From: Planctomycetota bacterium
GTDB taxonomy: Bacteria; Planctomycetota; Phycisphaerae; Phycisphaerales; Phycisphaeraceae
Length of the DNA stretch: 64,000 bases
Direction: 5' to 3'
NCBI GenBank assembly: GCA_021413865.1
Contig: JAIOPN010000023.1
Coordinates: forward strand, 1 to 64,000
The notes under the pieces were generated by a model that worked only from the letters and a program-made list of their open reading frames with translations, searched no databases and was not told the origin of the DNA. This document shows positions 1 through 64,000 of this stretch, piece after piece; position 1 is the first letter of the stretch; each line of letters begins with the position of its first letter. A program made the translations under genes and the position numbers.

Positions 1-75
1 GCCTTGCTTGGTCACCATCTCCACCGCGCCGCGCTTGAACTCGTCGCTGTGCTTGCGTCGTGGTCTGCGTTCCAT
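1..75 (-). pseudogene. IS transposase OrfA, N-terminal fragment (runs off window)
   Basis: Reading the minus strand from the ATG at 75, the 25 visible codons give MERRPRRKHSDEFKRGAVEM followed by VTKQG. The pattern R-R-K-x-S-x-E-F-K-R-x-A-V is the start of the helix-turn-helix DNA-binding OrfA of IS3-type transposases (HTH_Tnp_1/Transposase_8). The gene leaves the window at its left edge, so completeness, the partner OrfB and the IS ends cannot be judged; it is entered as a fragment only because it is cut by the window. It may be an intact IS. Family assignment rests on one short motif. Confidence 0.6.
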
Positions 76-143
76 CGATTGGCGCCTGGGTGGCGGCTAT
101 TATGCCGCCGAGGTAGCGCCAACCGTTCGTGGGGAAGACCACC

Positions 144-935
144 ATGCCCATCCACATCACTTCCATCACCCCCGCAAACGAGTTTTCATTGGACGGCATC
201 GAACGGCTGTCCTACACCAGCGACACCGACGGCGCCACCGACTGGACGCTGGCGCGGCCGGGCAAACGCGGTTCGCCCGGCGCCTCGACGTGGGTCGTGC
301 AGATCCACGGCCACGGGTCGAGCGGCGATCAACTCTTCACACGACCCGACATCCGCCAGCACTGGCTCCCCCGCTACCTCGAAAAAGATTTCGGCGTGCT
401 CTCGCCGAACCTGCGCGGCAACGCGTGGATGAGCCCCGCCGCCGCGTCGGATTTGCAGAGCCTGCTGACGCTGGTGCGGGAACGGTACGACGTGAAGAAG
501 TTTTTGCTGATCAGCGGATCGATGGGCGGGACGAGCAACGTCATCTTCTCCTCGCTCTTCCCCGAGTTGATTGCGGGGACGATCGCGATGTGCCCCGCGA
601 CCGATCTGGTTACATACCGCCGATGGTGCGAGGGGTTTCCCGCTCATGGCACGATCCAGGACATCCGTCGTGCGATCGAGACGGGTTATGGAAATGAAGA
701 GTCAAAAATGGCGGCACACTCCGCGGTCCGGCACGCTGCGCGGCTAACCATGCCTGTTTTCATCGCACACGGGAATGCCGACGCGATTATCCCCGTGAGC
801 GAATCCCGCACGCTGGCCGCGGCGATGCCGGTTGGCTCGAATTTCTATTACATGGAGATGGAAAACGGCGACCACGACGCGCCGTTGTGGCAGATCGAAA
901 CGGCGTTGGCGTGGCTGTTACCGCGTGTGGGGTGA
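144..935 (+). CDS. alpha/beta-hydrolase family protein
   Basis: A 263-residue cytoplasmic-looking protein with the alpha/beta-hydrolase fold. The strand-turn-strand around QIHGHGSSG supplies an oxyanion-hole-like HGHG. The nucleophile elbow is ISGSMGG (a variant of GxSxG with Ser at the first position). The late acid is plausibly Asp in AHGNADAIIP and the catalytic His is in ENGDHDAP near the C-terminus, the usual Ser-Asp-His order. I chose ATG 144 because GGGGAAG at 131-137 lies 6 nt upstream; an in-frame GTG at 129 would leave no room for a ribosome-binding site. No signal peptide. Substrate unknown: esterase, peptidase or dienelactone-type hydrolase are all possible. It sits alone between an IS fragment and the rRNA promoter region. 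Confidence 0.8.
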   Translation: MPIHITSITPANEFSLDGIERLSYTSDTDGATDWTLARPGKRGSPGASTWVVQIHGHGSSGDQLFTRPDIRQHWLPRYLEKDFGVLSPNLRGNAWMSPAAASDLQSLLTLVRERYDVKKFLLISGSMGGTSNVIFSSLFPELIAGTIAMCPATDLVTYRRWCEGFPAHGTIQDIRRAIETGYGNEESKMAAHSAVRHAARLTMPVFIAHGNADAIIPVSESRTLAAAMPVGSNFYYMEMENGDHDAPLWQIETALAWLLPRVG

Positions 936-1114
936 TCCGCCCATCGCCGACAAATAACCGTATCGCATTATTATCACATGCTTTACGTCACAGATCGGCG
1001 ATGGCGATACGTAGAGACCTTACACGCCCGATAGTCGATTCCCAGCCCGTGCCCATGGGTGTAAGAACCATGCGAAGCATTTCCGAAGATCGGCGGCACA
1101 TGCCTGCTTTGACC

Positions 1115-1142
1115 TTGACTGAGCCGAGAATCAGGCGATAAT
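1115..1142 (+). promoter_or_regulatory. candidate 16S rRNA promoter P1
   Basis: TTGACT (1115-1120), a 16-nt spacer and GATAAT (1137-1142) form a sigma-70-type promoter about 460 nt upstream of the 16S rRNA. It is followed 105 nt later by a second candidate, the tandem arrangement common for rRNA operons. The rest of 936-1297 holds no credible gene. Confidence 0.5.
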
Positions 1143-1219
1143 CTGCGGTGTCCGATGGGTTTGGGGTCGCCGATGAGTGGCCTTTTTATCCACAATCGAC
1201 TCCATGCGAAGCCGTGGAG

Positions 1220-1247
1220 TTGACAGTTCTTGAAAAACTAATACACT
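1220..1247 (+). promoter_or_regulatory. candidate 16S rRNA promoter P2
   Basis: A perfect -35 TTGACA (1220-1225) is followed after 16 nt by TACACT (1242-1247). Transcription would begin near 1254, before the 5' arm of the pre-16S processing stem. It is the best consensus match in the leader. Confidence 0.6.
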
Positions 1248-1297
1248 GTTCGGCCCGAATCAATGCGTTCGGGAAACGGTCGCTCCGGCCGTGGGTT

Positions 1298-1322
1298 GAT
1301 CTTTGACAAGTGAACAGTTGGG
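1298..1322 (+). promoter_or_regulatory. boxA-like site and 5' arm of pre-16S processing stem
   Basis: This 25-nt stretch is complementary to 3305-3329 downstream of the 16S gene; every position pairs in RNA, with one G-U pair (U1311 with G3316). Such long stems bracketing 16S are RNase III processing sites. TGATCTTTGACAA at 1296-1308 also resembles the rRNA antitermination boxA (TGCTCTTTrACA). Between this arm and the gene (1323-1605) the leader contains further hairpins, such as CCATC-ttcg-GATGG near 1471-1484, and no gene. Confidence 0.75.
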
Positions 1323-1605
1323 TACGCCGCGAGGATGGGTCTCACGTCTGCTGTCCGTCACAGGACGGTTGGCGTGTAACTAAAACCGGTTGTTCGTTTT
1401 GCCACGAGCAGCCGGCTCAACATCCTTGTGATGCCTGAAGTAATTCAGAAATGGAAGTTGAGTATCCCTCCTCCATCTTCGGATGGGGTTGGGAGGAACG
1501 GTCCTGAGTACCGTTCCACGACCGGCCCGGTAAAAAACCGGGTCGTCAGGCAAACCTTCAAGGAACGCAACCCCAGCGGGGCAACCCGTTGGTGCAGCGA
1601 ACTAC

Positions 1606-3118
<1,513 letters not shown>

Positions 3119-3304
3119 AGGATAATCAAAACCACTCGGCCAAACGCCCTCCCACCAAACCGACCTCACAGCGTCGGCGGGAGACCCCGTTCGGGTCCGG
3201 AGAAATCCACGAGTGGGTCCGTCAGTCCGCCTCGCCCGTACCAAACACGACCACTACTCAGCGGTCGTGCACGGATAGCAGCCGAGCAATCGTCTGCGAA
3301 GGTC

Positions 3305-3329
3305 CCCAACTGTTCGCTTGTCAAAGATC
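3305..3329 (+). promoter_or_regulatory. 3' arm of pre-16S processing stem
   Basis: Complementary over 25 nt to 1298-1322 (one G-U pair), closing a stem that encloses the entire 16S gene. The 190 nt between the mature 3' end and this arm hold no tRNA cloverleaf and no gene. Confidence 0.75.
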
Positions 3330-3440
3330 CACCCCGATCTCCCCCCCACCATCACACCAAAATAGACACACGCCCCCAAGCCGCTCCGGGCTTAGCGTCC
3401 CCTATTTCCCTCCCCCAACTGTCACAACACACAAACCCCC

Positions 3441-3472
3441 AAAGCCCAGGCATCCCCATGCCCGGGCTTTCT
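3441..3472 (+). terminator. candidate rRNA terminator hairpin
   Basis: AAAGCCCAGGCA (3441-3452), a 6-nt loop, then TGCCCGGGCTTT (3459-3470) pair over 12 positions with one mismatch. The T content at the stem base and the location about 110 nt after the processing stem fit termination of the 16S transcript. There is only a weak U tract. Confidence 0.5.
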
Positions 3473-3497
3473 CCATGCGCCCACCTCGCGAGCACCA

Positions 3498-3532
3498 CCC
3501 GCAGCCCCGCCATGCCAATGCGGGGCTTCTTC
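3498..3532 (+). repeat. direct repeat B, copy 1 (hairpin)
   Basis: A 35-nt sequence identical to 4551-4585. It forms a hairpin AGCCCCGC / GCGGGGCT with a CATGCCAAT loop followed by TCTTC, so it can act as an intrinsic terminator. The two copies flank the secreted protein gene 3586-4428 in the same orientation. Confidence 0.75.
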
Positions 3533-3585
3533 CTCCCACGCCGCCCGATTACAATCCCGGCATCACCTCTCCGGGCATTGACTCC

Positions 3586-4428
3586 ATGCACACCCCCGCA
3601 CCGCGTCGCCTCCTCTGCACCTTCGTAGCGCTCCTGTCGCTTCTGCTGACCGCACCCGGCGCCGTCGCTGATGACGCGGAGAGCGATCTCGTCACGGCCA
3701 ACAAGCGCATCGCCGAACTCGAGGCCCAGGTCCGCCAGCTCACCGCGCAACTGGCGCTCGTACAGAAAGAGCTCACCCATGCCCCCGCGAGCGTCGATGC
3801 GCCCGCCGACCGAACGCCGGCTACGCAACCCTCCGCCTCCACCGCCGCCGCCGGCTTGAGGCCGAACGCCGGCGCGACCACCAAACCCTCCTCCCCCTAC
3901 CGCTCCGCGCTCGACTTGCTCACGCAACTCCCCGCGGCGCTCCGGCCGGGCCTCAAGACGCCTTGGGAGCCCGCCACGCGCCGCCAGGCCGTTGACTATC
4001 TCAACGAGCACGCCTTCGGCCGGCCGTTCGAGACCACCGTCACCCTCAGGTCCGTCAATGTCCACGACAACCACGACCGCAAACCCGGCGACGGCTCACC
4101 CGAGTGGATCGTCGTTTACCAATTCGAGACGACCCAACTCGCCTTTCAGGAACGAGACATTTCCCAAACGCTCCGATCCGTCACCAAGCAGGACGATCGC
4201 CTCCAGTGGTGGTACCGCATGGATGCGTTCTACACCGAAGTTGACGAAGCGACGGCCGTGCGCGCCAAAGCCCTGCCCAAGGGCGCCAAACTCCGCCTCA
4301 CCGGTCGGATTCAAAACATCACACTCGATTTGGTCGACACCACACGCAAGGACCCGGAGGAAAACCGCTACAACCTCCACCTCTACATCGCGGCCCCCGA
4401 AATCCATTCTCCGCTGCTCGACAGGTGA
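3586..4428 (+). CDS. secreted coiled-coil protein of unknown function
   Basis: A 280-residue protein. The N-terminus MHTPAPRRLLCTFVALLSLL continues to APGAVADD, a signal peptide with probable cleavage after AVA. Next comes a short coiled coil (about residues 30-60, LVTANKRIAELEAQVRQLTA), a Pro/Ala/Thr linker with PATQPS, and a C-terminal domain of about 170 residues rich in polar beta segments that I do not recognise. An in-frame ATG at 3475 is rejected because it would run through the repeat hairpin and bury the signal peptide. The coding region is flanked by direct repeats (3498-3532 and 4551-4585), with an ISL3 insertion sequence shortly downstream. Function unknown. Confidence 0.7.
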   Translation: MHTPAPRRLLCTFVALLSLLLTAPGAVADDAESDLVTANKRIAELEAQVRQLTAQLALVQKELTHAPASVDAPADRTPATQPSASTAAAGLRPNAGATTKPSSPYRSALDLLTQLPAALRPGLKTPWEPATRRQAVDYLNEHAFGRPFETTVTLRSVNVHDNHDRKPGDGSPEWIVVYQFETTQLAFQERDISQTLRSVTKQDDRLQWWYRMDAFYTEVDEATAVRAKALPKGAKLRLTGRIQNITLDLVDTTRKDPEENRYNLHLYIAAPEIHSPLLDR

Positions 4429-4504
4429 ATCTGCCTGCGTGTGGGGCGCGCGGAACGGAGTCGCGCTCGGTCACTCAGCTTTATCTTTATCCCGCTCCAG
4501 CGAG

Positions 4505-4537
4505 GTAGGGTGCGTGGAGCGAAGCGCAACGCACCAC
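4505..4537 (+). repeat. dispersed palindromic repeat A, copy 1
   Basis: This 33-nt sequence (GTAGGGTGCGTGGAGCGAAG and 13 more bases) recurs with one or a few changes at 17216-17248 and, inverted, at 17329-17361. It is itself an imperfect palindrome: GGTGCGT pairs with ACGCACC around a GC-rich core. It resembles REP-type intergenic repeats. It lies after the stop of the secreted protein gene and could serve as a terminator. Confidence 0.7.
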
Positions 4538-4550
4538 CGCGCCGCCACCC

Positions 4551-4585
4551 CCCGCAGCCCCGCCATGCCAATGCGGGGCTTCTTC
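4551..4585 (+). repeat. direct repeat B, copy 2 (hairpin)
   Basis: Identical to 3498-3532 over 35 nt, with the stem AGCCCCGC / GCGGGGCT followed by TCTTCTTCCC. It lies downstream of the secreted protein gene and 21 nt before the left end of the ISL3-type element. Confidence 0.75.
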
Positions 4586-4605
4586 TTCCCGCTTCGCCAA
4601 AACTC

Positions 4606-4634
4606 GGTCCTCCCGGGATTTCCGTGGGTGATGT
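4606..4634. repeat. terminal inverted repeat, left end of ISL3-type element
   Basis: 29 bp beginning GGTCCTCCCGGGATTTCCGT; its reverse complement is found at 5985-6013 with three differences. Confidence 0.85.
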
Positions 4635-4694
4635 ATGACCGAATTGGGGGCTTCGCCGTCAGCCCCCAACCCCCGGCTCCCCCGCGGAAGGGTT

Positions 4695-5948
4695 CTATCC
4701 GCCACCTGATGGCTCTGGATACAAACTCAGCCCGCCACAGTGGAAGTAGATCGCGGTCTTGAAGTGTTCGCGGTTGGCAAACCCGCACGCCTTACGCTTG
4801 ATCGTCATGATCTTCGAGTTCAGACCCTCCGCCACGCCGTTGGTGATCGGGTATCGGCAGTAGCTCACGATGTTTTCCAGCCGGCTCTTGAGCATCCTCG
4901 CCACCTTCTTGACCGGCTCAAGCCGGCTGCGGATCGCGCCGGCGTACCAGTCGCTGAAGAACCGCCTGGCCCAGCCCTCGGTCGTGTAGCTCCACAGATC
5001 ACGCAGCGACTCCTTCCACGCCCACGCCCGTCCGACCCGGAGCACTTCCCGCACCAATTCACGCAGCCTCGCCCGCTTCTCTGGCGGCACGTTCTCCTCC
5101 CCGCTCAGCCACAGGTACCGTGTCCCCGTGAGCTTCTCTGCATCCTTCCCGCCGGCCGCCTTGAGCTCGCGGTGCTCCTGCCGACGCACCTTGTCCACCG
5201 CTTCACCCATGTGCTTCATGATGTGGAAACGGTCGAAAACAACGCGGAACTCCGCCAACGGGATGTGCTCACAAGCGGCCTTGAAGTAGGGGTCCCACAT
5301 GTCCATGGCGATCGCCTTGATCCCCCAAAGCTGCTTCTGGCTGAGCCCGCCAAGATAGGCGCCCAGGCTCTGGGACGTGCGGTCGTCGGCGACGTGCTCG
5401 ACCGTTGCCTTGTCGATGTCGCACACCACCGTCACATACGAGTGGCCCTTGCGGAAGGCCTTCTCGTCCACGCCCAGGTGCTCGATGACCTTTGCCACTT
5501 TCCGCTTCTGCCCACGCTTGACCGCGCGGTCCATCACGCCCCAGCCCTCGTCCCAGGTGATGCCCAGCAACGCCACCGCGCCGCTGACCGTGCCGGTCTC
5601 ATGCAGCACGTCGATGATCCATCGCTCGAACAACGCGGTGAATCGCCCGTGAGGCAGCGCCCAGGGCGCCGACACCTGACCCACGCCATGCTCCGTGCAT
5701 TCCACCCGGGGCACGCTCGCGTGCAGGAACGTCTGGAACTGGCACGTGTCCAGATGACGCCAGGAGCGTTGGTCGCTGTGGTCGTAGAGCGGCATGGTCT
5801 TGCCGCAGGTGGGACACGCCCAGGTCGCCTCCGGCTTGTGGGTCAGGTGGATGTCCACCCGCTTGTCGGCGATCACGAGTTCAACCCGTTCGACATTCCA
5901 CGGGGTGTTGATGCCCAAAATCTGCTGATAAAGTTCGGTGTCGCGCAA
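4695..5948 (-). CDS. ISL3-family transposase
   Basis: A 417-residue cut-and-paste DDE transposase. The N-terminal zinc ribbon shows CPTCGK followed by a Cys/His pair further on (VECTEHGVG), then a helix-turn-helix region. The catalytic domain shows LGVDEKAFRKGHSY with the first Asp, AIAMDMWDPYF with the second, and NGVAEGLNSKI with the Glu; FDRFHIMKH is another ISL3 signature. Length matches intact family members (about 400-440), no frameshift is visible, and both terminal repeats are present, so the element is potentially active. The minus-strand start gives MRDTELYQQILGI. Confidence 0.95.
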   Translation of the reverse strand: MRDTELYQQILGINTPWNVERVELVIADKRVDIHLTHKPEATWACPTCGKTMPLYDHSDQRSWRHLDTCQFQTFLHASVPRVECTEHGVGQVSAPWALPHGRFTALFERWIIDVLHETGTVSGAVALLGITWDEGWGVMDRAVKRGQKRKVAKVIEHLGVDEKAFRKGHSYVTVVCDIDKATVEHVADDRTSQSLGAYLGGLSQKQLWGIKAIAMDMWDPYFKAACEHIPLAEFRVVFDRFHIMKHMGEAVDKVRRQEHRELKAAGGKDAEKLTGTRYLWLSGEENVPPEKRARLRELVREVLRVGRAWAWKESLRDLWSYTTEGWARRFFSDWYAGAIRSRLEPVKKVARMLKSRLENIVSYCRYPITNGVAEGLNSKIMTIKRKACGFANREHFKTAIYFHCGGLSLYPEPSGGG

Positions 5949-5984
5949 GGCGCTGCTCCGGGGGAGCAGGCGTTGTAGCTGCTG

Positions 5985-6013
5985 AAATCACCCATGCAAA
6001 TCCCGGGAGGACC
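5985..6013. repeat. terminal inverted repeat, right end of ISL3-type element
   Basis: 29 bp inverted copy of 4606-4634. Its outer end is 6 nt from the stop codon of the neighbouring small gene (6020). Confidence 0.85.
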
Positions 6014-6019
6014 TCTTTT

Positions 6020-6526
6020 TTAGGGTCGAGCAGCAATAGCCCCGACATTTAGGATATAGGTCGCGTCCTCGCGTTCTCCGTCTCCATCGACATCTTCAAA
6101 AAAAAGTTCAAGGTGTGAGTGTCTCCACTCATCATCAGAAAGAGTGACGACAGTGTGGTACATGCCATCGCGGTTACGTAAGAAGTGAGCGAGCCATGCT
6201 CGTTGGACTTTGCCTTTGTCGTCAAGGATGACCCAGCGATACCAATATGGATTAAGCCCGCCGCTCGATAGGGGCTCTTTATCTCGTATCGGGATGGTGT
6301 GGCCGCGTTCAACCACGACGCGGAAGTATGACTCTCCGGCATTCCGAGAGAACCGATCAGCGTAGAAATAAAGATCACACGGGGATACCGATTCATTTAG
6401 GTGTTGGATACGAAATGTAGAAAATCTCGTACATAGTGGCTTGGTGGTTGTCGCGGCGGAACACACAAAGATTGCAAAGCCAAGACCTGCTAGGGTCGCC
6501 GACACAATGAGGAGCCGCTGAATCAT
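6020..6526 (-). CDS. secreted protein of unknown function, IS-adjacent
   Basis: A 168-residue protein. It starts MIQRLLIVSATLAGLGFAIF followed by VCSAATTT, a signal peptide; the Cys after FV makes a weak lipobox, so a lipoprotein is possible. The mature part has paired Cys residues (PLCTRF, SPCDLYF), polar beta-type segments and an acidic FEDVDGDGEREDA motif near the C-terminus that looks like a calcium-binding DxDGDGxxE loop. Base composition is visibly less GC-rich than its neighbours, suggesting transfer. The stop codon lies 7 nt outside the IS right end, so the original 3' end may have been changed by the insertion. I do not recognise the family. Confidence 0.6.
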   Translation of the reverse strand: MIQRLLIVSATLAGLGFAIFVCSAATTTKPLCTRFSTFRIQHLNESVSPCDLYFYADRFSRNAGESYFRVVVERGHTIPIRDKEPLSSGGLNPYWYRWVILDDKGKVQRAWLAHFLRNRDGMYHTVVTLSDDEWRHSHLELFFEDVDGDGEREDATYILNVGAIAARP

Positions 6527-6591
6527 TTTTGCCTCATCAGAGGGGACGAAATTCGGCAGGGTGCGCGAATCACCCTACTAAATGTTACCAC

Positions 6592-9500
6592 CTATCGATC
6601 AATCAACACCATATCCGCCGTATCGATCGGCAACGTAACCGTCATCGCCCCGTCCTTGTACTCCGGCTTGAGTTCGCCGTGCGCCATGCTGCGGACGGAG
6701 GTCGCCTTGTCCACGCCGTTGATCTTCACGGTGAGCGTGGCGATCGGCTTGCCGGTGAAGTTCATGAGGGTGACGGCCGTGCGGGCGGGCTTGCCGTTGA
6801 GGGCCGGGGTGTCGATGCAGGTGGATTCCACGAGCGTCTCGCTGCACTCGACGGGGCGCTGGAAATCCTTGGGCAGGAACTGATCGACGATGAGCCGGCG
6901 GAGGTCAACGTCCATCGCGGTGGGCAGGAAATGCGTGAAGGCGTCGTCGGAGCCGCCGCGGTCGGCGGGGCGGACGGGAAGGCCGGACTTGAGGTAGGCC
7001 TGGCCGGGGAGGAAGCCGATGAGGACTGCGCGGCCCTTGCCGTGTTTCGTCTCGACCGCGGCGGTTGAGCCGTCGGAGAACTTCGCGAGCACGCGGCCAT
7101 CGCCGGCGGTCAGCCGCTGACGCCAGACGATCACCTCGATCTTTTTGTTCGAGCCATCGCCGGTCCAATCGACGGTATCAATCGGCGTGTAGAGCGGGAG
7201 GTCCTGCTTGGAGAGGAAGGGCTTGAAGCCGTCGAGGAGGTATTTCTTCACGAGGTCGGGGTCTTCATCCACCTTCTCGCTCTTCACGCCGTAGAGCTTG
7301 GCGGTGTCGGGGTTGGGCTTGTCGAACTCGTCACGGAAGCCGCCCCCGGCGAAGGAGACGAGGGTGCCGCCGTTCTTCACCCACTTGTTCAGGGCGGCGA
7401 TCACACGGGAGTGCAGCCAGGTCTGGGTGACGTAGATGACCTTGTAGTCCTTGGCCAAGCCGTCGATCACGTCGTCTTCGGAGAGGAAATCGACGGGGAC
7501 CTGGGCGTGGCGGAGGGCGTAGTAGGCGGCCTTGCGTTCGTTGTTCTGCATGGCGAAGACGGTGTTGTCTGAGCCGGACAGGACGTCCTCGACGCTGGAG
7601 AGGAGCAGGCCGACCTTCGCGTGGCGGACGTGGCCGTCCATGACGTAGTCTTCAAAAGCACCGGCCTCGTGCGTGGCGTCGTGGATGGCACGCCACATGG
7701 GGAGGTCGTCGGTGGCGACGTAGTTCTCCGTCCCACCGACGACCAGCGGGGAGGCGCAGAAATAGTTGATCATCTTCGCCCCGTTGCCGACGGCCTGGTA
7801 GAAGGAGAGGCGGAAGTCGCGCGGCGTGTTGCCGGGCGAGTGGGGCATGACGTACATGTGGATCGGATTGTCGTGGTACTTCGCGCCGGCGCGGAAGGCG
7901 GCGGTGAGGTAGCCGGTGGCCTGCACGCTGAACTCGGGGATCTGCCAGACATAGTCCTCGGCCCAGGGCATGGACATCGCGCCGATCTTGAAGGTACGGA
8001 TGTAGTCCATCTCCGTGACCATATAGTTGGAGTGGGGCGAGTAGTTCGCGCCGGCATAGACGCCGTGCTTGAGGTAGTAGGCGGTGGCCTCGGCGTAGGC
8101 ATGGCCGCCCTTTTCCTTGGCGCAGAGCTGGGAGTAGTAGAAGAGCGGGTCCTTGCGGTCCTCGGTGTATTTCGCGGGGCCGTCGGTCTTGACGTTGCGG
8201 GCCTTGAGGAAGTCGGCGAACTCCTGCTCGGAGGGCTTGAAGGAGGGCAGGTGGGTTTCGTCGCCGTAGCTGACGATGTAGAGGCTTTTCCAACCGGCGT
8301 CGGCGTCGCCTTTGCCCAGGGCCTTGACTTTGGCGTCAATGAATGCGATCGAGGTGTCCCGCCAGTGCGCGACGAGGCCGCGCTTCCCGTCGAATGTCGC
8401 GGTGTTGTCGCCGAGGGCTTTCATCAGCTCGATGCCGTCGGGGTAGCTGGGCGTACCACCGAAGCCGCCGATGTTGTAGATGTAGAAACGCTCGGGGGTC
8501 GTGCCGACGGAGGGGAACTTCTTCACCTCGCCCAGCAGCCAGGCGAGGGCCTCGTCACGCGTGCGGATGACGGAGGGACGGCCGCGGGATTCGAGCTGTT
8601 TGGAGAGCGTCGCGTTGGGGGCGACGACGCCGGGCATCTCGAACGTGGTCGGCCCGTCGATGTCGAGCTTCTTGATCGGCGTGACGCCGCCGTGCCCGTC
8701 GGGCGTGCCGAACTCGATCGATATTTTGGCGGGCGGCGTGAGCGACCAGTCGGAATTGTGCAGCGCGTCGATCATGCCGCCAATGGGAGCCCAGCCGGAC
8801 TGCTGGCCGGGGGCGAGCAACTGGTCCTCGGGCGTCTTGGTAAAGAGCGTCGCGTCGAGTCGGGGCGTGAGCTTATCGGGCGCGACGGCCTCGGAATGCG
8901 GGCCGGCGAGCTGGTAGTTCACGTCGGGCGCGGCGTACCCCGTGCGGAGTATTTTTACGGGGGTCCAATCGCGAACGTGGATGTAGTAGGGCGAGTGTTG
9001 GCCGAGGTTGTCGGGGCCGAGCGTGACCGCCACGGGCTTGGCGTCGCGGTTGGTGACGCGCGCGAAGAGGTCGCCCTCCTGCGTGAGCCAGCCGTCGAAC
9101 TCCAGGTAGCGGGAGCCCTTTTGTGCCGCCATGCCCGCGGTGTCGTTGGTGAGGCAGACCACGTCCACGTTGCGCTTGGCGGCGTTGAGGCGCGGCTTGC
9201 CGCCGTCCATCTGCGCGGCGGCGATAAGGCGGATCGTGGCCTTGCCGGCCTTGAGCGGTGCGGCGTCGGAATACTGCCAGACGATGTTGTCGGTGCCGCC
9301 CCAGAAGAAGCGCTCCATCGGTTTGCGCACGTGGCCGTTGAGAGGCCACACCTTGTCGTCCTGCAAGCGGCCGTAGGGCTTGCTGTAGATGGTTTTGCCG
9401 TCCTGGAGAACCTCGACGGTGAACTCGACGGAGAAGTTGAACGGCTGCTCGTAGCGCGCCATCACGAAGTAGGAGCCGTCCGCGGGGATGTTCACCGTCT

Positions 9501-9777
9501 GCTCGGCGACGACCTGCTGGCCGGGCGGGACCTGTTCCGGCGCGCTGAGGCAGGCCATGCGGGAGAGGAAGGTGATGGCGAAGGTGGAGGCGAAGTAGTT
9601 CTCGCGGTAGGGCATCACGCGCCAGCCGGCGCCGGTGGGGGGCGTCTTGAGGGCGAAGTCCTCGGCCTCGGCGATGAGGCGGACGGGCTTGGCGGTCGGC
9701 TGGGCGGGGGCGGTCGGCGTGCCCGACAGCAGACCGAGCGCGGCGGCGAGGGCGGCGAGTGTAGTGCGGATAGACAT
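6592..9777 (-). CDS. large secreted GH42-like / trimerisation-domain protein
   Basis: A 1061-residue exported protein. ATG 9777 is chosen because GAGGTAA lies just upstream and it begins MSIRTTLAALAAALGLLSGT, a signal peptide ending PAPAQP; upstream in-frame codons are not credible. The N-terminal ~300 residues are beta-rich (EAEDF...GSYFVMARYE resembles a carbohydrate-binding or filament-type sandwich). The middle ~400 resemble a TIM-barrel of the GH42 type (YIVSYGDE, AEDYVWQIPEF). The section around 750-850 (HAKVGLLLSSVEDVL...KDYKVIYVTQTWLHSR...WVKNGGTLVSFAGGGF) matches the glutamine-amidotransferase-like trimerisation domain of GH42 enzymes. A glycoside hydrolase role is inferred; catalytic Glu pairs were not assigned. 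Confidence 0.65.
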   Translation of the reverse strand: MSIRTTLAALAAALGLLSGTPTAPAQPTAKPVRLIAEAEDFALKTPPTGAGWRVMPYRENYFASTFAITFLSRMACLSAPEQVPPGQQVVAEQTVNIPADGSYFVMARYEQPFNFSVEFTVEVLQDGKTIYSKPYGRLQDDKVWPLNGHVRKPMERFFWGGTDNIVWQYSDAAPLKAGKATIRLIAAAQMDGGKPRLNAAKRNVDVVCLTNDTAGMAAQKGSRYLEFDGWLTQEGDLFARVTNRDAKPVAVTLGPDNLGQHSPYYIHVRDWTPVKILRTGYAAPDVNYQLAGPHSEAVAPDKLTPRLDATLFTKTPEDQLLAPGQQSGWAPIGGMIDALHNSDWSLTPPAKISIEFGTPDGHGGVTPIKKLDIDGPTTFEMPGVVAPNATLSKQLESRGRPSVIRTRDEALAWLLGEVKKFPSVGTTPERFYIYNIGGFGGTPSYPDGIELMKALGDNTATFDGKRGLVAHWRDTSIAFIDAKVKALGKGDADAGWKSLYIVSYGDETHLPSFKPSEQEFADFLKARNVKTDGPAKYTEDRKDPLFYYSQLCAKEKGGHAYAEATAYYLKHGVYAGANYSPHSNYMVTEMDYIRTFKIGAMSMPWAEDYVWQIPEFSVQATGYLTAAFRAGAKYHDNPIHMYVMPHSPGNTPRDFRLSFYQAVGNGAKMINYFCASPLVVGGTENYVATDDLPMWRAIHDATHEAGAFEDYVMDGHVRHAKVGLLLSSVEDVLSGSDNTVFAMQNNERKAAYYALRHAQVPVDFLSEDDVIDGLAKDYKVIYVTQTWLHSRVIAALNKWVKNGGTLVSFAGGGFRDEFDKPNPDTAKLYGVKSEKVDEDPDLVKKYLLDGFKPFLSKQDLPLYTPIDTVDWTGDGSNKKIEVIVWRQRLTAGDGRVLAKFSDGSTAAVETKHGKGRAVLIGFLPGQAYLKSGLPVRPADRGGSDDAFTHFLPTAMDVDLRRLIVDQFLPKDFQRPVECSETLVESTCIDTPALNGKPARTAVTLMNFTGKPIATLTVKINGVDKATSVRSMAHGELKPEYKDGAMTVTLPIDTADMVLIDR

Positions 9778-9916
9778 GGGGGTTACCTCGATGTGTGTGC
9801 GGGGTCTGTCTGATAGCGGCCGGGCGGGAGTGCATCGTACACGCCCCTCGGCTGGCTCGGGTTCACATATCATCATGAGGCTCCATCGTCGGTATGTCTT
9901 TGAGGAAAAATCCCCC

Positions 9917-10702
9917 ATGTCCAACACGATGCGCATCACGGAGTTCGAGTACGAGTCCGAGGGCGAGCGTCTGGGCGGTCTGCTCGCGGAGCCGAGGGAT
10001 CGCGCGATCGATGGGCCGACGCCGCTGGTGGTCAGCGTCGCCGCCGGCCGTCACGAGACGATGATCGAGGAGCCGTTCAACTGGCCGGCGCGGCTCTTCA
10101 CCGCCGAGGGGTATCGTGCCGTGACGGTGGACCTGCCGTACCACGGCGACCGCGCCGTGTCGCCGAAGGTCTCCGGGCTTGCGGGCATCGTGGAGGGGTG
10201 GGCGACGGGGTTCGATCCGTTTACGCGGTTCATCAAAGATTGTCGAGCGCTCATCGACACGCTGATCTCGCGCAGCCTGGCCGATCTGACGCGGGTGTAC
10301 CTGTACGGCACGTCGCGCGGCGGGTACTACGCGGCACGCGCGGCGGCGGCGGACAGCCGTGTCGCTGGCCTGGCGATGGTGGCTCCCGTCACGGACTGGC
10401 GCACCCTGACCGAGTTTGAGTCCGTCAAGAATCGTGACGACATCGCCGCGCTTGTGCTGGAGCACTACGCCCCCGCGCTGGCGGGCCGGCCGGTGTACGC
10501 CACCATCCCCAACCGCGACAACCGCGTGGCCACCGAGCGCTGCTTGGACTTCTTTGAGAAGCTCGCCGCGATCGAGGCGCAACGCGGTATGACACGCTCC
10601 CATCTGCAATTACACATGACCCCCGGCGACGGCCACTCCTCGCCGGACGAATGGCGGCACCACGCCGCCGAATACCTCGTGCAACTCACGCGGGAGCGTT
10701 GA
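9917..10702 (+). CDS. alpha/beta-hydrolase, S9/esterase type
   Basis: A 261-residue hydrolase with the nucleophile elbow YLYGTSRGGYYA (G-T-S-R-G), a preceding VTVDLPYHGDRAVSP strand-loop typical of esterases and dienelactone hydrolases, and a C-terminal catalytic His in TPGDGHSSPDEW. Start ATG 9917 follows TGAGGAAAA at 9901-9909. It is divergent from the GH42-like gene, with 139 bp between the starts, so the two probably have separate promoters in 9778-9916. No export signal. Substrate unknown; proximity to carbohydrate genes suggests an ester-linked sugar but that is guesswork. Confidence 0.8.
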   Translation: MSNTMRITEFEYESEGERLGGLLAEPRDRAIDGPTPLVVSVAAGRHETMIEEPFNWPARLFTAEGYRAVTVDLPYHGDRAVSPKVSGLAGIVEGWATGFDPFTRFIKDCRALIDTLISRSLADLTRVYLYGTSRGGYYAARAAAADSRVAGLAMVAPVTDWRTLTEFESVKNRDDIAALVLEHYAPALAGRPVYATIPNRDNRVATERCLDFFEKLAAIEAQRGMTRSHLQLHMTPGDGHSSPDEWRHHAAEYLVQLTRER

Positions 10703-10758
10703 GAATAAGTCGCAGGTATTGGATTTTCCCTGCGCACTTCATTACGTTGTTCGCCGTT

Positions 10759-10780
10759 GCGTCACCGGCGTCGGTGACGC
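10759..10780 (+). promoter_or_regulatory. perfect 8-bp inverted repeat upstream of outer-membrane gene
   Basis: GCGTCACC (10759-10766), a 6-nt spacer and GGTGACGC (10773-10780). It sits 57 nt after the hydrolase stop and 32 nt before the next start. It could be an operator for the outer-membrane/TonB pair or a terminator for the hydrolase; the following CCTTTTC is only a weak T tract. Confidence 0.4.
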
Positions 10781-10811
10781 GCGGACCTTTTCACCTCTCA
10801 GGGGCATCGAC

Positions 10812-11798
10812 ATGAACATCGGCAGGACCAATGGCAGGCTGATCCTGTGCGCCGCTTCATTCATCTTGTGTACAGGAGGTCCGCCCGTGTGGGCGGAACC
10901 ACCGGCGGAGACGCCGTCGGAATGGGAGAGCGCTCCTACGCCGGGTGGTTTCACGCTCGGAGATACCCGGACCTTGATCCTCGCCGACGCGAGCGATGCG
11001 ATCGACGACAAGGCGAACGCGCCGGCGACCGAATCCAAGCCGACGCAGCTCCCGCCCGTCACCGTCGTCGGCGACGCGACCGGCAAACTCGCGGAAGAGC
11101 AGCCGGTTGGCGCCTACGGCCAGCCGGAGTGGACCACGCACCGCCGCTTCGCCGGCACGCGGCTCTACGTCCTTCAGCAGGGCCAGATCGAGGCGGAGTT
11201 CTGGACGGTTGCGCGGATCAAGCGCGAAGGCCCGAGCAAGGTGGACAACATGATCGAGATAGAGTTCGGCCTGCCGTACCGCTTCCAGTGGGACTTCTAC
11301 ATGATCGCGCGGACCGAGGACGGCGGCGATCACACCTACGGCGACCAGCAGGTCGAGCTGCGTTACGCGCTGGCGGACTGGGGCAAGCTCTGGGGCAACC
11401 CGACGATCTATCTTGAGTACCGCCACCAGGCGGGCGACGAGCCGGACAAGGTGGAGACCAAACTGCTCTTCGGCGGCGAGATCACCACGCGGTGGCACTG
11501 GGCGTCCAACCTGGTGTTCGAGGCCGAGGCGGGCGGTGAGCAGGAAGACGAGTGGGCGTTCACCTCCGGCGTGAGTTACTCGGTGTTCGACAAGGTCCTC
11601 TCCGTCGGCGCGGAGACGGAGCTGGCGATCGCCAACACCAAGGGCGAGCGCAGCAGCTACGAGAAGGACCTGCTGCTGGGCCCAAGCGTGCAGTGGCGGC
11701 CCTGCAACAACCTACACGTGGACTTCGCCCCGCTGTTCGGCCTGACGCACGACTCCAAGGCCGCGAAGATTTATCTCAACGTGGGCTGGGAGTTCTGA
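10812..11798 (+). CDS. outer-membrane beta-barrel (porin-like) protein
   Basis: A 328-residue protein. MNIGRTNGRLILCAASFILC runs to PPVWAE, a signal peptide. After a proline/alanine-rich section (residues ~25-100) the remainder consists of alternating hydrophobic and polar residues in ~10-residue strands with aromatic girdles (EIEFGLPYRFQWDFYM, YLEYRHQ, NLVFEAEAGG), and the chain ends in KIYLNVGWEF, a C-terminal Phe as recognised by the BAM machinery. Start ATG 10812 follows AGGGG; an upstream ATG at 10719 lacks the signal. The next gene encodes a TonB-like protein, so a TonB-linked or copper/organic transporter role is imaginable, but there is no plug domain. Transport substrate unknown. Confidence 0.7.
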   Translation: MNIGRTNGRLILCAASFILCTGGPPVWAEPPAETPSEWESAPTPGGFTLGDTRTLILADASDAIDDKANAPATESKPTQLPPVTVVGDATGKLAEEQPVGAYGQPEWTTHRRFAGTRLYVLQQGQIEAEFWTVARIKREGPSKVDNMIEIEFGLPYRFQWDFYMIARTEDGGDHTYGDQQVELRYALADWGKLWGNPTIYLEYRHQAGDEPDKVETKLLFGGEITTRWHWASNLVFEAEAGGEQEDEWAFTSGVSYSVFDKVLSVGAETELAIANTKGERSSYEKDLLLGPSVQWRPCNNLHVDFAPLFGLTHDSKAAKIYLNVGWEF

Positions 11799-11822
11799 AG
11801 CCAGACGGCTACTGTTTATCGC

Positions 11823-11857
11823 GGCGGGACGGGCGAAATGCCCGCCCCGTCTGTTTC
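11823..11857 (+). terminator. hairpin between outer-membrane gene and tonB-like gene
   Basis: GGCGGGACGGGC (11823-11834) pairs with GCCCGCCCCGTC (11840-11851) across a GAAAT loop, with one G-U and one mismatch, followed by TGTTTC. It can terminate or attenuate read-through into the TonB-like gene. Confidence 0.5.
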
Positions 11858-11883
11858 ATGCCATTGAGGATCGGGCCTGCATC

Positions 11884-12810
11884 ATGCGGTGGACGCCGTG
11901 GGTGATTTCGACTCTGACGCACGGGGCAATCCTGATCGCCTCGGGGCTGATCCATCTGCCGCTCCGGGCTGAGGCACGGCAGCCGCCGCGCATCATCCTG
12001 CGCGAGGAGCAGGTAAGCGTGAGTCTGACCGGCGAACTCGCCAAGCCCGTGCCGCTGACGCAGCTCGGCGCGGAGCCGGCAGTGATCTTGCCGGAGTCGG
12101 CGGAGGCGACGATCTCCACGTCGGCCTCGTCGGGCCGGCTGGCGAGCGCGGGGGCCTTATCGCCCACACGACGGAGCGGGGGGGGTGGCGGGGCTTCTTC
12201 CCCGCTGGTTCCACGCGGGACAGCCACGGGGGGCGTGGGGAATGCCTGGCCGGGGTTGCCGATCTCGGCCCATACGCCGGGGGAGATCGTCGTGCCGGTC
12301 GGTGCTGTCAATGGCACGCCACGCGGGCAGCCGGGCGTCGCTGTGGGCGGGTGGGTGAGCGTCTCGGTCATAGGCCCGGCGGGCAAGCCGGACGGGACAG
12401 CTGATGCACCAATCGCCGCCGAAGCGATGGCGGGTGATGGGAGCGGAACAGGGAATGGAACGGGAATCGGTAGCGGGACCGGCAGCGGTGCTGGAAATGG
12501 AGAGGGCGGAGGCGAGGGCATCGACGGTGCGGGGATCGGGGTGATTTATCTGCCGGTGCCCGAATATCCGCCCGCCGCGCTGCGATCAGGCGAGCACGGC
12601 ATCGTGCTGCTCGAGCTGGAAGTGATCGAGGACGGGAGTGTGGGTGTGGTGAAGACCATCAGCGGGGAGGAGTTTACAGAGCTTGTCCGGGCCGCGGTCG
12701 AGGCGGCGGGCCGGAGCCGGTTCAAGCCGGTGACGAGTCTGGGCCGGCCGGCGAAGACGCGCGTGCGCGTGCCGTACGATTTCCAGTTGAGGCCGGCGCG
12801 GAATCCATGA
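11884..12810 (+). CDS. TonB-like energy-transducing protein with Gly/Ser-rich linker
   Basis: A 308-residue protein. The N-terminus MRWTPWVISTLTHGAILIAS is a signal-anchor helix with the short basic start typical of TonB. The C-terminal ~85 residues (PVPEYPPAALRSGEHGIVLL, then GSVGVVKTISG, RSRFKPVTSLGRPAKTRVRV, PYDFQL) form a clear TonB C-terminal domain of the periplasm-spanning family. The linker is not proline-rich: it is Gly/Ser/Thr-rich, with a run of GTGNGTGIGSGTGSG at about residues 195-210. No exbB/exbD is in the window. The preceding gene encodes an outer-membrane barrel, so the pair may act together; there is an 85-bp gap with a hairpin between them. Confidence 0.85.
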   Translation: MRWTPWVISTLTHGAILIASGLIHLPLRAEARQPPRIILREEQVSVSLTGELAKPVPLTQLGAEPAVILPESAEATISTSASSGRLASAGALSPTRRSGGGGGASSPLVPRGTATGGVGNAWPGLPISAHTPGEIVVPVGAVNGTPRGQPGVAVGGWVSVSVIGPAGKPDGTADAPIAAEAMAGDGSGTGNGTGIGSGTGSGAGNGEGGGEGIDGAGIGVIYLPVPEYPPAALRSGEHGIVLLELEVIEDGSVGVVKTISGEEFTELVRAAVEAAGRSRFKPVTSLGRPAKTRVRVPYDFQLRPARNP

Positions 12811-12844
12811 GAGACGCAATGAGCCGCACGCGGCTTTGCGGGCA

Positions 12845-14341
12845 TCATCCCTGCGTCGCGTCGGCGTGCTCGCTCGACTCAGAGGAGTGCCAGATGGATT
12901 GCAGCCGGCGCAGCGCGGCGTCGGCATCGACACGGCGGCGCGCCGTCGCGGCGGCCTCCCGGTTCTCCTCCGCGAACGCGCGCATCAGCGACCAGCGCAG
13001 GAACGAATCGAACGTCTGGTCCCGCGACGGGTCGAACACCTCGATCGCGTTGACGAGCACCGGCTGGCCCGCCTCGACCAGTTCGAGCAGACGCGCCACC
13101 GAGCGGTCCTGCGCGGAACTGGTGTGACGCCGTGCGGTGTCCAGCACGACGCGCTGGTTCGCCGCCGCGAACCGGTCGCGCAGCGTGCGGATTTCCTCCA
13201 GCCACGCCTCGGCCCGGTCCACGTCCGCGGCGCGCGGCTCGCGCTTCTCGAAATCGGCCCGCAGCAGATTCACCTTGTGTTTCAGGTAGTTGAACCGCAC
13301 GAAGAGCGACAACTGCCTGTCGTCGTCGATCGCATGGCCGGTGAAGAACTCCCGCAACCCCTCGGGCAGGTCGGCCACGGGGACGGAGCGGTGGCCGCCC
13401 CGTCGGCTCTTGGAGGCCCGGTCATTCTCGTCCGTGGACGGGGTGCGGAGCAGCACGGCGTCGGCGTCGGGGCGGTCGAAGATCGGCAGGTGGACATAGT
13501 TCAACACCGTCCGCTTCACCAGGCTCACTCGCTGGTCGCGCACGACGCGGTAGATCGTCGTACGGGTGCGCTTGAACTTGCGGACCATCGTGCTGGTGCG
13601 CACGCCCATGCGGTGGGCGCGGGCGATGAGCTGCTTCTGCCTGGCGCTCAGCGGGCCGGTGTGGTCCTCGAAGATGCGGTCGTGCGGGTGCTGGGCGTCG
13701 TGGTGCTCGAGCACGAGGCGGATGGTCTCGACGGCGCGGCCGGTGCGCTTGGCGAGGTGGGTGGCGACCTGGTTGAGCGAGACGTCGTGCGCCTGGGCGA
13801 TGCGCGCGGCACGCTCGATGAGACGCCTCCGTACGGCGGGGGTCATCTGGCTGAAGCGCGCGGCGCGCTCGACGCGGTAGGCGTTGTTCGCCAGGAAGCG
13901 ATCCACCCCCGAGCGCGGCAGCACCAGGTGACGCGGCCCCGACGAGCCGACGCGCACCCACCGCCAGCGCAGCCCCTGCCGCCGCCAGCGCGAGACCGTC
14001 TTGGTGCTCACGTCCAGCCGCGCCGCCAGTTCCTCCTCGCTCTCTGAGGGCTCGTCCAGCGGCATGTCGACGGTGCGGCTCAGCTCGTCGATCATCAGCC
14101 GCAGGTCGGGCAGGACCGCCTCACCGACCAGCAGCGTCTCGGGCGCGCCGTCGAGCCGGTACCGCGTGATGCGGTAGTGGAGGAACTCCAGCGGGTAGTT
14201 GACGGCCGGGTCGATCTGGTCGTGCAGCTTCTCGAGCCGTCGCACCTGCTCGATGCGGCGATCGGGCGGTGCGTACAGCAACTGGCGGTTGAGTTCCGCC
14301 AGCGGCTCGCAGCGGTAGGGTTGGGATATTCTTCTACTCAC
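12845..14341 (-). CDS. sigma-70-like protein with N-terminal helix-turn-helix segments
   Basis: A 498-residue protein starting at a GTG (MSRRISQPYRCEPL). Residues ~80-115 (EEELAARLDVSTKTVSRWRR) form a MerR/excisionase-type helix-turn-helix; a further homeodomain-like HTH is at ~225-265 (ARAHRMGVRTSTMVRKFKRT, RTTIYRVVRD). The C-terminal third resembles sigma-70 regions 1.2-2: LFVRFNYLKHKVNLLR, then LRDRFAAANQRVVLDTARRH, LLELVEAGQPVLVNAIEVFD and FDSFLRWSLMRAFAEENR parallel the [12 protein letters not shown] and [14 protein letters not shown] motifs of true sigma factors. No region 4 follows. Whether it binds core RNA polymerase is unknown; it could be a sigma factor with its DNA readers placed N-terminally, or an anti/pseudo-sigma. 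It converges with the TonB gene (34 bp apart). Confidence 0.65.
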   Translation of the reverse strand: MSRRISQPYRCEPLAELNRQLLYAPPDRRIEQVRRLEKLHDQIDPAVNYPLEFLHYRITRYRLDGAPETLLVGEAVLPDLRLMIDELSRTVDMPLDEPSESEEELAARLDVSTKTVSRWRRQGLRWRWVRVGSSGPRHLVLPRSGVDRFLANNAYRVERAARFSQMTPAVRRRLIERAARIAQAHDVSLNQVATHLAKRTGRAVETIRLVLEHHDAQHPHDRIFEDHTGPLSARQKQLIARAHRMGVRTSTMVRKFKRTRTTIYRVVRDQRVSLVKRTVLNYVHLPIFDRPDADAVLLRTPSTDENDRASKSRRGGHRSVPVADLPEGLREFFTGHAIDDDRQLSLFVRFNYLKHKVNLLRADFEKREPRAADVDRAEAWLEEIRTLRDRFAAANQRVVLDTARRHTSSAQDRSVARLLELVEAGQPVLVNAIEVFDPSRDQTFDSFLRWSLMRAFAEENREAAATARRRVDADAALRRLQSIWHSSESSEHADATQG

Positions 14342-14380
14342 GGTTACCGATGAAATGTACGACCCGGGCGAACCCGCGGT

Positions 14381-15229
14381 TCAAACACGGATGTGCAGCG
14401 GTTGCGATGAATCGATGATCCCCAGCCGGCCCGCCAACGAGGCGAAACGCTCGACGGCGGCAAGCTCCGGCCGCCCTACTTCATATCGGAGCAACCGGCC
14501 CAGGTACTCAAGGGCCAGGTCACGCGGCCAGCGGTGCGACGGGGCGTAGCGATCGACGATTTCCGCGATACGCCGGGCGTTGTCGATCCTGCGGCGATCC
14601 AGGAGCGCCGGCAGGTCGCCCAGGTCCGCCCCGCGCCGGCACATCCAGACGGCAAACACAAAAGGCATCCCCGTCAGCCTGTGCCACGCCTCGCCCAGGT
14701 CGATCTGGTGCGGGTACGTCACCGCTGGCGGCGAATCGGTGACGACCTTGTCGCCGATCAGCATCATCGCGGAGGGTTGATGCACGATGCGGTTGCCCGC
14801 GACGTTTTCGCGCGCGTTGTAGTCGATGAAGGTCGGCCGGATGTTGTGCTGCTGGTCGAGGATCACTTTCAGCAGGGCGACGCTCGTGTGGCTGTCGGTG
14901 TCGGCGTGGACGGCGGTGATCTGCTCGATGGGCGTACGGCTGTAGAGGCGGACGGTGAGCGTCGGGCCGTTGCAGCCGATGCCGCCGACGGGGACGATCT
15001 CCAGCGGGACACGGCTGCGGAAAAAGTCGATGACCGGGCAGAGGGCGATATCGACGTCACCGGATTCGAGGTCTTCGAGCAGACGGCTGGGGACGTCGAA
15101 GCGGACGCGCGGGTCGCCGGTCGGCTCCAGGCCGTCGATGAGGGGCTTGGCGTTGAGGTAGCTCACGCAGCCGACGCGGCGCAGGGTGCGTCGGGTCTGG
15201 GTCTGCCGGGTTGAACGGGCCGGTTGCAT
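14381..15229 (-). CDS. mqnA: chorismate dehydratase, futalosine menaquinone pathway
   Basis: A 282-residue periplasmic-binding-fold enzyme that converts chorismate to 3-[(1-carboxyvinyl)oxy]benzoate, the first step of the futalosine route to menaquinone. Diagnostic segments: RVGCVSYLNAKPLIDGL at the N-terminus, DVDIALCPVIDFF, PVGGIGCNGPTLTVRLYSR, DTDSHTSVALLKVIL, and DYNARENVAGNRI with VVTDSPPAVTYPHQIDLGEA-type metal/substrate loop. Length matches the family. The start at 15229 is 7 nt from a TATAAT box, so the mRNA is probably leaderless. Other mqn genes are not in the window. Together with complex I genes here it implies menaquinone respiration. Confidence 0.93.
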   Translation of the reverse strand: MQPARSTRQTQTRRTLRRVGCVSYLNAKPLIDGLEPTGDPRVRFDVPSRLLEDLESGDVDIALCPVIDFFRSRVPLEIVPVGGIGCNGPTLTVRLYSRTPIEQITAVHADTDSHTSVALLKVILDQQHNIRPTFIDYNARENVAGNRIVHQPSAMMLIGDKVVTDSPPAVTYPHQIDLGEAWHRLTGMPFVFAVWMCRRGADLGDLPALLDRRRIDNARRIAEIVDRYAPSHRWPRDLALEYLGRLLRYEVGRPELAAVERFASLAGRLGIIDSSQPLHIRV

Positions 15230-15236
15230 ACGAGGG

Positions 15237-15264
15237 ATTATAGAAGGTTCGCGGGGGCTGTCTT
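15237..15264 (-). promoter_or_regulatory. promoter of mqnA, predicted leaderless
   Basis: On the minus strand AAGACA (15259-15264), 16-nt spacer, TATAAT (15237-15242), then 7 nt to the ATG at 15229. Transcription would start at about the start codon; there is no Shine-Dalgarno sequence. Confidence 0.6.
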
Positions 15265-15300
15265 GACCTGCGGGCGGTACATCCCGAAGATTCGTGGCTC

Positions 15301-16689
15301 ATGGGCAAGGAAAGCGACATTCCGACGGCACAGGTCCTGGTGGTGGACGACGAGGTCGATCACGGCGAGGTCATGGCCGAGGTCCTGCGCCGGATGGGGC
15401 ACGTCTGCACGATCGTGAACAGCCTTACGCAGGCGGAGGATGAGCTCAAGCACGGACAGTTCGACCTGATCGTCACCGACCTGGTGATGGACGGCCAGGA
15501 AGACGGGCTCAAGGTGCTCGCCGCGGCGAAGAAAACACAGACCAACGCCGAGACGATCATGGTCACGGCGCACGGCGACGTGCCGACCTGCAAGACCGCG
15601 CTCAAGCAGGGGGCGTACGACTTCATCGAGAAGCCGCTCGACCTGGACGTCTTCCGCACGCTGTCGCAGCACGCGATCGACGCCGTGATGTTGAAAGGCC
15701 AGAACGCGCAGCTGCGCGAGCGGCTCGATGAACAGTTCGGCTTCGAGGGGATCATCGGTACGTCGCCCGCCATCCGCCGCGTGATCGCCACGATGAAGCA
15801 GATCGCGCCCAGCACCATCCCGGTGCTCATCACCGGCGAATCCGGCACGGGCAAGGAACTCGTCGCGCAGGCGATCCACAACAACTCCCGCCGGGCAAAA
15901 GAACATTTTGTCCCGCTCAACTGCGCGGGGCTCACCGAGTCGATTCTGGAAGATGAACTGTTCGGCCACGTGCGCGGCGCGTTCACCGGCGCGGAGAAGG
16001 ACCGCCAGGGCCGCTTCGAGTACGCCGACGGGGGCACGCTCTTCCTCGACGAGGTCGGTGACATGCCGCTGATGATGCAGGCCAAGCTGCTGCGCGTGCT
16101 GGAGAGCGGCGAGGTCGTCCGGCTGGGGTCGAACGAGTCGCGGCACGTCGATGTCCGCCTCATCTCGGCGACGAACCGTCCGCTCGATGAGATGGTCAAG
16201 GCCAAGAGCTTCCGCGAGGATTTGTTTTTCCGCATCAAGGGTGTGGAGGTCCACCTGCCGCCGCTCCGCGAGCGGCGCGAGGACATCCCGCAGCTTACGC
16301 GTCACTTCGCCGAGCGGTTCGCCAAGCAGATGAACCGGAGCGTGCCGGAGATCGCCGAGGAGACGCAGGCGGCGCTGATGCGTTTCGACTGGCCGGGCAA
16401 CGTGCGTCAGCTCATGAACGCGATGCAGAACATGATCGTCGTCGCCGAGGGGGATAAACTGGAACCGCGCCACCTGCCCGAGGAGATCACGGCCGGGGCG
16501 TCACCGGGCGGCGCCGGCGGCGGGGCGAACGACGCGATCACCGCCGGGCTGAGCCTCGATCAGCTTGAAAAGCAGGCCATCCGCAACGCGCTCCGCATCC
16601 ACCAGGGCAACCGCGAGGCCGCGGCGAAGATGCTGGGCATCGGCGAACGCACCCTCTATCGCAAGCTCAAAGAGTATGGTTTGAAGTAA
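15301..16689 (+). CDS. NtrC-type sigma-54 response regulator
   Basis: A 462-residue enhancer-binding activator. The receiver domain (1-125) has the acidic pair in VVDDEVDHG, phospho-acceptor Asp60 in VTDLVMDG, the Thr switch in MVTAHGD and Lys in DFIEKPLDL. The AAA+ domain (~145-385) has Walker A GESGTGKE (179-186), the sigma-54-contacting loop GAFTGA (226-231) intact, Walker B GTLFLDEVGDM and arginine fingers in the RLISATNR region. A glycine-rich linker (GASPGGAGGGAND) leads to a Fis-type HTH at the C-terminus (NREAAAKMLGIGERTLYRKL). No sensor kinase is adjacent, so its partner is unlinked. Targets unknown; the LEPR-XLL leader elements 7-10 kb away have sigma-54-like spacing. Confidence 0.95.
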   Translation: MGKESDIPTAQVLVVDDEVDHGEVMAEVLRRMGHVCTIVNSLTQAEDELKHGQFDLIVTDLVMDGQEDGLKVLAAAKKTQTNAETIMVTAHGDVPTCKTALKQGAYDFIEKPLDLDVFRTLSQHAIDAVMLKGQNAQLRERLDEQFGFEGIIGTSPAIRRVIATMKQIAPSTIPVLITGESGTGKELVAQAIHNNSRRAKEHFVPLNCAGLTESILEDELFGHVRGAFTGAEKDRQGRFEYADGGTLFLDEVGDMPLMMQAKLLRVLESGEVVRLGSNESRHVDVRLISATNRPLDEMVKAKSFREDLFFRIKGVEVHLPPLRERREDIPQLTRHFAERFAKQMNRSVPEIAEETQAALMRFDWPGNVRQLMNAMQNMIVVAEGDKLEPRHLPEEITAGASPGGAGGGANDAITAGLSLDQLEKQAIRNALRIHQGNREAAAKMLGIGERTLYRKLKEYGLK

Positions 16690-16717
16690 CCCAAGGGACG
16701 CAGCCGCGGCTGACGAT

Positions 16718-17212
16718 ATGACCGATCACACCCCAACCCGCGTCGGCCACGGCTTTGATCTCCACCGCCTCGAACCCGGTCTCAGACTCATCGTCGGCGG
16801 CGTGCACATCGAACACGACCACGGCTGCGCGGCGCACTCGGACGGCGACGTCGTCTATCACGCCGTCGTCGATGCCGTCCTCGGGGCGCTGGGGCAGGAT
16901 GACATCGGCCAGCTCTTTCCGGACAACGACCCGAAGTGGAAGGGGGCCGATTCCCGCATCTTCATGGAAGAGGCGACACGCCGGATGCGTGCGGCGGGCT
17001 ACCGCGTGGGCAACCTCGACGTGACCGTCGTCCTGCAACGCCCCAAGCTCAGCCCGCACAAAGCGGCGATCAAGCAGAACCTCGCGACCCTGCTGGGCTG
17101 CGACCTCTCGCGCGTGAACATCAAGGGCAAGACACACGAGCGCGTCGATGCGATTGGCGAGGGCCGCGCGATCGGGTGCCACGTCGTGGTGTTGATCGAA
17201 AAATCGGGATGA
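16718..17212 (+). CDS. ispF: 2-C-methyl-D-erythritol 2,4-cyclodiphosphate synthase
   Basis: A 164-residue trimeric enzyme of the MEP isoprenoid pathway that cyclises CDP-ME 2-phosphate to MEcPP with release of CMP. Zn ligands are in place: Asp14 and His16 in GHGFDLHRL and His48 in HSDGDVVYHAVVDA. IGQLFPDNDPKWKGADS and KTHERVDAIGEGRAIGCH are the other family signatures. Length is typical. It starts 28 bp after the sigma-54 activator gene on the same strand, so co-transcription is possible without functional link. ispD is not adjacent. Confidence 0.96.
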   Translation: MTDHTPTRVGHGFDLHRLEPGLRLIVGGVHIEHDHGCAAHSDGDVVYHAVVDAVLGALGQDDIGQLFPDNDPKWKGADSRIFMEEATRRMRAAGYRVGNLDVTVVLQRPKLSPHKAAIKQNLATLLGCDLSRVNIKGKTHERVDAIGEGRAIGCHVVVLIEKSG

Positions 17213-17215
17213 GGC

Positions 17216-17248
17216 GTAGGGTGCGTGGAGCGGAGCGCAACGCACCAC
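17216..17248 (+). repeat. dispersed palindromic repeat A, copy 2
   Basis: 33 nt matching 4505-4537 with one change, and facing an inverted copy at 17329-17361. Together with flanking GGC the two can pair over about 35 nt with an 80-nt loop, between the convergent ends of ispF and the LEPR-XLL gene, where a bidirectional terminator is expected. Confidence 0.75.
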
Positions 17249-17328
17249 TTCCCGCCGCCGTCTTGCTAAAACCATCCGCGTCGCTCGACCACGATATCCC
17301 CCCGTCCCCCGCGTGATCGGGAGCGGTA

Positions 17329-17361
17329 TTGGTGCGTTACGCTCCGCTCCACGCACCCTAC
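17329..17361 (-). repeat. dispersed palindromic repeat A, copy 3 (inverted)
   Basis: Inverted copy of 17216-17248 with two differences in 33 nt. It ends 4 nt before the stop codon of the convergent LEPR-XLL gene. Confidence 0.75.
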
Positions 17362-17365
17362 GCCT

Positions 17366-20300
17366 TTACACCAGCAACCGCGCCTCGAAATCGTTGACCG
17401 TGGTGGTCGCCCCGTCGAGCGGGAGCGCGATCACGCCGTTGACGCTGCTCGCGGTGAGCTTCTTGACTGAATCCGCGGCGATGCCCAGGAGGTCGGTGCC
17501 GTTGCCAATTTCGACCAGGCCGAGCGTGGCGAAGCCGGCGATGACGCCGGCGGCGACGCGCGTGTCGGTGAAGCTGTTGACTTTGATGGACGCGAGCGGC
17601 GCGGCGGGGGCGGTGTAATCGGCGAGGTTGGTGGGCAGATTGGCGGCGGCGAAGTCCAGCGGGAGGCCGACAAAGATTTCGCTGCCGGTGATCGAAGCGG
17701 CGGAGAGTGCGCCGACGCCGCCGAGAGAGCGGAGGGTAAGGGAGTCGATGCTCCCCTTGACGGCGAGTCCAGCGAGGGTGAGCACCTTGGGGGCGTTGGC
17801 GTCGTAGGCTCGGTTGAGCGTGATGCTGGTGTTCGCCAGGACATTGCCCCCGACGGTGGACTTGCCCAGCGAGTTGATGTTGATGGTCCCGCCCAGGTCC
17901 TGCTTGAGGGTGAGCTTGCCCAGGTCCAGCCCGGTTGCGCCGGAGCTGATCGACCACGCCGAGGCGGTGGAGAGCGCGGCGACGGAGCCGACGGGGCCCG
18001 CGATAGTCCACGCGCCGCCGAGGATCGAGCCGGTGAACTTGAAGGAGGAGATCGTGGACTTCGCCAACACGTTGCCGGTGAGCGTGACGTCGGCGGCCAT
18101 GTCGGATTTGAGCGTGAGCGACTTGGCGGTCGGGGCGGTGAGGCTGCCGTCGAGCCAGTCGGTGGCGGTGATCGCCCCCGCGTCGTCGTCCACGGTGAGG
18201 TCGGCCTCCTTGATCGAGGCGGCCTTGAGGGACTTGAGCGTCGAGCTGATGTGGGCGGTGAAGTCGTCGGTGTCGCCGCCAACGGTGACCGCGCCGACCG
18301 CGCCGGTGATCTGCCAGTCGGCGTCCTTCAGCGCACCGGCGATCTTGGCGGAGTTGAGCGTCTTCGTGCCGTTGTCGGTCAGGACGAGGTCGGCCTCGAA
18401 ATTGCCTGCGATGGCGAACTTCGAATTGCCCTTGACCGACAGCGTGCCGATGGAGGGGGCGGTGATGACGCTCTGCGCGGCGGAGTCGGTCCAGTTGGTG
18501 ACGGTGAGGGACTTGATGGGCATCGCGGAGGTGAGCGAAGCGTCGGTGACGAGGTTGAAGACGAGGGTGACTGGGGCGTTGGGGTCGGCGCCGGCGCCGA
18601 TGTCGATGACCGCGCCGGACTCGACGGTGTCGAGCGTGACCGAGCCGATGCCGTTGGGCGCGCTGAGGGTGCCGGTGAGGCGCGCGGTCTTGGCGACGAG
18701 TTTGCCCAGCGCGCCCGAGCCGGTGGGCGGCGACGATCCGCCGGGGGCGGCGGCGAGGGAGGAGAAGCTCAATGGCTGGAGAGGGGCGACGGTCTGGCTG
18801 AGCGTGAGGTTGCGGATGATGAGTTCGGCTAGCTTGGTCGTGATGGTGAGGCTGGACGTAACGCCCGTATTAGTGAGGACCACGTCATAGGAGCCGTCGT
18901 CATTGGGGGTGAACTCGGCGGTGCCGCCGCCGCTGAGCTTGATGGTCGCGGTCGCCCCTTCGGTGCCGGGGATGGGGATGGTGAGGGGCACGGTCTTGTC
19001 GTTGACCTCGCCGGCCAGGAGCACGACGGGGACGTACGCGCCGGCGGGGGCGGCGTTGTCGGCATCGATGGTCTCGGCGACGGCGAAGTTCGTGTCGATG
19101 TCCGCCACGATGTAGTAATTGCCGCCGGCGAGGGTCGAAGGCAGGGTGAGATCGAACGTGAAGTCCTGATGGTCACCCGAAATCATCTGCATCTTCTTGA
19201 TGTTGACGACCTGGAAGGGCACGTCGAGCGAGTCAAAGAGCTGGTTATTGCTGGAGAGGTAGTAGGTGACCTGCACGTTGGAGGCATCGACGTCACCGAT
19301 CGCGGCGTCGTAGACGCGCAGAACGCTGGTGACCTGGCTGCCGGGGACGACCTGGTCGTCGGGCGTGACGACGTGGCCGTTGACGCTGGTGGAGAGAATC
19401 TGGCCGATCAGGTTGGGCTTGGAGCCGGCGGGCACGGGGTTGATCGTGCCGGTGATGGGGAAGATGAAGTTGTTCTGCACGTCGCCGCTGTTATTAGGGA
19501 TGGAGATATTGCCGGAGAAGGTTCCGATCGTCAGGCCGGCGAGGTCCACGGTGAAGGTGTCACTCTGGCCCGCAGCGAGGCTGGTGGCGAGCGCTTCGGT
19601 GATGGTGTACCCGCTGGGCACGGTGGGCGTGCCGAGTGTAAGGGTGGTGCTGCCGTTGTTGGTGACGGTGAAGATTTTCGTGAGGTGAGTGACCGCGGTG
19701 CGGACGGAGGTGCCGAAGTCGATGGCCGTGCCCTGGCCCGAGGTGATGGCCGTTGCGCCCTGCACGACGGCGATGAGCGGGGTGAGGATCGGCGGCGTGG
19801 TGACCTCGCCGGAGACCGGAATGGTGAAGCTGGGCGTCACCGAGTCGTCGCTGGCGATGGTGATGTTGCCGCTGAAAGCCCCGGTCGCGGTGGTCAGCAT
19901 CCTGACGGAGAAGGTGTCGGATTCACCCGGGGCGAGCGAGGTGGTCAGGGCGTCGTCGCCGACCGCGAAGCCGTTGGGGAGTGTGATGGGGTTTAGGGTG
20001 AGCGTGGTTTGGCCGTTGTTGCGGACGCGGAAGGTGCGGGTAGTGTCGGTGGTTTTGAGTGCGACGCTGCCGAAGTCGATGGCGGTGTTACCGCTGGTGA
20101 CATTGGTGAAGCCGTCGAAGACACGGATGGTATGGGTCGGCGGCGCGAAGGTGATGTCGAAGCGGTAGTTCGTGGCCGCGCCGCTGTAGTGATTGATCTG
20201 GACGTAATAGGTGCCGGGGGTGAGGTCGGCCTCCAGGAAAGCGGGCGTGAAGCCCTGCTGATAGGCGAGGCCCATGTTCTGAGTGGAAGTGCTCAGCGCG

Positions 20301-22381
20301 ATGCTCGTCCCGCCCACGTCGGAGGTGGTCGTGACGCGGATGCGCTGGGTGGCCTCGATGGTGAACTTGTAAACGTCGAACCGGTCGCGCTGATCGCCGC
20401 CGTTGGGCGGTTCGACGAACTCGGTGAGGTTGGTCGAGTTGGTGAGCGTGCCCAGGTCGCGTGCAGAGGGCTTGTCCCCACCAGCGGTGTCGGTGGGTGG
20501 GATGGCACCGTTGATGAGCACATAGATGCCGGCGGCATCGGCGAAGCCGCCCGCGTCGGCGGTGAAGACCAGGTCCGTTGCCGTACCGGAGTCGAAGTAC
20601 ACCGGGAGCGGGCTTTCGTTGACCGTCACGCTGGAGCCGAAGACGACCGATGGGGCCAGCGCGGCGTAGGGCGCGCCGGCGGTGCTGCTGAGAATGGTGA
20701 GCCTCTCGGCCTCGCCGATGGTGGCGTTGTTGGCGTAGCCGAGCACGTCGGGGCTGCCTTCGCCGGTGTAGTCCGCCAGCGGGTCCATCGGGAAACCCTG
20801 AAACGCATTGAGGTGGACGGGCATCGCGGTGAGCACGATGGGCGTCGTGGCGGTGAAGGTGCGGTCGCCGTTGTTGATGACGGTCCCCATGGAATTGGCC
20901 AGGACCGAGTCGAACCCGCTATAGACGACGTCGAGCAGGTTGTCGCCGTTGATGTCGATGATGCGCGGGTAATCGGGCACGGTGATCGGGGGGACGACGG
21001 TCACGCCCGGGTCGGTGAAGGCGAGGCTGCTGCCGGTGCTGTTGTTGAAGAAGAAGGTGACCTTGCCGGCACCGCTGGGCTGCTGGGTGATGACGAGGTC
21101 GAGGAGCCCGTCGTGATCGACGTCCATGACGCTGGCGGAGGAGTTTTGAAAGAAGTCGGTGACATCGATGCTCTGCGCCAGGGTGAAGCCGCCGTTACCG
21201 TCGTTGCGGGCGATGTGGATGGTGAGCGTGTGGGTCTGGTCGAGGTAGCCGCCCTCGAGGAGGATGAGGTCGTTGCTGCCGTTGTTGTCCAGGTCCGCGG
21301 TGAGCAGCGGCTGGAGCGGTTTCCCGCCCGAGAGCTCGCCGTAGAACCCGTTGGCGAACGTGCTCGATGTGAAGGTTTTGGTGAAGGTGCCGGCGGAGGT
21401 GCCGTTGTTGCGGAGGACGACGACCGACGCGGGGTTGCCGATGGTGAAGGGCGTGCCGCTGTAGGCGACGATGTCGAGGCTGCTGTCGGCCGAGAGCTGG
21501 CGGAGGCCGATGAGGGTGAGATTGTCCGTGTTGTTGGTGAAGCTGGCGGTGGTGTTGTAGGTGCCGTTGGCCTTGCCCAGGTAAACGGAGAGGGCGGTGG
21601 TGAGGTTGCTCTGGGCATCGACCCCGCTGAGGTAGGTCATCACCATGTCTTTGATGCCGTCGCCGTTCACGTCGTCCTTGTAGGAGGTGTTGGTCGGCCC
21701 GGAGCCGAGCGTCGTTGAGACCGGGGCGGCGAGCTTGCCGTCCCCCGTGCCCAGGGCGACGGTCATCTTGTTGGCGCTCTGCAGGACGACGTCGGCATTG
21801 CCGTCGCCGTTCATGTCGAACAGGCTTGTGACTAGGTCGTTAATCGTGGCGCTGCCCAGGTCGGTGGAGGCGTTGGGCAGGGAGAAGGTGCCGTCGGCCG
21901 CGCCGATGAAGACGTCGATGAAGCGGTGGGTGTTGAAGGTGGCGTCGTCGTCGCGGAGGACGACGACGTCGAGGTGGCCGTCACCGTTGAGGTCGGCGGC
22001 AAGGACTTTTTCGATGGTCGCCGGCGAAGCGTAGCGTGCGATGGCGTATTCCTTCATCGATCCGTCGGCGCGGCCCAGGAGGGCCGAGACGTTGGCGGAG
22101 GAGTGAACGCCATCGCCGTTGAGGGGGGTGCCGAAATACTGCACGATCATGTCGCACACGCCATCGGCGTTGAGGTCGGTGCGGGGGGTGTTCGCGTCCC
22201 CGCCGCCCGGGCCGACGATGATCGTCGGGGCGCCGCCCAGCGGGGTGAAGGCGGCGGTGGCGAAGGGGGAGGCGTCCAGGAATACGCGCTGCTCCATGGC
22301 CTCGAAGAGCGTGCGGAGCGTGGGCAACGCCCGTGCGGGGCGCGACGCGCGGTATCGGCGGCGCGGCGGGGGGGTCTTCAT
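17366..22381 (-). CDS. giant LEPR-XLL-type secreted protein with FG-GAP, PPC, ASH and CARDB domains
   Basis: A 1671-residue surface or secreted protein. The start at 22381 (MKTPPPRRRYRASRPARALP) leads into TLRTLFEAMEQRVFLDASPF, a planctomycete LEPR-XLL-type N-terminal signal. Residues ~60-550 carry at least seven FG-GAP/VCBS calcium-type repeats (LNADGVCDMIV, LNGDGHLDVVV, MNGDGNADVVL, VNGDGIKDMVM, LDNNGSNDLIL, VDHDGLLDLVI, INGDNLLDVVY). A pre-peptidase C-terminal domain follows (DRFDVYKFTIEATQRIRVTT), then two choice-of-anchor/ASH domains (IDFGSVALKTT..., IDFGTSVRTA...), a CARDB domain (VPGSQVTSVLRVYD), and a C-terminal ~550-residue Ser/Thr/Ala-rich repeat region likely forming a beta-solenoid (KSLTVTNWTDS, KSLKAASIKEADL). 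An upstream in-frame start would include the leader element as protein. Adhesion or matrix role inferred. Confidence 0.85.
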   Translation of the reverse strand: MKTPPPRRRYRASRPARALPTLRTLFEAMEQRVFLDASPFATAAFTPLGGAPTIIVGPGGGDANTPRTDLNADGVCDMIVQYFGTPLNGDGVHSSANVSALLGRADGSMKEYAIARYASPATIEKVLAADLNGDGHLDVVVLRDDDATFNTHRFIDVFIGAADGTFSLPNASTDLGSATINDLVTSLFDMNGDGNADVVLQSANKMTVALGTGDGKLAAPVSTTLGSGPTNTSYKDDVNGDGIKDMVMTYLSGVDAQSNLTTALSVYLGKANGTYNTTASFTNNTDNLTLIGLRQLSADSSLDIVAYSGTPFTIGNPASVVVLRNNGTSAGTFTKTFTSSTFANGFYGELSGGKPLQPLLTADLDNNGSNDLILLEGGYLDQTHTLTIHIARNDGNGGFTLAQSIDVTDFFQNSSASVMDVDHDGLLDLVITQQPSGAGKVTFFFNNSTGSSLAFTDPGVTVVPPITVPDYPRIIDINGDNLLDVVYSGFDSVLANSMGTVINNGDRTFTATTPIVLTAMPVHLNAFQGFPMDPLADYTGEGSPDVLGYANNATIGEAERLTILSSTAGAPYAALAPSVVFGSSVTVNESPLPVYFDSGTATDLVFTADAGGFADAAGIYVLINGAIPPTDTAGGDKPSARDLGTLTNSTNLTEFVEPPNGGDQRDRFDVYKFTIEATQRIRVTTTSDVGGTSIALSTSTQNMGLAYQQGFTPAFLEADLTPGTYYVQINHYSGAATNYRFDITFAPPTHTIRVFDGFTNVTSGNTAIDFGSVALKTTDTTRTFRVRNNGQTTLTLNPITLPNGFAVGDDALTTSLAPGESDTFSVRMLTTATGAFSGNITIASDDSVTPSFTIPVSGEVTTPPILTPLIAVVQGATAITSGQGTAIDFGTSVRTAVTHLTKIFTVTNNGSTTLTLGTPTVPSGYTITEALATSLAAGQSDTFTVDLAGLTIGTFSGNISIPNNSGDVQNNFIFPITGTINPVPAGSKPNLIGQILSTSVNGHVVTPDDQVVPGSQVTSVLRVYDAAIGDVDASNVQVTYYLSSNNQLFDSLDVPFQVVNIKKMQMISGDHQDFTFDLTLPSTLAGGNYYIVADIDTNFAVAETIDADNAAPAGAYVPVVLLAGEVNDKTVPLTIPIPGTEGATATIKLSGGGTAEFTPNDDGSYDVVLTNTGVTSSLTITTKLAELIIRNLTLSQTVAPLQPLSFSSLAAAPGGSSPPTGSGALGKLVAKTARLTGTLSAPNGIGSVTLDTVESGAVIDIGAGADPNAPVTLVFNLVTDASLTSAMPIKSLTVTNWTDSAAQSVITAPSIGTLSVKGNSKFAIAGNFEADLVLTDNGTKTLNSAKIAGALKDADWQITGAVGAVTVGGDTDDFTAHISSTLKSLKAASIKEADLTVDDDAGAITATDWLDGSLTAPTAKSLTLKSDMAADVTLTGNVLAKSTISSFKFTGSILGGAWTIAGPVGSVAALSTASAWSISSGATGLDLGKLTLKQDLGGTININSLGKSTVGGNVLANTSITLNRAYDANAPKVLTLAGLAVKGSIDSLTLRSLGGVGALSAASITGSEIFVGLPLDFAAANLPTNLADYTAPAAPLASIKVNSFTDTRVAAGVIAGFATLGLVEIGNGTDLLGIAADSVKKLTASSVNGVIALPLDGATTTVNDFEARLLV

Positions 22382-22419
22382 GATGTCTCGGTCCCGTTCT
22401 TGGATGCGGACGGCTTTTT

Positions 22420-22468
22420 TTTTCTCACCACCGACGACAAGCCGCACAGGCACGGGTACAGCCACGGC
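22420..22468 (-). promoter_or_regulatory. conserved LEPR-XLL leader element, copy 1
   Basis: A 49-nt block that agrees at 44 positions with 25067-25115; both lie 26-38 nt upstream of a LEPR-XLL gene start on the minus strand. It can fold as GCCG-u-GGC / GCC-CGGC around an almost invariant GUACCCGU loop, followed by a conserved GGUGGUGAGAAAA tail. TGGC (from 22464) and GC (22451-22450) also have the GG-to-GC spacing of sigma-54 -24/-12 promoters. In the frame of the gene it would encode AVPVPVRLVVGGEK. Which reading is right is open. Confidence 0.6.
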
Positions 22469-22577
22469 AGGCCGCGCGTCCGCAGAGCAACCAAGTATCC
22501 GCTCACGCCGCGCGATCGTCAACTATTTTTGCCGCGTGTTGCGAGATCATTGCCCGGCGATTCCCGCGAGGCGGAGT

Positions 22578-25040
22578 TCAGGTGATCTTGAACTCACCGT
22601 TGGTTTCCAGGATGACGCCGATGCCGTCCTGGTAGATGCGGACGGTGGTCTTCCCGGTCTCGTTGGCGAGATTGGCGCCAAAGGTGATGGTCTTGCCGTC
22701 GAGGTTCTCGAGGGGGAGGTTGTTAAAGATCATCGTGGTGAATTGGGCCTGGGTGACGACGCCGGGGGCGCTCGTCGTGAGCGAGAAGGCCCCCTGGTGG
22801 GCGAGGAAGGGTGTGCCAAGGCTGTAGTTGTAGGTGTAGATGCCCGTGACGCCGTTCGTGGAGACGAAGTTGCCCAACTCCTGAATGTTGAAATGGACGT
22901 TGTCACCAGTGATCGGGGTGTGGCTGGTCATGGTGAGGGTGAAGGTGTCGCCAAAGAGGAGCAGGTACGGCGGGGGCAGGCTGACGGTTACGGTGCCCAC
23001 GCAGGGGAGCTCGTTTCCGAGTTCCTGGGTGTCCACGAAGCCGCTGACGGGGATCATCTTGGCGACGATCTGGTACACACCGTTTTCAGCGAGCGTGTCG
23101 GGCAGGGTGGTGTCGAGGATGAAGGACTTGGAGGTCGTGGAACCCACGCCGGCCGCGAGGCTCAGCGGGGTGTCGCGGCTGCCGATGACCACGTCCGCCG
23201 CCGCCTGATCGGTCCGGTGGGCGAGGAATTGGATCGTCACCACGCCGTTGACCGGGACGTTGCCGCGGTTGTGGAGCGTGACGAACGCCTTTGCGCTGTT
23301 GCCCGCCACCGCGGTCTGTGCGTAGCTGTGACCCAGGTCGATGATGGAGACGTCGGTGAACGCCTGGGCGGTCGTGTAGGTCTCACCGTCGGTGGCCTCG
23401 TTGTTGGTCTCGTCAAGTTCCGCGATGCGGTTGTCCGGATCGACGATGGCGAAGATGCCGTAGTCGCCGGGGGCCATGTTCGCGGGGAAGAGGACCTTGG
23501 CGGTAACGGTCTTGACGTTGTGCGCCGTGTCGAGGCCGGCGATGGAGACGTTGCTCTGCAGGCCGATCAGCGCGTCCTGGGAATCATCCACCGCGTCATT
23601 GGGGCGGGCGACGATGCGGACGTTGATCTTGGGGGCGTCGCTGCCGATCGGGGTGCTGCCGGTGTAGGTGATGTTGATGTCGAGCTTGCCGGGCGTGTCC
23701 TGGCTCTGCACCATCGCGGCGGAGACGAGCACGCTGGAGAGCGTGGCGGAGAGGTCGTAATCCGGCTGGTGGACGGTGACGGGCCCGAGCGGGTCGCCCT
23801 CGTTGTCGGTGGCATCGCTGTCGTTGAAACCGATGACGGGGGCGACGATCGGGATGATGTCGTACGCGAGGCCGTCGGTCAGCGTGTTGGCGATCTGGAC
23901 GTTGACCTTGATGGGCTTGCCCTCGGTGCCGGGCTTCATGTTGACGCTGGCATTGGTCTCGCCGATCACAACGTCGAATGACGTGTCCGGCGCGCCGACG
24001 GGACGAGCGACAAGTCTGACGGCCACGACGCCCTTGAGCGGGATGTTGCCCAGGTTGCGGAGGGTGACGGTGCCGACGCCCTTGTCGCCGAGATTGGCGT
24101 TGGCTCCGTAGGGCTGCGTCGCGGAGGAGACAACGACGTCGGTGAACGCGGGGGCAACGTGGATGGTGTCGGCGAGCGTGCCCTCGTTGTCGTCCTCGTC
24201 GGTCTCGGCGATCTGGTGATCGGAATCCACGATGGCGATGACCTTCCAGTCGCCATCCGCGAGGTCGGACGGCAGGAGGACATTGGCGGAGAAGCTCTTG
24301 ATGCCGGCGTCGGACCTGAGGCCGGCGATGTTGCGGCCGGTTAGTAAGCCGATCACGATGTCCTGCGAGGTGCGGTCAATAGGCTCGACGGCGGGGCGGG
24401 CGACGAGCTTGATGCTGATCTTGGGCGGCTTGCCGGTCAGGGGAAACGCCCCGGAATACATGATGTTCACCTTGACCGAACCCCTAATGTCTTTTCCCTC
24501 CACCACGGAGAGAGGCACCTTCGGGTCCGTCACGGTCGCAAACAGGTTGTAGTCCGGCTGCAGAACGGTGACGGCACCGGCCGCGGTGTTGTTGGTCTCA
24601 TCACTCTCGGCGACCTTGCCGAGCGAATCGGTGACGGCGAAGAGCGTGTAGTCACCCGCGACGGTGTCGTAGGGGATCATCACGTTGAACGGGATGTTCA
24701 ACTGATCGCTGATTGAGCCGGCGGCGCCGAGCTTGCCCGCGACCTTGAACGGCTTTCCAAGCGCGATGTCAGTGTTGATGTCGAGCGTGCCGTCGGTGGA
24801 GAGATAGAACTGCACCGAGCCCGCGTTCTTGGCGATCTCGTCGCCGAGGTTCTGCACCTTGACCGTGACCGGGTTGAGCTGGCCCGTGGTGACCTGGCCA
24901 AGGCCGACGAATGCGCCGGTGATGTCCACAGTGAGCAGGTTGCGTGCCTCGAGCGTTTCAAGCATCGGCACGCGCACCGCGGTCCGGCGGCCGGCGTTGA
25001 TGGAACGGAGCACCCGGCGCAGCAGTGGCGTGATTGGCAT
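22578..25040 (-). CDS. LEPR-XLL-type secreted protein built of CARDB repeats
   Basis: An 820-residue protein starting MPITPLLRRVLRSINAGRRT and then MLETLEARNLLTVD, an LEPR-XLL-type N-terminus. The bulk is a train of about five CARDB-type (cell adhesion related) beta-sandwich modules, each ~130 residues, marked by VTVKVQNLGD, VTLRNLGNIPLKGVV, VTLHNRGNVPVNGVV and the recurring DSLGKVAESDETNN / DSDHQIAETDEDDN / DPDNRIAELDETNN motifs. The last ~120 residues (FGDTFTLTMTSHTPITGDNV, then ANETGKTTVRIYQDGIGVIL) form a different terminal domain. No catalytic motif is apparent. It lies 196 bp upstream of the larger LEPR-XLL gene on the same strand and shares the same leader element, so the two are probably co-regulated paralogous surface proteins. 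Confidence 0.85.
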   Translation of the reverse strand: MPITPLLRRVLRSINAGRRTAVRVPMLETLEARNLLTVDITGAFVGLGQVTTGQLNPVTVKVQNLGDEIAKNAGSVQFYLSTDGTLDINTDIALGKPFKVAGKLGAAGSISDQLNIPFNVMIPYDTVAGDYTLFAVTDSLGKVAESDETNNTAAGAVTVLQPDYNLFATVTDPKVPLSVVEGKDIRGSVKVNIMYSGAFPLTGKPPKISIKLVARPAVEPIDRTSQDIVIGLLTGRNIAGLRSDAGIKSFSANVLLPSDLADGDWKVIAIVDSDHQIAETDEDDNEGTLADTIHVAPAFTDVVVSSATQPYGANANLGDKGVGTVTLRNLGNIPLKGVVAVRLVARPVGAPDTSFDVVIGETNASVNMKPGTEGKPIKVNVQIANTLTDGLAYDIIPIVAPVIGFNDSDATDNEGDPLGPVTVHQPDYDLSATLSSVLVSAAMVQSQDTPGKLDINITYTGSTPIGSDAPKINVRIVARPNDAVDDSQDALIGLQSNVSIAGLDTAHNVKTVTAKVLFPANMAPGDYGIFAIVDPDNRIAELDETNNEATDGETYTTAQAFTDVSIIDLGHSYAQTAVAGNSAKAFVTLHNRGNVPVNGVVTIQFLAHRTDQAAADVVIGSRDTPLSLAAGVGSTTSKSFILDTTLPDTLAENGVYQIVAKMIPVSGFVDTQELGNELPCVGTVTVSLPPPYLLLFGDTFTLTMTSHTPITGDNVHFNIQELGNFVSTNGVTGIYTYNYSLGTPFLAHQGAFSLTTSAPGVVTQAQFTTMIFNNLPLENLDGKTITFGANLANETGKTTVRIYQDGIGVILETNGEFKIT

Positions 25041-25066
25041 GATGATTCTCGATGTGACGCGGATCG

Positions 25067-25115
25067 TTTTCTCACCACCCACGACGGGCCGCAAAGGCAC
25101 GGGTACTGCCACGGC
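25067..25115 (-). promoter_or_regulatory. conserved LEPR-XLL leader element, copy 2
   Basis: Matches 22420-22468 at 44 of 49 positions. Differences fall at one hairpin-flank base, one inter-stem base, a TT/CC pair and one tail base; the GTACCCGTGCC core and the GGTGGTGAGAAAA tail are unchanged. In frame with the gene it reads AVPVPLRPVVGGEK. Confidence 0.6.
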
Positions 25116-25185
25116 CGATCGCCGATCCGCGAGTCACAACCGTATCCCCTTGGAGGTACCCGCGTCAATGCCTTTGGGATGATCC

Positions 25186-25214
25186 TTGCATCATTTTGGG
25201 ATATTCACTAAGAT
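25186..25214 (+). promoter_or_regulatory. promoter of rpmB
   Basis: TTGCAT (25186-25191), exactly 17 nt, TAAGAT (25209-25214). Transcription would start near 25221, giving a ~40-nt leader with AGAGGG before the rpmB ATG. Confidence 0.6.
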
Positions 25215-25261
25215 GCCTCGCTCGACTGACCTTGGTTGCATCCGTTTAAGAGGGCCTTCCT

Positions 25262-25537
25262 ATGCCACGCGTTTGCGAATTCACCGGCCGTAAGACCACC
25301 ACTGGCTTCACCTACACGACCCGCGGCAAGGCCAAATACCTCGGCGGCGTGGGTACGAAGGTGACCGGCAAGACCAAGCGTAAGTTCAAGGCCAACATCC
25401 AGACGGTGACGGCCGTGGTTGATGGCACGGTCCGCCGGGTCAAGGTCTCCGCCAAGGCGCTCCGCATGGGTCTGGTGGTCCGCCCGCTGAAGCGGAAGTT
25501 CGCCTACAAGCCGCAGCAAGCCACGCCCGCGGCCTGA
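25262..25537 (+). CDS. rpmB: 50S ribosomal protein L28
   Basis: A 91-residue basic ribosomal protein: MPRVCEFTGRKTTTGFTYTT, then RGKAKYLGGVGTKVTGKTKR, with a C-terminal KVSAKALRMGL. It binds 23S rRNA in the large subunit. L28 begins with a Cys-containing strand as here (RVCEFTGRK). The Ala-rich tail QQATPAA is a small extension. Ribosome-binding site AGAGGG ends 10 nt before the ATG. It precedes dnaG by 323 bp on the same strand, taking the place that rpsU has in the classic macromolecular synthesis operon. Confidence 0.93.
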   Translation: MPRVCEFTGRKTTTGFTYTTRGKAKYLGGVGTKVTGKTKRKFKANIQTVTAVVDGTVRRVKVSAKALRMGLVVRPLKRKFAYKPQQATPAA

Positions 25538-25860
25538 GTTACGGCTCAAGCTTCGTTCGGGTCGCATTTTCACCGTTTTTACGCCGGAAAGAAACTTTTT
25601 ACCGGAAGGTTGACTGGCCCAAGGCCGGTGTTATTGGTTTCAGGTCGAAGCAATGGGGCGAAGAGGGAGACCCGCTCGGTTCGGTCATGGGAATGCCGAC
25701 GGGGCGGAGGGAAAAGAGAGACGCACGGGTCTGGTTGGACCTTTCTCGGGCGGGCAGGGGAGCACGGCAGCGGGTTGGTGGCAGGTCAGGGCGGCGGGCG
25801 AACCACGAAGCTTGCAGTTTTCATGGTTATGCGGTTTCCCCTCGCTTGAGGTGTAGGTAC
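25538..25860 (+). other. rpmB-dnaG intergenic region
   Basis: 323 bp without a credible gene. It contains T- and A-rich tracts (CGTTTTTACG and AACTTTTTACC near 25575-25605), a possible weak promoter TTGACT-16-TATTGG near 25611-25638, and G-rich purine tracts. Open frames running through it continue into dnaG but have no conserved start, so I treat it as leader and promoter for dnaG. Confidence 0.4.
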
Positions 25861-27987
25861 ATGCCGTTGCGCGAAGATCAGAAGATCCAGGTGCAACAGG
25901 CGACGGACATCGTCCGTCTCATCGGTGAACACGTCGCGATCAAGCCCAAGGGCAAGGAATACCTTGGCCTCTGCCCGTTCCACGACGACAAGAACCCCTC
26001 TCTCCACGTCGTGCCGCTCAAGCAGATCTACATCTGCTTCTCGTGCGGCGCGAAGGGCGATGCCTTCGCCTTCATGATGAATTATCACAAGATGACCTTC
26101 CCCGAGGCCCTCAAGCACCTCGCGGAGCGGGCGGGCATCAAGCTGGAGGAGCACCGCCGCAAGAGCGGCCCGCCGCAGGAAGGCCCGACCGACCGCCAGC
26201 GCGTCGCCGCCGCCAACGCGCAGGGTGTCGAGTTCTTTCGCGCCCTCTATCGCCACCCTGAGCACGGCCAGACCGCGCGCGCCTATGTCGCCAAACGCGG
26301 CATCTCACCCGAGATGCTCGAAGCCTTCCAGATCGGCTACGCCCCCGACCGCTGGGACGGGCTGGTCACGATGGTCCGCGAAAAAAACTGGGACGCGAAG
26401 GGCTTTACGCTCGCGGGGCTTATCAGCCCGAGGCAGAACAGAAATAGTCCAGAGTCCAGAGTCCAGAGTCCAGAGTCAAGAGCTGAAGAAGCGGAGGTGC
26501 CCGACGCCTCTGCCTCTTCGACTCTGGACTCTGGACTCGAGACTCTGGACTCTGGACTCGAGACTCTGGACTCTTCTCGTGGCCATTACGACCGCCTCCG
26601 CCACCGGCTGATCTTCCCGATCTTCGATGCGCTCGGCCGCCCCATCGCCTTCGGCGGACGCAAACTCCGTGAAGAGGATGAGCCCAAGTACCTCAACAGC
26701 CCCGAGACGATGCTCTTCAACAAGTCCGCCACGCTCTATGGTCTGCACCTGGCGAAGAAGCCGATCATCGACAGCCGCGTCGCCGTCGTCGTCGAGGGAT
26801 ACACCGACGTGATCGCCTGCCACCAGGCGGGCGTCCGCAATGTCGTCGCCACGCTGGGCACCGCGCTGACCTCGCAGCACGTCTCGGCCCTGCGTCACTT
26901 CGCCGACAAGGTCGTGCTGATCTACGACGGCGATGAGGCGGGCATCCGCGCCGCCGACCGCGCGGTTGAGGTCTTCCTCACCGGGGACATGGACGTCGCC
27001 ATCGCCACGCTGCCCGACGAGCTCGACCCCGATGAATTGTTCGCCCTGCCCGACGGCAAGGAGCGGTGGAACGTCACGATCAACTCGGCGATCGATGCGC
27101 TGGACTACCAGTTCCGTCGGGTCCGTTCGACGATGGAGTCCTCCACCACGCTCACCGGCCGTCAGCGCGTCGCCGAGGAGTACCTGACGACGCTGGCTCG
27201 GCTGGGATTAGGACAGGCCGGCGAGGTGCGGCGGGGCCTGCTGATCGCCCGGCTGGCGGAGATGTTGCATCTGGATGAACGGACCATCACAGAATTGCTG
27301 CGTCGTCTCGCGCCGGCACGCCGGCCGACGGCGCCTGCGTCCGGGGGAGCCGGGGTGTCCGGGGCGTCGGCGGGGGGGATGGGGCCTTCTCCCTCCGGTA
27401 ACACGGAGTCAAATGTTCAACCGGGGGCGGAACAGACCGAAAATAATCGGTTGCCGGACGTTGCCGGGTCGCCAAGCGCGTCTAAAATAAAGGCTCTGCA
27501 GGTCGCCGAGCGAAACCTGATCGGCTGCCTGATTCGTCACCCCGAGCTTTTCCACCTGACGTTGTCGGATGGGCGGGCTTTGGACGAGGCGGTGGCGGCC
27601 GGGGACTTGGTGACGCCGGGCGTGGCACGGTTGTACGAACGGCTGCATGCCTATTTGAGCGAAGGGACGCAGATCCAGATGGCATTGATGCTGGCGGATT
27701 TAGCGTCGGATGGCGAGACCGAGTTGTCTTCGCTGTTGATCGGGGCGGAGGCGGCGGTGGATGCGGCTACCCTGGGTGACGTTGAGCGGGCTTCCCGCCT
27801 GCTGCGTGCCGAGGCCGACGCCATCCTCGCCTACATGCGGGATTCAGAATACCGTCAGGCCCGAGCCGCCCTGAACGGTAACGAGGCGAATCAGACAGAC
27901 AGAGAGGGCCAAGCCCAGCGGTTGCTCAACGAGCACCGCAAGGCCAACCCCTCATCTATCCGTATTGCCCGGTTTACCGGGTCGTAA
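25861..27987 (+). CDS. dnaG: DNA primase
   Basis: A 708-residue primase that lays down RNA primers at the replication fork. Zinc-binding domain: CPFHDDKNPSLHVV and YICFSCGAKGDAFAF (C-x2-H ... C-x2-C) at residues ~38-70. The TOPRIM domain has VVVEGYTDVIACHQAGVRNV with the catalytic Glu and LIYDGDEAGIRAADRAVEVF with the DxD. The C-terminal helicase-interaction domain runs from ~545. Start ATG 25861 follows GAGGTGTAGG. Two oddities: a palindromic repeat insert at residues ~196-240 and a Gly/Ser/Pro linker at ~485-540 (GGAGVSGASAGGMGPSPSG). rpoD follows 141 bp later. Confidence 0.96.
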   Translation: MPLREDQKIQVQQATDIVRLIGEHVAIKPKGKEYLGLCPFHDDKNPSLHVVPLKQIYICFSCGAKGDAFAFMMNYHKMTFPEALKHLAERAGIKLEEHRRKSGPPQEGPTDRQRVAAANAQGVEFFRALYRHPEHGQTARAYVAKRGISPEMLEAFQIGYAPDRWDGLVTMVREKNWDAKGFTLAGLISPRQNRNSPESRVQSPESRAEEAEVPDASASSTLDSGLETLDSGLETLDSSRGHYDRLRHRLIFPIFDALGRPIAFGGRKLREEDEPKYLNSPETMLFNKSATLYGLHLAKKPIIDSRVAVVVEGYTDVIACHQAGVRNVVATLGTALTSQHVSALRHFADKVVLIYDGDEAGIRAADRAVEVFLTGDMDVAIATLPDELDPDELFALPDGKERWNVTINSAIDALDYQFRRVRSTMESSTTLTGRQRVAEEYLTTLARLGLGQAGEVRRGLLIARLAEMLHLDERTITELLRRLAPARRPTAPASGGAGVSGASAGGMGPSPSGNTESNVQPGAEQTENNRLPDVAGSPSASKIKALQVAERNLIGCLIRHPELFHLTLSDGRALDEAVAAGDLVTPGVARLYERLHAYLSEGTQIQMALMLADLASDGETELSSLLIGAEAAVDAATLGDVERASRLLRAEADAILAYMRDSEYRQARAALNGNEANQTDREGQAQRLLNEHRKANPSSIRIARFTGS
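26446..26579. repeat. in-frame palindromic GAGTCCA-repeat insertion inside dnaG
   Basis: The left arm (26446-26477) is made of tandem AGTCCAG units; the right arm (26519-26579) is tandem CTCTGGA units, the reverse complement, separated by ~40 nt of unique sequence. The whole forms one large potential hairpin. It is in frame and is translated as SPESRVQSPESR...LDSGLETLDSGLETLDSSR between the zinc-binding and catalytic domains, a site where primases tolerate length change. Confidence 0.85.
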
Positions 27988-28082
27988 GAGGCTCGAAGCG
28001 GCAAATACAGCAAGGAAATGGCTTTAGTCATCGAATATTAGTGGCCCCGTACCGGCGTTGAGTGTATAGAACTGGTCCAGGG

Positions 28083-28109
28083 GGACACCACGAAGAGAGC
28101 GTGGTGTCC
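28083..28109 (+). promoter_or_regulatory. perfect hairpin in dnaG-rpoD gap
   Basis: GGACACCACG (28083-28092), loop AAGAGAG, CGTGGTGTCC (28100-28109): a 10-bp perfect stem ending 19 nt before the rpoD start. No T tract follows, so it is unlikely to be an intrinsic terminator. Position recalls the processing site between dnaG and rpoD in enterobacteria; it may set mRNA cleavage or stability. Confidence 0.6.
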
Positions 28110-28128
28110 GTAACGAAAGGGTGGAAAA

Positions 28129-30066
<1,938 letters not shown>

Positions 30067-30102
30067 TCCCGCCCGCACGCAAATCTCCTCTAGTCCACAC
30101 CC

Positions 30103-30137
30103 AACCCCCGTCCCCCGTGACGGGGGTTTTTCTTTCC
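30103..30137 (+). terminator. intrinsic terminator of rpoD
   Basis: AACCCCCGT pairs with ACGGGGGTT around a CCCCCGTG-type loop, followed by TTTTTCTTT. It is the clearest Rho-independent terminator in the window and closes the dnaG-rpoD unit. Confidence 0.85.
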
Positions 30138-30195
30138 CCTCCAACTGCTCGCGGCCTCTCCCTCCTCCCTCTCTTCCACAGGGTAAAATCAAACC

Positions 30196-30918
30196 ATGCC
30201 TCTCCACAGGCCCACCGCCTCGCTCCTCCTCATCCTCCTGGCGGCCCTCACCCCCTCAAGCTCCGCCGACGACATCGAGCTCTCCCCGCGCATCGCCAGT
30301 GCCAAGGCCAAGTGCGACGCCGCGGTCACGCAGGCGGAGGAAACCCTCAGCCGCGTGAAGCTGACCGCCAAGACCGCGCTGTTCAAGGAACTGGACGCCG
30401 CGCTCAAAGACGCCCTGGACGGCCACCACAGCGAAGACGCCAACAAGATCACCGAGGTCCGCGCCCGTATCGCCGGCGAGATTTCCGACCTGACCCCGGA
30501 CAAGCTCCCGCCCGAGGTCACCGCGGCCCTGCCGGTGAAATGGAACATCCGCGTCAGCTCGAAGGAGGGCTGGCAGGCGGTCGGACGTGTGCGGGTGGAC
30601 GACAAGATCACGTTTGTCTCCACGGGCGCATGGGCCCTGAGCAACATCGAGCCCAGTACGCACACCTACGACGCCGACGGTAACCGCACGATGATCAGGG
30701 GCGCGTCCATCTACGGCGGTTATGACCCCAAGTTCAAGATGGGGGCGTTGATCGGCCGGATCGTCACCCCGGACGGCGAGGAGCATCGCTTCCTGGCGGG
30801 AGCGTCGGGCACGGTGAAGGCCGAGGGGTCTGGCCGGCTGGAACTGCGGGTCAACGAGGCGGACGCACAGACCTTCAATAACATCGGCGAGATCACGGTG
30901 GCCGTGACGCGGCAGTGA
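30196..30918 (+). CDS. secreted PA-IL (LecA)-like lectin-domain protein, paralogue 1
   Basis: A 240-residue exported protein. MPLHRPTASLLLILLAALTP to SADD is a signal peptide. Residues ~30-100 form an amphipathic helical segment (RIASAKAKCDAAVTQAEETL, IAGEISDL). The C-terminal ~130 residues match the PA-IL/galactose-binding-like fold: KEGWQAVGRVRVDDKITFVS, TGAWAL, TYDADGNR, MGALIGRIVTPDGEEHRFLA, SGRLELRVNEAD, NNIGEITVAV. Calcium- and sugar-binding residues of LecA (the DxDG and N-D region) are partly present. Nine bp separate it from a paralogue with the same architecture; both are probably one operon ending in hairpin 31661-31683. Ligand unknown. Confidence 0.75.
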   Translation: MPLHRPTASLLLILLAALTPSSSADDIELSPRIASAKAKCDAAVTQAEETLSRVKLTAKTALFKELDAALKDALDGHHSEDANKITEVRARIAGEISDLTPDKLPPEVTAALPVKWNIRVSSKEGWQAVGRVRVDDKITFVSTGAWALSNIEPSTHTYDADGNRTMIRGASIYGGYDPKFKMGALIGRIVTPDGEEHRFLAGASGTVKAEGSGRLELRVNEADAQTFNNIGEITVAVTRQ

Positions 30919-30927
30919 TCGTTTGAA

Positions 30928-31653
30928 ATGGTTATGAACGTGAAGCCGATCCCCATCCTGATATTCATTCTCGCGGCCGGCGTGTTGCACCCGGCCTGCC
31001 GCGCCGCCGAGGAAGGCCTGCCCACGCGCATCGCGAGCGCCGTCACCAAGTGTGACGCGGTGGTCAAACAGGCGGAGGACGCCTGCCGCCGCGCCAAGCT
31101 CTCGGCGAAGAACGCGCTGTTCCGGGAGATCAACTCCGCACGCGCCGAGGCGCTGGCGGCCAAAAAACTGGATGAAGTCAACCAGATCGACGAGATGAAA
31201 AAACAGCTCGCCGCCGAGATCGCGGAACTGACCCAGGGTATTCCCTCGGGCAACGTATCCCGGGCCGTGCCGCGCAAGCAGACGCTCAAGATCACCGCCA
31301 AGGGTGGCTGGCAGCAGGTGGGCAAGGTCAAGCAGGGGCAGAAGGTTACCATCGCCGCCGCGGGCACGTGGGTGCTGCGGTCAACCGATCCCAAGGATTC
31401 GGAGTACGACGTGGAGGGCCATCGGCCCAACGGCCGCATCGCCATATACGGCGGCTACGACGCGGCGTTCTACATCGGCGCGCTGATCGGCCGCGTCACG
31501 GGTCAGGACCCCAGCGTCAGGCCGTTCCTGATCGGCAAGTCGTGCGAGATGACGTTCCCGAACGCGGGGATGCTCGAGATGAGGGTCAACGAGGGGGACC
31601 AGCAACTGGTCAACAACATGGGTGAGGTCACGGTGACGATCCAGGAGCATTGA
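30928..31653 (+). CDS. secreted PA-IL (LecA)-like lectin-domain protein, paralogue 2
   Basis: A 241-residue protein laid out like its upstream neighbour: signal peptide (MVMNVKPIPILIFILAAGVL to CRAAEE, with a Cys that could be a lipid anchor), helical segment (RIASAVTKCDAVVKQAEDAC), then a PA-IL-like domain (KGGWQQVGKVKQGQKVTIAA, AGTWVLRS, GALIGRVTG, PFLIGKSCEMTF, GMLEMRVNEGDQQLVNNMGE). The shared RIASA-TKCDA and GALIGR motifs show tandem duplication followed by substantial divergence. Function is inferred from the fold only. Confidence 0.75.
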   Translation: MVMNVKPIPILIFILAAGVLHPACRAAEEGLPTRIASAVTKCDAVVKQAEDACRRAKLSAKNALFREINSARAEALAAKKLDEVNQIDEMKKQLAAEIAELTQGIPSGNVSRAVPRKQTLKITAKGGWQQVGKVKQGQKVTIAAAGTWVLRSTDPKDSEYDVEGHRPNGRIAIYGGYDAAFYIGALIGRVTGQDPSVRPFLIGKSCEMTFPNAGMLEMRVNEGDQQLVNNMGEVTVTIQEH

Positions 31654-31660
31654 TCGTCGG

Positions 31661-31683
31661 TGGTGGGGCTGGCTGCCCCACCA
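31661..31683 (+). terminator. hairpin after lectin-like pair
   Basis: TGGTGGGGC (31661-31669), loop TGGCT, GCCCCACCA (31675-31683): perfect 9-bp stem just after the stop. A second small stem AAGCCG/CGGCTT follows at 31693-31708. No T run follows the first on the plus strand, so termination strength is uncertain. Confidence 0.5.
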
Positions 31684-31712
31684 AACTCAAAAAAGCCGGC
31701 TGCGGCTTGCGA

Positions 31713-31741
31713 TGGTCACTTCTACGAACGCCTGTTATCCT
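31713..31741 (+). promoter_or_regulatory. promoter of trpA, predicted leaderless
   Basis: TGGTCA (31713-31718), 17 nt, TATCCT (31736-31741), then 6 nt to the trpA ATG. No Shine-Dalgarno is present. The same TATCCT-6-ATG layout is found at lpxD. Confidence 0.5.
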
Positions 31742-31747
31742 CTCCCC

Positions 31748-32566
31748 ATGAACCGAATCGAGCGGATTTTCCGCGACCTCAAATCACGCGGCGGCAGGGC
31801 GCTCATGCCCTTCATCACCGCGGGCGACCCCGATCTCGACACCACGGCGGCCATGCTCCCGCGCGTCGAGGAGGCGGGCGCTTCCATCTGCGAACTGGGT
31901 ATCCCGTTCTCCGATCCGATCGCCGACGGCCCGGTGATCCAGGCGTCGATGGCGTATGCGTTGTCCAAACACCTGCGCACGGCGGACATCCTCGCCATGA
32001 CGCGCCGTCTGCGCCCGCGCCTGAACATGGGCGTGGTGGCGATGGTGAGCTACTCGATCGTGCACCGCGCCGGCCCGCGGCGTTTTGTCGCCGACGCCGC
32101 TGCGGCCGGGTTCGACGGATTCATCTTCCCCGACCTGCCGCTGGAGGAGTCGGACGCCATCCTCGGCTCGGTCCGTGATGCCGGCCTGACCTGCACCCTC
32201 CTGATCGCCCCGACGACCCCGATCGAACGCGCCGAGAAGATTGCCAGAGCCTCCAGCGGGTTCGTGTATGTGCTCTCCCGCTCAGGTATCACCGGCGAGC
32301 GGGCTTCGCTTCCCGCCGACCTGGCGCAGCGCGTGCAGCGGCTGCGTGGCGTTACCGACCTGCCCATCACGGTGGGGTTCGGCGTCTCAACCCCCGATCA
32401 GGTGCGGTGCGTCGTGGAGGTGGCGGACGCGGTGATCGTCGGCTCGGCGATCATGCGCCGCGTCGCCGACGTGCGCGAACAAGGCCGTGAGCGGGTCGTA
32501 GATGAGGTATCGCGCTTCGTGTCGGAGCTGGCGGCGGGTCTGCCGGGCAGCGCCGTGGCGCGCTGA
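31748..32566 (+). CDS. trpA: tryptophan synthase alpha subunit
   Basis: A 272-residue TIM barrel that cleaves indole-3-glycerol phosphate to indole and glyceraldehyde 3-phosphate. Catalytic Glu is in ASICELGIPFSDPIADGPVI and catalytic Asp in GFIFPDLPLEE; FVYVLSRSGITGER and PITVGFGVSTPDQV bind phosphate. Start MNRIERIF at 31748 is preferred over an upstream in-frame ATG at 31712 because it matches the family N-terminus and lies 6 nt behind a -10 box. trpB is not adjacent, so the tryptophan genes are dispersed here. Confidence 0.95.
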   Translation: MNRIERIFRDLKSRGGRALMPFITAGDPDLDTTAAMLPRVEEAGASICELGIPFSDPIADGPVIQASMAYALSKHLRTADILAMTRRLRPRLNMGVVAMVSYSIVHRAGPRRFVADAAAAGFDGFIFPDLPLEESDAILGSVRDAGLTCTLLIAPTTPIERAEKIARASSGFVYVLSRSGITGERASLPADLAQRVQRLRGVTDLPITVGFGVSTPDQVRCVVEVADAVIVGSAIMRRVADVREQGRERVVDEVSRFVSELAAGLPGSAVAR

Positions 32567-32601
32567 CGGCTCACGGACGGGCTTCCTACCACGGACCGAA
32601 C

Positions 32602-32979
32602 ATGCACGTACGGCCCGCGATAACTGACGGGGTGTCGATCCTGGCACGGATCGCACGGCTGTCGCTGTGCAGCTTTTGGGCGGGGGCCATGCTGCTGGCC
32701 GGGTTGTGGCTCCTCACGCACCGCCGGTACATCGCTGCGGAGATGTTGCGGTGGCTCGCCGGCGATCCGGTGCATACGGTCCGCATGATCCACTTCACCG
32801 GCACAGGCCTCATCGCCGGCGCACAGTATCTTTTCATGTTCCTCGTTGCTGATGACCTTTGCCCCGATGCGCCGATTGTTCTTACCGGCTTCCTCGAGTT
32901 ATTCACCGCCGTCCTGGCGTTGGGTTCGCTCGCGGGGGCCGGCTGGCTGGCGTGGGCTATGATGCCCGGAGCCACCTAA
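32602..32979 (+). CDS. small membrane protein of unknown function
   Basis: A 125-residue protein with about three transmembrane helices: around residues 20-38 (LCSFWAGAMLLAGLWLL), 65-84 (FTGTGLIAGAQYLFMFLV) and 92-117 (IVLTGFLELFTAVLALGSLA). It begins 35 bp after trpA and ends 11 bp before the next gene, so it is probably co-transcribed with the following secreted protein. No family recognised. Confidence 0.6.
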   Translation: MHVRPAITDGVSILARIARLSLCSFWAGAMLLAGLWLLTHRRYIAAEMLRWLAGDPVHTVRMIHFTGTGLIAGAQYLFMFLVADDLCPDAPIVLTGFLELFTAVLALGSLAGAGWLAWAMMPGAT

Positions 32980-32990
32980 GGAGCCACTTG

Positions 32991-35540
32991 ATGTCTGGGC
33001 AACGCAGGATCGTTATTCGCACCCTCCTGACTCTCACCGTCGTGGCGGCCGCGGCGGCGTTGTTCCTACCCTTGCGGGCCGCCGGGGCGCCGGCCGGCGC
33101 AGACCTGGCGTTTGGCCCGGGCACCACGCCCCCGGCCTTGCTCTCCGACCTGTTTATCAGTATCGCGTACCAGTCGATCATGGCCAGGCAGCCGGCGAGC
33201 CGTCCTCAGTACGAGACCGCCCGCATCTTGTTCGACGCGGCCCTCTCCCTGGTCCACGACGACCCCGAACTCTGGCTGATGCGCCGTGAGCTGGCGACGC
33301 GACTGGAAGACCCCGTCACCGCCCACAAGGCGTTGGGGGAATACTGCAAGCTCGTGCCTGGGGACGACAGCGCCCAATTGACCTTCATCCTCGAATACGT
33401 GCAGACGCTCCAGACGATCGATCAGCGCGTGGCCGCGGTTGAACGGCTGCTCGACAGCCCCAGCGCGGGCAAGCTCAACGCCCCCCTGCGTTCACGGCTC
33501 GCCGGATACGTAGCCGGGCAGTTGCGAGAGACCGGCGACGTGAAACGCATGGCGTCGCGGCTCAAACAGGCGTTGGAGCTTGACGCCGCCAACGCGGATG
33601 CCGCCAAGCTCTTCGTGGACTGGCTGGCGTCCCGCAATGCCAGCAGCGTCGAGCGCGGGGTTGCCATGCTGGCTTATGTCAAGGCATCGCCGGTCGAGTC
33701 CAACGCCCGCTGGCTCCTGGGCAATCTTCTGTACAACATCGGCGCGTACGATCTGGCGGCCGAGCAGTTTATGACCTGCAGCGCATTATCCACGGGGCGT
33801 GAGGAGATCCCCGACGCTGTCACGTATTACTTCCCGTGGGCCACATCTCTGCTCGCCGCTGGCCGCCTGGATGACGCCGCGAAAATGATGGATGAACTTG
33901 AGGCCGGCTACGTCAACGCAGCCCAGGCGAAGGCCGCCAAGGAGAAGGAAGCGAAAGAAAAAGCTGGCGAGAAGAAGCCCGATGATTCTCTCTCCACCGC
34001 GCCTGCCCCCAGTGCGGATCAGCCCTCGGAGGTTCCGCCGACCCCCGCCTCTCCGCCCGCCGTGGCGGCCCAGGCCGAGCCGCAGTTGCCGCTCCAATTG
34101 GAATTCATCAACTATCTCATACGCGAGCGGAATAACCAGAAGGACCGCGCCGATGGCGCTTACAGCCGTGTCCGGGCATTACTCATCGAAGCGGCCAAAG
34201 ATGGCAAACCCGAGTCCCTTGCGAGTCTGGCGTGGAATTGCGTCTTCAGCGGGCGCGACGTGCAACTCGCCGAGGAAATGATCGCGAAGCTCCCCGAGGA
34301 AACCGCCGCACGCCTCCACCGCGTGCGCGGTTGGATAGAGTTGCGCAAGGGACGTATCACCAAGGCTCGCGAGCTATTCGCGGTGGATCACGAGGAGGAC
34401 GCCTTTTCGGCCTACGGCATGGCCCTGACACTCCCGGCTCAATCACAGCGCGACGATCGCGCTCAGGCGCTGCAGGACGTAATCGATCGCTTCCCGGCCA
34501 GTCTCCCCGGTGCGCTGGCGGCCCGTGATCTGGTCGCCCTGAGCGTCAAGCCTAAGCCCAATGAGTCGGCCGCACCGCTTATTCGCCTCATCAACTCATG
34601 GCCCGCCTCACTCCGGTCGCCCAACCTTGCCCAATATCCGTGGATTCTGATGACCGTCAAGGTGGACCCGGACCATTACGGATATGCCGAGCCTATCTGG
34701 GCCACCGTCACGGTCCGTAACATGACAGATATGCCGCTGGCCCTAGGGCACGGCGAGCCAATCGCCTCCCAGGTTCTGATCGCGGTTGCCCCCCGTCGCG
34801 CCGGAGAGGTGCTCCCCGAGCCCCCGCCGATGATCGTGGACGTCAACCGCCATCTCCGCATCGAACCGCGCCAGTCGGTCGAGGTCAAGACCCGGATCGA
34901 CCGGCAGGGGCTGGGGATGCAGATGATGACCTCTCCCACCGAGACGATGAACTTCAGCCTCACCGCCGTGCTCGACCCCACGCCTTCCCCCAAGGGTGGC
35001 GCCGTCATCCCCGGGCCGCTTGGGGCGATCACCACGACGAACATCATCCTCCGCGAGGGCATGCCGCTGACGCAGCCGAACCTTGATCAATGGGTCCGAT
35101 GGCTGGGTCCTAACAGCGACCCCGTTGACCGCATGCGGGCCCTCGCGATCCTGTCGATGCTTTCGACCCGGCTGGGCGACACCCCGGACGCAAAAGAGAC
35201 GGCCGAGAAAATGGTTGGCGCCGTCAACGGGGCATTCGACAAACTCAGCGAGATCGAGCAGGCGTGGACGGTGGCGTTTCTTCCGCCCACCGGGGACGGG
35301 TTGACGCTCTTCAAGCCCGTCCACGACGCGGCGCTGCGGAGCAAATCTCGTCTCGTGCAGTTGATCTACATGAGCCACCACGTCCGCGACGCCGAGTCCC
35401 CCGCCCTCACCGCTGCGATGCGGTCGGAGGACAAGGACGTGTCAGATTACGCACACATCGTCGCCGACGTGATCAAGGCCGGACCGCAACCGAGCGTGAA
35501 CCCCCCCGATGCATCGGCGCCCGCGCCCCCGGCCCCCTGA
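32991..35540 (+). CDS. large exported repeat (TPR-like) protein
   Basis: An 849-residue protein starting at ATG 32991 after AAGGAG (32978-32983). A signal/anchor segment (RIVIRTLLTLTVVAAAAALF) opens it. Residues ~50-300 are helical pairs like TPR repeats (ETARILFDAALSLVHDDPEL, WLLGNLLYNIGAYDLAAEQF). A charged Lys/Glu/Ala stretch (AKAAKEKEAKEKAGEKKPDD) and a Pro-rich linker sit at ~305-360, more helical repeats follow to ~540, and a beta-rich section (PDHYGYAEPIWATVTVRNMT) precedes a final helical part ending in Pro/Ala. No catalytic motif seen. Its length and export suggest an envelope scaffold, which is inference. Confidence 0.65.
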   Translation: MSGQRRIVIRTLLTLTVVAAAAALFLPLRAAGAPAGADLAFGPGTTPPALLSDLFISIAYQSIMARQPASRPQYETARILFDAALSLVHDDPELWLMRRELATRLEDPVTAHKALGEYCKLVPGDDSAQLTFILEYVQTLQTIDQRVAAVERLLDSPSAGKLNAPLRSRLAGYVAGQLRETGDVKRMASRLKQALELDAANADAAKLFVDWLASRNASSVERGVAMLAYVKASPVESNARWLLGNLLYNIGAYDLAAEQFMTCSALSTGREEIPDAVTYYFPWATSLLAAGRLDDAAKMMDELEAGYVNAAQAKAAKEKEAKEKAGEKKPDDSLSTAPAPSADQPSEVPPTPASPPAVAAQAEPQLPLQLEFINYLIRERNNQKDRADGAYSRVRALLIEAAKDGKPESLASLAWNCVFSGRDVQLAEEMIAKLPEETAARLHRVRGWIELRKGRITKARELFAVDHEEDAFSAYGMALTLPAQSQRDDRAQALQDVIDRFPASLPGALAARDLVALSVKPKPNESAAPLIRLINSWPASLRSPNLAQYPWILMTVKVDPDHYGYAEPIWATVTVRNMTDMPLALGHGEPIASQVLIAVAPRRAGEVLPEPPPMIVDVNRHLRIEPRQSVEVKTRIDRQGLGMQMMTSPTETMNFSLTAVLDPTPSPKGGAVIPGPLGAITTTNIILREGMPLTQPNLDQWVRWLGPNSDPVDRMRALAILSMLSTRLGDTPDAKETAEKMVGAVNGAFDKLSEIEQAWTVAFLPPTGDGLTLFKPVHDAALRSKSRLVQLIYMSHHVRDAESPALTAAMRSEDKDVSDYAHIVADVIKAGPQPSVNPPDASAPAPPAP

Positions 35541-35558
35541 ACGACGAAAGCCACGGCC

Positions 35559-36305
35559 ATGGCCGCTCCACACGCGTCCGACCACTCCGCCCGCGCTGCA
35601 CCGCCGACGCTCCTCCTTTTCGACATCGACGGCACCATCCTCAAGTCCGGTGGGGCGGGGATGCGGGCGATGTACCGCGTCGCCGAACGCATGTTCGGCG
35701 AGGACCACAAGTGGGACGGCATCAACCCCGCGGGCAATCTCGATCCGCAGATCTTCGCCGAGTTCGTCGCGCTCAACCGCATCGAGCGGGGCCACGACCA
35801 CCACCAGCGGTTCCACGACCACTATGTCGATGAATTGCGGCGGGAGTTCGAGGCGTCGCACCACCTTGTCCGGGTGATGCCTGGCATCCACGAGGTTTTC
35901 ACATTGTTGCACCACCGGGCCAGGCACCGCGGCGATGTCGTCCTGGGCCTGCTCACCGGCAACTACACCCGGGCGGTGCCAATCAAACTCGGGGCGGTTG
36001 GCGTGGACGTGTCGTGGTTCACGGTGACGGCCTACGGCGACGAAGGCCGCACACGCCCGGACCTCATGCCCGTCGCCCTCCACAAGTTCCACCGCCTCAC
36101 CGGACTGCCCGCGGACAGACGCCGCGTCATCGTCATCGGCGACACCCCGCGCGACGTCGAGTGCGCCCACGCCCACGGCTGCGTTGCGCTCGCCGTGGCG
36201 ACCGGCGGCCACGGCGTCGAAGAACTCACCGCCGCCGGCGCCGACGTGGTGGTGCGCGACCTGGCCGATCCATCGCCGCTGCTGGCGCTGATCGATCGGG
36301 CGTAA
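35559..36305 (+). CDS. HAD-family phosphatase (phosphoglycolate-phosphatase-like)
   Basis: A 248-residue haloacid-dehalogenase hydrolase. Motif I is LLLFDIDGTIL with the nucleophile Asp, motif II LGLLTGNYTR with Thr, the conserved Lys region is around PVALHKFHRLTG, and motif IV is VIVIGDTPRDVECAHAHGC. A helical cap lies between residues ~35 and 110. The preferred substrate among small phosphoesters cannot be told. It follows the exported protein by 18 bp and converges with nuoN (16 bp apart). Confidence 0.85.
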   Translation: MAAPHASDHSARAAPPTLLLFDIDGTILKSGGAGMRAMYRVAERMFGEDHKWDGINPAGNLDPQIFAEFVALNRIERGHDHHQRFHDHYVDELRREFEASHHLVRVMPGIHEVFTLLHHRARHRGDVVLGLLTGNYTRAVPIKLGAVGVDVSWFTVTAYGDEGRTRPDLMPVALHKFHRLTGLPADRRRVIVIGDTPRDVECAHAHGCVALAVATGGHGVEELTAAGADVVVRDLADPSPLLALIDRA

Positions 36306-36321
36306 CCTTGTTGGATGGGAT

Positions 36322-37881
36322 TTAGCGCGAAGCGGTCGTGGCCGCCGGCGGTTGGGAGGGCGTTGTCACCACGTCGTTCCGGCCGGTGGGGAAGCCCCCC
36401 GCGTCACGGGCGGTGCTGACCAGACGGCCGCCGGCGAAGCCCAGGATCAACGCGGCGACCGCGGCGATGCCCGCGGCCAGCGGGCGGGAGATGCCCGGCG
36501 TCGAGACGGTGTGGCCCTCGGAATCACCGAAGAAGCAGGCGGAAGCGATGCGGAGGTAATACACCGCCGAGACCGCGCTGTTGAGCACGGCGATGACTAC
36601 CAGGCCGACGAACCCGTGCTGGATCGCCGAGCCAAAGAGGTAGATTTTGCCCAGGAAGCCGATCATCGGCGGCAGCCCCAGGAGCGAGAGCACGGAGAGG
36701 AGCATGACCCCCGCGAGGACGGGGTGCGTACGGACGAGACCGGAGATGTCGTCGAAGGTCTCGGCCTCCTCGCCGCGTGCCTGGAGCGAACCAAGGACGG
36801 CGAACGCGCCGATCGTCGCCAGGCCGTAGGCGACGAGGTAGAAGAGGATGGCCGCGGTGCCGTTGCCCAGCGCGTCGCCCGAGCCGTGCAGCGCCAGGAG
36901 GCCGACGAGCATGTACCCGCTGTGCGCGATGGAACTGTACGCCAGGACGCGTTTGACGTTGGATTGCATGAGGCCAAGGACGTTCCCGACCGTCATTGTG
37001 AGCGCGGCCATGATCCAGAGGAGCCAGGTGATGGCGGGCGGTACATAGCCGTCGGGCAGCAGCCCCAGCAGGGCGATCAGTGCGACGAACCCGGCGGTCT
37101 TGGGGACGAAGGCAAGGAAGGCGGTGACGGCCGTGGTGGCTCCCTGATAAACGTCGGCGGCGTAGAAGTGCATGGGCACGGCCGCGATCTTGAAGGCAAC
37201 GCCCAGCAGCGAGAGCACGATGCCGGTGGTCAGCAGCGGGGATATCCTGCCCTGGGCTGCGATCTGCTGGTTGGCGGCATCGACGATAAGGCTGAAGCTG
37301 GTCTGCCCGGTGGCGCCGTAGATGAGGGCGAAGCCGTAGAGGAAGACGGCCGCCGCCATCGCGCCCAAGAAGAAGTATTTGACGCCGGACTCCTGCGCCT
37401 CGACCCGGTCGCGCGAGGTGGCGACCATGACGTAGGTGGGCAGGCTGGTGAGTTCGAGGGCGAGGAAGAGCCAGACGAGGTCGGAAGCGTCGGCGGTGAG
37501 CATGACGCCGGTGAGGCTGAAGAGGAAGAAGGCGAAGAACTCGCCGCGGATGACCAGGCCCGGCTCGAAGGGCTCGCGGCCGGCCTCGATGTCCCGCGTC
37601 ATCTTCAACTGCACGGGCACCGCGGCGGCGACCATGAGCAGGATCAGGCCCACGGCGACGACGGCGAGCTTGATATAGGGCGTCAGGCCGATGACGCCAC
37701 CGGCGTTGCAGACCTGCGCCGCGACGATCCAGCCGGCGACGAGCAGCGACGCGGCCGCGATCCAGCCGGTGAACCGGCGGATGGCCACGCTCCGGGCCAG
37801 GCCCACGAGCAGGCACAACGCCGCGCCAAGCAGCAGCGCGATCTCGGGCCACACCCCGGCGATTTTCTCCGCCATGTTCAT
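36322..37881 (-). CDS. nuoN: NADH-quinone oxidoreductase subunit N
   Basis: A 519-residue polytopic antiporter-type subunit of complex I that takes part in proton pumping. About 14 transmembrane helices; signatures include VEAQESGVKYFFLGAMAAAV with the key Glu and FFLGA region, KIAAVPMHFYAADVYQGATT with the conserved Lys and His, NVKRVLAYSSIAHSGYML and LPPMIGFLGKIYLF. The ATG at 37881 overlaps the nuoM stop codon by 4 bp (ATGA), which implies translational coupling. The C-terminus ends in a Thr/Pro/Ala tail. Confidence 0.95.
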   Translation of the reverse strand: MNMAEKIAGVWPEIALLLGAALCLLVGLARSVAIRRFTGWIAAASLLVAGWIVAAQVCNAGGVIGLTPYIKLAVVAVGLILLMVAAAVPVQLKMTRDIEAGREPFEPGLVIRGEFFAFFLFSLTGVMLTADASDLVWLFLALELTSLPTYVMVATSRDRVEAQESGVKYFFLGAMAAAVFLYGFALIYGATGQTSFSLIVDAANQQIAAQGRISPLLTTGIVLSLLGVAFKIAAVPMHFYAADVYQGATTAVTAFLAFVPKTAGFVALIALLGLLPDGYVPPAITWLLWIMAALTMTVGNVLGLMQSNVKRVLAYSSIAHSGYMLVGLLALHGSGDALGNGTAAILFYLVAYGLATIGAFAVLGSLQARGEEAETFDDISGLVRTHPVLAGVMLLSVLSLLGLPPMIGFLGKIYLFGSAIQHGFVGLVVIAVLNSAVSAVYYLRIASACFFGDSEGHTVSTPGISRPLAAGIAAVAALILGFAGGRLVSTARDAGGFPTGRNDVVTTPSQPPAATTASR

Positions 37882-39629
37882 CGTTCAGGCTCCGCGGGGG
37901 GGGCAACGGCGGGCGGTGCGGCAAGACCGGGGAGTTCGGGGACGATGATCGTCATCCCGTCTTCATTGAGCGCACGTTCTTCGGCCATGATGTCAGTCAG
38001 ATGGGCATCCCGTGCCTGATTGCTGGCGCGGGCGGCGATCATCAGCCGCGCCGGCTCGGTAAGCCTTTCGATCGGCGCCTCCAGTGAGCGGAGGAAGGGG
38101 GTGGGATAGAGCCCCAGCACGAGGCAGCCGATCGCCAGCGGGGCGAGCACGCCGATCTCGCGGGCGCTCAGGTCCTTCACCTCGTGACCGTGCCCGTGGG
38201 CGTCGCCATGGTCGTCGGTGGGAATCTTGGTCGGCCCCCAGACCACGCGGCCGGCCATGTAGAGGATATAGATCGCGCCGAAGATCATGCCCACGCCCGC
38301 GACGGCCGCGTACCACGGGCCGAGCACGTTGCCGGCGGTGAAGGCCCCCAGCAGCGTGAGGAACTCGCCGACAAAGCCGTTGAGCCCCGGCAGGCCGACG
38401 CTGGCGAGGCAGAAGAAGATCATGAAGGTGGACCAGATCGGCATGACGGAGGCCAGGCCGCCCATGCGGGCCATCTCGCGGGTGTGGAACCGCTCATAGA
38501 TCATGCCCACGCAGAGGAAGAGGGCCCCGGTGGAGAGGCCGTGGTTGACCATGTAGGCCACCGCGCCGCCGACGCCGATGGTGTTGATGGCGAAGAGGCC
38601 AAGGACGCAGAAACCAAGGTGGGAGACGGAGGAGTAGGCGATGAGTTTCTTGATGTCCTTCTGCACCCAGCAGATCAGTGCGGTGTAGAGGATGCCGATG
38701 ATCGCCAGGCCGGCAATCCAAGGGGCGAAGTGGACGAGCGCTCCGGGGACGGGGCCGATGACGGGGTCGAGCGCGACGCCGGTCATGGGGATGGCGAAGC
38801 GCAGCAGGCCGTAGGTTCCGAGCTTGAGCAGCACGCCGGCGAGGATGACAGAGCCGGCGGTGGGGGCCTCGGTGTGGGCGAGGGGCAGCCAGGTGTGGAA
38901 GGGGAAGATCGGCACCTTCACCGCAAAGCCGGCGAGCAGCGCCAGGAGCACCCAGGATTGCTGCGCCACGGTCATGTAGGCGGCGGCGTGGTAGAGCGTC
39001 ACGATGTTGAACGACCAGACGCCCGCCCCGGTGAACGGCGTCGCGGCGTCGAGCGTCGTGTTGAACCACGCTACGTAGAGTACGCCGGCGAAGGTGAGCA
39101 TGGAGCCGGTGAAGGTGTAGAGGAAGAAGACGCGTGCGGCGCGGAGGCGGTCGGTGGAGCCGAAGATGCCGATCAGGAAGTAGAGCGGGACGAGGGTGAA
39201 CTCGAAGCAGATGTAGAAGAAGAAGATGTCGGTGGCGACGAAGGTGCCGAGCATGGCCGCTTCGAGGACGAGCAGCCAGAGGAAGAACTCGCGGGCGCGT
39301 TCCTTGACGGCGGTGAAGGAGCCCAGCACGACCAGGGGCATGAGGAAGGTCGTAAGCAGGACGAGCCAGAGGGAGATGGCGTCGATGCCGAAGCCGAACT
39401 TCAGGCCGAACGCGGGGACCCAGTTGTGGAAGAAGCCGAATTGGAGGTCCTGCGTCCGCGTCCAGTCGAATTGGAATGCCAGACCGAGCGAGAGCGCGAA
39501 GGTAAGGAGCGTATAGGCCAGCGCGAACGGCCGGACGGCCGAGTCGTTGCCACGCGGCAGGAACATCAACCCGAGACCGCCCAGGAGCGGCACGAGGATC
39601 ATGACGAGCATGATGGTGGTGGGATTCAT
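37878..39629 (-). CDS. nuoM: NADH-quinone oxidoreductase subunit M
   Basis: A 583-residue antiporter-type proton-pumping subunit. Signatures: FYICFEFTLVPLYFLIGIFG with the essential Glu, AVKVPIFPFHTWLPLAHTEA, DIKKLIAYSSVSHLGFCVLG and VGLPGLNGFVGEFLTLLGAF. It is longer than most NuoM (~500) because of a hydrophilic His/Asp/Gly loop (DDHGDAHGHGHEVKDLSARE at ~470-490) and a ~50-residue polar C-terminal extension. Order J-K-L-M-N on the minus strand is conserved. Confidence 0.95.
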   Translation of the reverse strand: MNPTTIMLVMILVPLLGGLGLMFLPRGNDSAVRPFALAYTLLTFALSLGLAFQFDWTRTQDLQFGFFHNWVPAFGLKFGFGIDAISLWLVLLTTFLMPLVVLGSFTAVKERAREFFLWLLVLEAAMLGTFVATDIFFFYICFEFTLVPLYFLIGIFGSTDRLRAARVFFLYTFTGSMLTFAGVLYVAWFNTTLDAATPFTGAGVWSFNIVTLYHAAAYMTVAQQSWVLLALLAGFAVKVPIFPFHTWLPLAHTEAPTAGSVILAGVLLKLGTYGLLRFAIPMTGVALDPVIGPVPGALVHFAPWIAGLAIIGILYTALICWVQKDIKKLIAYSSVSHLGFCVLGLFAINTIGVGGAVAYMVNHGLSTGALFLCVGMIYERFHTREMARMGGLASVMPIWSTFMIFFCLASVGLPGLNGFVGEFLTLLGAFTAGNVLGPWYAAVAGVGMIFGAIYILYMAGRVVWGPTKIPTDDHGDAHGHGHEVKDLSAREIGVLAPLAIGCLVLGLYPTPFLRSLEAPIERLTEPARLMIAARASNQARDAHLTDIMAEERALNEDGMTIIVPELPGLAAPPAVAPPAEPER

Positions 39630-39683
39630 GGGTGGGGCGTGATCCGTGAGTCACCGGCTTGCATCGCCGGGGCAGTCATTCCG

Positions 39684-41699
39684 TTAGTTGGCGACAAAGA
39701 GGACCAGTAGGAGCAGCACGGCCGCACCGCACGCCATGCCCAGGCCGTAGCCCTGCAGCGCCCCGGTCTGGAGCCTGCGGGCGCCGATGCCCAGGGCGCG
39801 GGGGACGAGGCCGACGAGCGTCACAAGGGCGTCGATGATCAGGCGGTCGATCGCGAAGAAGATCTCGCCCTTGGTGCGCAGCGGCGTGACGATGGCGGCG
39901 TCGTTGATCTCATCGACGTAGTACTTGTTGTTGAGCAGGGTGACGATGGACTTGTACTGCCGGGCGGCGGCGTCGGCGGCGGGGCGGTTGAGCCAGTGGA
40001 AGTAGGCCGCCAGCGCGATGCCGAGGATGGAGATGGCCGAGCTGATGACCATCATGGCGGTGTGCAGGTGGTAGCCGAAGAGTTCGGCGGCGTGGGCGGA
40101 TTCCCCGCCGTGGACCGCGGCCGTTGAACTCTCCACCATCGACTCGATCCAGCCCGAGTGCTCCGCCCAGTAGCCCGCGGCGATCGCGCCGGCGGCCAGC
40201 ACGATCAGCGGCAGGTTCATCAGCAGGGGCATCTCGTGCGCGTCGTGGTGGTGCTCGACCTTGATGTCCGACGCCGCTTGCGGCTTGGCGTCTTCCCCGT
40301 GGCCGTGGTCGTGCCCATGCTCCTCCGCACCGTGGTGTTCCTCACCCATCTCGTACTGCTCGGGCCCCATGAACACGCGGAACCAGAGGCGGAAGGTGTA
40401 GAACGCGGTGAGGAAGGCCGTGAACAGGCCCAGGATACCCAGCGCGAGGAAGAGCGGTTGGCCGTGCTCACCTAATCCCTTTTCCATCACGGCGGCGAGG
40501 ATCATGTCCTTGGAGAAGAAGCCGGCGGTGAGCGGGAAGCCCGCCAGCGCAAGGCAGCCGACGAACATGAGCCAGCAGGTGACCGGCATCTTCGTGCGCA
40601 GGCCCGACATCTTGCGGAGGTCGAGCTGGCCCGCCAGGGCGTGCATCACGGAACCCGCGGTGAGGAAGAGCAGCGCCTTGAAGAAGGCGTGCGTGAACAG
40701 GTGGAACACACCGCCCACGGTGCTCAGCGCGCCCACGCCCAGGAACATGTAGCCGAGCTGCGAGATCGTCGAGTAGGCGTAGATGCGCTTGATGTCGTAC
40801 TGGCAGAGCGCGATGGTCGCGGCGAACACCGCGGTAAGCCCGCCGACCACGGCCACGACCGGCAACGCGTAGGGCGAGAGCACAAAGATCGGCAGCAGGC
40901 GTGCGATCATATAGACGCCGGCGGTCACCATCGTGGCGGCGTGGATGAGGGCGGAGACGGGCGTCGGGCCCTCCATGGCGTCGGGGAGCCAGACGTAGAG
41001 CGGGAGCTGCGCCGACTTGCCGAACGCGCCGAGCATGAGCAAGAAGGGGATCAGCGTGACGGCCGTCGAGGGCTCGCTGACGTGCTCCGCCGCGATGATC
41101 GCCTCGCGCAGGCTCACGGTGCCGAACGTCTGATAGACCAGGAAGATGCCCAGCGCGAAGCCCAGGTCGCCGATGCGGTTGACGATGAAGGCCTTCTTGG
41201 CGGCGGCCACGGCGGAGGGCTTGTTGTAGTAGTAGCCGATGAGCAGGTAGGAGCAGAGGCCCACCCCCTCCCAGCCCAGGTAGAGCAGGACGAGGTTGTC
41301 CGCCATGACCAGGTTGGTCATCGCGAAGATGAAGAGGCTGACGAAGGTGAAGAAGCGGGCGTAGCCCTTGTCCCCCTTCATATAGAAGGCCGCGTACCAC
41401 GCCACCAGCGTGCCGATGCCGCAGACCACGAAGAGCATGATCAGGGTGAGCGGGTCGATGAAGTAGGAGAAGTTGGCGCTGAAGCCGCCGATGTTGATCC
41501 ACTCGAAGAAGGGCACGACCGCGCCGCCGGGGGGCACGCCGCCGCGGTGCAGGAAGGCGATCACGAAGCCCGAGGCGATGGAGAGGATGCAGATCGGCGC
41601 CGCCAGGCAGCGCAGCGCCTTCTTCGTGCAGCAGAGACCGCAAAGCACCGCCGCGAGCGCGGGCAGCCAGGGGATGAATTTGATGAGGTCGAGGTTCAT
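39684..41699 (-). CDS. nuoL: NADH-quinone oxidoreductase subunit L
   Basis: A 671-residue proton-pumping subunit with the long lateral helix typical of NuoL. Signatures: FFTFVSLFIFAMTNLVMADN, YLGWEGVGLCSYLLIGYYYN, QLPLYVWLPDAMEGPTPVSA, LIHAATMVTAGVYMIAR and DIKRIYAYSTISQLGYMFLG. A His-rich cytoplasmic or periplasmic loop (HHGAEEHGHDHGHG and HHHDAHE at ~446-490) is unusual. The C-terminal helix region carries NKYYVDEINDAAIV, characteristic of NuoL. Confidence 0.96.
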   Translation of the reverse strand: MNLDLIKFIPWLPALAAVLCGLCCTKKALRCLAAPICILSIASGFVIAFLHRGGVPPGGAVVPFFEWINIGGFSANFSYFIDPLTLIMLFVVCGIGTLVAWYAAFYMKGDKGYARFFTFVSLFIFAMTNLVMADNLVLLYLGWEGVGLCSYLLIGYYYNKPSAVAAAKKAFIVNRIGDLGFALGIFLVYQTFGTVSLREAIIAAEHVSEPSTAVTLIPFLLMLGAFGKSAQLPLYVWLPDAMEGPTPVSALIHAATMVTAGVYMIARLLPIFVLSPYALPVVAVVGGLTAVFAATIALCQYDIKRIYAYSTISQLGYMFLGVGALSTVGGVFHLFTHAFFKALLFLTAGSVMHALAGQLDLRKMSGLRTKMPVTCWLMFVGCLALAGFPLTAGFFSKDMILAAVMEKGLGEHGQPLFLALGILGLFTAFLTAFYTFRLWFRVFMGPEQYEMGEEHHGAEEHGHDHGHGEDAKPQAASDIKVEHHHDAHEMPLLMNLPLIVLAAGAIAAGYWAEHSGWIESMVESSTAAVHGGESAHAAELFGYHLHTAMMVISSAISILGIALAAYFHWLNRPAADAAARQYKSIVTLLNNKYYVDEINDAAIVTPLRTKGEIFFAIDRLIIDALVTLVGLVPRALGIGARRLQTGALQGYGLGMACGAAVLLLLVLFVAN

Positions 41700-41718
41700 G
41701 TGAAAAACGGCTGAGGGC

Positions 41719-42039
41719 TTAGCCCTTCATCTCCCCCCACGCCTGGGCGTCGAGCGTCCGACGGCGGCGGAACAGCAGCACGACCAGGCCCAGCGCCAGG
41801 GCCGCTTCGGCGGCGGCGATCGTCAGCAGGAAGATCACGAAGGTCTGCCCCGTGTCGTTCTGGTGATAACGGCTGAAGGCCACCAGCGTCACCGCCACGC
41901 CCTGGAACATCATCTCCGTGCAGAGGAACATGATGATCAGGTTGCGCCGTGAGATGAAGCCGATCACGCCCAGCACAAAGAGCACCGCCCCGGTGAAGAG
42001 GTAGTGCGCCAGCGTCAGGCTGTGCAGCGGATCGGTCAT
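41719..42039 (-). CDS. nuoK: NADH-quinone oxidoreductase subunit K
   Basis: A 106-residue, three-helix subunit: LTLAHYLFTGAVLFVLGVIG, then RRNLIIMFLCTEMMFQGVAV with the conserved Glu, and FVIFLLTIAAAEAALALGLV with the second Glu, followed by a basic RRRRTLDAQ loop. The ATG overlaps the nuoJ stop by 4 bp. Length is typical of the family. Confidence 0.95.
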   Translation of the reverse strand: MTDPLHSLTLAHYLFTGAVLFVLGVIGFISRRNLIIMFLCTEMMFQGVAVTLVAFSRYHQNDTGQTFVIFLLTIAAAEAALALGLVVLLFRRRRTLDAQAWGEMKG

Positions 42040-42890
42040 GCGTTCCCCGTTGTCGATGCGGGCGGATCGCCGGGCTCATCCACGCGCTTGCGTGCGATGA
42101 CCACGGCCCCGACCAGCGAGACGAGCAGGATCACGCCCGCCAGCTCCAGGCCCAGCGGGTGGTTGCGGAACAGGTCCAGGCCGACGCGTTCGACGTTGTG
42201 CAGTTGCCGGGTCGGCGCTAGTTCTTCGGTGGAGATGCCGTTGGCGCTGCCGGCGAGTTTTCCCGCGAGGGCGGCGTCGAGCCGGTTGGGGAGGATCGCG
42301 CCGTCGCCGGAGATGATCTGCTCGTCCGTCAGCCCCCGCGCGGCGGGGTTGGGCACGATGGCGTTGGGGTTGAAGGCGACCGATAGCAGGGCCGCCAGCA
42401 GGAGAAATCCCACCGCCACAGCCATGAGGGGCTCACGGGCAACACGGTCGTACTCGGGTGAGTCCGCCGCGTCGGCGTCGCCCGCCTGGGCGGCGAGCAT
42501 GATGACAAAGACGTAGGTCACCAGGATCGCCCCGCCGTAGATGATGACCATGGCGAAGGCCATGAACTCGGCGTTGAGCGTCAGGAAAAGCCCGGACGAC
42601 GCGAGGACGACCATGACGAACCAGAGGGCGGAATAGACGGGCCGGGTGTGGGTTATGACGCGGACGGCCGAGCCGATGGCGATGGCGGAGAAAATGTAGT
42701 AGCAGGCCATCGCCGAGCGCGCCAGGCCGGTCTCGTAGGGCATCTCGCGCGAGAGATAGAGCCAGAGGCCGCCGAGCGTGGCGGCGCCGAGCAGGCCGCC
42801 GAGGAACCGGGGGTTGTAGCCCGGCCGGGGCATCATGAGCAAGAGGGCGGCGGCGCCGACCACCGAGGCGATATACAGGGCGTACGTCAT
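42036..42890 (-). CDS. nuoJ: NADH-quinone oxidoreductase subunit J
   Basis: A 284-residue membrane subunit (start MTYALYIASVVGAAALLLMM; in-frame alternatives at 42923 and GTG 42929 would add 11-13 residues). The core is MACYYIFSAIAIGSAVRVIT, ALWFVMVVLASSGLFLTLNA, EFMAFAMVIIYGGAILVTYV and FVIML, the hallmark helix of NuoJ. It is extended N-terminally by one or two extra helices and has a large loop (~175-250) before the last helix, so it is well above the usual ~165-220 residues. First gene of the nuoJKLMN block; no ribosome-binding site stands out at either candidate start. Confidence 0.9.
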   Translation of the reverse strand: MTYALYIASVVGAAALLLMMPRPGYNPRFLGGLLGAATLGGLWLYLSREMPYETGLARSAMACYYIFSAIAIGSAVRVITHTRPVYSALWFVMVVLASSGLFLTLNAEFMAFAMVIIYGGAILVTYVFVIMLAAQAGDADAADSPEYDRVAREPLMAVAVGFLLLAALLSVAFNPNAIVPNPAARGLTDEQIISGDGAILPNRLDAALAGKLAGSANGISTEELAPTRQLHNVERVGLDLFRNHPLGLELAGVILLVSLVGAVVIARKRVDEPGDPPASTTGNA

Positions 42891-43104
42891 AGAGCCGATC
42901 GAGCCCGTCGGGGGCTGCGCCATACGCACAAAACCGACACGATCGGCACCCGCCGACCGAGAGAGGGCACAGCATAAGAACGCCTCCGGGTGATTGCAAC
43001 TTTGTTGGCGGGCGCGGTGGAAAGCGCGGATTCACGATCGATGGATCAGGCCGGTGGAGACGAACAGCGGCCTGTTACACTGTTGCCCAAACCGGGAACC
43101 CTTC

Positions 43105-44007
43105 ATGCGTTGCCGCACCTGCGGGTACATCCTTTGCAATCTCCGCCAGCCCGTTTGCCCCGAATGCGGCACGGGGTTCGACATCCGCAGCTACAAGTTC
43201 ACGAAGGAGACGGTCGCCTTCGCGTGCCCGTACTGCGACGCGATGCACGCGGGGCAGGGCACGAAGTACATCCCGGAAGAGGCGGACACAGCCACCTGCC
43301 GCGCCTGTGGTCGGGAGATGAACGTCGCGTGCATGCGGGTCGTTCCCCTCGTGCCGCTCGATCAGGTGGAGGCGATCCTCGATACCACGCTGCCGTGGGA
43401 GGAGCGTCGGCACCTCGGGCGGGTCAAGGCGTGGTGGAAGACTTGCGTCATGGCGATGCTCCGGCCCGGTGAGATGGGGCGGAAGATCGACGCGACGACC
43501 TCTCTGAAGCAGGCGTATTGGTACGCGGTATGGGTGCTGCTGCCCGGCGTGATCGTGCACGGGCTCCTGCTCATGATCGCGCTCGGGATCGTTGTAATGG
43601 TGTTTCTGGCGTCGAGCCTCAATCGGCATGACGTCATCGAGATCATTGTTTATGGCACGGCGGTGGCTGTGGCCTTCTTCGTAGTGTTGCCGCTAATCTT
43701 CCCCCTCTTTGTCATCTCGTTCATGGCCGCTCCCGCGCACCTCCTGCTGCGCGTGCTGGGGAAGACCCGGCAACCGTTCCGCGCCACGGCGGTGGGGTGT
43801 CTCTATGCCACCGAGCCGATGTGGGTGCTGCTTATCCCGGTGTGCGGGTACTACACGCTGAATATTTTTCAGATATGGGCCGTCGTCTCGACGGTGATCG
43901 TGACCAAAAATGTCCACAAAGCCCATGGGGGCTGGGCGACGCTGGCGGTGCTCTGGTTTCCCGTCACCCTGTTGGTTGCGATGACATCGTTCGCGATTAC
44001 GAGATAA
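43105..44007 (+). CDS. zinc-ribbon multi-pass membrane protein
   Basis: A 300-residue protein. The start MRCRTCGYILCNLRQPVCPE opens a CxxC...CxxC zinc ribbon that is followed by a second ribbon (FACPYCDAMHAGQGT ... TCRACGREM). From ~125 there are about five transmembrane helices (WVLLPGVIVHGLLLMIALGI, VAFFVVLPLIFPLFVISFMA, EPMWVLLIPVCGYYT, TLAVLWFPVTLLVAMTSFAI) in a Yip1-like layout. Start 43105 is chosen because the family begins at the first ribbon and GGGAA lies upstream. Divergent from nuoJ. Function unknown; such proteins are common in planctomycetes. Confidence 0.7.
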   Translation: MRCRTCGYILCNLRQPVCPECGTGFDIRSYKFTKETVAFACPYCDAMHAGQGTKYIPEEADTATCRACGREMNVACMRVVPLVPLDQVEAILDTTLPWEERRHLGRVKAWWKTCVMAMLRPGEMGRKIDATTSLKQAYWYAVWVLLPGVIVHGLLLMIALGIVVMVFLASSLNRHDVIEIIVYGTAVAVAFFVVLPLIFPLFVISFMAAPAHLLLRVLGKTRQPFRATAVGCLYATEPMWVLLIPVCGYYTLNIFQIWAVVSTVIVTKNVHKAHGGWATLAVLWFPVTLLVAMTSFAITR

Positions 44008-44024
44008 AACTGAGCGGCCCGACC

Positions 44025-46241
44025 TCACACCCGGACGCTTTCGCGGTGGTCGTGGCGGTGACCGATGGTGGAATGGACGGGCTGGCCGCAGGTCGGGCAG
44101 GCCTGCATCTGCTCGAGCTTCTCCAAGTAGGCCATCAGCGTCGAGACGACCGTCGCGTGGCTCCACGTCAGCGGTGAAACCGAGAGCGGGGCGTTGGTCT
44201 GCGGGTGCACCTGTTCGGCCAGCACGCCCGACGGCAGGGCGTGGGCGGCGACCCACTCAAAGATCGGCAACGCCTTGCGCAGCTCTTCAGGGGTGGACGC
44301 CTTGGCGATATGCCACTCTGCGAGCCAGAGCGTGCAGATGAACCAGGGGTTGCCCGGCACCTTGTCGGTGTCGTCGGAGATGCGGTGGTAGAAATCGACC
44401 TCGTACCGCGCCACGCCGCCCACGGGTGTCTTGACCCACAGGCGGGATTCGATCGCCTCCATGGTCTTGCGGACACGCTCGTCGTTCACATCAAGCAGCC
44501 CCATCGAGAAGATGGCGTACATCGAGCTGTCGATGACGGAGTCCCGCTCGAAGGCGAAGTCGGCGTGCGGCGGCGTCTCGGCGTGCCGGCCGTTGCCGTT
44601 GCCATTGTGCGGTGCGACGGCGTGGTCCGGCCGCGGCGTCCGGCCGGCGATCACGTCCGCCATCAGCCGGGCGGTGCGGTCGTGGTCCAGCGGGACGATG
44701 CGGCGCAGGAACCGGTCGTGCTCGGGCGACCACATGTATTTGCAGAACGCCTCGCGCGTCTGCTCCGCGGCGCGGAGGTAGGTCGCCGCGCGGGACGTGT
44801 CGCCGAAGCTCACCGCGAACTGGTGCGCCGCCATCAGGCCCGCGTACACCGTCGCCACCGTGAAGGCGTGCACGCCCCATCGCTCCTCCCAGAGGTCGTA
44901 GCTGGGCAGGGGCAGGTGCGTGTCCGGGTCGCGGAAGCGCACGAGGAAGTCGGCCGCACGGATGATCAGGTTCATCCAGAGCGGGCGGACGAACTCGATG
45001 TCGCGGTAGATCGCGTAGTGCCGCCAGAGCGCCCAGAGCACGAGCGCGGTTTCGTCCTCCTGGATGGGGAGCTGCGGCTTGCCCAGGGCGACCCACGGGT
45101 GCCAGCTCGACGCCGGGCTGCCGTCGGGGTTGTACTTGTGCAGGAGGAACCCCTGCTCGTGGATGATGCGCGAGCAGAGGGAATAGAACGACCGCGCCAC
45201 GTCGGGGAAGCCCGCCGAGTCCAGCGCGGCGGCGACCATCGCGCCGTCGCGGGGCCAGAGGTAACTGTAGGTGTCGCGCGAGAACTGCATGATGTCCGAG
45301 TCGTTGGCGGCGATGATCGCGCCGGTGACGTTGTCGATCTGCGTGCGCACGACCAGCAGCGAGCGCTTGAAGAGGTCGATCACCTGCGGCGAGGGTCCGC
45401 CCTCCTCGGGCGCGGGGAAGCGTGACCGGCTGGCCTGGAGCCAGAGCCGCCAGTAAGCCGTGGTGCGGTTGATGACACCCTGCGGCCCCTCGCGGTGGAT
45501 GAAGTGGTGGATCTCCTGCATGTCGCCGAGGTTGAACCCGGCGCCCAGGATCATGTAAACGGTGCGCGACCCGCCCGGCGGGAGCGCGACCTGCAGCATC
45601 ATGGTGGAGTCCACCGCGCCCTGCGCGATGGCGTTGCCGCCCAGCCGGCCGTCCTCGGCGTCGCGCCACGTGCCCTCGGCTCCGCGGAAGCCCGAGGTGC
45701 CCGTGGCGTACTCGTCGATGCGCTGCTCGCCGTCGGCGTGCCAGGTCGCCATCAGGTACCGGTTCGTGCGGTAGTGGATCAGGGCGCGGAACTGCGGGTC
45801 GAAGTAGGCGGTGTCGCCCACCTTCGTGCCGTACATGTCGAAGTCGAGGTGCTGAAACAGGTGGACCTCGCGCTGCGCGTCGCTGAGGTTGCGCACCTCG
45901 ATGCGGCGGACGAGCACCGGGCGGTGGAAATCCACCACGTCGCAGCAGCGCAGCTCGATCTGTAATTCGTCGTGCGTCATGACGACGTCGCTCGCCAGCG
46001 TGTCGGGCTGGTAGCCCAGGTGGATCTTCCAGCCCTGCGTGGACCAGTGGAGGCGGCGCTTGCGGCGGTCGCTGCCCCCGCCCTGGTGCGTGGAGCGCTC
46101 GGCCCAGACGCCGAACCGGCACGGGCCGCCCCCCGCGTGGTTTTCCTGGCCCACGTGAGGGAAATAGACGTCCCTGATCTGGTAGTGCTGGTCGTAGGTG
46201 ACCAGGAGTTGACCATTGCCGACGGGGATATCGCGGGGCAT
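44025..46241 (-). CDS. glycoside hydrolase family 15 (glucoamylase/trehalase-like)
   Basis: A 738-residue enzyme. The N-terminal beta-sandwich super-domain (~1-270, with QHYQIRDVYFPHVGQENHAG) precedes an (alpha/alpha)6 barrel: FSRDTYSYLWPRDGAMVAAA, GSPASSWHPWVALGKPQLPI followed by QEDETALVLWALWRHYAIYR, SYDLWEERWGVHAFTV with the acid Glu, and ALPSGVLAEQVHPQTNAPLS near the C-terminus with the base Glu. A late CPTCGQPVHS may bind zinc. No signal peptide, so it probably acts in the cytoplasm on maltodextrin, glucan or trehalose. An upstream FliA-like motif sits at 46304-46316. Confidence 0.9.
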   Translation of the reverse strand: MPRDIPVGNGQLLVTYDQHYQIRDVYFPHVGQENHAGGGPCRFGVWAERSTHQGGGSDRRKRRLHWSTQGWKIHLGYQPDTLASDVVMTHDELQIELRCCDVVDFHRPVLVRRIEVRNLSDAQREVHLFQHLDFDMYGTKVGDTAYFDPQFRALIHYRTNRYLMATWHADGEQRIDEYATGTSGFRGAEGTWRDAEDGRLGGNAIAQGAVDSTMMLQVALPPGGSRTVYMILGAGFNLGDMQEIHHFIHREGPQGVINRTTAYWRLWLQASRSRFPAPEEGGPSPQVIDLFKRSLLVVRTQIDNVTGAIIAANDSDIMQFSRDTYSYLWPRDGAMVAAALDSAGFPDVARSFYSLCSRIIHEQGFLLHKYNPDGSPASSWHPWVALGKPQLPIQEDETALVLWALWRHYAIYRDIEFVRPLWMNLIIRAADFLVRFRDPDTHLPLPSYDLWEERWGVHAFTVATVYAGLMAAHQFAVSFGDTSRAATYLRAAEQTREAFCKYMWSPEHDRFLRRIVPLDHDRTARLMADVIAGRTPRPDHAVAPHNGNGNGRHAETPPHADFAFERDSVIDSSMYAIFSMGLLDVNDERVRKTMEAIESRLWVKTPVGGVARYEVDFYHRISDDTDKVPGNPWFICTLWLAEWHIAKASTPEELRKALPIFEWVAAHALPSGVLAEQVHPQTNAPLSVSPLTWSHATVVSTLMAYLEKLEQMQACPTCGQPVHSTIGHRHDHRESVRV

Positions 46242-46303
46242 TCCGGCCTTTCCGTGTTCGCTCGGTCACACAGCCCGCCCGCTCCTTCGCGGGGGCACAG
46301 CCT

Positions 46304-46316
46304 GGTACTTATCGGC
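46304..46316 (-). promoter_or_regulatory. GCCGATAAGTACC motif upstream of GH15 gene
   Basis: This 13-mer recurs exactly at 53074-53086, also on the minus strand and upstream of a gene. GCCGATAA equals the flagellar sigma-28 (FliA) -10 consensus, but a -35 TAAAG is not evident here. It ends 63 nt before the GH15 start. Confidence 0.4.
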
Positions 46317-46418
46317 CAAATCGATCTCCCGCATGCGTCACGATTTGGGTCTCAGGCCAAGCCCCATGACGAGTCCACGAGTCGTCGGGGTCCGCCGCCG
46401 TACTGAGTTATTGTGCCC

Positions 46419-46509
46419 GGGTGCCACTGGTCGGGCATCCTCGCCAGACCGGTGCCTCCAAGGTGCGTTCAAGAGCACTGGTCGATGAGTACATCGACCA
46501 GTGGCACCC
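46419..46509. repeat. three-armed palindromic element (planctomycete-type CAGTGGCACCC repeat)
   Basis: CACTGGTCGATG (46476-46487) and CATCGACCAGTG (46492-46503) form a perfect 12-bp stem with a 4-nt loop. GGGTGCCACTGGTCGG (46419-46434) can instead pair with the right arm plus GCACCC (16 bp), so two folds compete. The shape AGCACTG...CAGTGGCACCC resembles a family of palindromes I associate with planctomycete genomes. It lies 64 bp before the enolase-superfamily start. The rest of 46242-46572 has no gene. Confidence 0.6.
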
Positions 46510-46572
46510 CGTCGTACACGCCGCGTTGCCAGCCCCACACCACGGCGTTACGCTCGACGCCCGGCCCGAAAT

Positions 46573-47673
46573 ATGCCCATCCACATCCGCGAAATCCGCT
46601 GCCGCATCGTCGAGCACCGCCTCATGCCCGACCGTGTCATCGTCTCCGCCGCCGGCCGGCACGACCGCTCGCGCTTCCTCTGGGTTGAGCTGATCGACGA
46701 TCGCGGCGTGCACGGCCACGGCGAGGCGGCGACCACGCCGCTCTGGAGCGGCGAATCCGCCGAATCCGCGCAGGCGATCGTCGAGCAACTGCTCGCCCCC
46801 GCCGTGGTGGGGCGGACGTTCGACCACCCGCGCGAGGTGCAGCGCCAGATCGACTCGGTGACGCACGCCAACCCCTTCGCACGCTCGGCGGTGGACACGG
46901 CCGCGTGGGACCTCTGGGCCCGCTCACAAAACAAACGCATCGTTGAGCTGATCGGCGACCGTGCGCCGCTCTCCGTGCCGACCCGCGCCAGCGTCGGCTG
47001 CTACGACGTGCCGACGACGCTGCGCATCGCCACGGAGTTCTGGAACGCGGGGGTGCGGACGCTCAAATTCAAGATCGGCGTGGCGGGTTTCAGCGACGCC
47101 GACCGCCTTAGGGCCGTGCGCGACGCATTGGGCGAGGAGCCGGTCTTCACCGTCGATGCGAACGGGGCGTACGCGACGCCGGACGACGCGGTGCGCGCGA
47201 TCGAGACGATGCTGCCATACCGTTTGGCGCTGGTGGAGCAGCCGACGCACCGCGACCGCATCTCGCACATGGCCGCGGTTCGCCGCCGTATCGCCCCGGT
47301 ACCGCTCCTGGCCGACGAGGCGATCTTCACCCCTGATCACCTCGCCGAGGCGCTGGACCTGGACGCGTTCGACATCCTCTCCGTCTATCCCGGCAAGAAC
47401 GGCGGCTTTACGCACACGCTCGACATGGTCCGCACCGCCCAGCGAGCCGGGAAACGCTGCACGATCGGCAGCAATCTGGAGTCTGATCTCGGGCAGGCGG
47501 CGATGGTCGCCCTCACCTCGTCGCTCTCGGCGTTCCCGGTTTGGGAGCTGGCGTGCGACCTGGGTTCATCGCTGTATTACGACGCCTCACCCGTGCGGCC
47601 GGCGCTGACGCTGCGCCACGGGGAGATGACGCCACCGTCGGGACCGGGGTTCGGCGTTGAGCCGGCGATCTGA
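46573..47673 (+). CDS. enolase-superfamily enzyme, muconate-lactonizing/dipeptide-epimerase subgroup
   Basis: A 366-residue enzyme. The N-terminal capping domain (IREIRCRIVEHRL) leads to a TIM barrel with all subgroup residues: the acid/base Lys pair in TLKFKIGV, metal ligands Asp in FTVDANGAY, Glu in ALVEQPTHRD and Asp in PLLADEAIF, and the second catalytic Lys in SVYPGKNGGFTH. This is the KxK MLE subgroup, whose members include L-Ala-D/L-Glu epimerases, cycloisomerases and o-succinylbenzoate synthase. The last is unlikely because the genome uses the futalosine route (mqnA). Start ATG 46573 is preferred to an upstream GTG at 46501 that would read through the palindrome. Confidence 0.88.
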   Translation: MPIHIREIRCRIVEHRLMPDRVIVSAAGRHDRSRFLWVELIDDRGVHGHGEAATTPLWSGESAESAQAIVEQLLAPAVVGRTFDHPREVQRQIDSVTHANPFARSAVDTAAWDLWARSQNKRIVELIGDRAPLSVPTRASVGCYDVPTTLRIATEFWNAGVRTLKFKIGVAGFSDADRLRAVRDALGEEPVFTVDANGAYATPDDAVRAIETMLPYRLALVEQPTHRDRISHMAAVRRRIAPVPLLADEAIFTPDHLAEALDLDAFDILSVYPGKNGGFTHTLDMVRTAQRAGKRCTIGSNLESDLGQAAMVALTSSLSAFPVWELACDLGSSLYYDASPVRPALTLRHGEMTPPSGPGFGVEPAI

Positions 47674-47785
47674 ACGAGCGCCCCTCCGGGGCGGCCGCCA
47701 AACGTTGTTGCGCGGGGTTTTGCCCGGTCAGCGGTGTCCGACTACCATGTCCGGCTTCAATCCCCGGACGCGCGGAAGCCCACTC

Positions 47786-49423
47786 ATGCCCAAGATCACC
47801 ATCGACGGGAAAGAGTTCACCTTCGAAGGCAAGAAGATGATCCTCCAGGTCGCTCTCGAGCAGGGCTCCGAGCTGCCGCACTACTGCTACCACCCGGGGC
47901 TGTCGATCGTCGCCTCCTGCCGCATCTGCCTGGCCGAGATCGAGCAGGTCGATCCCAAGACGCAGAAGCTCGTCCTGCAGCCCAAGCTCTTCCCCACCTG
48001 CCAGACGCCCGCAGCGGACGGCATGGTCGTCCACACCGCCTCGCCCAAGTCCATCGCCAACCAGAAGGCGGTGATGGAATACCTGCTCATCAACCACCCG
48101 CTCGACTGCCCCGTCTGCGACCAGGCGGGCGAGTGCTCGCTGCAGGACTATTCCTTCAAGTATGGTCGCGCCGAGTCACGCTTCCAGGAAGACAAGATCA
48201 AGCAGCCCAAGAAGGACATCGGGCTGAATGTGGTGCTCTACTCCGACCGCTGCATCATGTGCTCACGCTGCGTGCGCTTCACCAAGGAGATCAGCGGCAC
48301 GGCCGAACTGGGCATCTTTGGCCGGGGCAACCGCGAGCAGATCGACGTCTTCCCCGGCCAGCCGCTCAACAACGAGATGTCCGGCAACGTCGTGGACCTC
48401 TGCCCCGTCGGCGCGCTGCTTGATAAAGACTTCCTCTTCGCCCAGCGCGTCTGGTTCCTCTCCCGTGCCGCGAGCATCGACGGGATCACCTCCTCGGGTG
48501 ACAGCATCTACGTGGACTTCAACGAGGACAGGCCCTACCGCGTCAAGCCCCGCTTCTCCGCCGCCGTCAATAAATGGTGGATCAGCGACGAGGTGCGCTA
48601 CGGCTGGAAGTTCGCGATCAGCGAGGACCGCCTGCGCACGCCCGTGCGCTCGCAGCACGGCACGAAGATCGAGTGCGACTGGATGCGGGCATATGAGGAC
48701 GTGCGCGAGCGATTCCGTGCGATCGTCGCCGAGAAGGGCCCCGGTTCGTTGGCCGTGCTGGTCAGCCCGATGCTCGCCAGCGAGGAGGCCTACCTGCTGG
48801 CCAAGCTGGTGCGCGGGCTCGACCCGCAGGCGACGCTCGGCGTCGGCCCGGTGCCCGTGCAGGGCGAGGACAAGAAATTCCCCGGCGGCTACGTCATCCG
48901 CGCCGAGAAGTGCCCCAACAGCCGCGGCGTGAAGCGCGCGATGGAACTCGTCGCGGGCGGCGGCGTGCTGGCGTTCAACGATTTCATCAAGGCGTTGGCC
49001 GACAAGGCGACGAAGATCGCCGGCGTCGTCGTCACCGGCAACTATCCCAGCGCCTGGACGACCAAGGAACTGCTCGTCGCCATCGGCAAGAAGGCGCTGG
49101 TCGTGATCGACACGCTGCCCAACGACCTGACCGCCAAAGCGGAGGTGCTCCTCCCCGGCGCGACGTGGCTGGAGAAGGCGGGCACGTTCGAGAACGCGGC
49201 CAACCTGCTTCAATCCTTCCAACAGGTGGTCCCGCCGATCGAACAGGCGCGGACCGAGGGGCAGATCGCGCTGGACCTCATGCACGCGTTCGGGCTGTCG
49301 CAGTCGGCGAAATACGACGACGCGGCCGTCCGTGCCGAGATGGGCGGCATTTTCGCCAGCGACGTAAAACACCCCGGCCCGGTCAGGGAAGAAGAGCCGG
49401 ACATGGAATACGTCGAGCTCTGA
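47786..49423 (+). CDS. nuoG: NADH-quinone oxidoreductase subunit G, short form
   Basis: A 545-residue iron-sulfur subunit of complex I. [2Fe-2S] ligands: CYHPGLSIVASCRICLAEIE and PTCQTPAADGM. The His/Cys cluster is HPLDCPVCDQAGECSLQD, then CIMCSRCVRFTKEISGTAEL and a CP in DLCPVGALL. A partial molybdopterin-oxidoreductase domain follows (~230-545). The family is commonly 700-900 residues, so the C-terminal half is reduced but the reading frame is clean. It is 5 kb from nuoJ-N on the opposite strand and not near nuoE/F/H/I, so the nuo genes are split. Start ATG 47786 with a weak GGAAG. Confidence 0.92.
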   Translation: MPKITIDGKEFTFEGKKMILQVALEQGSELPHYCYHPGLSIVASCRICLAEIEQVDPKTQKLVLQPKLFPTCQTPAADGMVVHTASPKSIANQKAVMEYLLINHPLDCPVCDQAGECSLQDYSFKYGRAESRFQEDKIKQPKKDIGLNVVLYSDRCIMCSRCVRFTKEISGTAELGIFGRGNREQIDVFPGQPLNNEMSGNVVDLCPVGALLDKDFLFAQRVWFLSRAASIDGITSSGDSIYVDFNEDRPYRVKPRFSAAVNKWWISDEVRYGWKFAISEDRLRTPVRSQHGTKIECDWMRAYEDVRERFRAIVAEKGPGSLAVLVSPMLASEEAYLLAKLVRGLDPQATLGVGPVPVQGEDKKFPGGYVIRAEKCPNSRGVKRAMELVAGGGVLAFNDFIKALADKATKIAGVVVTGNYPSAWTTKELLVAIGKKALVVIDTLPNDLTAKAEVLLPGATWLEKAGTFENAANLLQSFQQVVPPIEQARTEGQIALDLMHAFGLSQSAKYDDAAVRAEMGGIFASDVKHPGPVREEEPDMEYVEL

Positions 49424-49445
49424 GCACGGTGGGGTCACATCGTCA

Positions 49446-51677
49446 CTACCCACCGTTCAACCCCGGGTCGTACCGCCGCGCCAGCGCAATCTTGATGTCG
49501 TCGTACGTCACCGCGCCGGCGAGGTGATCGAAGATCGGCTTGAGCCGGTCGTCGCCCAGGGTGTCCGCCGCCCTGTTCACGCGGTGGAAGATTTCGGGTG
49601 CGATCCATTTCTCGACGTCGGCGTCCGGGTCGCTGCGCAGGTATTCCGCGAGGTACGAGACCGTCGTGGAGCGGGCGCGGCCGGTGGCCCGCATGACCTC
49701 CTCGATGGAACCGCCCTCGGCGAACATTTTCAATGCGGCCGTGTGTGACTGCGAGCGGGAGACGGGTGCGCCTGGGCCTGCATTGGACGGGCGCTTGGAC
49801 GATCTGAGGCCCACGTCCATCGCCGCGCCGCCCTCGACGCAGAAATCACGGATTGTGTCGACGAGCAGCGGTCCGATGTCGGCGATCTTGCGTGAGCCCA
49901 GGCCGTAGATGTGCTCGATGTTTTCGATCGACCCGGGGCGGATGCGCGCCAGCTCGCGGAGGGTGCGGTCGTGCATGACGGTGTAGGCCGGCACGCCGCG
50001 CTCGACCGCCAGGCCGTGCCGCAATTTCCGCATCTCCTCGAACAGGCCCTTGTCCACGCCCTCCCAGGAGTCCTCCGCCCCGCGGCGCATCTTGGCCAGG
50101 AGCTTGCGCTTGGTCTGGATCAGGCGGACCTGTCGCTGGCCGCGCATCACCTTGATCGACTCCTCGTTGAGCTTAAGGATGGGGTACTCGTCGCCTACGC
50201 GCGAGAGGACATCCTGATCGACGAGCTGATAGACAAGCGAGGTGAGCTGCTTGCGGGGGATGTCGGGGATGAGACCGTAGGTGCTGAGCTTGTCGTGGCC
50301 GTAGCGCTGAATGTTTTCGGTCTTCGCGCCGGCGAGCACGTCCACGATGTGACCGACGCCGAACCGCTGGTCGGTGCGGGCGATGCAGGAGAGGATTTTC
50401 TGCGCCAGGACGGAGGCGTCCTCCACCCCCTCGACGTCGCCTAAACACACGTCGCACGCTCCACAGTTTGGCTTGTCGTACGCTTGGCCGAAGTATTCTG
50501 TCAGCCGTTTGTGCCGGCACTCGACGATCGAGCAGAGCTTCTGCATCTGCTTGAGCAGATCGGCCTGCACACGGACCTGCTCGGCGGGGTCCTCGGCCTC
50601 CTCGGCGGAGCGGGCGATAAGCCCCTCCCAGCGCATCACGTCCGCGCCGGTGTAGAGCAGTACGCACTCGGCCTCCAGCCCGTCGCGGCCCGCGCGGCCG
50701 GTCTCCTGCTGGTAGTGCTCCACGCTCTTGGGCAGCGACGCGTGCACCACGCAGCGCACGTTGCTCCGGTCGATCCCCATGCCGAACGCCACCGTGGCGA
50801 CGACCACGTCGAGGTCTTCGGATGAGAACCGGTCCTGTGTCTTCCGCCGGTCGTTGGGCTCCATGCCGGCGTGGTAGTGGGCGGCGCGGAAGCCCTTGTC
50901 ACGCAGGTGCGCCGCGAGCGATTCGGTGTCGCGCCGGCTCAGGCAATAGACGATCGCCGCCTCGCCGTCGTGGCGTTTGAGCGCCTCGACGCACTGCGCC
51001 TGCACGTCCGACTGCGGGACGATGCGGTAGATCAGGTTGGGCCGGTCGAACACGCCCACGAGCACCGCCGGGTCGCGCAGGCCGAGCTGCTGGATGATGT
51101 CGTCTCGGACGCGCGGCGTGGCCGTCGCGGTGAAGGCGTGCATGCTCGCCCCGGGGAACTGCTCGCGCAGCATCGCGAGTCGGCGGTACTCGGGCCTGAA
51201 ATCGTGGCCCCAGTGGCTGATGCAGTGCGCCTCGTCGATGGCGAAGCAGTTCACGTCGAGCTTTTTGACGGCGTTGAGGAACCACGCCGACGAGAGCCGC
51301 TCGGGGGCGACGTAGAGCAGGCGGTATTCCTTCCGCCAGAGCCGCTCCTCGATGTCACGCCGCTCGGCGGGGGTCAGGCCGCTGTGCAGCGCGGCGGCGG
51401 GGTACCCGCTGGCGGTCAGGGCATCGACTTGATCCTTCATCAGCGAAATCAGCGGTGAGACGACCACGTCGGTGCGCCCCGCGATCAGCGGCGGCACCTG
51501 GTAGCAGAGTGATTTCCCCCCGCCCGTGGGCACGACGACCAGTGAGTCCCGCCCCGACAGCGCCGCGCGCACCGCGTCGCCCTGCAGGGGTCGCAGCGAG
51601 TCGAAGCCCCAGTACTGGTGGAGCACCTGGGCGATGCGGCCCTCAAGCCCCGGTTGTTCCGCCTGATCGGTCGGCAT
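49446..51677 (-). CDS. recQ: ATP-dependent DNA helicase RecQ
   Basis: A 743-residue 3'-5' helicase for recombination and fork repair. Walker A is VVPTGGGKSLCYQVP, the DEAH box is FAIDEAHCISHWGHDFRPEY with the RecQ aromatic loop, and motif VI is HYQQETGRAGRDGLEAECVL. A zinc-binding RQC part (CRHKRLTEYFG, NCGACDVCLG) and winged helix follow, then an HRDC-like segment (~520-600). The C-terminal ~120 residues (LKMFAEGGSIEEVMRATGRA, RSTTVSYLAEYLRSD) are a helix-turn-helix extension found in long RecQ forms. The start lies 6 nt from a TAAGAT box and lacks a ribosome-binding site. Confidence 0.95.
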   Translation of the reverse strand: MPTDQAEQPGLEGRIAQVLHQYWGFDSLRPLQGDAVRAALSGRDSLVVVPTGGGKSLCYQVPPLIAGRTDVVVSPLISLMKDQVDALTASGYPAAALHSGLTPAERRDIEERLWRKEYRLLYVAPERLSSAWFLNAVKKLDVNCFAIDEAHCISHWGHDFRPEYRRLAMLREQFPGASMHAFTATATPRVRDDIIQQLGLRDPAVLVGVFDRPNLIYRIVPQSDVQAQCVEALKRHDGEAAIVYCLSRRDTESLAAHLRDKGFRAAHYHAGMEPNDRRKTQDRFSSEDLDVVVATVAFGMGIDRSNVRCVVHASLPKSVEHYQQETGRAGRDGLEAECVLLYTGADVMRWEGLIARSAEEAEDPAEQVRVQADLLKQMQKLCSIVECRHKRLTEYFGQAYDKPNCGACDVCLGDVEGVEDASVLAQKILSCIARTDQRFGVGHIVDVLAGAKTENIQRYGHDKLSTYGLIPDIPRKQLTSLVYQLVDQDVLSRVGDEYPILKLNEESIKVMRGQRQVRLIQTKRKLLAKMRRGAEDSWEGVDKGLFEEMRKLRHGLAVERGVPAYTVMHDRTLRELARIRPGSIENIEHIYGLGSRKIADIGPLLVDTIRDFCVEGGAAMDVGLRSSKRPSNAGPGAPVSRSQSHTAALKMFAEGGSIEEVMRATGRARSTTVSYLAEYLRSDPDADVEKWIAPEIFHRVNRAADTLGDDRLKPIFDHLAGAVTYDDIKIALARRYDPGLNGG

Positions 51678-51683
51678 GGCGTG

Positions 51684-51689
51684 ATCTTA
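51684..51689 (-). promoter_or_regulatory. -10 box of recQ, predicted leaderless
   Basis: TAAGAT on the minus strand ends 6 nt before the recQ ATG at 51677. The -35 region is GC-rich and unclear. Confidence 0.45.
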
Positions 51690-51715
51690 CCGGCGCGGGC
51701 GGTGCGGGGGCGAGT

Positions 51716-51744
51716 GGGACAGGGAGCCGACGCGCGATTATCCT
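51716..51744 (+). promoter_or_regulatory. promoter of lpxD, predicted leaderless
   Basis: GGGACA (51716-51721), 17 nt, TATCCT (51739-51744), 6 nt, ATG 51751. It faces the recQ -10 box within a 73-bp divergent gap. Confidence 0.5.
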
Positions 51745-51750
51745 GTGGCC

Positions 51751-52821
51751 ATGTCAATGACGCTCAATGAACTGGCGGGACGGATCGGCGCGGCAGTTCG
51801 CGGCGAAGGTGCGAAGGTGGTCGGGGGCTGCGCCGGTCTGGAGGAGGCCGGGCCGGCGGACGTGAGCTTCCTGTCGAACCGCAAGTATGCGTCGATGCTG
51901 GCGACGACGAAGGCCGGCGCGGTGATTGTCTCCGAGGCCGATGCGGCGCAGGCGCCCGAGGGGCTGAGCCTGCTGGTCGCCAAAGATCCTTATTTCGCGT
52001 TCCGTGAGACGGTGATCGCCCTGCACGGCTACCGCGAGCAGCCGCCGGCGGGCGTGAGCCCGCTGGCGGTGGTCGATCCCACCGCGGCCCTCGCGCCGGG
52101 TTGCTGCGTGCAGCCCTACGCCTGCATCGGGAAGAACACCAAGATCGGCGCCCGCACCGTGATCTACCCGCACTGTTACATCGGGCCGGACACTGTCGTC
52201 GGCGAGGATTGCATTCTTTATCCCAGCGTTACCATTTACGACCGCTGTGTGCTGGGGAATCGGGTCACGCTGCACGCGGGCTGTGTGATCGGCCAGGATG
52301 GCTTCGGCTACGCGACGCACAAAATCGCCGGTGAAGAGGTGCGTCACCACAAGATCCCGCAGGTCGGCAACGTGGTGATCGAGGACGACGTGGAGATGGG
52401 CGCGGCCTGCACCATCGACCGGGGCACGCTCGGCCCGACGCGCGTCGGCCGGGGCTCGAAGTTCAGCGACATGGTCGCCATCGGTCACGGCACCACCGTC
52501 GGGAAACACAACCTCCTGGTCGCGCAGGTCGGCATCGCGGGTTCGGCGCAGACGGGGGATTACGTGGTGATGGGCGGGCAGGTCGGCGTGGCGGGCCACC
52601 TCAAGATCGGCTCGGGCGTGCAGATCGCCGCCACCGCCGGGGTGATGTCGGACATCGCACCGGGCGAAAAAGTCGGTGGCCAACCGGCGCTGCCGCTGGA
52701 CCAGGCCAAGCGCAACGTCCTGGCGGTCATGCGGCTGCCCGACCTCTTGCAGGAGTTCCGCAAGCTCCAGCGTCGGGTGACGGAACTGGAAACGGCGGCG
52801 CGGCAGGGCGAGAAGGGCTGA
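51751..52821 (+). CDS. lpxD: UDP-3-O-acylglucosamine N-acyltransferase
   Basis: A 356-residue acyltransferase of lipid A synthesis. The N-terminal uridine-binding domain ([20 protein letters not shown]) precedes a left-handed beta-helix of hexapeptide repeats ([57 protein letters not shown]) that includes the catalytic His region [22 protein letters not shown]-terminal helix ([19 protein letters not shown]) completes the trimer contact. Its presence indicates LPS-type outer membrane. ATG 51751 is favoured ([13 protein letters not shown]) as it follows the -10 box; 51745 would lie inside the spacer. Confidence 0.96.
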
Positions 52822-52856
52822 CTCCCACGAACTTCACGGGAGGGATCGGAGCGGTG

Positions 52857-53048
52857 TCACGGCCCGTGCGGGGACGACCCGTTGGAAACGGCGGTCATCA
52901 TCGACGTACCAACCGCCGGTGCGGGCTCGCTTTTGATAAATGAGAAGCTCGGCTCGATCATCACCTCGGGAGGTCGAGCGGTGTTGCATCCAGCCAGGGA
53001 CAGGATCAGACCCGTGAGGAGAACTCCCCGCCATCGCGGCACAGGCAT
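52857..53048 (-). CDS. small lipoprotein
   Basis: A 63-residue protein beginning MPVPRWRGVLLTGLILSLAG followed by CNTARPPEV: a signal peptide with a clear L-A-G-C lipobox, so the Cys is lipidated and the mature peptide is only ~42 residues. The rest (SFSFIKSEPAPAVGTSMM...) has no domain I recognise. ATG 53048 has GGAG 7 nt upstream; GTG 53054 two codons earlier is the alternative. A GCCGATAAGTACC motif lies 26 nt upstream. It ends opposite lpxD (35 bp). Confidence 0.65.
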   Translation of the reverse strand: MPVPRWRGVLLTGLILSLAGCNTARPPEVMIEPSFSFIKSEPAPAVGTSMMTAVSNGSSPHGP

Positions 53049-53073
53049 CGCCACACTCCAGTGCCTCCAACCG

Positions 53074-53086
53074 GGTACTTATCGGC
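53074..53086 (-). promoter_or_regulatory. GCCGATAAGTACC motif upstream of small lipoprotein
   Basis: Exact copy of the 13-mer at 46304-46316. Here a TTAAGTC sits 13 nt further upstream, giving a rough match to the sigma-28 layout TAAAG...GCCGATAA. Confidence 0.45.
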
Positions 53087-53138
53087 GGGCGGGGGGAGCG
53101 ACTTAACGGCTGTCCCAGGGATTTTCAGCGGTTGCGGG

Positions 53139-53756
53139 TCAGGGGTTGGAGGGACCGGTGGTCGCGGGGGCGGTGTTGAGATTGGTGTGCTTAAGCTCGT
53201 TGATCACGTCGGCGGTGATGTCCGACGAGTTGGAGTGTTCGAGCACCCAGTCGTTGGGGAGGGTGATGACAACGGTCATGCCGCGCGACTCGGCGATCCG
53301 CAGGGCGATCGGGCGGACCTCGGTGCGGAACTGGATGATCAACTCGCTGCGGCGGGACTGCATGTGGCTCTTGGCTTCGTTGACCTTTTTCTCGAATTCC
53401 GACGCGACGAACTGGCGCGTCTGGTCGAGCTTGGTCTTCTGCTCGTCGCTGGGGGTCTTGGTCTCTTTGGTGACCTTGGCGACCTCTTCCTCGATCACTT
53501 TTATGTAATTGTTCTTCAGCGTGTCGAGCTGGGTATTGAGTGATTTCTCTTCCTGCTGAAGCGTCTGCATGATTGCAACGTCGCGCCCCAACTCCTTGGC
53601 CACGCGGTCGAGGTCGAGGATTGCCACGCTGCCCGTCGGGCCAGAGCCACCCCCGCTGCGCGACCCACCGTCACCGCAGCCGGCGAATGCCGCGAGCCCC
53701 AGCGCCATCGCGGGGAGGAGAGTCCATCGGGTCAGCCGTGCGTATGTCCTGATCAT
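53139..53756 (-). CDS. Skp/OmpH-family periplasmic chaperone, lipoprotein form
   Basis: A 205-residue protein. MIRTYARLTRWTLLPAMALG to LAAFAGCGDGG is a lipoprotein signal (AGC). A Gly/Ser stretch follows, then VAILDLDRVAKELGRD, the typical start of OmpH/Skp, then a long coiled coil (~70-150, QQEEKSLNTQLDTLKNNYIK, VEKKVNEAKSHMQSRR) and a short beta segment (MTVVITLPNDWVLEHSNSSD). Skp proteins carry unfolded outer-membrane proteins across the periplasm; it is often next to lpxD, as here, although with the opposite orientation. The lipid anchor is a departure from soluble Skp. Confidence 0.8.
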   Translation of the reverse strand: MIRTYARLTRWTLLPAMALGLAAFAGCGDGGSRSGGGSGPTGSVAILDLDRVAKELGRDVAIMQTLQQEEKSLNTQLDTLKNNYIKVIEEEVAKVTKETKTPSDEQKTKLDQTRQFVASEFEKKVNEAKSHMQSRRSELIIQFRTEVRPIALRIAESRGMTVVITLPNDWVLEHSNSSDITADVINELKHTNLNTAPATTGPSNP

Positions 53757-53920
53757 GGCGGGTTTCCTCTGATCGTTCGGTCTGATAGGCCGTTCAGTAA
53801 CGCGGTAGCATAGCCGTTGCCTATGCGATGCAACAGGCCCACACTATATCGGTCCCCGGGGCGTTCTGGATGAGTGATCGCATGCCCGCTACCCTCAAGT
53901 GAACCCAGGCGGAGCCAAGG

Positions 53921-54880
53921 ATGTCTCGCCGGTCCGATAGTCACCCGGGGCTTTTCGACGCGTCGCCGCCGCCCGCGGCAGTGGACGGTACCGCGCCGGC
54001 GCACGTTCCGATGCGCCCCGGCCGCGCGACGACCCATCACGGGCCCCGGCTATGTGTTCTGGGCAGCGGCTCGGGCGGCAACTGCAGCGTCGTCACGCTC
54101 GGCGGGCAGGCGCTGCTGATCGACGCCGGGTTCGGCCCGCTCACCATCACGCGCCGGCTTCAGCAGGCGGGCGTCCTGCTCGAACAGGTGCGTGCCCTCT
54201 GCCTGACGCACCTGGACCAGGATCATTTCCGCCCCCACTGGGTCGCGACGCTGCGCGGGTTCGGCATCCACGTTTACCTCCACCGCTGGCACGCCGACGA
54301 TTTCGCCCGCATCCCGGACGCCGACACGCTTTTCGACGCCGGCCTGGTCCACGTTTTCGAGGAGCGGGAGTTCGAGCCGCTGCCCGGGATGACGGCGCAC
54401 GCCCTCCGCCTCTCGCACGACCAGAAGGGCACGAGCGGATTCCACCTGGCGGCGTGGCGTGGCCGGATCGGCTACGCGACGGACCTTGGGCACGTGCCCG
54501 ATGAACTGGTGCGGCGATTCGCGGGCGTTGATGTGCTGGCGATCGAGAGCAACTACGACCCGCCGATGCAGCTCCGCAGCCCGCGCCCGCTGTTCCTCAA
54601 ACGCCGCATCATGGGGCACGCGGGGCACCTCTGCAATGAGCAGGCGTTCGCGGCCGTGCGCGGCGTGATGGACCTCAGCCCCGCCGGTACGCCCCGGCAC
54701 GTCGTGCTCCTGCACCGCAGCCAGCAGTGCAACGACCCGGCGATTATTCGGGATGTCTTCGGTAAAGACGATCGGCTGACGCGCCGCGTCACGCTGACCG
54801 AGCAGCGACGCCGCTCGCAGTGGTTCGACGCCGTCCCACGCGACGCTGCTGCGGCGGATCACCCGATGCTGCCGTTTTAG
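53921..54880 (+). CDS. metallo-beta-lactamase-fold hydrolase (YycJ/WalJ-like)
   Basis: A 319-residue hydrolase. LCVLGSGSGGNCSVVTLGGQ and ALLIDAGFGP open the fold; the metal site is LCLTHLDQDHFRPHW (H-x-D-x-D-H order), with further ligands in ALRLSHDQKGTSGFHL, IGYATDLGHV and ESNYDPPMQL. A second His cluster near the end is VVLLHRSQQCND. This arrangement is that of the YycJ/RNase-like MBL group, possibly a 5'-3' exonuclease. The first ~45 residues are a low-complexity Pro/Ala/Arg segment. The AAGG right before ATG 53921 is too close to be a good ribosome-binding site; GGAG at 53912 is better. Confidence 0.85.
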   Translation: MSRRSDSHPGLFDASPPPAAVDGTAPAHVPMRPGRATTHHGPRLCVLGSGSGGNCSVVTLGGQALLIDAGFGPLTITRRLQQAGVLLEQVRALCLTHLDQDHFRPHWVATLRGFGIHVYLHRWHADDFARIPDADTLFDAGLVHVFEEREFEPLPGMTAHALRLSHDQKGTSGFHLAAWRGRIGYATDLGHVPDELVRRFAGVDVLAIESNYDPPMQLRSPRPLFLKRRIMGHAGHLCNEQAFAAVRGVMDLSPAGTPRHVVLLHRSQQCNDPAIIRDVFGKDDRLTRRVTLTEQRRRSQWFDAVPRDAAAADHPMLPF

Positions 54881-54932
54881 AAGAGTGAGTGATTCTGATC
54901 CCCGCTCCCGGATGGAGAGGGGGTGCCGATGA

Positions 54933-56906
54933 TCAGCCGGGCTTGACGCCCGCCGCAGGAACCTCGCGGCGGAGCTGCGTCTGGGTGAGCAACTGGTAGA
55001 TGTCGCATCGAGCGAGCAGTTCCGTGTGCGTGCCCTGGTCGATGATCCGGCCGGCGTCCATTACGACGATGCGGTCGGCGTCGATCACCGTGCTGAGCCG
55101 GTGCGCGATAATGAAGGTCGTGCGCCCATGCCGCAGCTCGCGCACAGCGCGATTGATCTTAGCCTCGGAATCGGCGTCCACCTGGCTCGTCGCTTCGTCG
55201 AGGATCAGGATCGGCGCGTCGCGCAGCACGGCCCGGGCGATGGCGATGCGCTGTTTTTGTCCGCCCGAGAGGCCCGTGCCGTCCTCGCCGAGCCTGGCGT
55301 CGTAGCCCAGCGGCAGGGCGCGGATGAACTCATCGGCAAACGCGGCGCGGGCCGCGGCGGCGATGCGCTCGCGCGGCTCGTGCCGACGGCCGTACGCGAT
55401 GTTGTCGGCGATCGTCCCCTGGAACAGCATCGTCTGCTGCGTCACCACGGCGATTTGTTTCCGCAGGCTCCGCAGGTCCACGCCGGAGATGTCGGCCCCG
55501 TCGATCAGGACGCGCCCGGAGGTGGGTGTGAACAAGCGCACCAGCAGGCTCAGCAGCGTGGTCTTGCCCGAGCCGTTAGCGCCGACCACGGCTACGGTCA
55601 TGCCGAAGGGCACGTGGAGGCTAACGTCGCCTATCGCGGGGGCCTCCTGGCCTGGGTAGTGGAAGGTGACGTGCTCAACGGCGATGTCACGCTTGTGCCG
55701 CGGCAGGACCGGGAGGTTCGGCGGCGCGTCCAGCCCGGTAGGCTCCACGGGCAGCCGCGTCGTTTCGAGGATGCGTTCCGCCGCGGCGCCGGCCTCGCTT
55801 AGCGTGTTTGACAGCGAGGTCACCGGCTTGAGCGTCCCGGCGGCGACGCCGAGCATTACGAGCACGGAGACCAGGTCGCTGGGCGGCTGGTGCGAGCGGT
55901 AGATCAGCCACGCCGCGATGCACGCGACCACCATGACGCCGAGTGTCGCGAGCGTCTCGATGATCGGGGAGGAGATCGCCTTGGCTTGGCGGGAGCGGAG
56001 CTGTTCAATAAGCAGGTTGCGGTTGAGCTTCGAGAACCGTCGCCGCTCGTAGCCCTCGGCGTCGTGCACCTTCACCACCGCGAGCCCGCCCATCGCCTCT
56101 TTCAGCCCCGCAATCATGTAGCCGCGTTGCCGCAGCGCCGACTTGGTCGCGCGGCGGATGCGCTTGGCGAACTTGCGCAGCAGCACGGCGAGGATCGGCG
56201 CCCCGGCCAGCGCGACGAGCGAGAGACGCCAGTTGATCGCCACCGCCATGCCCAGGGCGACAATCCCCTTGAGCAGGTCGCCCAGCACGCTCCCGAAGAT
56301 CGCCTGGTACCCCGTGGTGACCTGGTTGGTGTCCACGATGAGCCGGCTGATCTCGTCGGCGGTTCCCCGGCGGAGCACCTGCTCCATAGGGGCGTGGATG
56401 AGCCTGCGGAACACGCGCTGCCGCCAGACGCGGCCGCTCTTGAGCGCGATCGTGACGGTCGAGAACTCGTGGAGGTATTTCCCGGCGCTGCCGATGAGCG
56501 TCAGCACCGCGATGACGGCCACGATCGTCACGAAACCGAGGAATGGGTCTTGGGGGATGCGCTCGACGAGCGATCGGGCGGTGTCGCGTGCCGCGTCGGT
56601 CACGCTTTCGGGCACAAACGAGTTGTGGCGGCGCGGGGCGGGGCGGGGCGTCCCGGGCGCGGCTTCAATGACGGGCGTCGCGGGCTCGGCGCCCTTGTGG
56701 TCGAGCCACTGCAGGAGCACGTCGCGCGGCGTCTGCTCGTTGAGTAAGGTCTTGGCGATCGGCAGGAACAGCCCCAGGCCCGCGCCGAAGCAGAGCGTGG
56801 AGATGATCAGGCCGATGGCGGCGATGGCCAACTGCCGCTTGTAGCCGAGCATGACCCGGGCGGTGATCCAGAACGGGTCGTTACTGATGCGCTTGAGGAT
56901 AAACAT
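54933..56906 (-). CDS. ABC exporter, MsbA-like
   Basis: A 657-residue fused membrane-ATPase exporter. Six transmembrane helices in the first ~370 residues (MLGYKRQLAIAAIGLIISTL; ETLATLGVMVVACIAAWLIY) are followed by the nucleotide-binding domain: Walker A VVGANGSGKTTLLSL, Q-loop VVTQQTMLFQGTIADNI, signature GLSGGQKQRIAIARAVL, Walker B PILILDEATSQVD, H-loop FIIAHRLSTV. A ~90-residue periplasmic insert with Pro/Ala content is at ~70-150. Lipid or LPS-flippase (MsbA) function fits an lpxD organism, but peptide or drug export is possible. It starts 5 bp after aroA on the same strand (moaB - groES - aroA - this gene). Confidence 0.88.
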   Translation of the reverse strand: MFILKRISNDPFWITARVMLGYKRQLAIAAIGLIISTLCFGAGLGLFLPIAKTLLNEQTPRDVLLQWLDHKGAEPATPVIEAAPGTPRPAPRRHNSFVPESVTDAARDTARSLVERIPQDPFLGFVTIVAVIAVLTLIGSAGKYLHEFSTVTIALKSGRVWRQRVFRRLIHAPMEQVLRRGTADEISRLIVDTNQVTTGYQAIFGSVLGDLLKGIVALGMAVAINWRLSLVALAGAPILAVLLRKFAKRIRRATKSALRQRGYMIAGLKEAMGGLAVVKVHDAEGYERRRFSKLNRNLLIEQLRSRQAKAISSPIIETLATLGVMVVACIAAWLIYRSHQPPSDLVSVLVMLGVAAGTLKPVTSLSNTLSEAGAAAERILETTRLPVEPTGLDAPPNLPVLPRHKRDIAVEHVTFHYPGQEAPAIGDVSLHVPFGMTVAVVGANGSGKTTLLSLLVRLFTPTSGRVLIDGADISGVDLRSLRKQIAVVTQQTMLFQGTIADNIAYGRRHEPRERIAAAARAAFADEFIRALPLGYDARLGEDGTGLSGGQKQRIAIARAVLRDAPILILDEATSQVDADSEAKINRAVRELRHGRTTFIIAHRLSTVIDADRIVVMDAGRIIDQGTHTELLARCDIYQLLTQTQLRREVPAAGVKPG

Positions 56907-56911
56907 GGAGT

Positions 56912-58231
56912 TCAGCGGGGCGGGCTCAACCGACCAAGATACTCGAAGAACTCGGGGAACGTCTTTTCGACGCAGGCGGGGTCGTTGATCGTTACGCCTT
57001 CCGAGCGCAGGCCGGCAACGGCGAAGCTCATCGCCATGCGGTGGTCGTTGTAGGTGTCGATCGCCGCGGGTGTGAGTTTGTTGTCCGGCGGCGGTTCGAT
57101 GGTGATGTCGTCGCCCTCGATCTCCACAGCCGCGCCGAGTTTGGTCAGCTCGGTCTGCAGCGCGGCGAGGCGGTCGGTCTCCTTGACGCGCAGGTTGCCG
57201 ACGTTGCGGATCGTCGTCGGGCCTTTCGCAAAGAGAGCGACCACGGCCAGCGTCTGCGCCGTGTCGGGCATGTGGTTGAGGTCCACCTCGATGCCGCGCA
57301 GGAACGCGCCCTCCTTGGGGCCCATGACGGTGATGAAGTCACGCCCATACACCAGCCCCGCGCCCATCAGGTGCAGCACGTCCGCGAAACCCTTGTCGCC
57401 CTGCAGGCTGGACATGCCCAGGCCCTCGATCGTGCAGGTACTCCCTGGCACCACGGCGGCGGCGGCGAGGAAGTAGGTCGCGTTCGAGGCGTCGGGCTCG
57501 ATGGCGTAATCCGTCCCGCGGTACCGGCCCGGGGCGACGTTCACGCGCGTGAATTGCTCATCCGTCTCCGACTCCACGCCGAATGTCCGCATCAACGCCA
57601 GCGTCATCTCGACATACGGCCGGCTTGTCACCGGTCCCTCGAATTTGATCGTCAGCCCCTTGCGGCAATACGGCGCGATCTGCAGAAGCGCGCTGATGTA
57701 CTGACTAGAGAGCGTGGGCGGCATGACCAATTCGCCGCCTTCAAGCCCCGTGCCGTGGACGAGCAAGGGGGGGAAGCCCTGCGTGCCCAGGTAATCGACC
57801 TTGCCGCCGATGCGGCGCAGCGCATCCACGAGCTGGCCAATCGGGCGCTGCCGCATGCGCTCGATACCGTCGAGCCGGTAGCGGCGGTCGCCCAGGGCGC
57901 AGGCGGCGGCGAGAAAGCGGTAGGCAGTGCCGGCGTTGCCCAGGTGGAGGTCGGTCTGGTTCACCCGGGCGGGGATGAGTCCCGCGCGGCCGGTGACGTG
58001 GATGAGCTGCGCCTCGTTGTCCATCAAAGGCGCGAAGCCCAACGCGGTGAGGGCGTTGAACATCTGCGAGGAATCGTCCGCGAGCAGCGGCCCGCGGAGG
58101 ACGGATTCGCCCTCCGCCAGCGCGGCCAGCAGCAGGGCGCGGTTGGTCAGGCTCTTGGAGCCCGGCGGCCGGACCGTGGCGCGGAAGGCGGCGATGGGCC
58201 GCACCGGGATGGAGCGGGGGAACACGGGCAT
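56912..58231 (-). CDS. aroA: 3-phosphoshikimate 1-carboxyvinyltransferase (EPSP synthase)
   Basis: A 439-residue shikimate enzyme joining PEP to shikimate-3-phosphate. Signature PPGSKSLTNRALLLAALAEG at the N-terminus, LHLGNAGTAYRFLAAACALG (the LGNAGT motif, with Y where many have M), QRPIGQLVDALRRIGG, LSSQYISALLQIAPYC, NHMPDTAQTLAVVALFAKG, LRVKETDRLAAL and the C-terminal TYNDHRMAMSFAVAGL. It sits 18 bp after the GroES-like gene and 5 bp before the ABC exporter. Glyphosate sensitivity cannot be judged. Confidence 0.95.
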   Translation of the reverse strand: MPVFPRSIPVRPIAAFRATVRPPGSKSLTNRALLLAALAEGESVLRGPLLADDSSQMFNALTALGFAPLMDNEAQLIHVTGRAGLIPARVNQTDLHLGNAGTAYRFLAAACALGDRRYRLDGIERMRQRPIGQLVDALRRIGGKVDYLGTQGFPPLLVHGTGLEGGELVMPPTLSSQYISALLQIAPYCRKGLTIKFEGPVTSRPYVEMTLALMRTFGVESETDEQFTRVNVAPGRYRGTDYAIEPDASNATYFLAAAAVVPGSTCTIEGLGMSSLQGDKGFADVLHLMGAGLVYGRDFITVMGPKEGAFLRGIEVDLNHMPDTAQTLAVVALFAKGPTTIRNVGNLRVKETDRLAALQTELTKLGAAVEIEGDDITIEPPPDNKLTPAAIDTYNDHRMAMSFAVAGLRSEGVTINDPACVEKTFPEFFEYLGRLSPPR

Positions 58232-58249
58232 GGTGGGGCGACGCGCGGG

Positions 58250-58570
58250 TTAGTGGGTCTTGCGGAAGACGGCCACGATGTTCTCGATCGGCACGACGAA
58301 TAGGCGGTTGTCGCCCTCGAAATCCACCGGGATCGCTTCCTTGGGGTTGAACAGCACGCGGTCGTACTGCTCGATCGGGTACTTCACGTCGGCGGCGACC
58401 TCGGCGGAGACCGACACGATCCGCCCGGTCAGCGTCGGGATCTCCATCTTGTCCGGCAGGTGGATGCCCGACTTGGTCTGCTTCTTGTCCTCGTCCTTGC
58501 GGATCAGGACGCGCTTGCCGATCGGCTCGACGGTCTCGAGTGCCGGTGTTTTCTTGGTGGCTTCGCTCAT
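58250..58570 (-). CDS. groES: GroES-family co-chaperonin (Cpn10), divergent and without adjacent groEL
   Basis: A 106-residue Cpn10. EPIGKRVLIRKDEDKKQTKS and GIHLPDKMEIPTLTGRIVSV correspond to the RVLVK... and mobile-loop (GGIxLP) parts, VKYPIEQYDRVLFNPKEAIP to the GDxVLF region. Most co-chaperonins end in EED-ILAVI; here VPIENIVAVFRKTH. The mobile loop lacks the double Gly (SGIHLP), and no groEL follows, so it may be a specialised paralogue. The first 15 residues (MSEATKKTPALET) are an extra N-terminal arm. A TTGGAA-17-TAGAAT promoter lies 6 nt before the ATG. Confidence 0.82.
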   Translation of the reverse strand: MSEATKKTPALETVEPIGKRVLIRKDEDKKQTKSGIHLPDKMEIPTLTGRIVSVSAEVAADVKYPIEQYDRVLFNPKEAIPVDFEGDNRLFVVPIENIVAVFRKTH

Positions 58571-58576
58571 GCGTCC

Positions 58577-58605
58577 ATTCTAGGGAATGGCGGTGGGCGT
58601 TCCAA
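58577..58605 (-). promoter_or_regulatory. promoter of groES-like gene, predicted leaderless
   Basis: On the minus strand TTGGAA (58600-58605), 17 nt, TAGAAT (58577-58582), then 6 nt to the ATG at 58570. No Shine-Dalgarno site is present. Confidence 0.55.
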
Positions 58606-58612
58606 ACGGCCG

Positions 58613-59119
58613 CTATCTCCGCCGCTCCCACACCAGGTGCGACAGCTCAGGTGCGATGAGTTTCTCCATGGCGAGCCGGACGGCGTTGGTCGAGCCGGGC
58701 ATGGCGAAGATGAGCGTTTCACCCGCAAGGCCCGCGACGGCCCGGCTGAGCATCGCGGCGGCGCCGACCTGCTCCCAGCTCAGCATGCGGAACAACTCGC
58801 CGAAGCCGTCGAGCTTTTTATCCAACAGCCGTTCGACAACCTCGATCGTCGTATCGCGGCGTGCGATGCCCGTGCCGCCCGTGCAGAGGATGGCGTGGAT
58901 GGAGGCGTCGCCGAGCCACGCCCGCAGCGCCGCGTCGATCTGCGCCGGCTCGTCCTTCACGATGCGGTAGGCCTTGACCGCGTGCCCCGCGGCGGCCAGT
59001 GCCTCACGGATGATCTTTCCGCCGCCGTCGTCGGCCTCGGTACGCGTGTCGCTGATGGTCAGCACTGCGCACAGGGCGGACTGGGATTTAGCCTTTTCAC
59101 GGTGCTCGGCGGTGGACAT
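58613..59119 (-). CDS. moaB: molybdenum cofactor biosynthesis protein MoaB/Mog-like
   Basis: A 168-residue MogA/MoaB-fold protein (start MSTAEHREKAKS at 59119; ten further in-frame residues upstream are possible but unlikely). CAVLTISDTRTEADDGGGKI opens the fold; HAILCTGGTGIARRDTTIEV binds the pterin/nucleotide, LFRMLSWEQVGAAAMLSRAV and FAMPGSTNAVRLAMEKLIAP complete the signature. Such proteins adenylate molybdopterin. moeA is not nearby. First gene of the moaB - groES - aroA - ABC minus-strand run. Confidence 0.88.
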   Translation of the reverse strand: MSTAEHREKAKSQSALCAVLTISDTRTEADDGGGKIIREALAAAGHAVKAYRIVKDEPAQIDAALRAWLGDASIHAILCTGGTGIARRDTTIEVVERLLDKKLDGFGELFRMLSWEQVGAAAMLSRAVAGLAGETLIFAMPGSTNAVRLAMEKLIAPELSHLVWERRR

Positions 59120-59135
59120 CGTTGTTATCCAATTG

Positions 59136-59154
59136 AACCACAGAGACACAGAGG
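59136..59154 (+). repeat. AACCACAGAGACACAGAGG repeat-like tract
   Basis: A short CACAGAG-type tract in the gap between moaB and the beta-galactosidase gene. Sequences of this kind (AACCACAGAGACACAGAG) recur in many environmental genomes; only one copy is in this window, so repeat status is from memory. Confidence 0.35.
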
Positions 59155-59185
59155 GGGATGAGATCGGGGGAGAAGAGGCTTGGGT

Positions 59186-61921
59186 TTATTTACCGTACGG
59201 CCCCATCGCGTCGTACACCAGGCGGCATTTCTGCGGCGGCCGGCCGTGCTCATCGAAGATCAGCAGTTCGTTGGGCTTGTCGGCGTGGAGCCAGGGCTCG
59301 GGGAGGAAGTAGCGCTCCTGCGGCGGGACGGGCTTGCCCTCGGCGGTGGCGACGAAGTATCGGCCGATGTTGTGGCCGTTGAGGTAGAGCTGCCCCTTGC
59401 TCATGCCGTGGGGTTCGAGCCAGAGCGGGGCCATCGTGGAGGAGATATTGAAGGTGGTACGGAACCACGCCGGGCGCTTCATCGCGGATTGCCCTGCGCG
59501 GCGGAACGCGTCGTCGGCGGGCGGCTGCCACGGTGCGAACGCCCACTGGGCGTCGCCGGTCATCTCAGCGGTCGATTCGTAGAGGCGTATGAACTTTCTC
59601 GGGTCGGTCTTGCCGTCGTGCCTGCCGAAGAGGGCGAGCGTCAGCAGGTTCGTCCCCTTGCGCAGGTTCTTCCCGACGGCGAGGGCGAATCGCGAATAGC
59701 CCGCGGTGTAGGTCGGGTCGTACATACCGACGGGCTTGTTGTTCGCCAGGAGCATGACGCGCTGGGGCAGGTTCCAGAGGTCGAGGAAGAGCGGGCGGCC
59801 TTTGCGGGCGTTGATTTTCCACGTCCACGCATCGGCGGGGACGCGATCGCCGCGGCGGAGATAGACCCAGTAGCCGCGCATCTCGAACGGGTCGGGCGAC
59901 ATGCCCGAGACCAGTTTGGGCTTGCCGAGTTGGAGCGGGCGGACATCGTGGATGTGGCCGAACAACCCCTTGGTCTCACCGACGTTCCAGCCGAAGTTGA
60001 ATCGGCCCAGGTTGTCGGCGAGCAGCGTGACGCCGGTGTCGAGCCGCAGCCGCGCGGGGTCGGGTGACGCGCCGGGGCCAAGGCCGATGATCGTCTGGAG
60101 CTTGCGATCGGAATAGACGTGCAGGCGATCGCCGGACTCCGGCGCGAAGGCGTTGCCGGTCTGCGCGTTTTTCTGCGTGATGCGGTACCAGCCGTAACCG
60201 AAATCGCACTTGAGCGACTCGAGGCTCGCGGGGCCGTCGATGGGTTTGAAGCTTTCAGAGGCGCCGTCGAGCATGTCGTCCACGTCCGCGACGTGCCACG
60301 CGCCCAGGCGCGGGGCGGCGGGGGTGCGCGCCGGCTTGGCGGAGAGGCGGGCGACGACGCCGTCGGAGGTGACGGTGGTCATGTGCGGCCAGCCGTCGAG
60401 CGCGACGGGCCGGTCGTGGTCGTCGAGCGACGCGGCGCCGATCACCAGCCCACCGGGATAGAGATAAGCAGCGTCGAGCTGTTCACCGTTGAGCACGACG
60501 ACGGTGACGCCCTCGTGGTGCTCGACGATGGGGGCTCGGTCTTCGGGGACGCGCACGGACCACGCGGAGCCGTTGATGCTGATGAGGCCCTCCGCGCCCG
60601 CAGGGCCGAAGAGGACGAGCATCTTGCGGTCCACGAAGGCCCATGGTCGGAGGTTGGTGTGCGTGAGCGTGGCGACGCCGCCGAGGTTGGCGTTGAGCAC
60701 GAACCATGCGACGCGGTCGTCGCCCAGCGGCACGGGCATGGTCAGGCCGTTGGGCAGGAGCACGTTGACATTGGCGGTTTTGTCGCCGTCGGCGCGGAAG
60801 ACGAAGATGACGTCGCCCATCGAGCCGCTCTGGCTGATGACGCTCAGCGGGTGCGGCGCCTGATCGACGGCCACCGCCGCTGGCGGGGGTGTGGTCGCGT
60901 CCAGCCCCGCGAAGAGCTGGCCGAACTGCGAGGCGAAAACGCTGATGCGCTTCACGGCCCGGTACTTCTCGCCGCGACCGCCGGCCTCGAGCAGCGGGGC
61001 GTCGTAGTCGTAGCTCGTCGTCATGAAGCAATCCGGCGACGCGACGCTGCGCCCGCCGTAGAACCCGAAGTTCGTTCCCCCGTGGAACATGAAGAGGTTG
61101 TACTGCGCCCCCGAGGCGAGGATGCTCGCCAGCCGGTGCAGGTTCCAGTCGGCGGTGTGCCTCGTGTGGTGCGGCCCGCCCCACTGGTCGAACCAGCCGG
61201 TCCAGAACTCGGTGACGAAGCGCGGCGCGTTGGGCTGCACGACGCGGAGCTGCCGCAGGTCGGCCGAGAGGTGCTCGCAGGCGTTCCACGTGTCGATCGC
61301 GCCGTCCACGCGCTGCCAGAGGTTGTTGCAGACATTCACCGGCACGGTGCAGCCGTTCTCGCGCAGGTAGCGGACGATCTCGCGCAGGTAGGTGTCCGCC
61401 TGCTCGGGGTTGTGGCAGATCCACTCGTTCTCCGCCTGCACCATGATGATCGGCCCGGCGCTGCCCGGCCCGCGCTCCAGGACGTCGGTCACCTGCAACC
61501 CCTTGACCTGCTCCATCACGGCGGTCAGGTAGCGGGCGCATGCCTCGAGGAACGGGCCGTTGGCCTCGCGGAGCTTCATGCCCTCGATGCGGTGCAGCCA
61601 CGCGGGCAACCCGCCGAAGTCCCACTCGGCGCAGGTGTAGGGCCCGGGGCGGAGGATGCAGTACATCCCCTCCTCGTGGACCGTCTGCACGAAGGCACGC
61701 AGGTCCAGGTCGCCCTCGAAGGTGAACACGCCCGGCCGCGGCTCGTGGGCGTTCCAGAAGACGTACGTCTCGATGCAGTTGAGGCCCGCCTGCTTGGCGG
61801 CGCGGATGCGCCGCCGCCAGAGCTCGCGCGGGACACGGGCGAAGTGGATCGCGCCGCTCACCAGCCAGACGCGCCGACCATCGATGAGGAAGCTCTGCGC
61901 GTCGTAACTGATATTGGGCAT
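59186..61921 (-). CDS. beta-galactosidase, glycoside hydrolase family 35
   Basis: A 911-residue retaining glycosidase. The start MPNISYDAQSFLIDGRRVWL at 61921 is followed by VSGAIHFARVPRELWRRRIR, the classic GH35 entry. ETYVFWNAHEPRPGVFTFEG and RPGPYTCAEWDFGGLPAWL are barrel signatures. Acid/base Glu166 is in VQAENEW and nucleophile Glu238 in RFVTEFWTGWFDQWGG. Downstream of residue ~340 come beta-sandwich domains including PSRFALAVGKNL-type galactose-binding modules (KGQLYLNGHNIGRYFV near the C-terminus). No signal peptide, so it is probably cytoplasmic or periplasm-independent. Substrate is likely a beta-galactoside from plant or algal polymer, which is inference. Confidence 0.93.
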   Translation of the reverse strand: MPNISYDAQSFLIDGRRVWLVSGAIHFARVPRELWRRRIRAAKQAGLNCIETYVFWNAHEPRPGVFTFEGDLDLRAFVQTVHEEGMYCILRPGPYTCAEWDFGGLPAWLHRIEGMKLREANGPFLEACARYLTAVMEQVKGLQVTDVLERGPGSAGPIIMVQAENEWICHNPEQADTYLREIVRYLRENGCTVPVNVCNNLWQRVDGAIDTWNACEHLSADLRQLRVVQPNAPRFVTEFWTGWFDQWGGPHHTRHTADWNLHRLASILASGAQYNLFMFHGGTNFGFYGGRSVASPDCFMTTSYDYDAPLLEAGGRGEKYRAVKRISVFASQFGQLFAGLDATTPPPAAVAVDQAPHPLSVISQSGSMGDVIFVFRADGDKTANVNVLLPNGLTMPVPLGDDRVAWFVLNANLGGVATLTHTNLRPWAFVDRKMLVLFGPAGAEGLISINGSAWSVRVPEDRAPIVEHHEGVTVVVLNGEQLDAAYLYPGGLVIGAASLDDHDRPVALDGWPHMTTVTSDGVVARLSAKPARTPAAPRLGAWHVADVDDMLDGASESFKPIDGPASLESLKCDFGYGWYRITQKNAQTGNAFAPESGDRLHVYSDRKLQTIIGLGPGASPDPARLRLDTGVTLLADNLGRFNFGWNVGETKGLFGHIHDVRPLQLGKPKLVSGMSPDPFEMRGYWVYLRRGDRVPADAWTWKINARKGRPLFLDLWNLPQRVMLLANNKPVGMYDPTYTAGYSRFALAVGKNLRKGTNLLTLALFGRHDGKTDPRKFIRLYESTAEMTGDAQWAFAPWQPPADDAFRRAGQSAMKRPAWFRTTFNISSTMAPLWLEPHGMSKGQLYLNGHNIGRYFVATAEGKPVPPQERYFLPEPWLHADKPNELLIFDEHGRPPQKCRLVYDAMGPYGK

Positions 61922-62205
61922 GGCGTGCGATTCCAGACAGTAGGTACGTTGCAAACACAGCGTAAGATCGCTCTTGTGCCTCCGCAATGAGATAGTCGGC
62001 TAAGAACGCCCCGTGCATTCGGTTATGCGGCGGTTTGGCGTTGGTTCGCGTGGGAATCCCGACCGTCCGGGGGCATTACGCAACAAAATTCCATGAAATG
62101 ACAGACCCCCGACAACTCGCGGTCTCGTCATCTGCAAAAGAAACCGGCGAGAAAGGCTAGCAATACGAGAATGGAGTTTTGTGCGAAGCCTAACGGCCTG
62201 TGGGG
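61922..62205. other. intergenic region between GH35 gene and lipoprotein gene
   Basis: 284 bp with no supported gene. A 77-codon minus-strand frame crosses it but has no family signature and overlaps the lipoprotein end. A possible -10 box (GGAATC) lies close to the GH35 start. I see no repeat or hairpin of note. Confidence 0.4.
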
Positions 62206-62775
62206 TCACCTGGGCGTGGTGGTCTTGGTCCACGGGGGGGCCATCACCGCGCGGACGGGGAGCGCCACCGTATCGAAGCCCCAGCCCAATGAGTCGATGA
62301 ACAGATTGGCCGAGTTCGTGGCGTTCCAGCCGCCCGCCCGGGCCCCGTCGAGCGTGGCGTTGAGTTCGGCCTCCGTCTGGTCGTCGAGTGTCGGCTCTTT
62401 CTCGTGCTTGGCGCTCAGGCCGTATTCTTTGTAATAGCTAGGCGGGTGGGTGGTCTTGCCCGAGTAGGGGGCGATCGTGATGCGCTCCCAGTAGGAGCGG
62501 TCGAGGCTGTCGGGCGCGGGCATGGTGTCCGCCAGCCCGGTCGTGATGGGCACGGCCTCGTAGGTCTGCGTGGCGGGAGCGGGTGCGGCGGCCTGTGCGT
62601 CGGTCGCGGCCTCGGGCGGTTTCATCGAGCCGGGCCGGTTGGGCTCGGTCTGGAACTTGGGGTTGTCCTCCTCCAGTTCCTTGTAGTTGCTGTCTTCCCC
62701 CGGGCCGGGGCCCGCACAGCCGAGCCAGAAGGCCATGGTCGTGAAGAAAGTGATGACGAGTATCTTGCGTCGCAT
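62206..62775 (-). CDS. lipoprotein of unknown function
   Basis: A 189-residue protein. MRRKILVITFFTTMAFWLGC is a lipoprotein signal with lipobox W-L-G-C. The mature part is acidic and Pro/Ala-rich (EEDNPKFQTEPNRPGSMKPP), includes a Tyr-Lys-rich motif (TTHPPSYYKEYGLSAKHEKE) and ends in a hydrophobic segment (LFIDSLGWGFDTVALPVRAV) with PPWTKTTTPR. GGGAGG lies 9 nt before the ATG at 62775. No domain recognised. It is divergent from argB by 138 bp. Confidence 0.75.
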   Translation of the reverse strand: MRRKILVITFFTTMAFWLGCAGPGPGEDSNYKELEEDNPKFQTEPNRPGSMKPPEAATDAQAAAPAPATQTYEAVPITTGLADTMPAPDSLDRSYWERITIAPYSGKTTHPPSYYKEYGLSAKHEKEPTLDDQTEAELNATLDGARAGGWNATNSANLFIDSLGWGFDTVALPVRAVMAPPWTKTTTPR

Positions 62776-62913
62776 GAGCACAGCCTCCCACCGGTTGATG
62801 GCTTCATGATAACACAGCGCCGGGCATTGACGCACGCCCAATTGCAGTCGCCGGTGCAGGCCGCTAAACTCGACGATCTTTCCCGGTTGTGAGCGACCCA
62901 GGGGTTTTCGCGC

Positions 62914-63795
62914 ATGCAGGACGCCATCAACAAGGCCGCCGCGCTGATCGAGGCGCACGAATACATCCGCCGTTTCGAGGGCAAAACGGTGGTGATCAAG
63001 GTCGGTGGGTCCATCATGGACGACCCGGCGACGCTGAGCAGCCTGATCCACGACGTCTGTTTCATGGACGCGGTGGGCATGCACCCGGTGGTCGTGCACG
63101 GCGGGGGCAAGAGCATCAACGAGGCGATGAAGAAGGCGGGTCTTGACGCGCAGTTCGTCCAGGGCCGTCGCTACACCGACGAGCGCACCCTCGCCATCGC
63201 CGAGCACGTGCTGGTCAACGAGGTCAACAAGGCGATCACCGACGAGATCACGCGGCTGGAGCACAAGGCGATGCCGCTGCACTCGCTGGGGAGCTGCGTG
63301 GTGTTCGGCAAGCGGTTGTTCCTCGACGGCCAGGGCGAGGCCAAGGGGCGCAAGATCGACATCGGCATGGTCGGCGAGGTGGAATCGGTCAACGCGGCGA
63401 TGGTCAAGGCGCTGCTGGAGGCGGAGTTCATCCCCGTGATCGCGCCGATCGCGCGTGACGCGGCGGGGGGGAAGCTGAACATCAACGCCGACACCGTCGC
63501 CGGCTTCGTCGCCGCCGCGATCAAGGCCGAGAAGCTGATCCTCGTCTCCGACACGCCGGGCATCCGCACCAGCGCCGACGCCGACAGCTACGCCTCGCAC
63601 CTGACGCGGGCGCAGATCGACGACCTGTCAAAGGCTGGCGTGATCGACGGGGGGATGCTGCCCAAGGTGGAGGCGGCGATCCGGGCGCTGGAGGCGGGCG
63701 TGGGCAAGGTGCACGTCATCGACGGGCGCATCCCGCACTCGGCGATGCTGGAAATCTACACGAGGCAGGGCATCGGGACGGAGCTTGTGCTCTGA
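62914..63795 (+). CDS. argB: acetylglutamate kinase
   Basis: A 293-residue amino-acid kinase that phosphorylates N-acetylglutamate in arginine synthesis. KTVVIKVGGSIMDDPATLSS (phosphate-binding), HPVVVHGGGKSINEAMKKAG, INADTVAGFVAAAIKAEKLI and LVSDTPGI match the family; PKVEAAIRALEAGVGKVHVI is the C-terminal lobe. Length is standard. An N-terminal arm (QDAINKAAALIEAHEYIRRF) is the segment that in some homologues confers arginine inhibition. argF follows 128 bp downstream. Confidence 0.95.
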   Translation: MQDAINKAAALIEAHEYIRRFEGKTVVIKVGGSIMDDPATLSSLIHDVCFMDAVGMHPVVVHGGGKSINEAMKKAGLDAQFVQGRRYTDERTLAIAEHVLVNEVNKAITDEITRLEHKAMPLHSLGSCVVFGKRLFLDGQGEAKGRKIDIGMVGEVESVNAAMVKALLEAEFIPVIAPIARDAAGGKLNINADTVAGFVAAAIKAEKLILVSDTPGIRTSADADSYASHLTRAQIDDLSKAGVIDGGMLPKVEAAIRALEAGVGKVHVIDGRIPHSAMLEIYTRQGIGTELVL

Positions 63796-63929
63796 CCGAA
63801 GCCGGTGATGTTGACCCGCCCCGGCAATGTTCGACGGGGTGGGAGTTGTGCGTTTGATCGGGCTTTGCAAACCCTGCCGCTGGGGAGTCAGCGGGTGGAG
63901 ACGGCGGGAGCGCCGGATCGGCCATGGCC

Positions 63930-64000
63930 ATGAAACACTTCATCTCGATCGCCGAGACCTCCAGGGAGGACCTCGACGAGATTTTCCAGGTCTCCTTCCG
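63930..64000 (+). CDS. argF: ornithine carbamoyltransferase, N-terminal fragment (runs off window)
   Basis: The 23 visible codons read MKHFISIAETSREDLDEIFQ VSF, matching the ornithine carbamoyltransferase start (MKHFLSI-x-D-L-x-E). It is adjacent to argB, consistent with an arginine cluster. An earlier in-frame ATG at 63924 (M-A-M-K-H) is an alternative start; GGGAG is about 20 nt upstream. Assignment rests on the short N-terminus plus context. Confidence 0.7.
   Translation, partial: MKHFISIAETSREDLDEIFQVSF

Follow-up and report, generated by a model that had tools for sequence, protein, structure and literature searches.

The window (the whole stretch of 64,000 nucleotides analysed here, from a contig of a Planctomycetota bacterium of the Phycisphaeraceae) carries two neighboring genes on its minus strand, A and B, each preceded by a nearly identical block of 49 nt (Table 1). 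Both genes had been assigned to the LEPR-XLL group in an earlier sequence-only reading. For gene A this assignment agrees with the NCBIfam LEPR-XLL model (NF012209, cut-off 17), which scores 20.5 bits in a genome search and 15.4 bits, under the cut-off, on the whole protein. Gene B is not listed by the model in either the whole-protein or the genome search, and its motif (LETLEARNLL) was recognized by eye. From residue 18, B aligns with two LEPR-like genes of the genome (35% over residues 18-413 and 39% over residues 18-199). The coding regions of A and B had been described as sharing only domain architecture; weak sequence similarity exists between the two proteins as well (best E 7e-5).

Table 1. 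Coordinates of the features at the gene A and gene B loci
Feature	Coordinates	Strand	Description
Gene A	17366..22381	-	1671-aa LEPR-XLL protein; FG-GAP repeats, choice-of-anchor D, DUF1573/Ig-like domains
Gene B	22578..25040	-	820-aa CARDB protein; LEPR-XLL-like N-terminal motif by eye
Conserved block A	22420..22468	-	Predicted helices P3 and P4, loop GUACCCG, P2 3' strand, GGUGGUGAGAAAA strand
Conserved block B	25067..25115	-	Features as in block A
Structured leader A, 80 nt (predicted)	22405..22484	-	Outer stem P1 = 22477-22484 with 22405-22412
Structured leader B, 74 nt (predicted)	25058..25131	-	Outer stem P1 = 25124-25131 with 25058-25065
Sigma-70-like promoter, gene A	22494..22522	-	TTGACG - 17 nt - GATACT; 9/12 consensus
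Sigma-70-like promoter, gene B	25141..25168	-	TTGACG - 16 nt - GATACG; 8/12 by hand count
GGUGGUGAG of A	22424..22432	-	Complement of the 16S rRNA tail (one mismatch); 42 nt before ATG; -11.0 kcal/mol
GGUGGUGAG of B	25071..25079	-	30 nt before ATG; -11.7 kcal/mol to anti-SD

The two blocks are identical at 44 of 49 positions on the minus strand and lie 38 nt (A) and 26 nt (B) before the ATG codons, reproducing both the agreement and the distances given earlier. The regions upstream of the two genes align by blastn at 79% over 87 columns (E 3e-16, in a two-sequence comparison). A 26-nt core pattern allowing up to 3 mismatches matches the window at A and B only, where shuffles lead one to expect 0.01 matches. 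Across all 67 contigs of the assembly (4.37 Mb) the exact 15-nt core is found only at A and B, and five more places carry it with one mismatch. Among same-strand pairs of 49-nt stretches of the window sharing a 10-nt word, one other pair is equally similar (44/49; ends 3546 and 4599). That pair overlaps a repeat resembling a terminator, of which the genome has 20 copies when up to 3 mismatches are allowed, as against two for the leader. A dispersed repeat or REP element was rejected as an explanation, with 44 and 20 copies counted for two real repeats of this genome. A covariance model recovers A and B from their own genome at E 8.7e-21 and 3.3e-16. Two other places in the genome match this model weakly, at E 0.48 (the next best) and 5.4. 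A more permissive model search, covering the window and 19 other loci, returned a third window place (37218-37282, plus strand, 22.0 bits, E 0.044), which is taken as chance, being at the same level as chance matches elsewhere.

Both blocks sit inside a predicted RNA hairpin. The flanks on each side of the block differ in sequence between the copies yet are self-complementary, and they close into an outer stem of 8 bp, P1 (TGCGGACG/CGTCCGCA in A; CGCGGATC/GATCCGCG in B). In three of the eight P1 pairs both bases differ between the copies and still pair; five are unchanged, and none is broken, as counted on two sequences in an alignment that omits 6 nt of A. In P2 (GCGnn with GTCGT), the variation consists of G-U changes only. 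The GCCG/CGGC and GGC/GCC arms, from which an RNA leader had been suggested in the first place, correspond to P3 and P4. These are the inner helices of the hairpin; the RNA reading is favored, but the covariation asked of it sits in P1, which lies outside the 49-nt block. The apical loop GUACCCG and GGUGGUGAGAAAA, the 3' strand of an asymmetric internal loop, are unchanged between the copies. By inspection, the UACC of the apical loop might form a pseudoknot with a GGUG; both strands are nearly unchanged between the copies.

Over all 23 consensus pairs, 95.7% of cells pair; sliding the partners by 1-3 columns lowers this to 30-45%. Dinucleotide shuffling of the flanks produced a stem of eight or more Watson-Crick pairs, in the same register in both flank pairs, in 8 of 20,000 trials. 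The shared register is the impressive part, and an 8-bp stem in one copy alone would not impress: such a stem appears in shuffled flanks of the single copies at 2.3% (A) and 14% (B), and at 896 of the 63,890 window positions of like geometry. RNAalifold returns the consensus structure unaided. Of 2000 column shuffles, 7 attain its energy when the gap is placed by us and 22 when it is placed by MAFFT. The opposite strand folds worse (-23.3 vs. -30.3). A pair-shuffle control gave 62/500, which is about the minimum attainable for two sequences with three double changes. The alignment made by MAFFT itself contains only two double-changed pairs, one of them located elsewhere. Compensatory change, as expected of a structured cis-regulatory leader RNA, is seen here on two sequences.

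The individual copies are less uniform. Copy A is mismatched at two more consensus pairs (columns 16-45 and 25-33), located at the ends of P3 and P4. Its consensus fold (-29.3) lies 2.8 kcal/mol above its optimum (-32.1), and a rival fold competes with inner helices P2-P4, which have pair probabilities of 0.16-0.36; six of the eight P1 pairs of A have probabilities of 0.99-1.0. The inner pairs of B have probabilities of 0.78-0.94. For neither copy is the folding energy clearly below that of its shuffled versions (z +0.35, -0.23, +0.31, and -0.93 in a first set; -0.74, -1.95, -1.43, and -1.78 in a second). An alternative 4-bp hairpin using the 3' strand of P1 is present in both copies and in 2.1% of shuffles; a switch hairpin of this kind is a weak lead only. 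A terminator or attenuator was considered and rejected, with no minus-strand terminator-like site between 22000 and 25700.

The match between the loci is not confined to the 49 nt first pointed out. The block is the middle of a larger unit, framed by the outer stem and, farther upstream, by hexamers resembling the -10 and -35 elements of a sigma-70 promoter. The -10 hexamer is separated from P1 by 9 nt in both copies. The promoter of A is listed by a promoter scan (shuffles of the 3.7-kb region have a mean of 0.5 such sites), while that of B is weaker and absent from the scan output. Counted without gaps, identity between the copies is 6/6 in the -35 hexamer, 4/16 in the spacer, 5/6 in the -10 hexamer, 2/9 in the linker, 9/16 in the 5' flank, 44/49 in the block, 6/9 in the 3' strand of P1, and 5 or 6 of 17 between P1 and the ATG. 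The 50 nt upstream of the -35 hexamer agree at 11 positions. Patchy conservation of this sort is the pattern that would be expected of function.

This pattern bears on the idea that the shared 5' cassette was duplicated or gene-converted recently between neighbors and has no special function. The copies are only two, 2.65 kb apart on the same strand of the same genome, and short near-identical repeats do exist in this genome, as recent copying would have it. Copying alone is inadequate, however, to account for a block and hexamers kept amid spacer, linker, and upstream DNA at chance-level identity; the diverged linkers around them are more readily explained by selection than by a fresh copy. 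Nor would conversion restricted to the 49 nt give covariation of P1 in the flanks. We consider a functionless copy unlikely; the shared cassette is real and probably functional.

A functional block at this position could also be read as DNA. A transcription factor binding it just downstream of the promoter would regulate both genes, and the strong sequence conservation and the constant 25-nt interval between the -10 hexamer and the block (9-nt linker plus 16-nt flank) are in keeping with such an operator. Protein half-sites normally keep their sequence, though, whereas the double changes in P1 keep complementarity, as fits a folded strand, and the genome has no other convincing copy. An operator therefore appears distinctly unlikely.

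With usual promoter spacing, the transcription start would fall on P1 or immediately ahead of it. Transcription would thus probably begin within a few nucleotides of the hairpin, and the leader probably constitutes the first 75-80 nt of each mRNA, predicted to form one long hairpin of P1 (8 bp), P2, P3, and P4 topped by the apical loop GUACCCG. Such a probable place at the head of the transcript favors an RNA leader over the two other readings originally offered for the block, a sigma-54 promoter and a conserved N-terminal peptide.

The proposed sigma-54 site, TGGC-N8-TGCC, does have the exact GG-to-GC spacing of 12 nt, start to start, in both copies. The genome contains rpoN, and the NtrC-type activator proposed to serve the site is borne out at 15301-16689, with receiver, sigma-54 interaction, and Fis-type HTH domains and an intact GAFTGA. 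The rest of the consensus is wanting, as neither site comes within 2 mismatches of TGGCACGN4TTGCW. Enrichment of the motif, suggested as a check, is window-wide rather than specific to the leader: TGGC-N8-TGCC occurs at 10 other window places, for a total of 12 vs. 4.1 expected. A GGC/GCC hairpin yields GG...CC in any case, so the sigma-54-like match is implied by the hairpin. The conserved block also continues for 29 nt past TGCC, and a sigma-70-like promoter is located upstream. Use of this motif by sigma-54 is very improbable.

As to the peptide, the shared frame is indeed open in both copies. Translation from a GTG inside the block would give MAVPVPxRxVVGGEK in frame with both proteins. 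The element is 12 nt farther from the ATG in A than in B, a difference divisible by 3, and the longest listed ORF of B begins at the block GTG. The four changed codons, however, comprise two synonymous and two replacement changes, and the sequences diverge after EK. Upstream of the GTG, predicted anti-SD pairing amounts to a weak -3.2 in A and a modest -5.9 in B, and it is the ATG starts that give N-termini resembling, by eye, those of other LEPR-like genes. Selection on a peptide is accordingly improbable.

How an RNA leader might act is suggested by GGUGGUGAG, a strand of the block that does not differ between the copies and is complementary to the anti-SD; the 16S gene of the window ends in GGATCACCTCCTTT. 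The 20 nt before the ATG codons have anti-SD energies of only -4.0 (A) and -3.0 kcal/mol (B). Nine other LEPR-like genes, of which five are over and four under the family cut-off and whose starts we chose, range from -3.0 to -9.3. Other start sites have energies of -6.3 (rpmB), -3.5 (ispF), -3.1 (the NtrC-type gene), +1.0 (the menaquinone gene), and -3.0 (L015). Weak start sites are therefore not special to A and B, being found also at ispF, the NtrC-type gene, and the menaquinone gene. At 42 and 30 nt from the ATG, GGUGGUGAG is read as a possible standby or docking strand and not as an ordinary SD. This is the least supported part of the proposal: of 14,220 stretches of 17 nt taken from the window, 177 are at -11.0 or stronger, and because 47 of 600 random 105-nt stretches (8%) hold a site this strong, a ribosome-docking role is a proposal only.

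None of the relatives searched gave a convincing match to the leader. Searched with a tolerance of 3 mismatches, 50 genomes of the family and 100 of the order (150 relatives in all) do not contain the block, and an exact two-segment pattern searched in family genomes matches only the genome of origin. A search with model R1 gave nothing better than E 0.15 when run on 50 other genomes of the family. For the order (399 other genomes) it gave three matches, at E 0.02-0.04, and for the phylum (391 others) also three, at E 0.01-0.02; these samples overlap, contain no same-genus genome, and were searched with stricter filters and few candidates scored per genome, such that weak relatives could escape. 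The order and phylum matches are expected by chance, E values of 0.01-0.05 being expected over hundreds of genomes. No LEPR-like motif lies within 500 nt downstream in any of the 34 R1 matches with a retrieved locus (36 minus the two real copies); 14 rows of the family search came without a locus. Nine weak R1 matches were aligned, all partial. One (L120) keeps five of the seven apical-loop letters and most of GGUGGUGA, another (L092) keeps GUACCCG, and the alignment of a third (L118) is shown without the apical loop; none of the nine keeps the whole set of conserved features. No convincing third copy emerged from the genome itself, the 50 other family genomes, or the order and phylum samples, and conservation of the element upstream of related genes was not seen across species in any of these family, order, and phylum samples.

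Stretches anchored on rpmB, taken from 20 of the 44 other family genomes with an rpmB match, contain rpmB in 20/20 and dnaG in 19/20 cases; the 20th ends 0.8 kb past rpmB, and two stretches are short at contig ends. Within these 20 stretches, tblastn at 1e-4 finds none of A, B, and ispF. The absence of A and B from the syntenic stretches leaves no orthologous leader to compare. Partial matches to gene B, at 25-35% identity, occur in nine of the 50 other family genomes.

Against Rfam release 15, only 16S rRNA reaches the gathering threshold in the window, and there is no match up to E = 10 in 22200-25500. An 18-nt core pattern scanned against genome contigs matched at 44 loci; no planctomycete appears among their titles, and they were taken as chance. 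No matches were obtained in a plasmid collection, nor with two patterns in viral contigs. A narrow search of titles and abstract openings yielded nothing about the regulation of LEPR-XLL genes, and no such leader is described there or in a similarly narrow search on planctomycete riboswitches, structured RNAs, and transcription starts.

Taken together, the evidence points to a promoter-plus-leader cassette shared by both genes, the 5' leader being a folded RNA that affects its own message in cis. We assign this reading a probability of roughly 0.57, a moderate confidence that reflects the existence of only two copies. In the proposed mechanism, both leaders would fold in the cell and act in cis, most likely on ribosome loading. 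Both start codons have weak SD sites, and the strong GGUGGUGAG lies 30-42 nt farther upstream within the hairpin. It could serve as a standby site, exposed or not according to the fold and to what binds the loops. The two genes would thereby be co-regulated, possibly with a ligand or protein as partner. A more elaborate version, which we put forward tentatively and with some doubt, is an orphan class of regulatory leader RNA that would start at the first nucleotides of the transcript, with the docking strand in an asymmetric internal loop, possibly pseudoknotted (UACC with GGUG), and with a ligand or protein on the unchanged loops setting translation of both large surface proteins. Two copies in one genome are a good lead and not an established class. 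A shared folded leader would give a concrete handle on the coordinated control of LEPR-XLL genes. With its unchanged loops, it is also a candidate that can be tested for binding of a ligand or protein.

In relation to known systems, the proteins resemble LEPR-XLL proteins (NF012209), A by its match to the model and B by its similar motif, seen by eye, and its alignment with two LEPR-like genes. The element does not mark LEPR-XLL genes in general. Twelve other LEPR-like matches in the genome lack it, including both genes most like B, with at most 25 of 44 specified positions present within 400 nt upstream; five of the twelve are over the family cut-off, and at E 10 the model also matches in 7 of 14 control genomes. 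Sigma-54 promoters share with the element the GG-to-GC spacing of 12 but differ in the rest of their consensus, and the element is located downstream of a sigma-70-like promoter. Ribosome standby sites and SD-sequestering leaders are a known kind of 5' leader. The present leaders are like these in having a strong anti-SD complement in the leader fold upstream of weak starts, and unlike them in that the complement, predicted from sequence, is 30-42 nt from the ATG and has equals in 47 of 600 random stretches. From the riboswitches and protein-binding leaders of Rfam, the candidate leader differs in being known from two copies and in having no family match, 16S rRNA being the sole Rfam match. 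With structured cis-regulatory 5' leaders of both these kinds it shares a predicted, probably 5'-terminal hairpin, a covarying closing stem, and unchanged loops before the coding region.

The genes encoding the 1671-amino acid LEPR-XLL protein (gene A) and the 820-amino acid CARDB protein (gene B) may belong to a lineage-specific insertion (region 17212–25262), because neither was found beside rpmB in 20 fetched family genomes with an rpmB match. In these genomes, rpmB and dnaG are found together in 19 of 20, while A, B, and ispF were detected beside rpmB in none. A sigma-54-like site, TGGGATGATCCTTGCA, lies ~70 nt upstream of rpmB; the window has six such sites, fewer than the 10.8 expected by chance.

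The 3' strand of P1, the outer 8-bp stem of the candidate leader hairpin preceding each gene, can pair alternatively with the region before the ATG (CCGU/ACGG in A and CGAU/AUCG in B, in identical columns). Such pairing arises in 2.1% of shuffles, and is a weak candidate for a switch.

Features in the window
Feature	Position	Strand	Remark
16S rRNA	1605–3114	+	full-length match
Terminator-like hairpin GCAGCCCCGCCATGCCAATGCGGGGCTTCTTC	3501–3532; 4554–4585		window copies
Dispersed repeat TAGGGTGCGTGGAGCGNAGCGCAACGCACC	4506–4535 (+); 17217–17246 (+); 17331–17360 (-)		window copies
Alternative P1 3'-strand pairing	22382–22413 (A); 25041–25066 (B)		partner directly before ATG
Sigma-54-like site TGGGATGATCCTTGCA	25175–25190	+	2 mismatches

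No tRNA was detected in the window by ARAGORN. The terminator-like hairpin occurs 20 times in the genome (≤3 mismatches), with its loop conserved as well; the copies resemble each other more closely than plain terminators require.

The dispersed repeat occurs 44 times in the genome (≤3 mismatches), as compared with 0 for the reversed control. By our own count, 34 of these 44 copies form 17 inverted pairs with a start-to-start spacing of 99–126 nt, and one such pair fills the space separating ispF from the end of gene A. The repeat is REP- or MITE-like.
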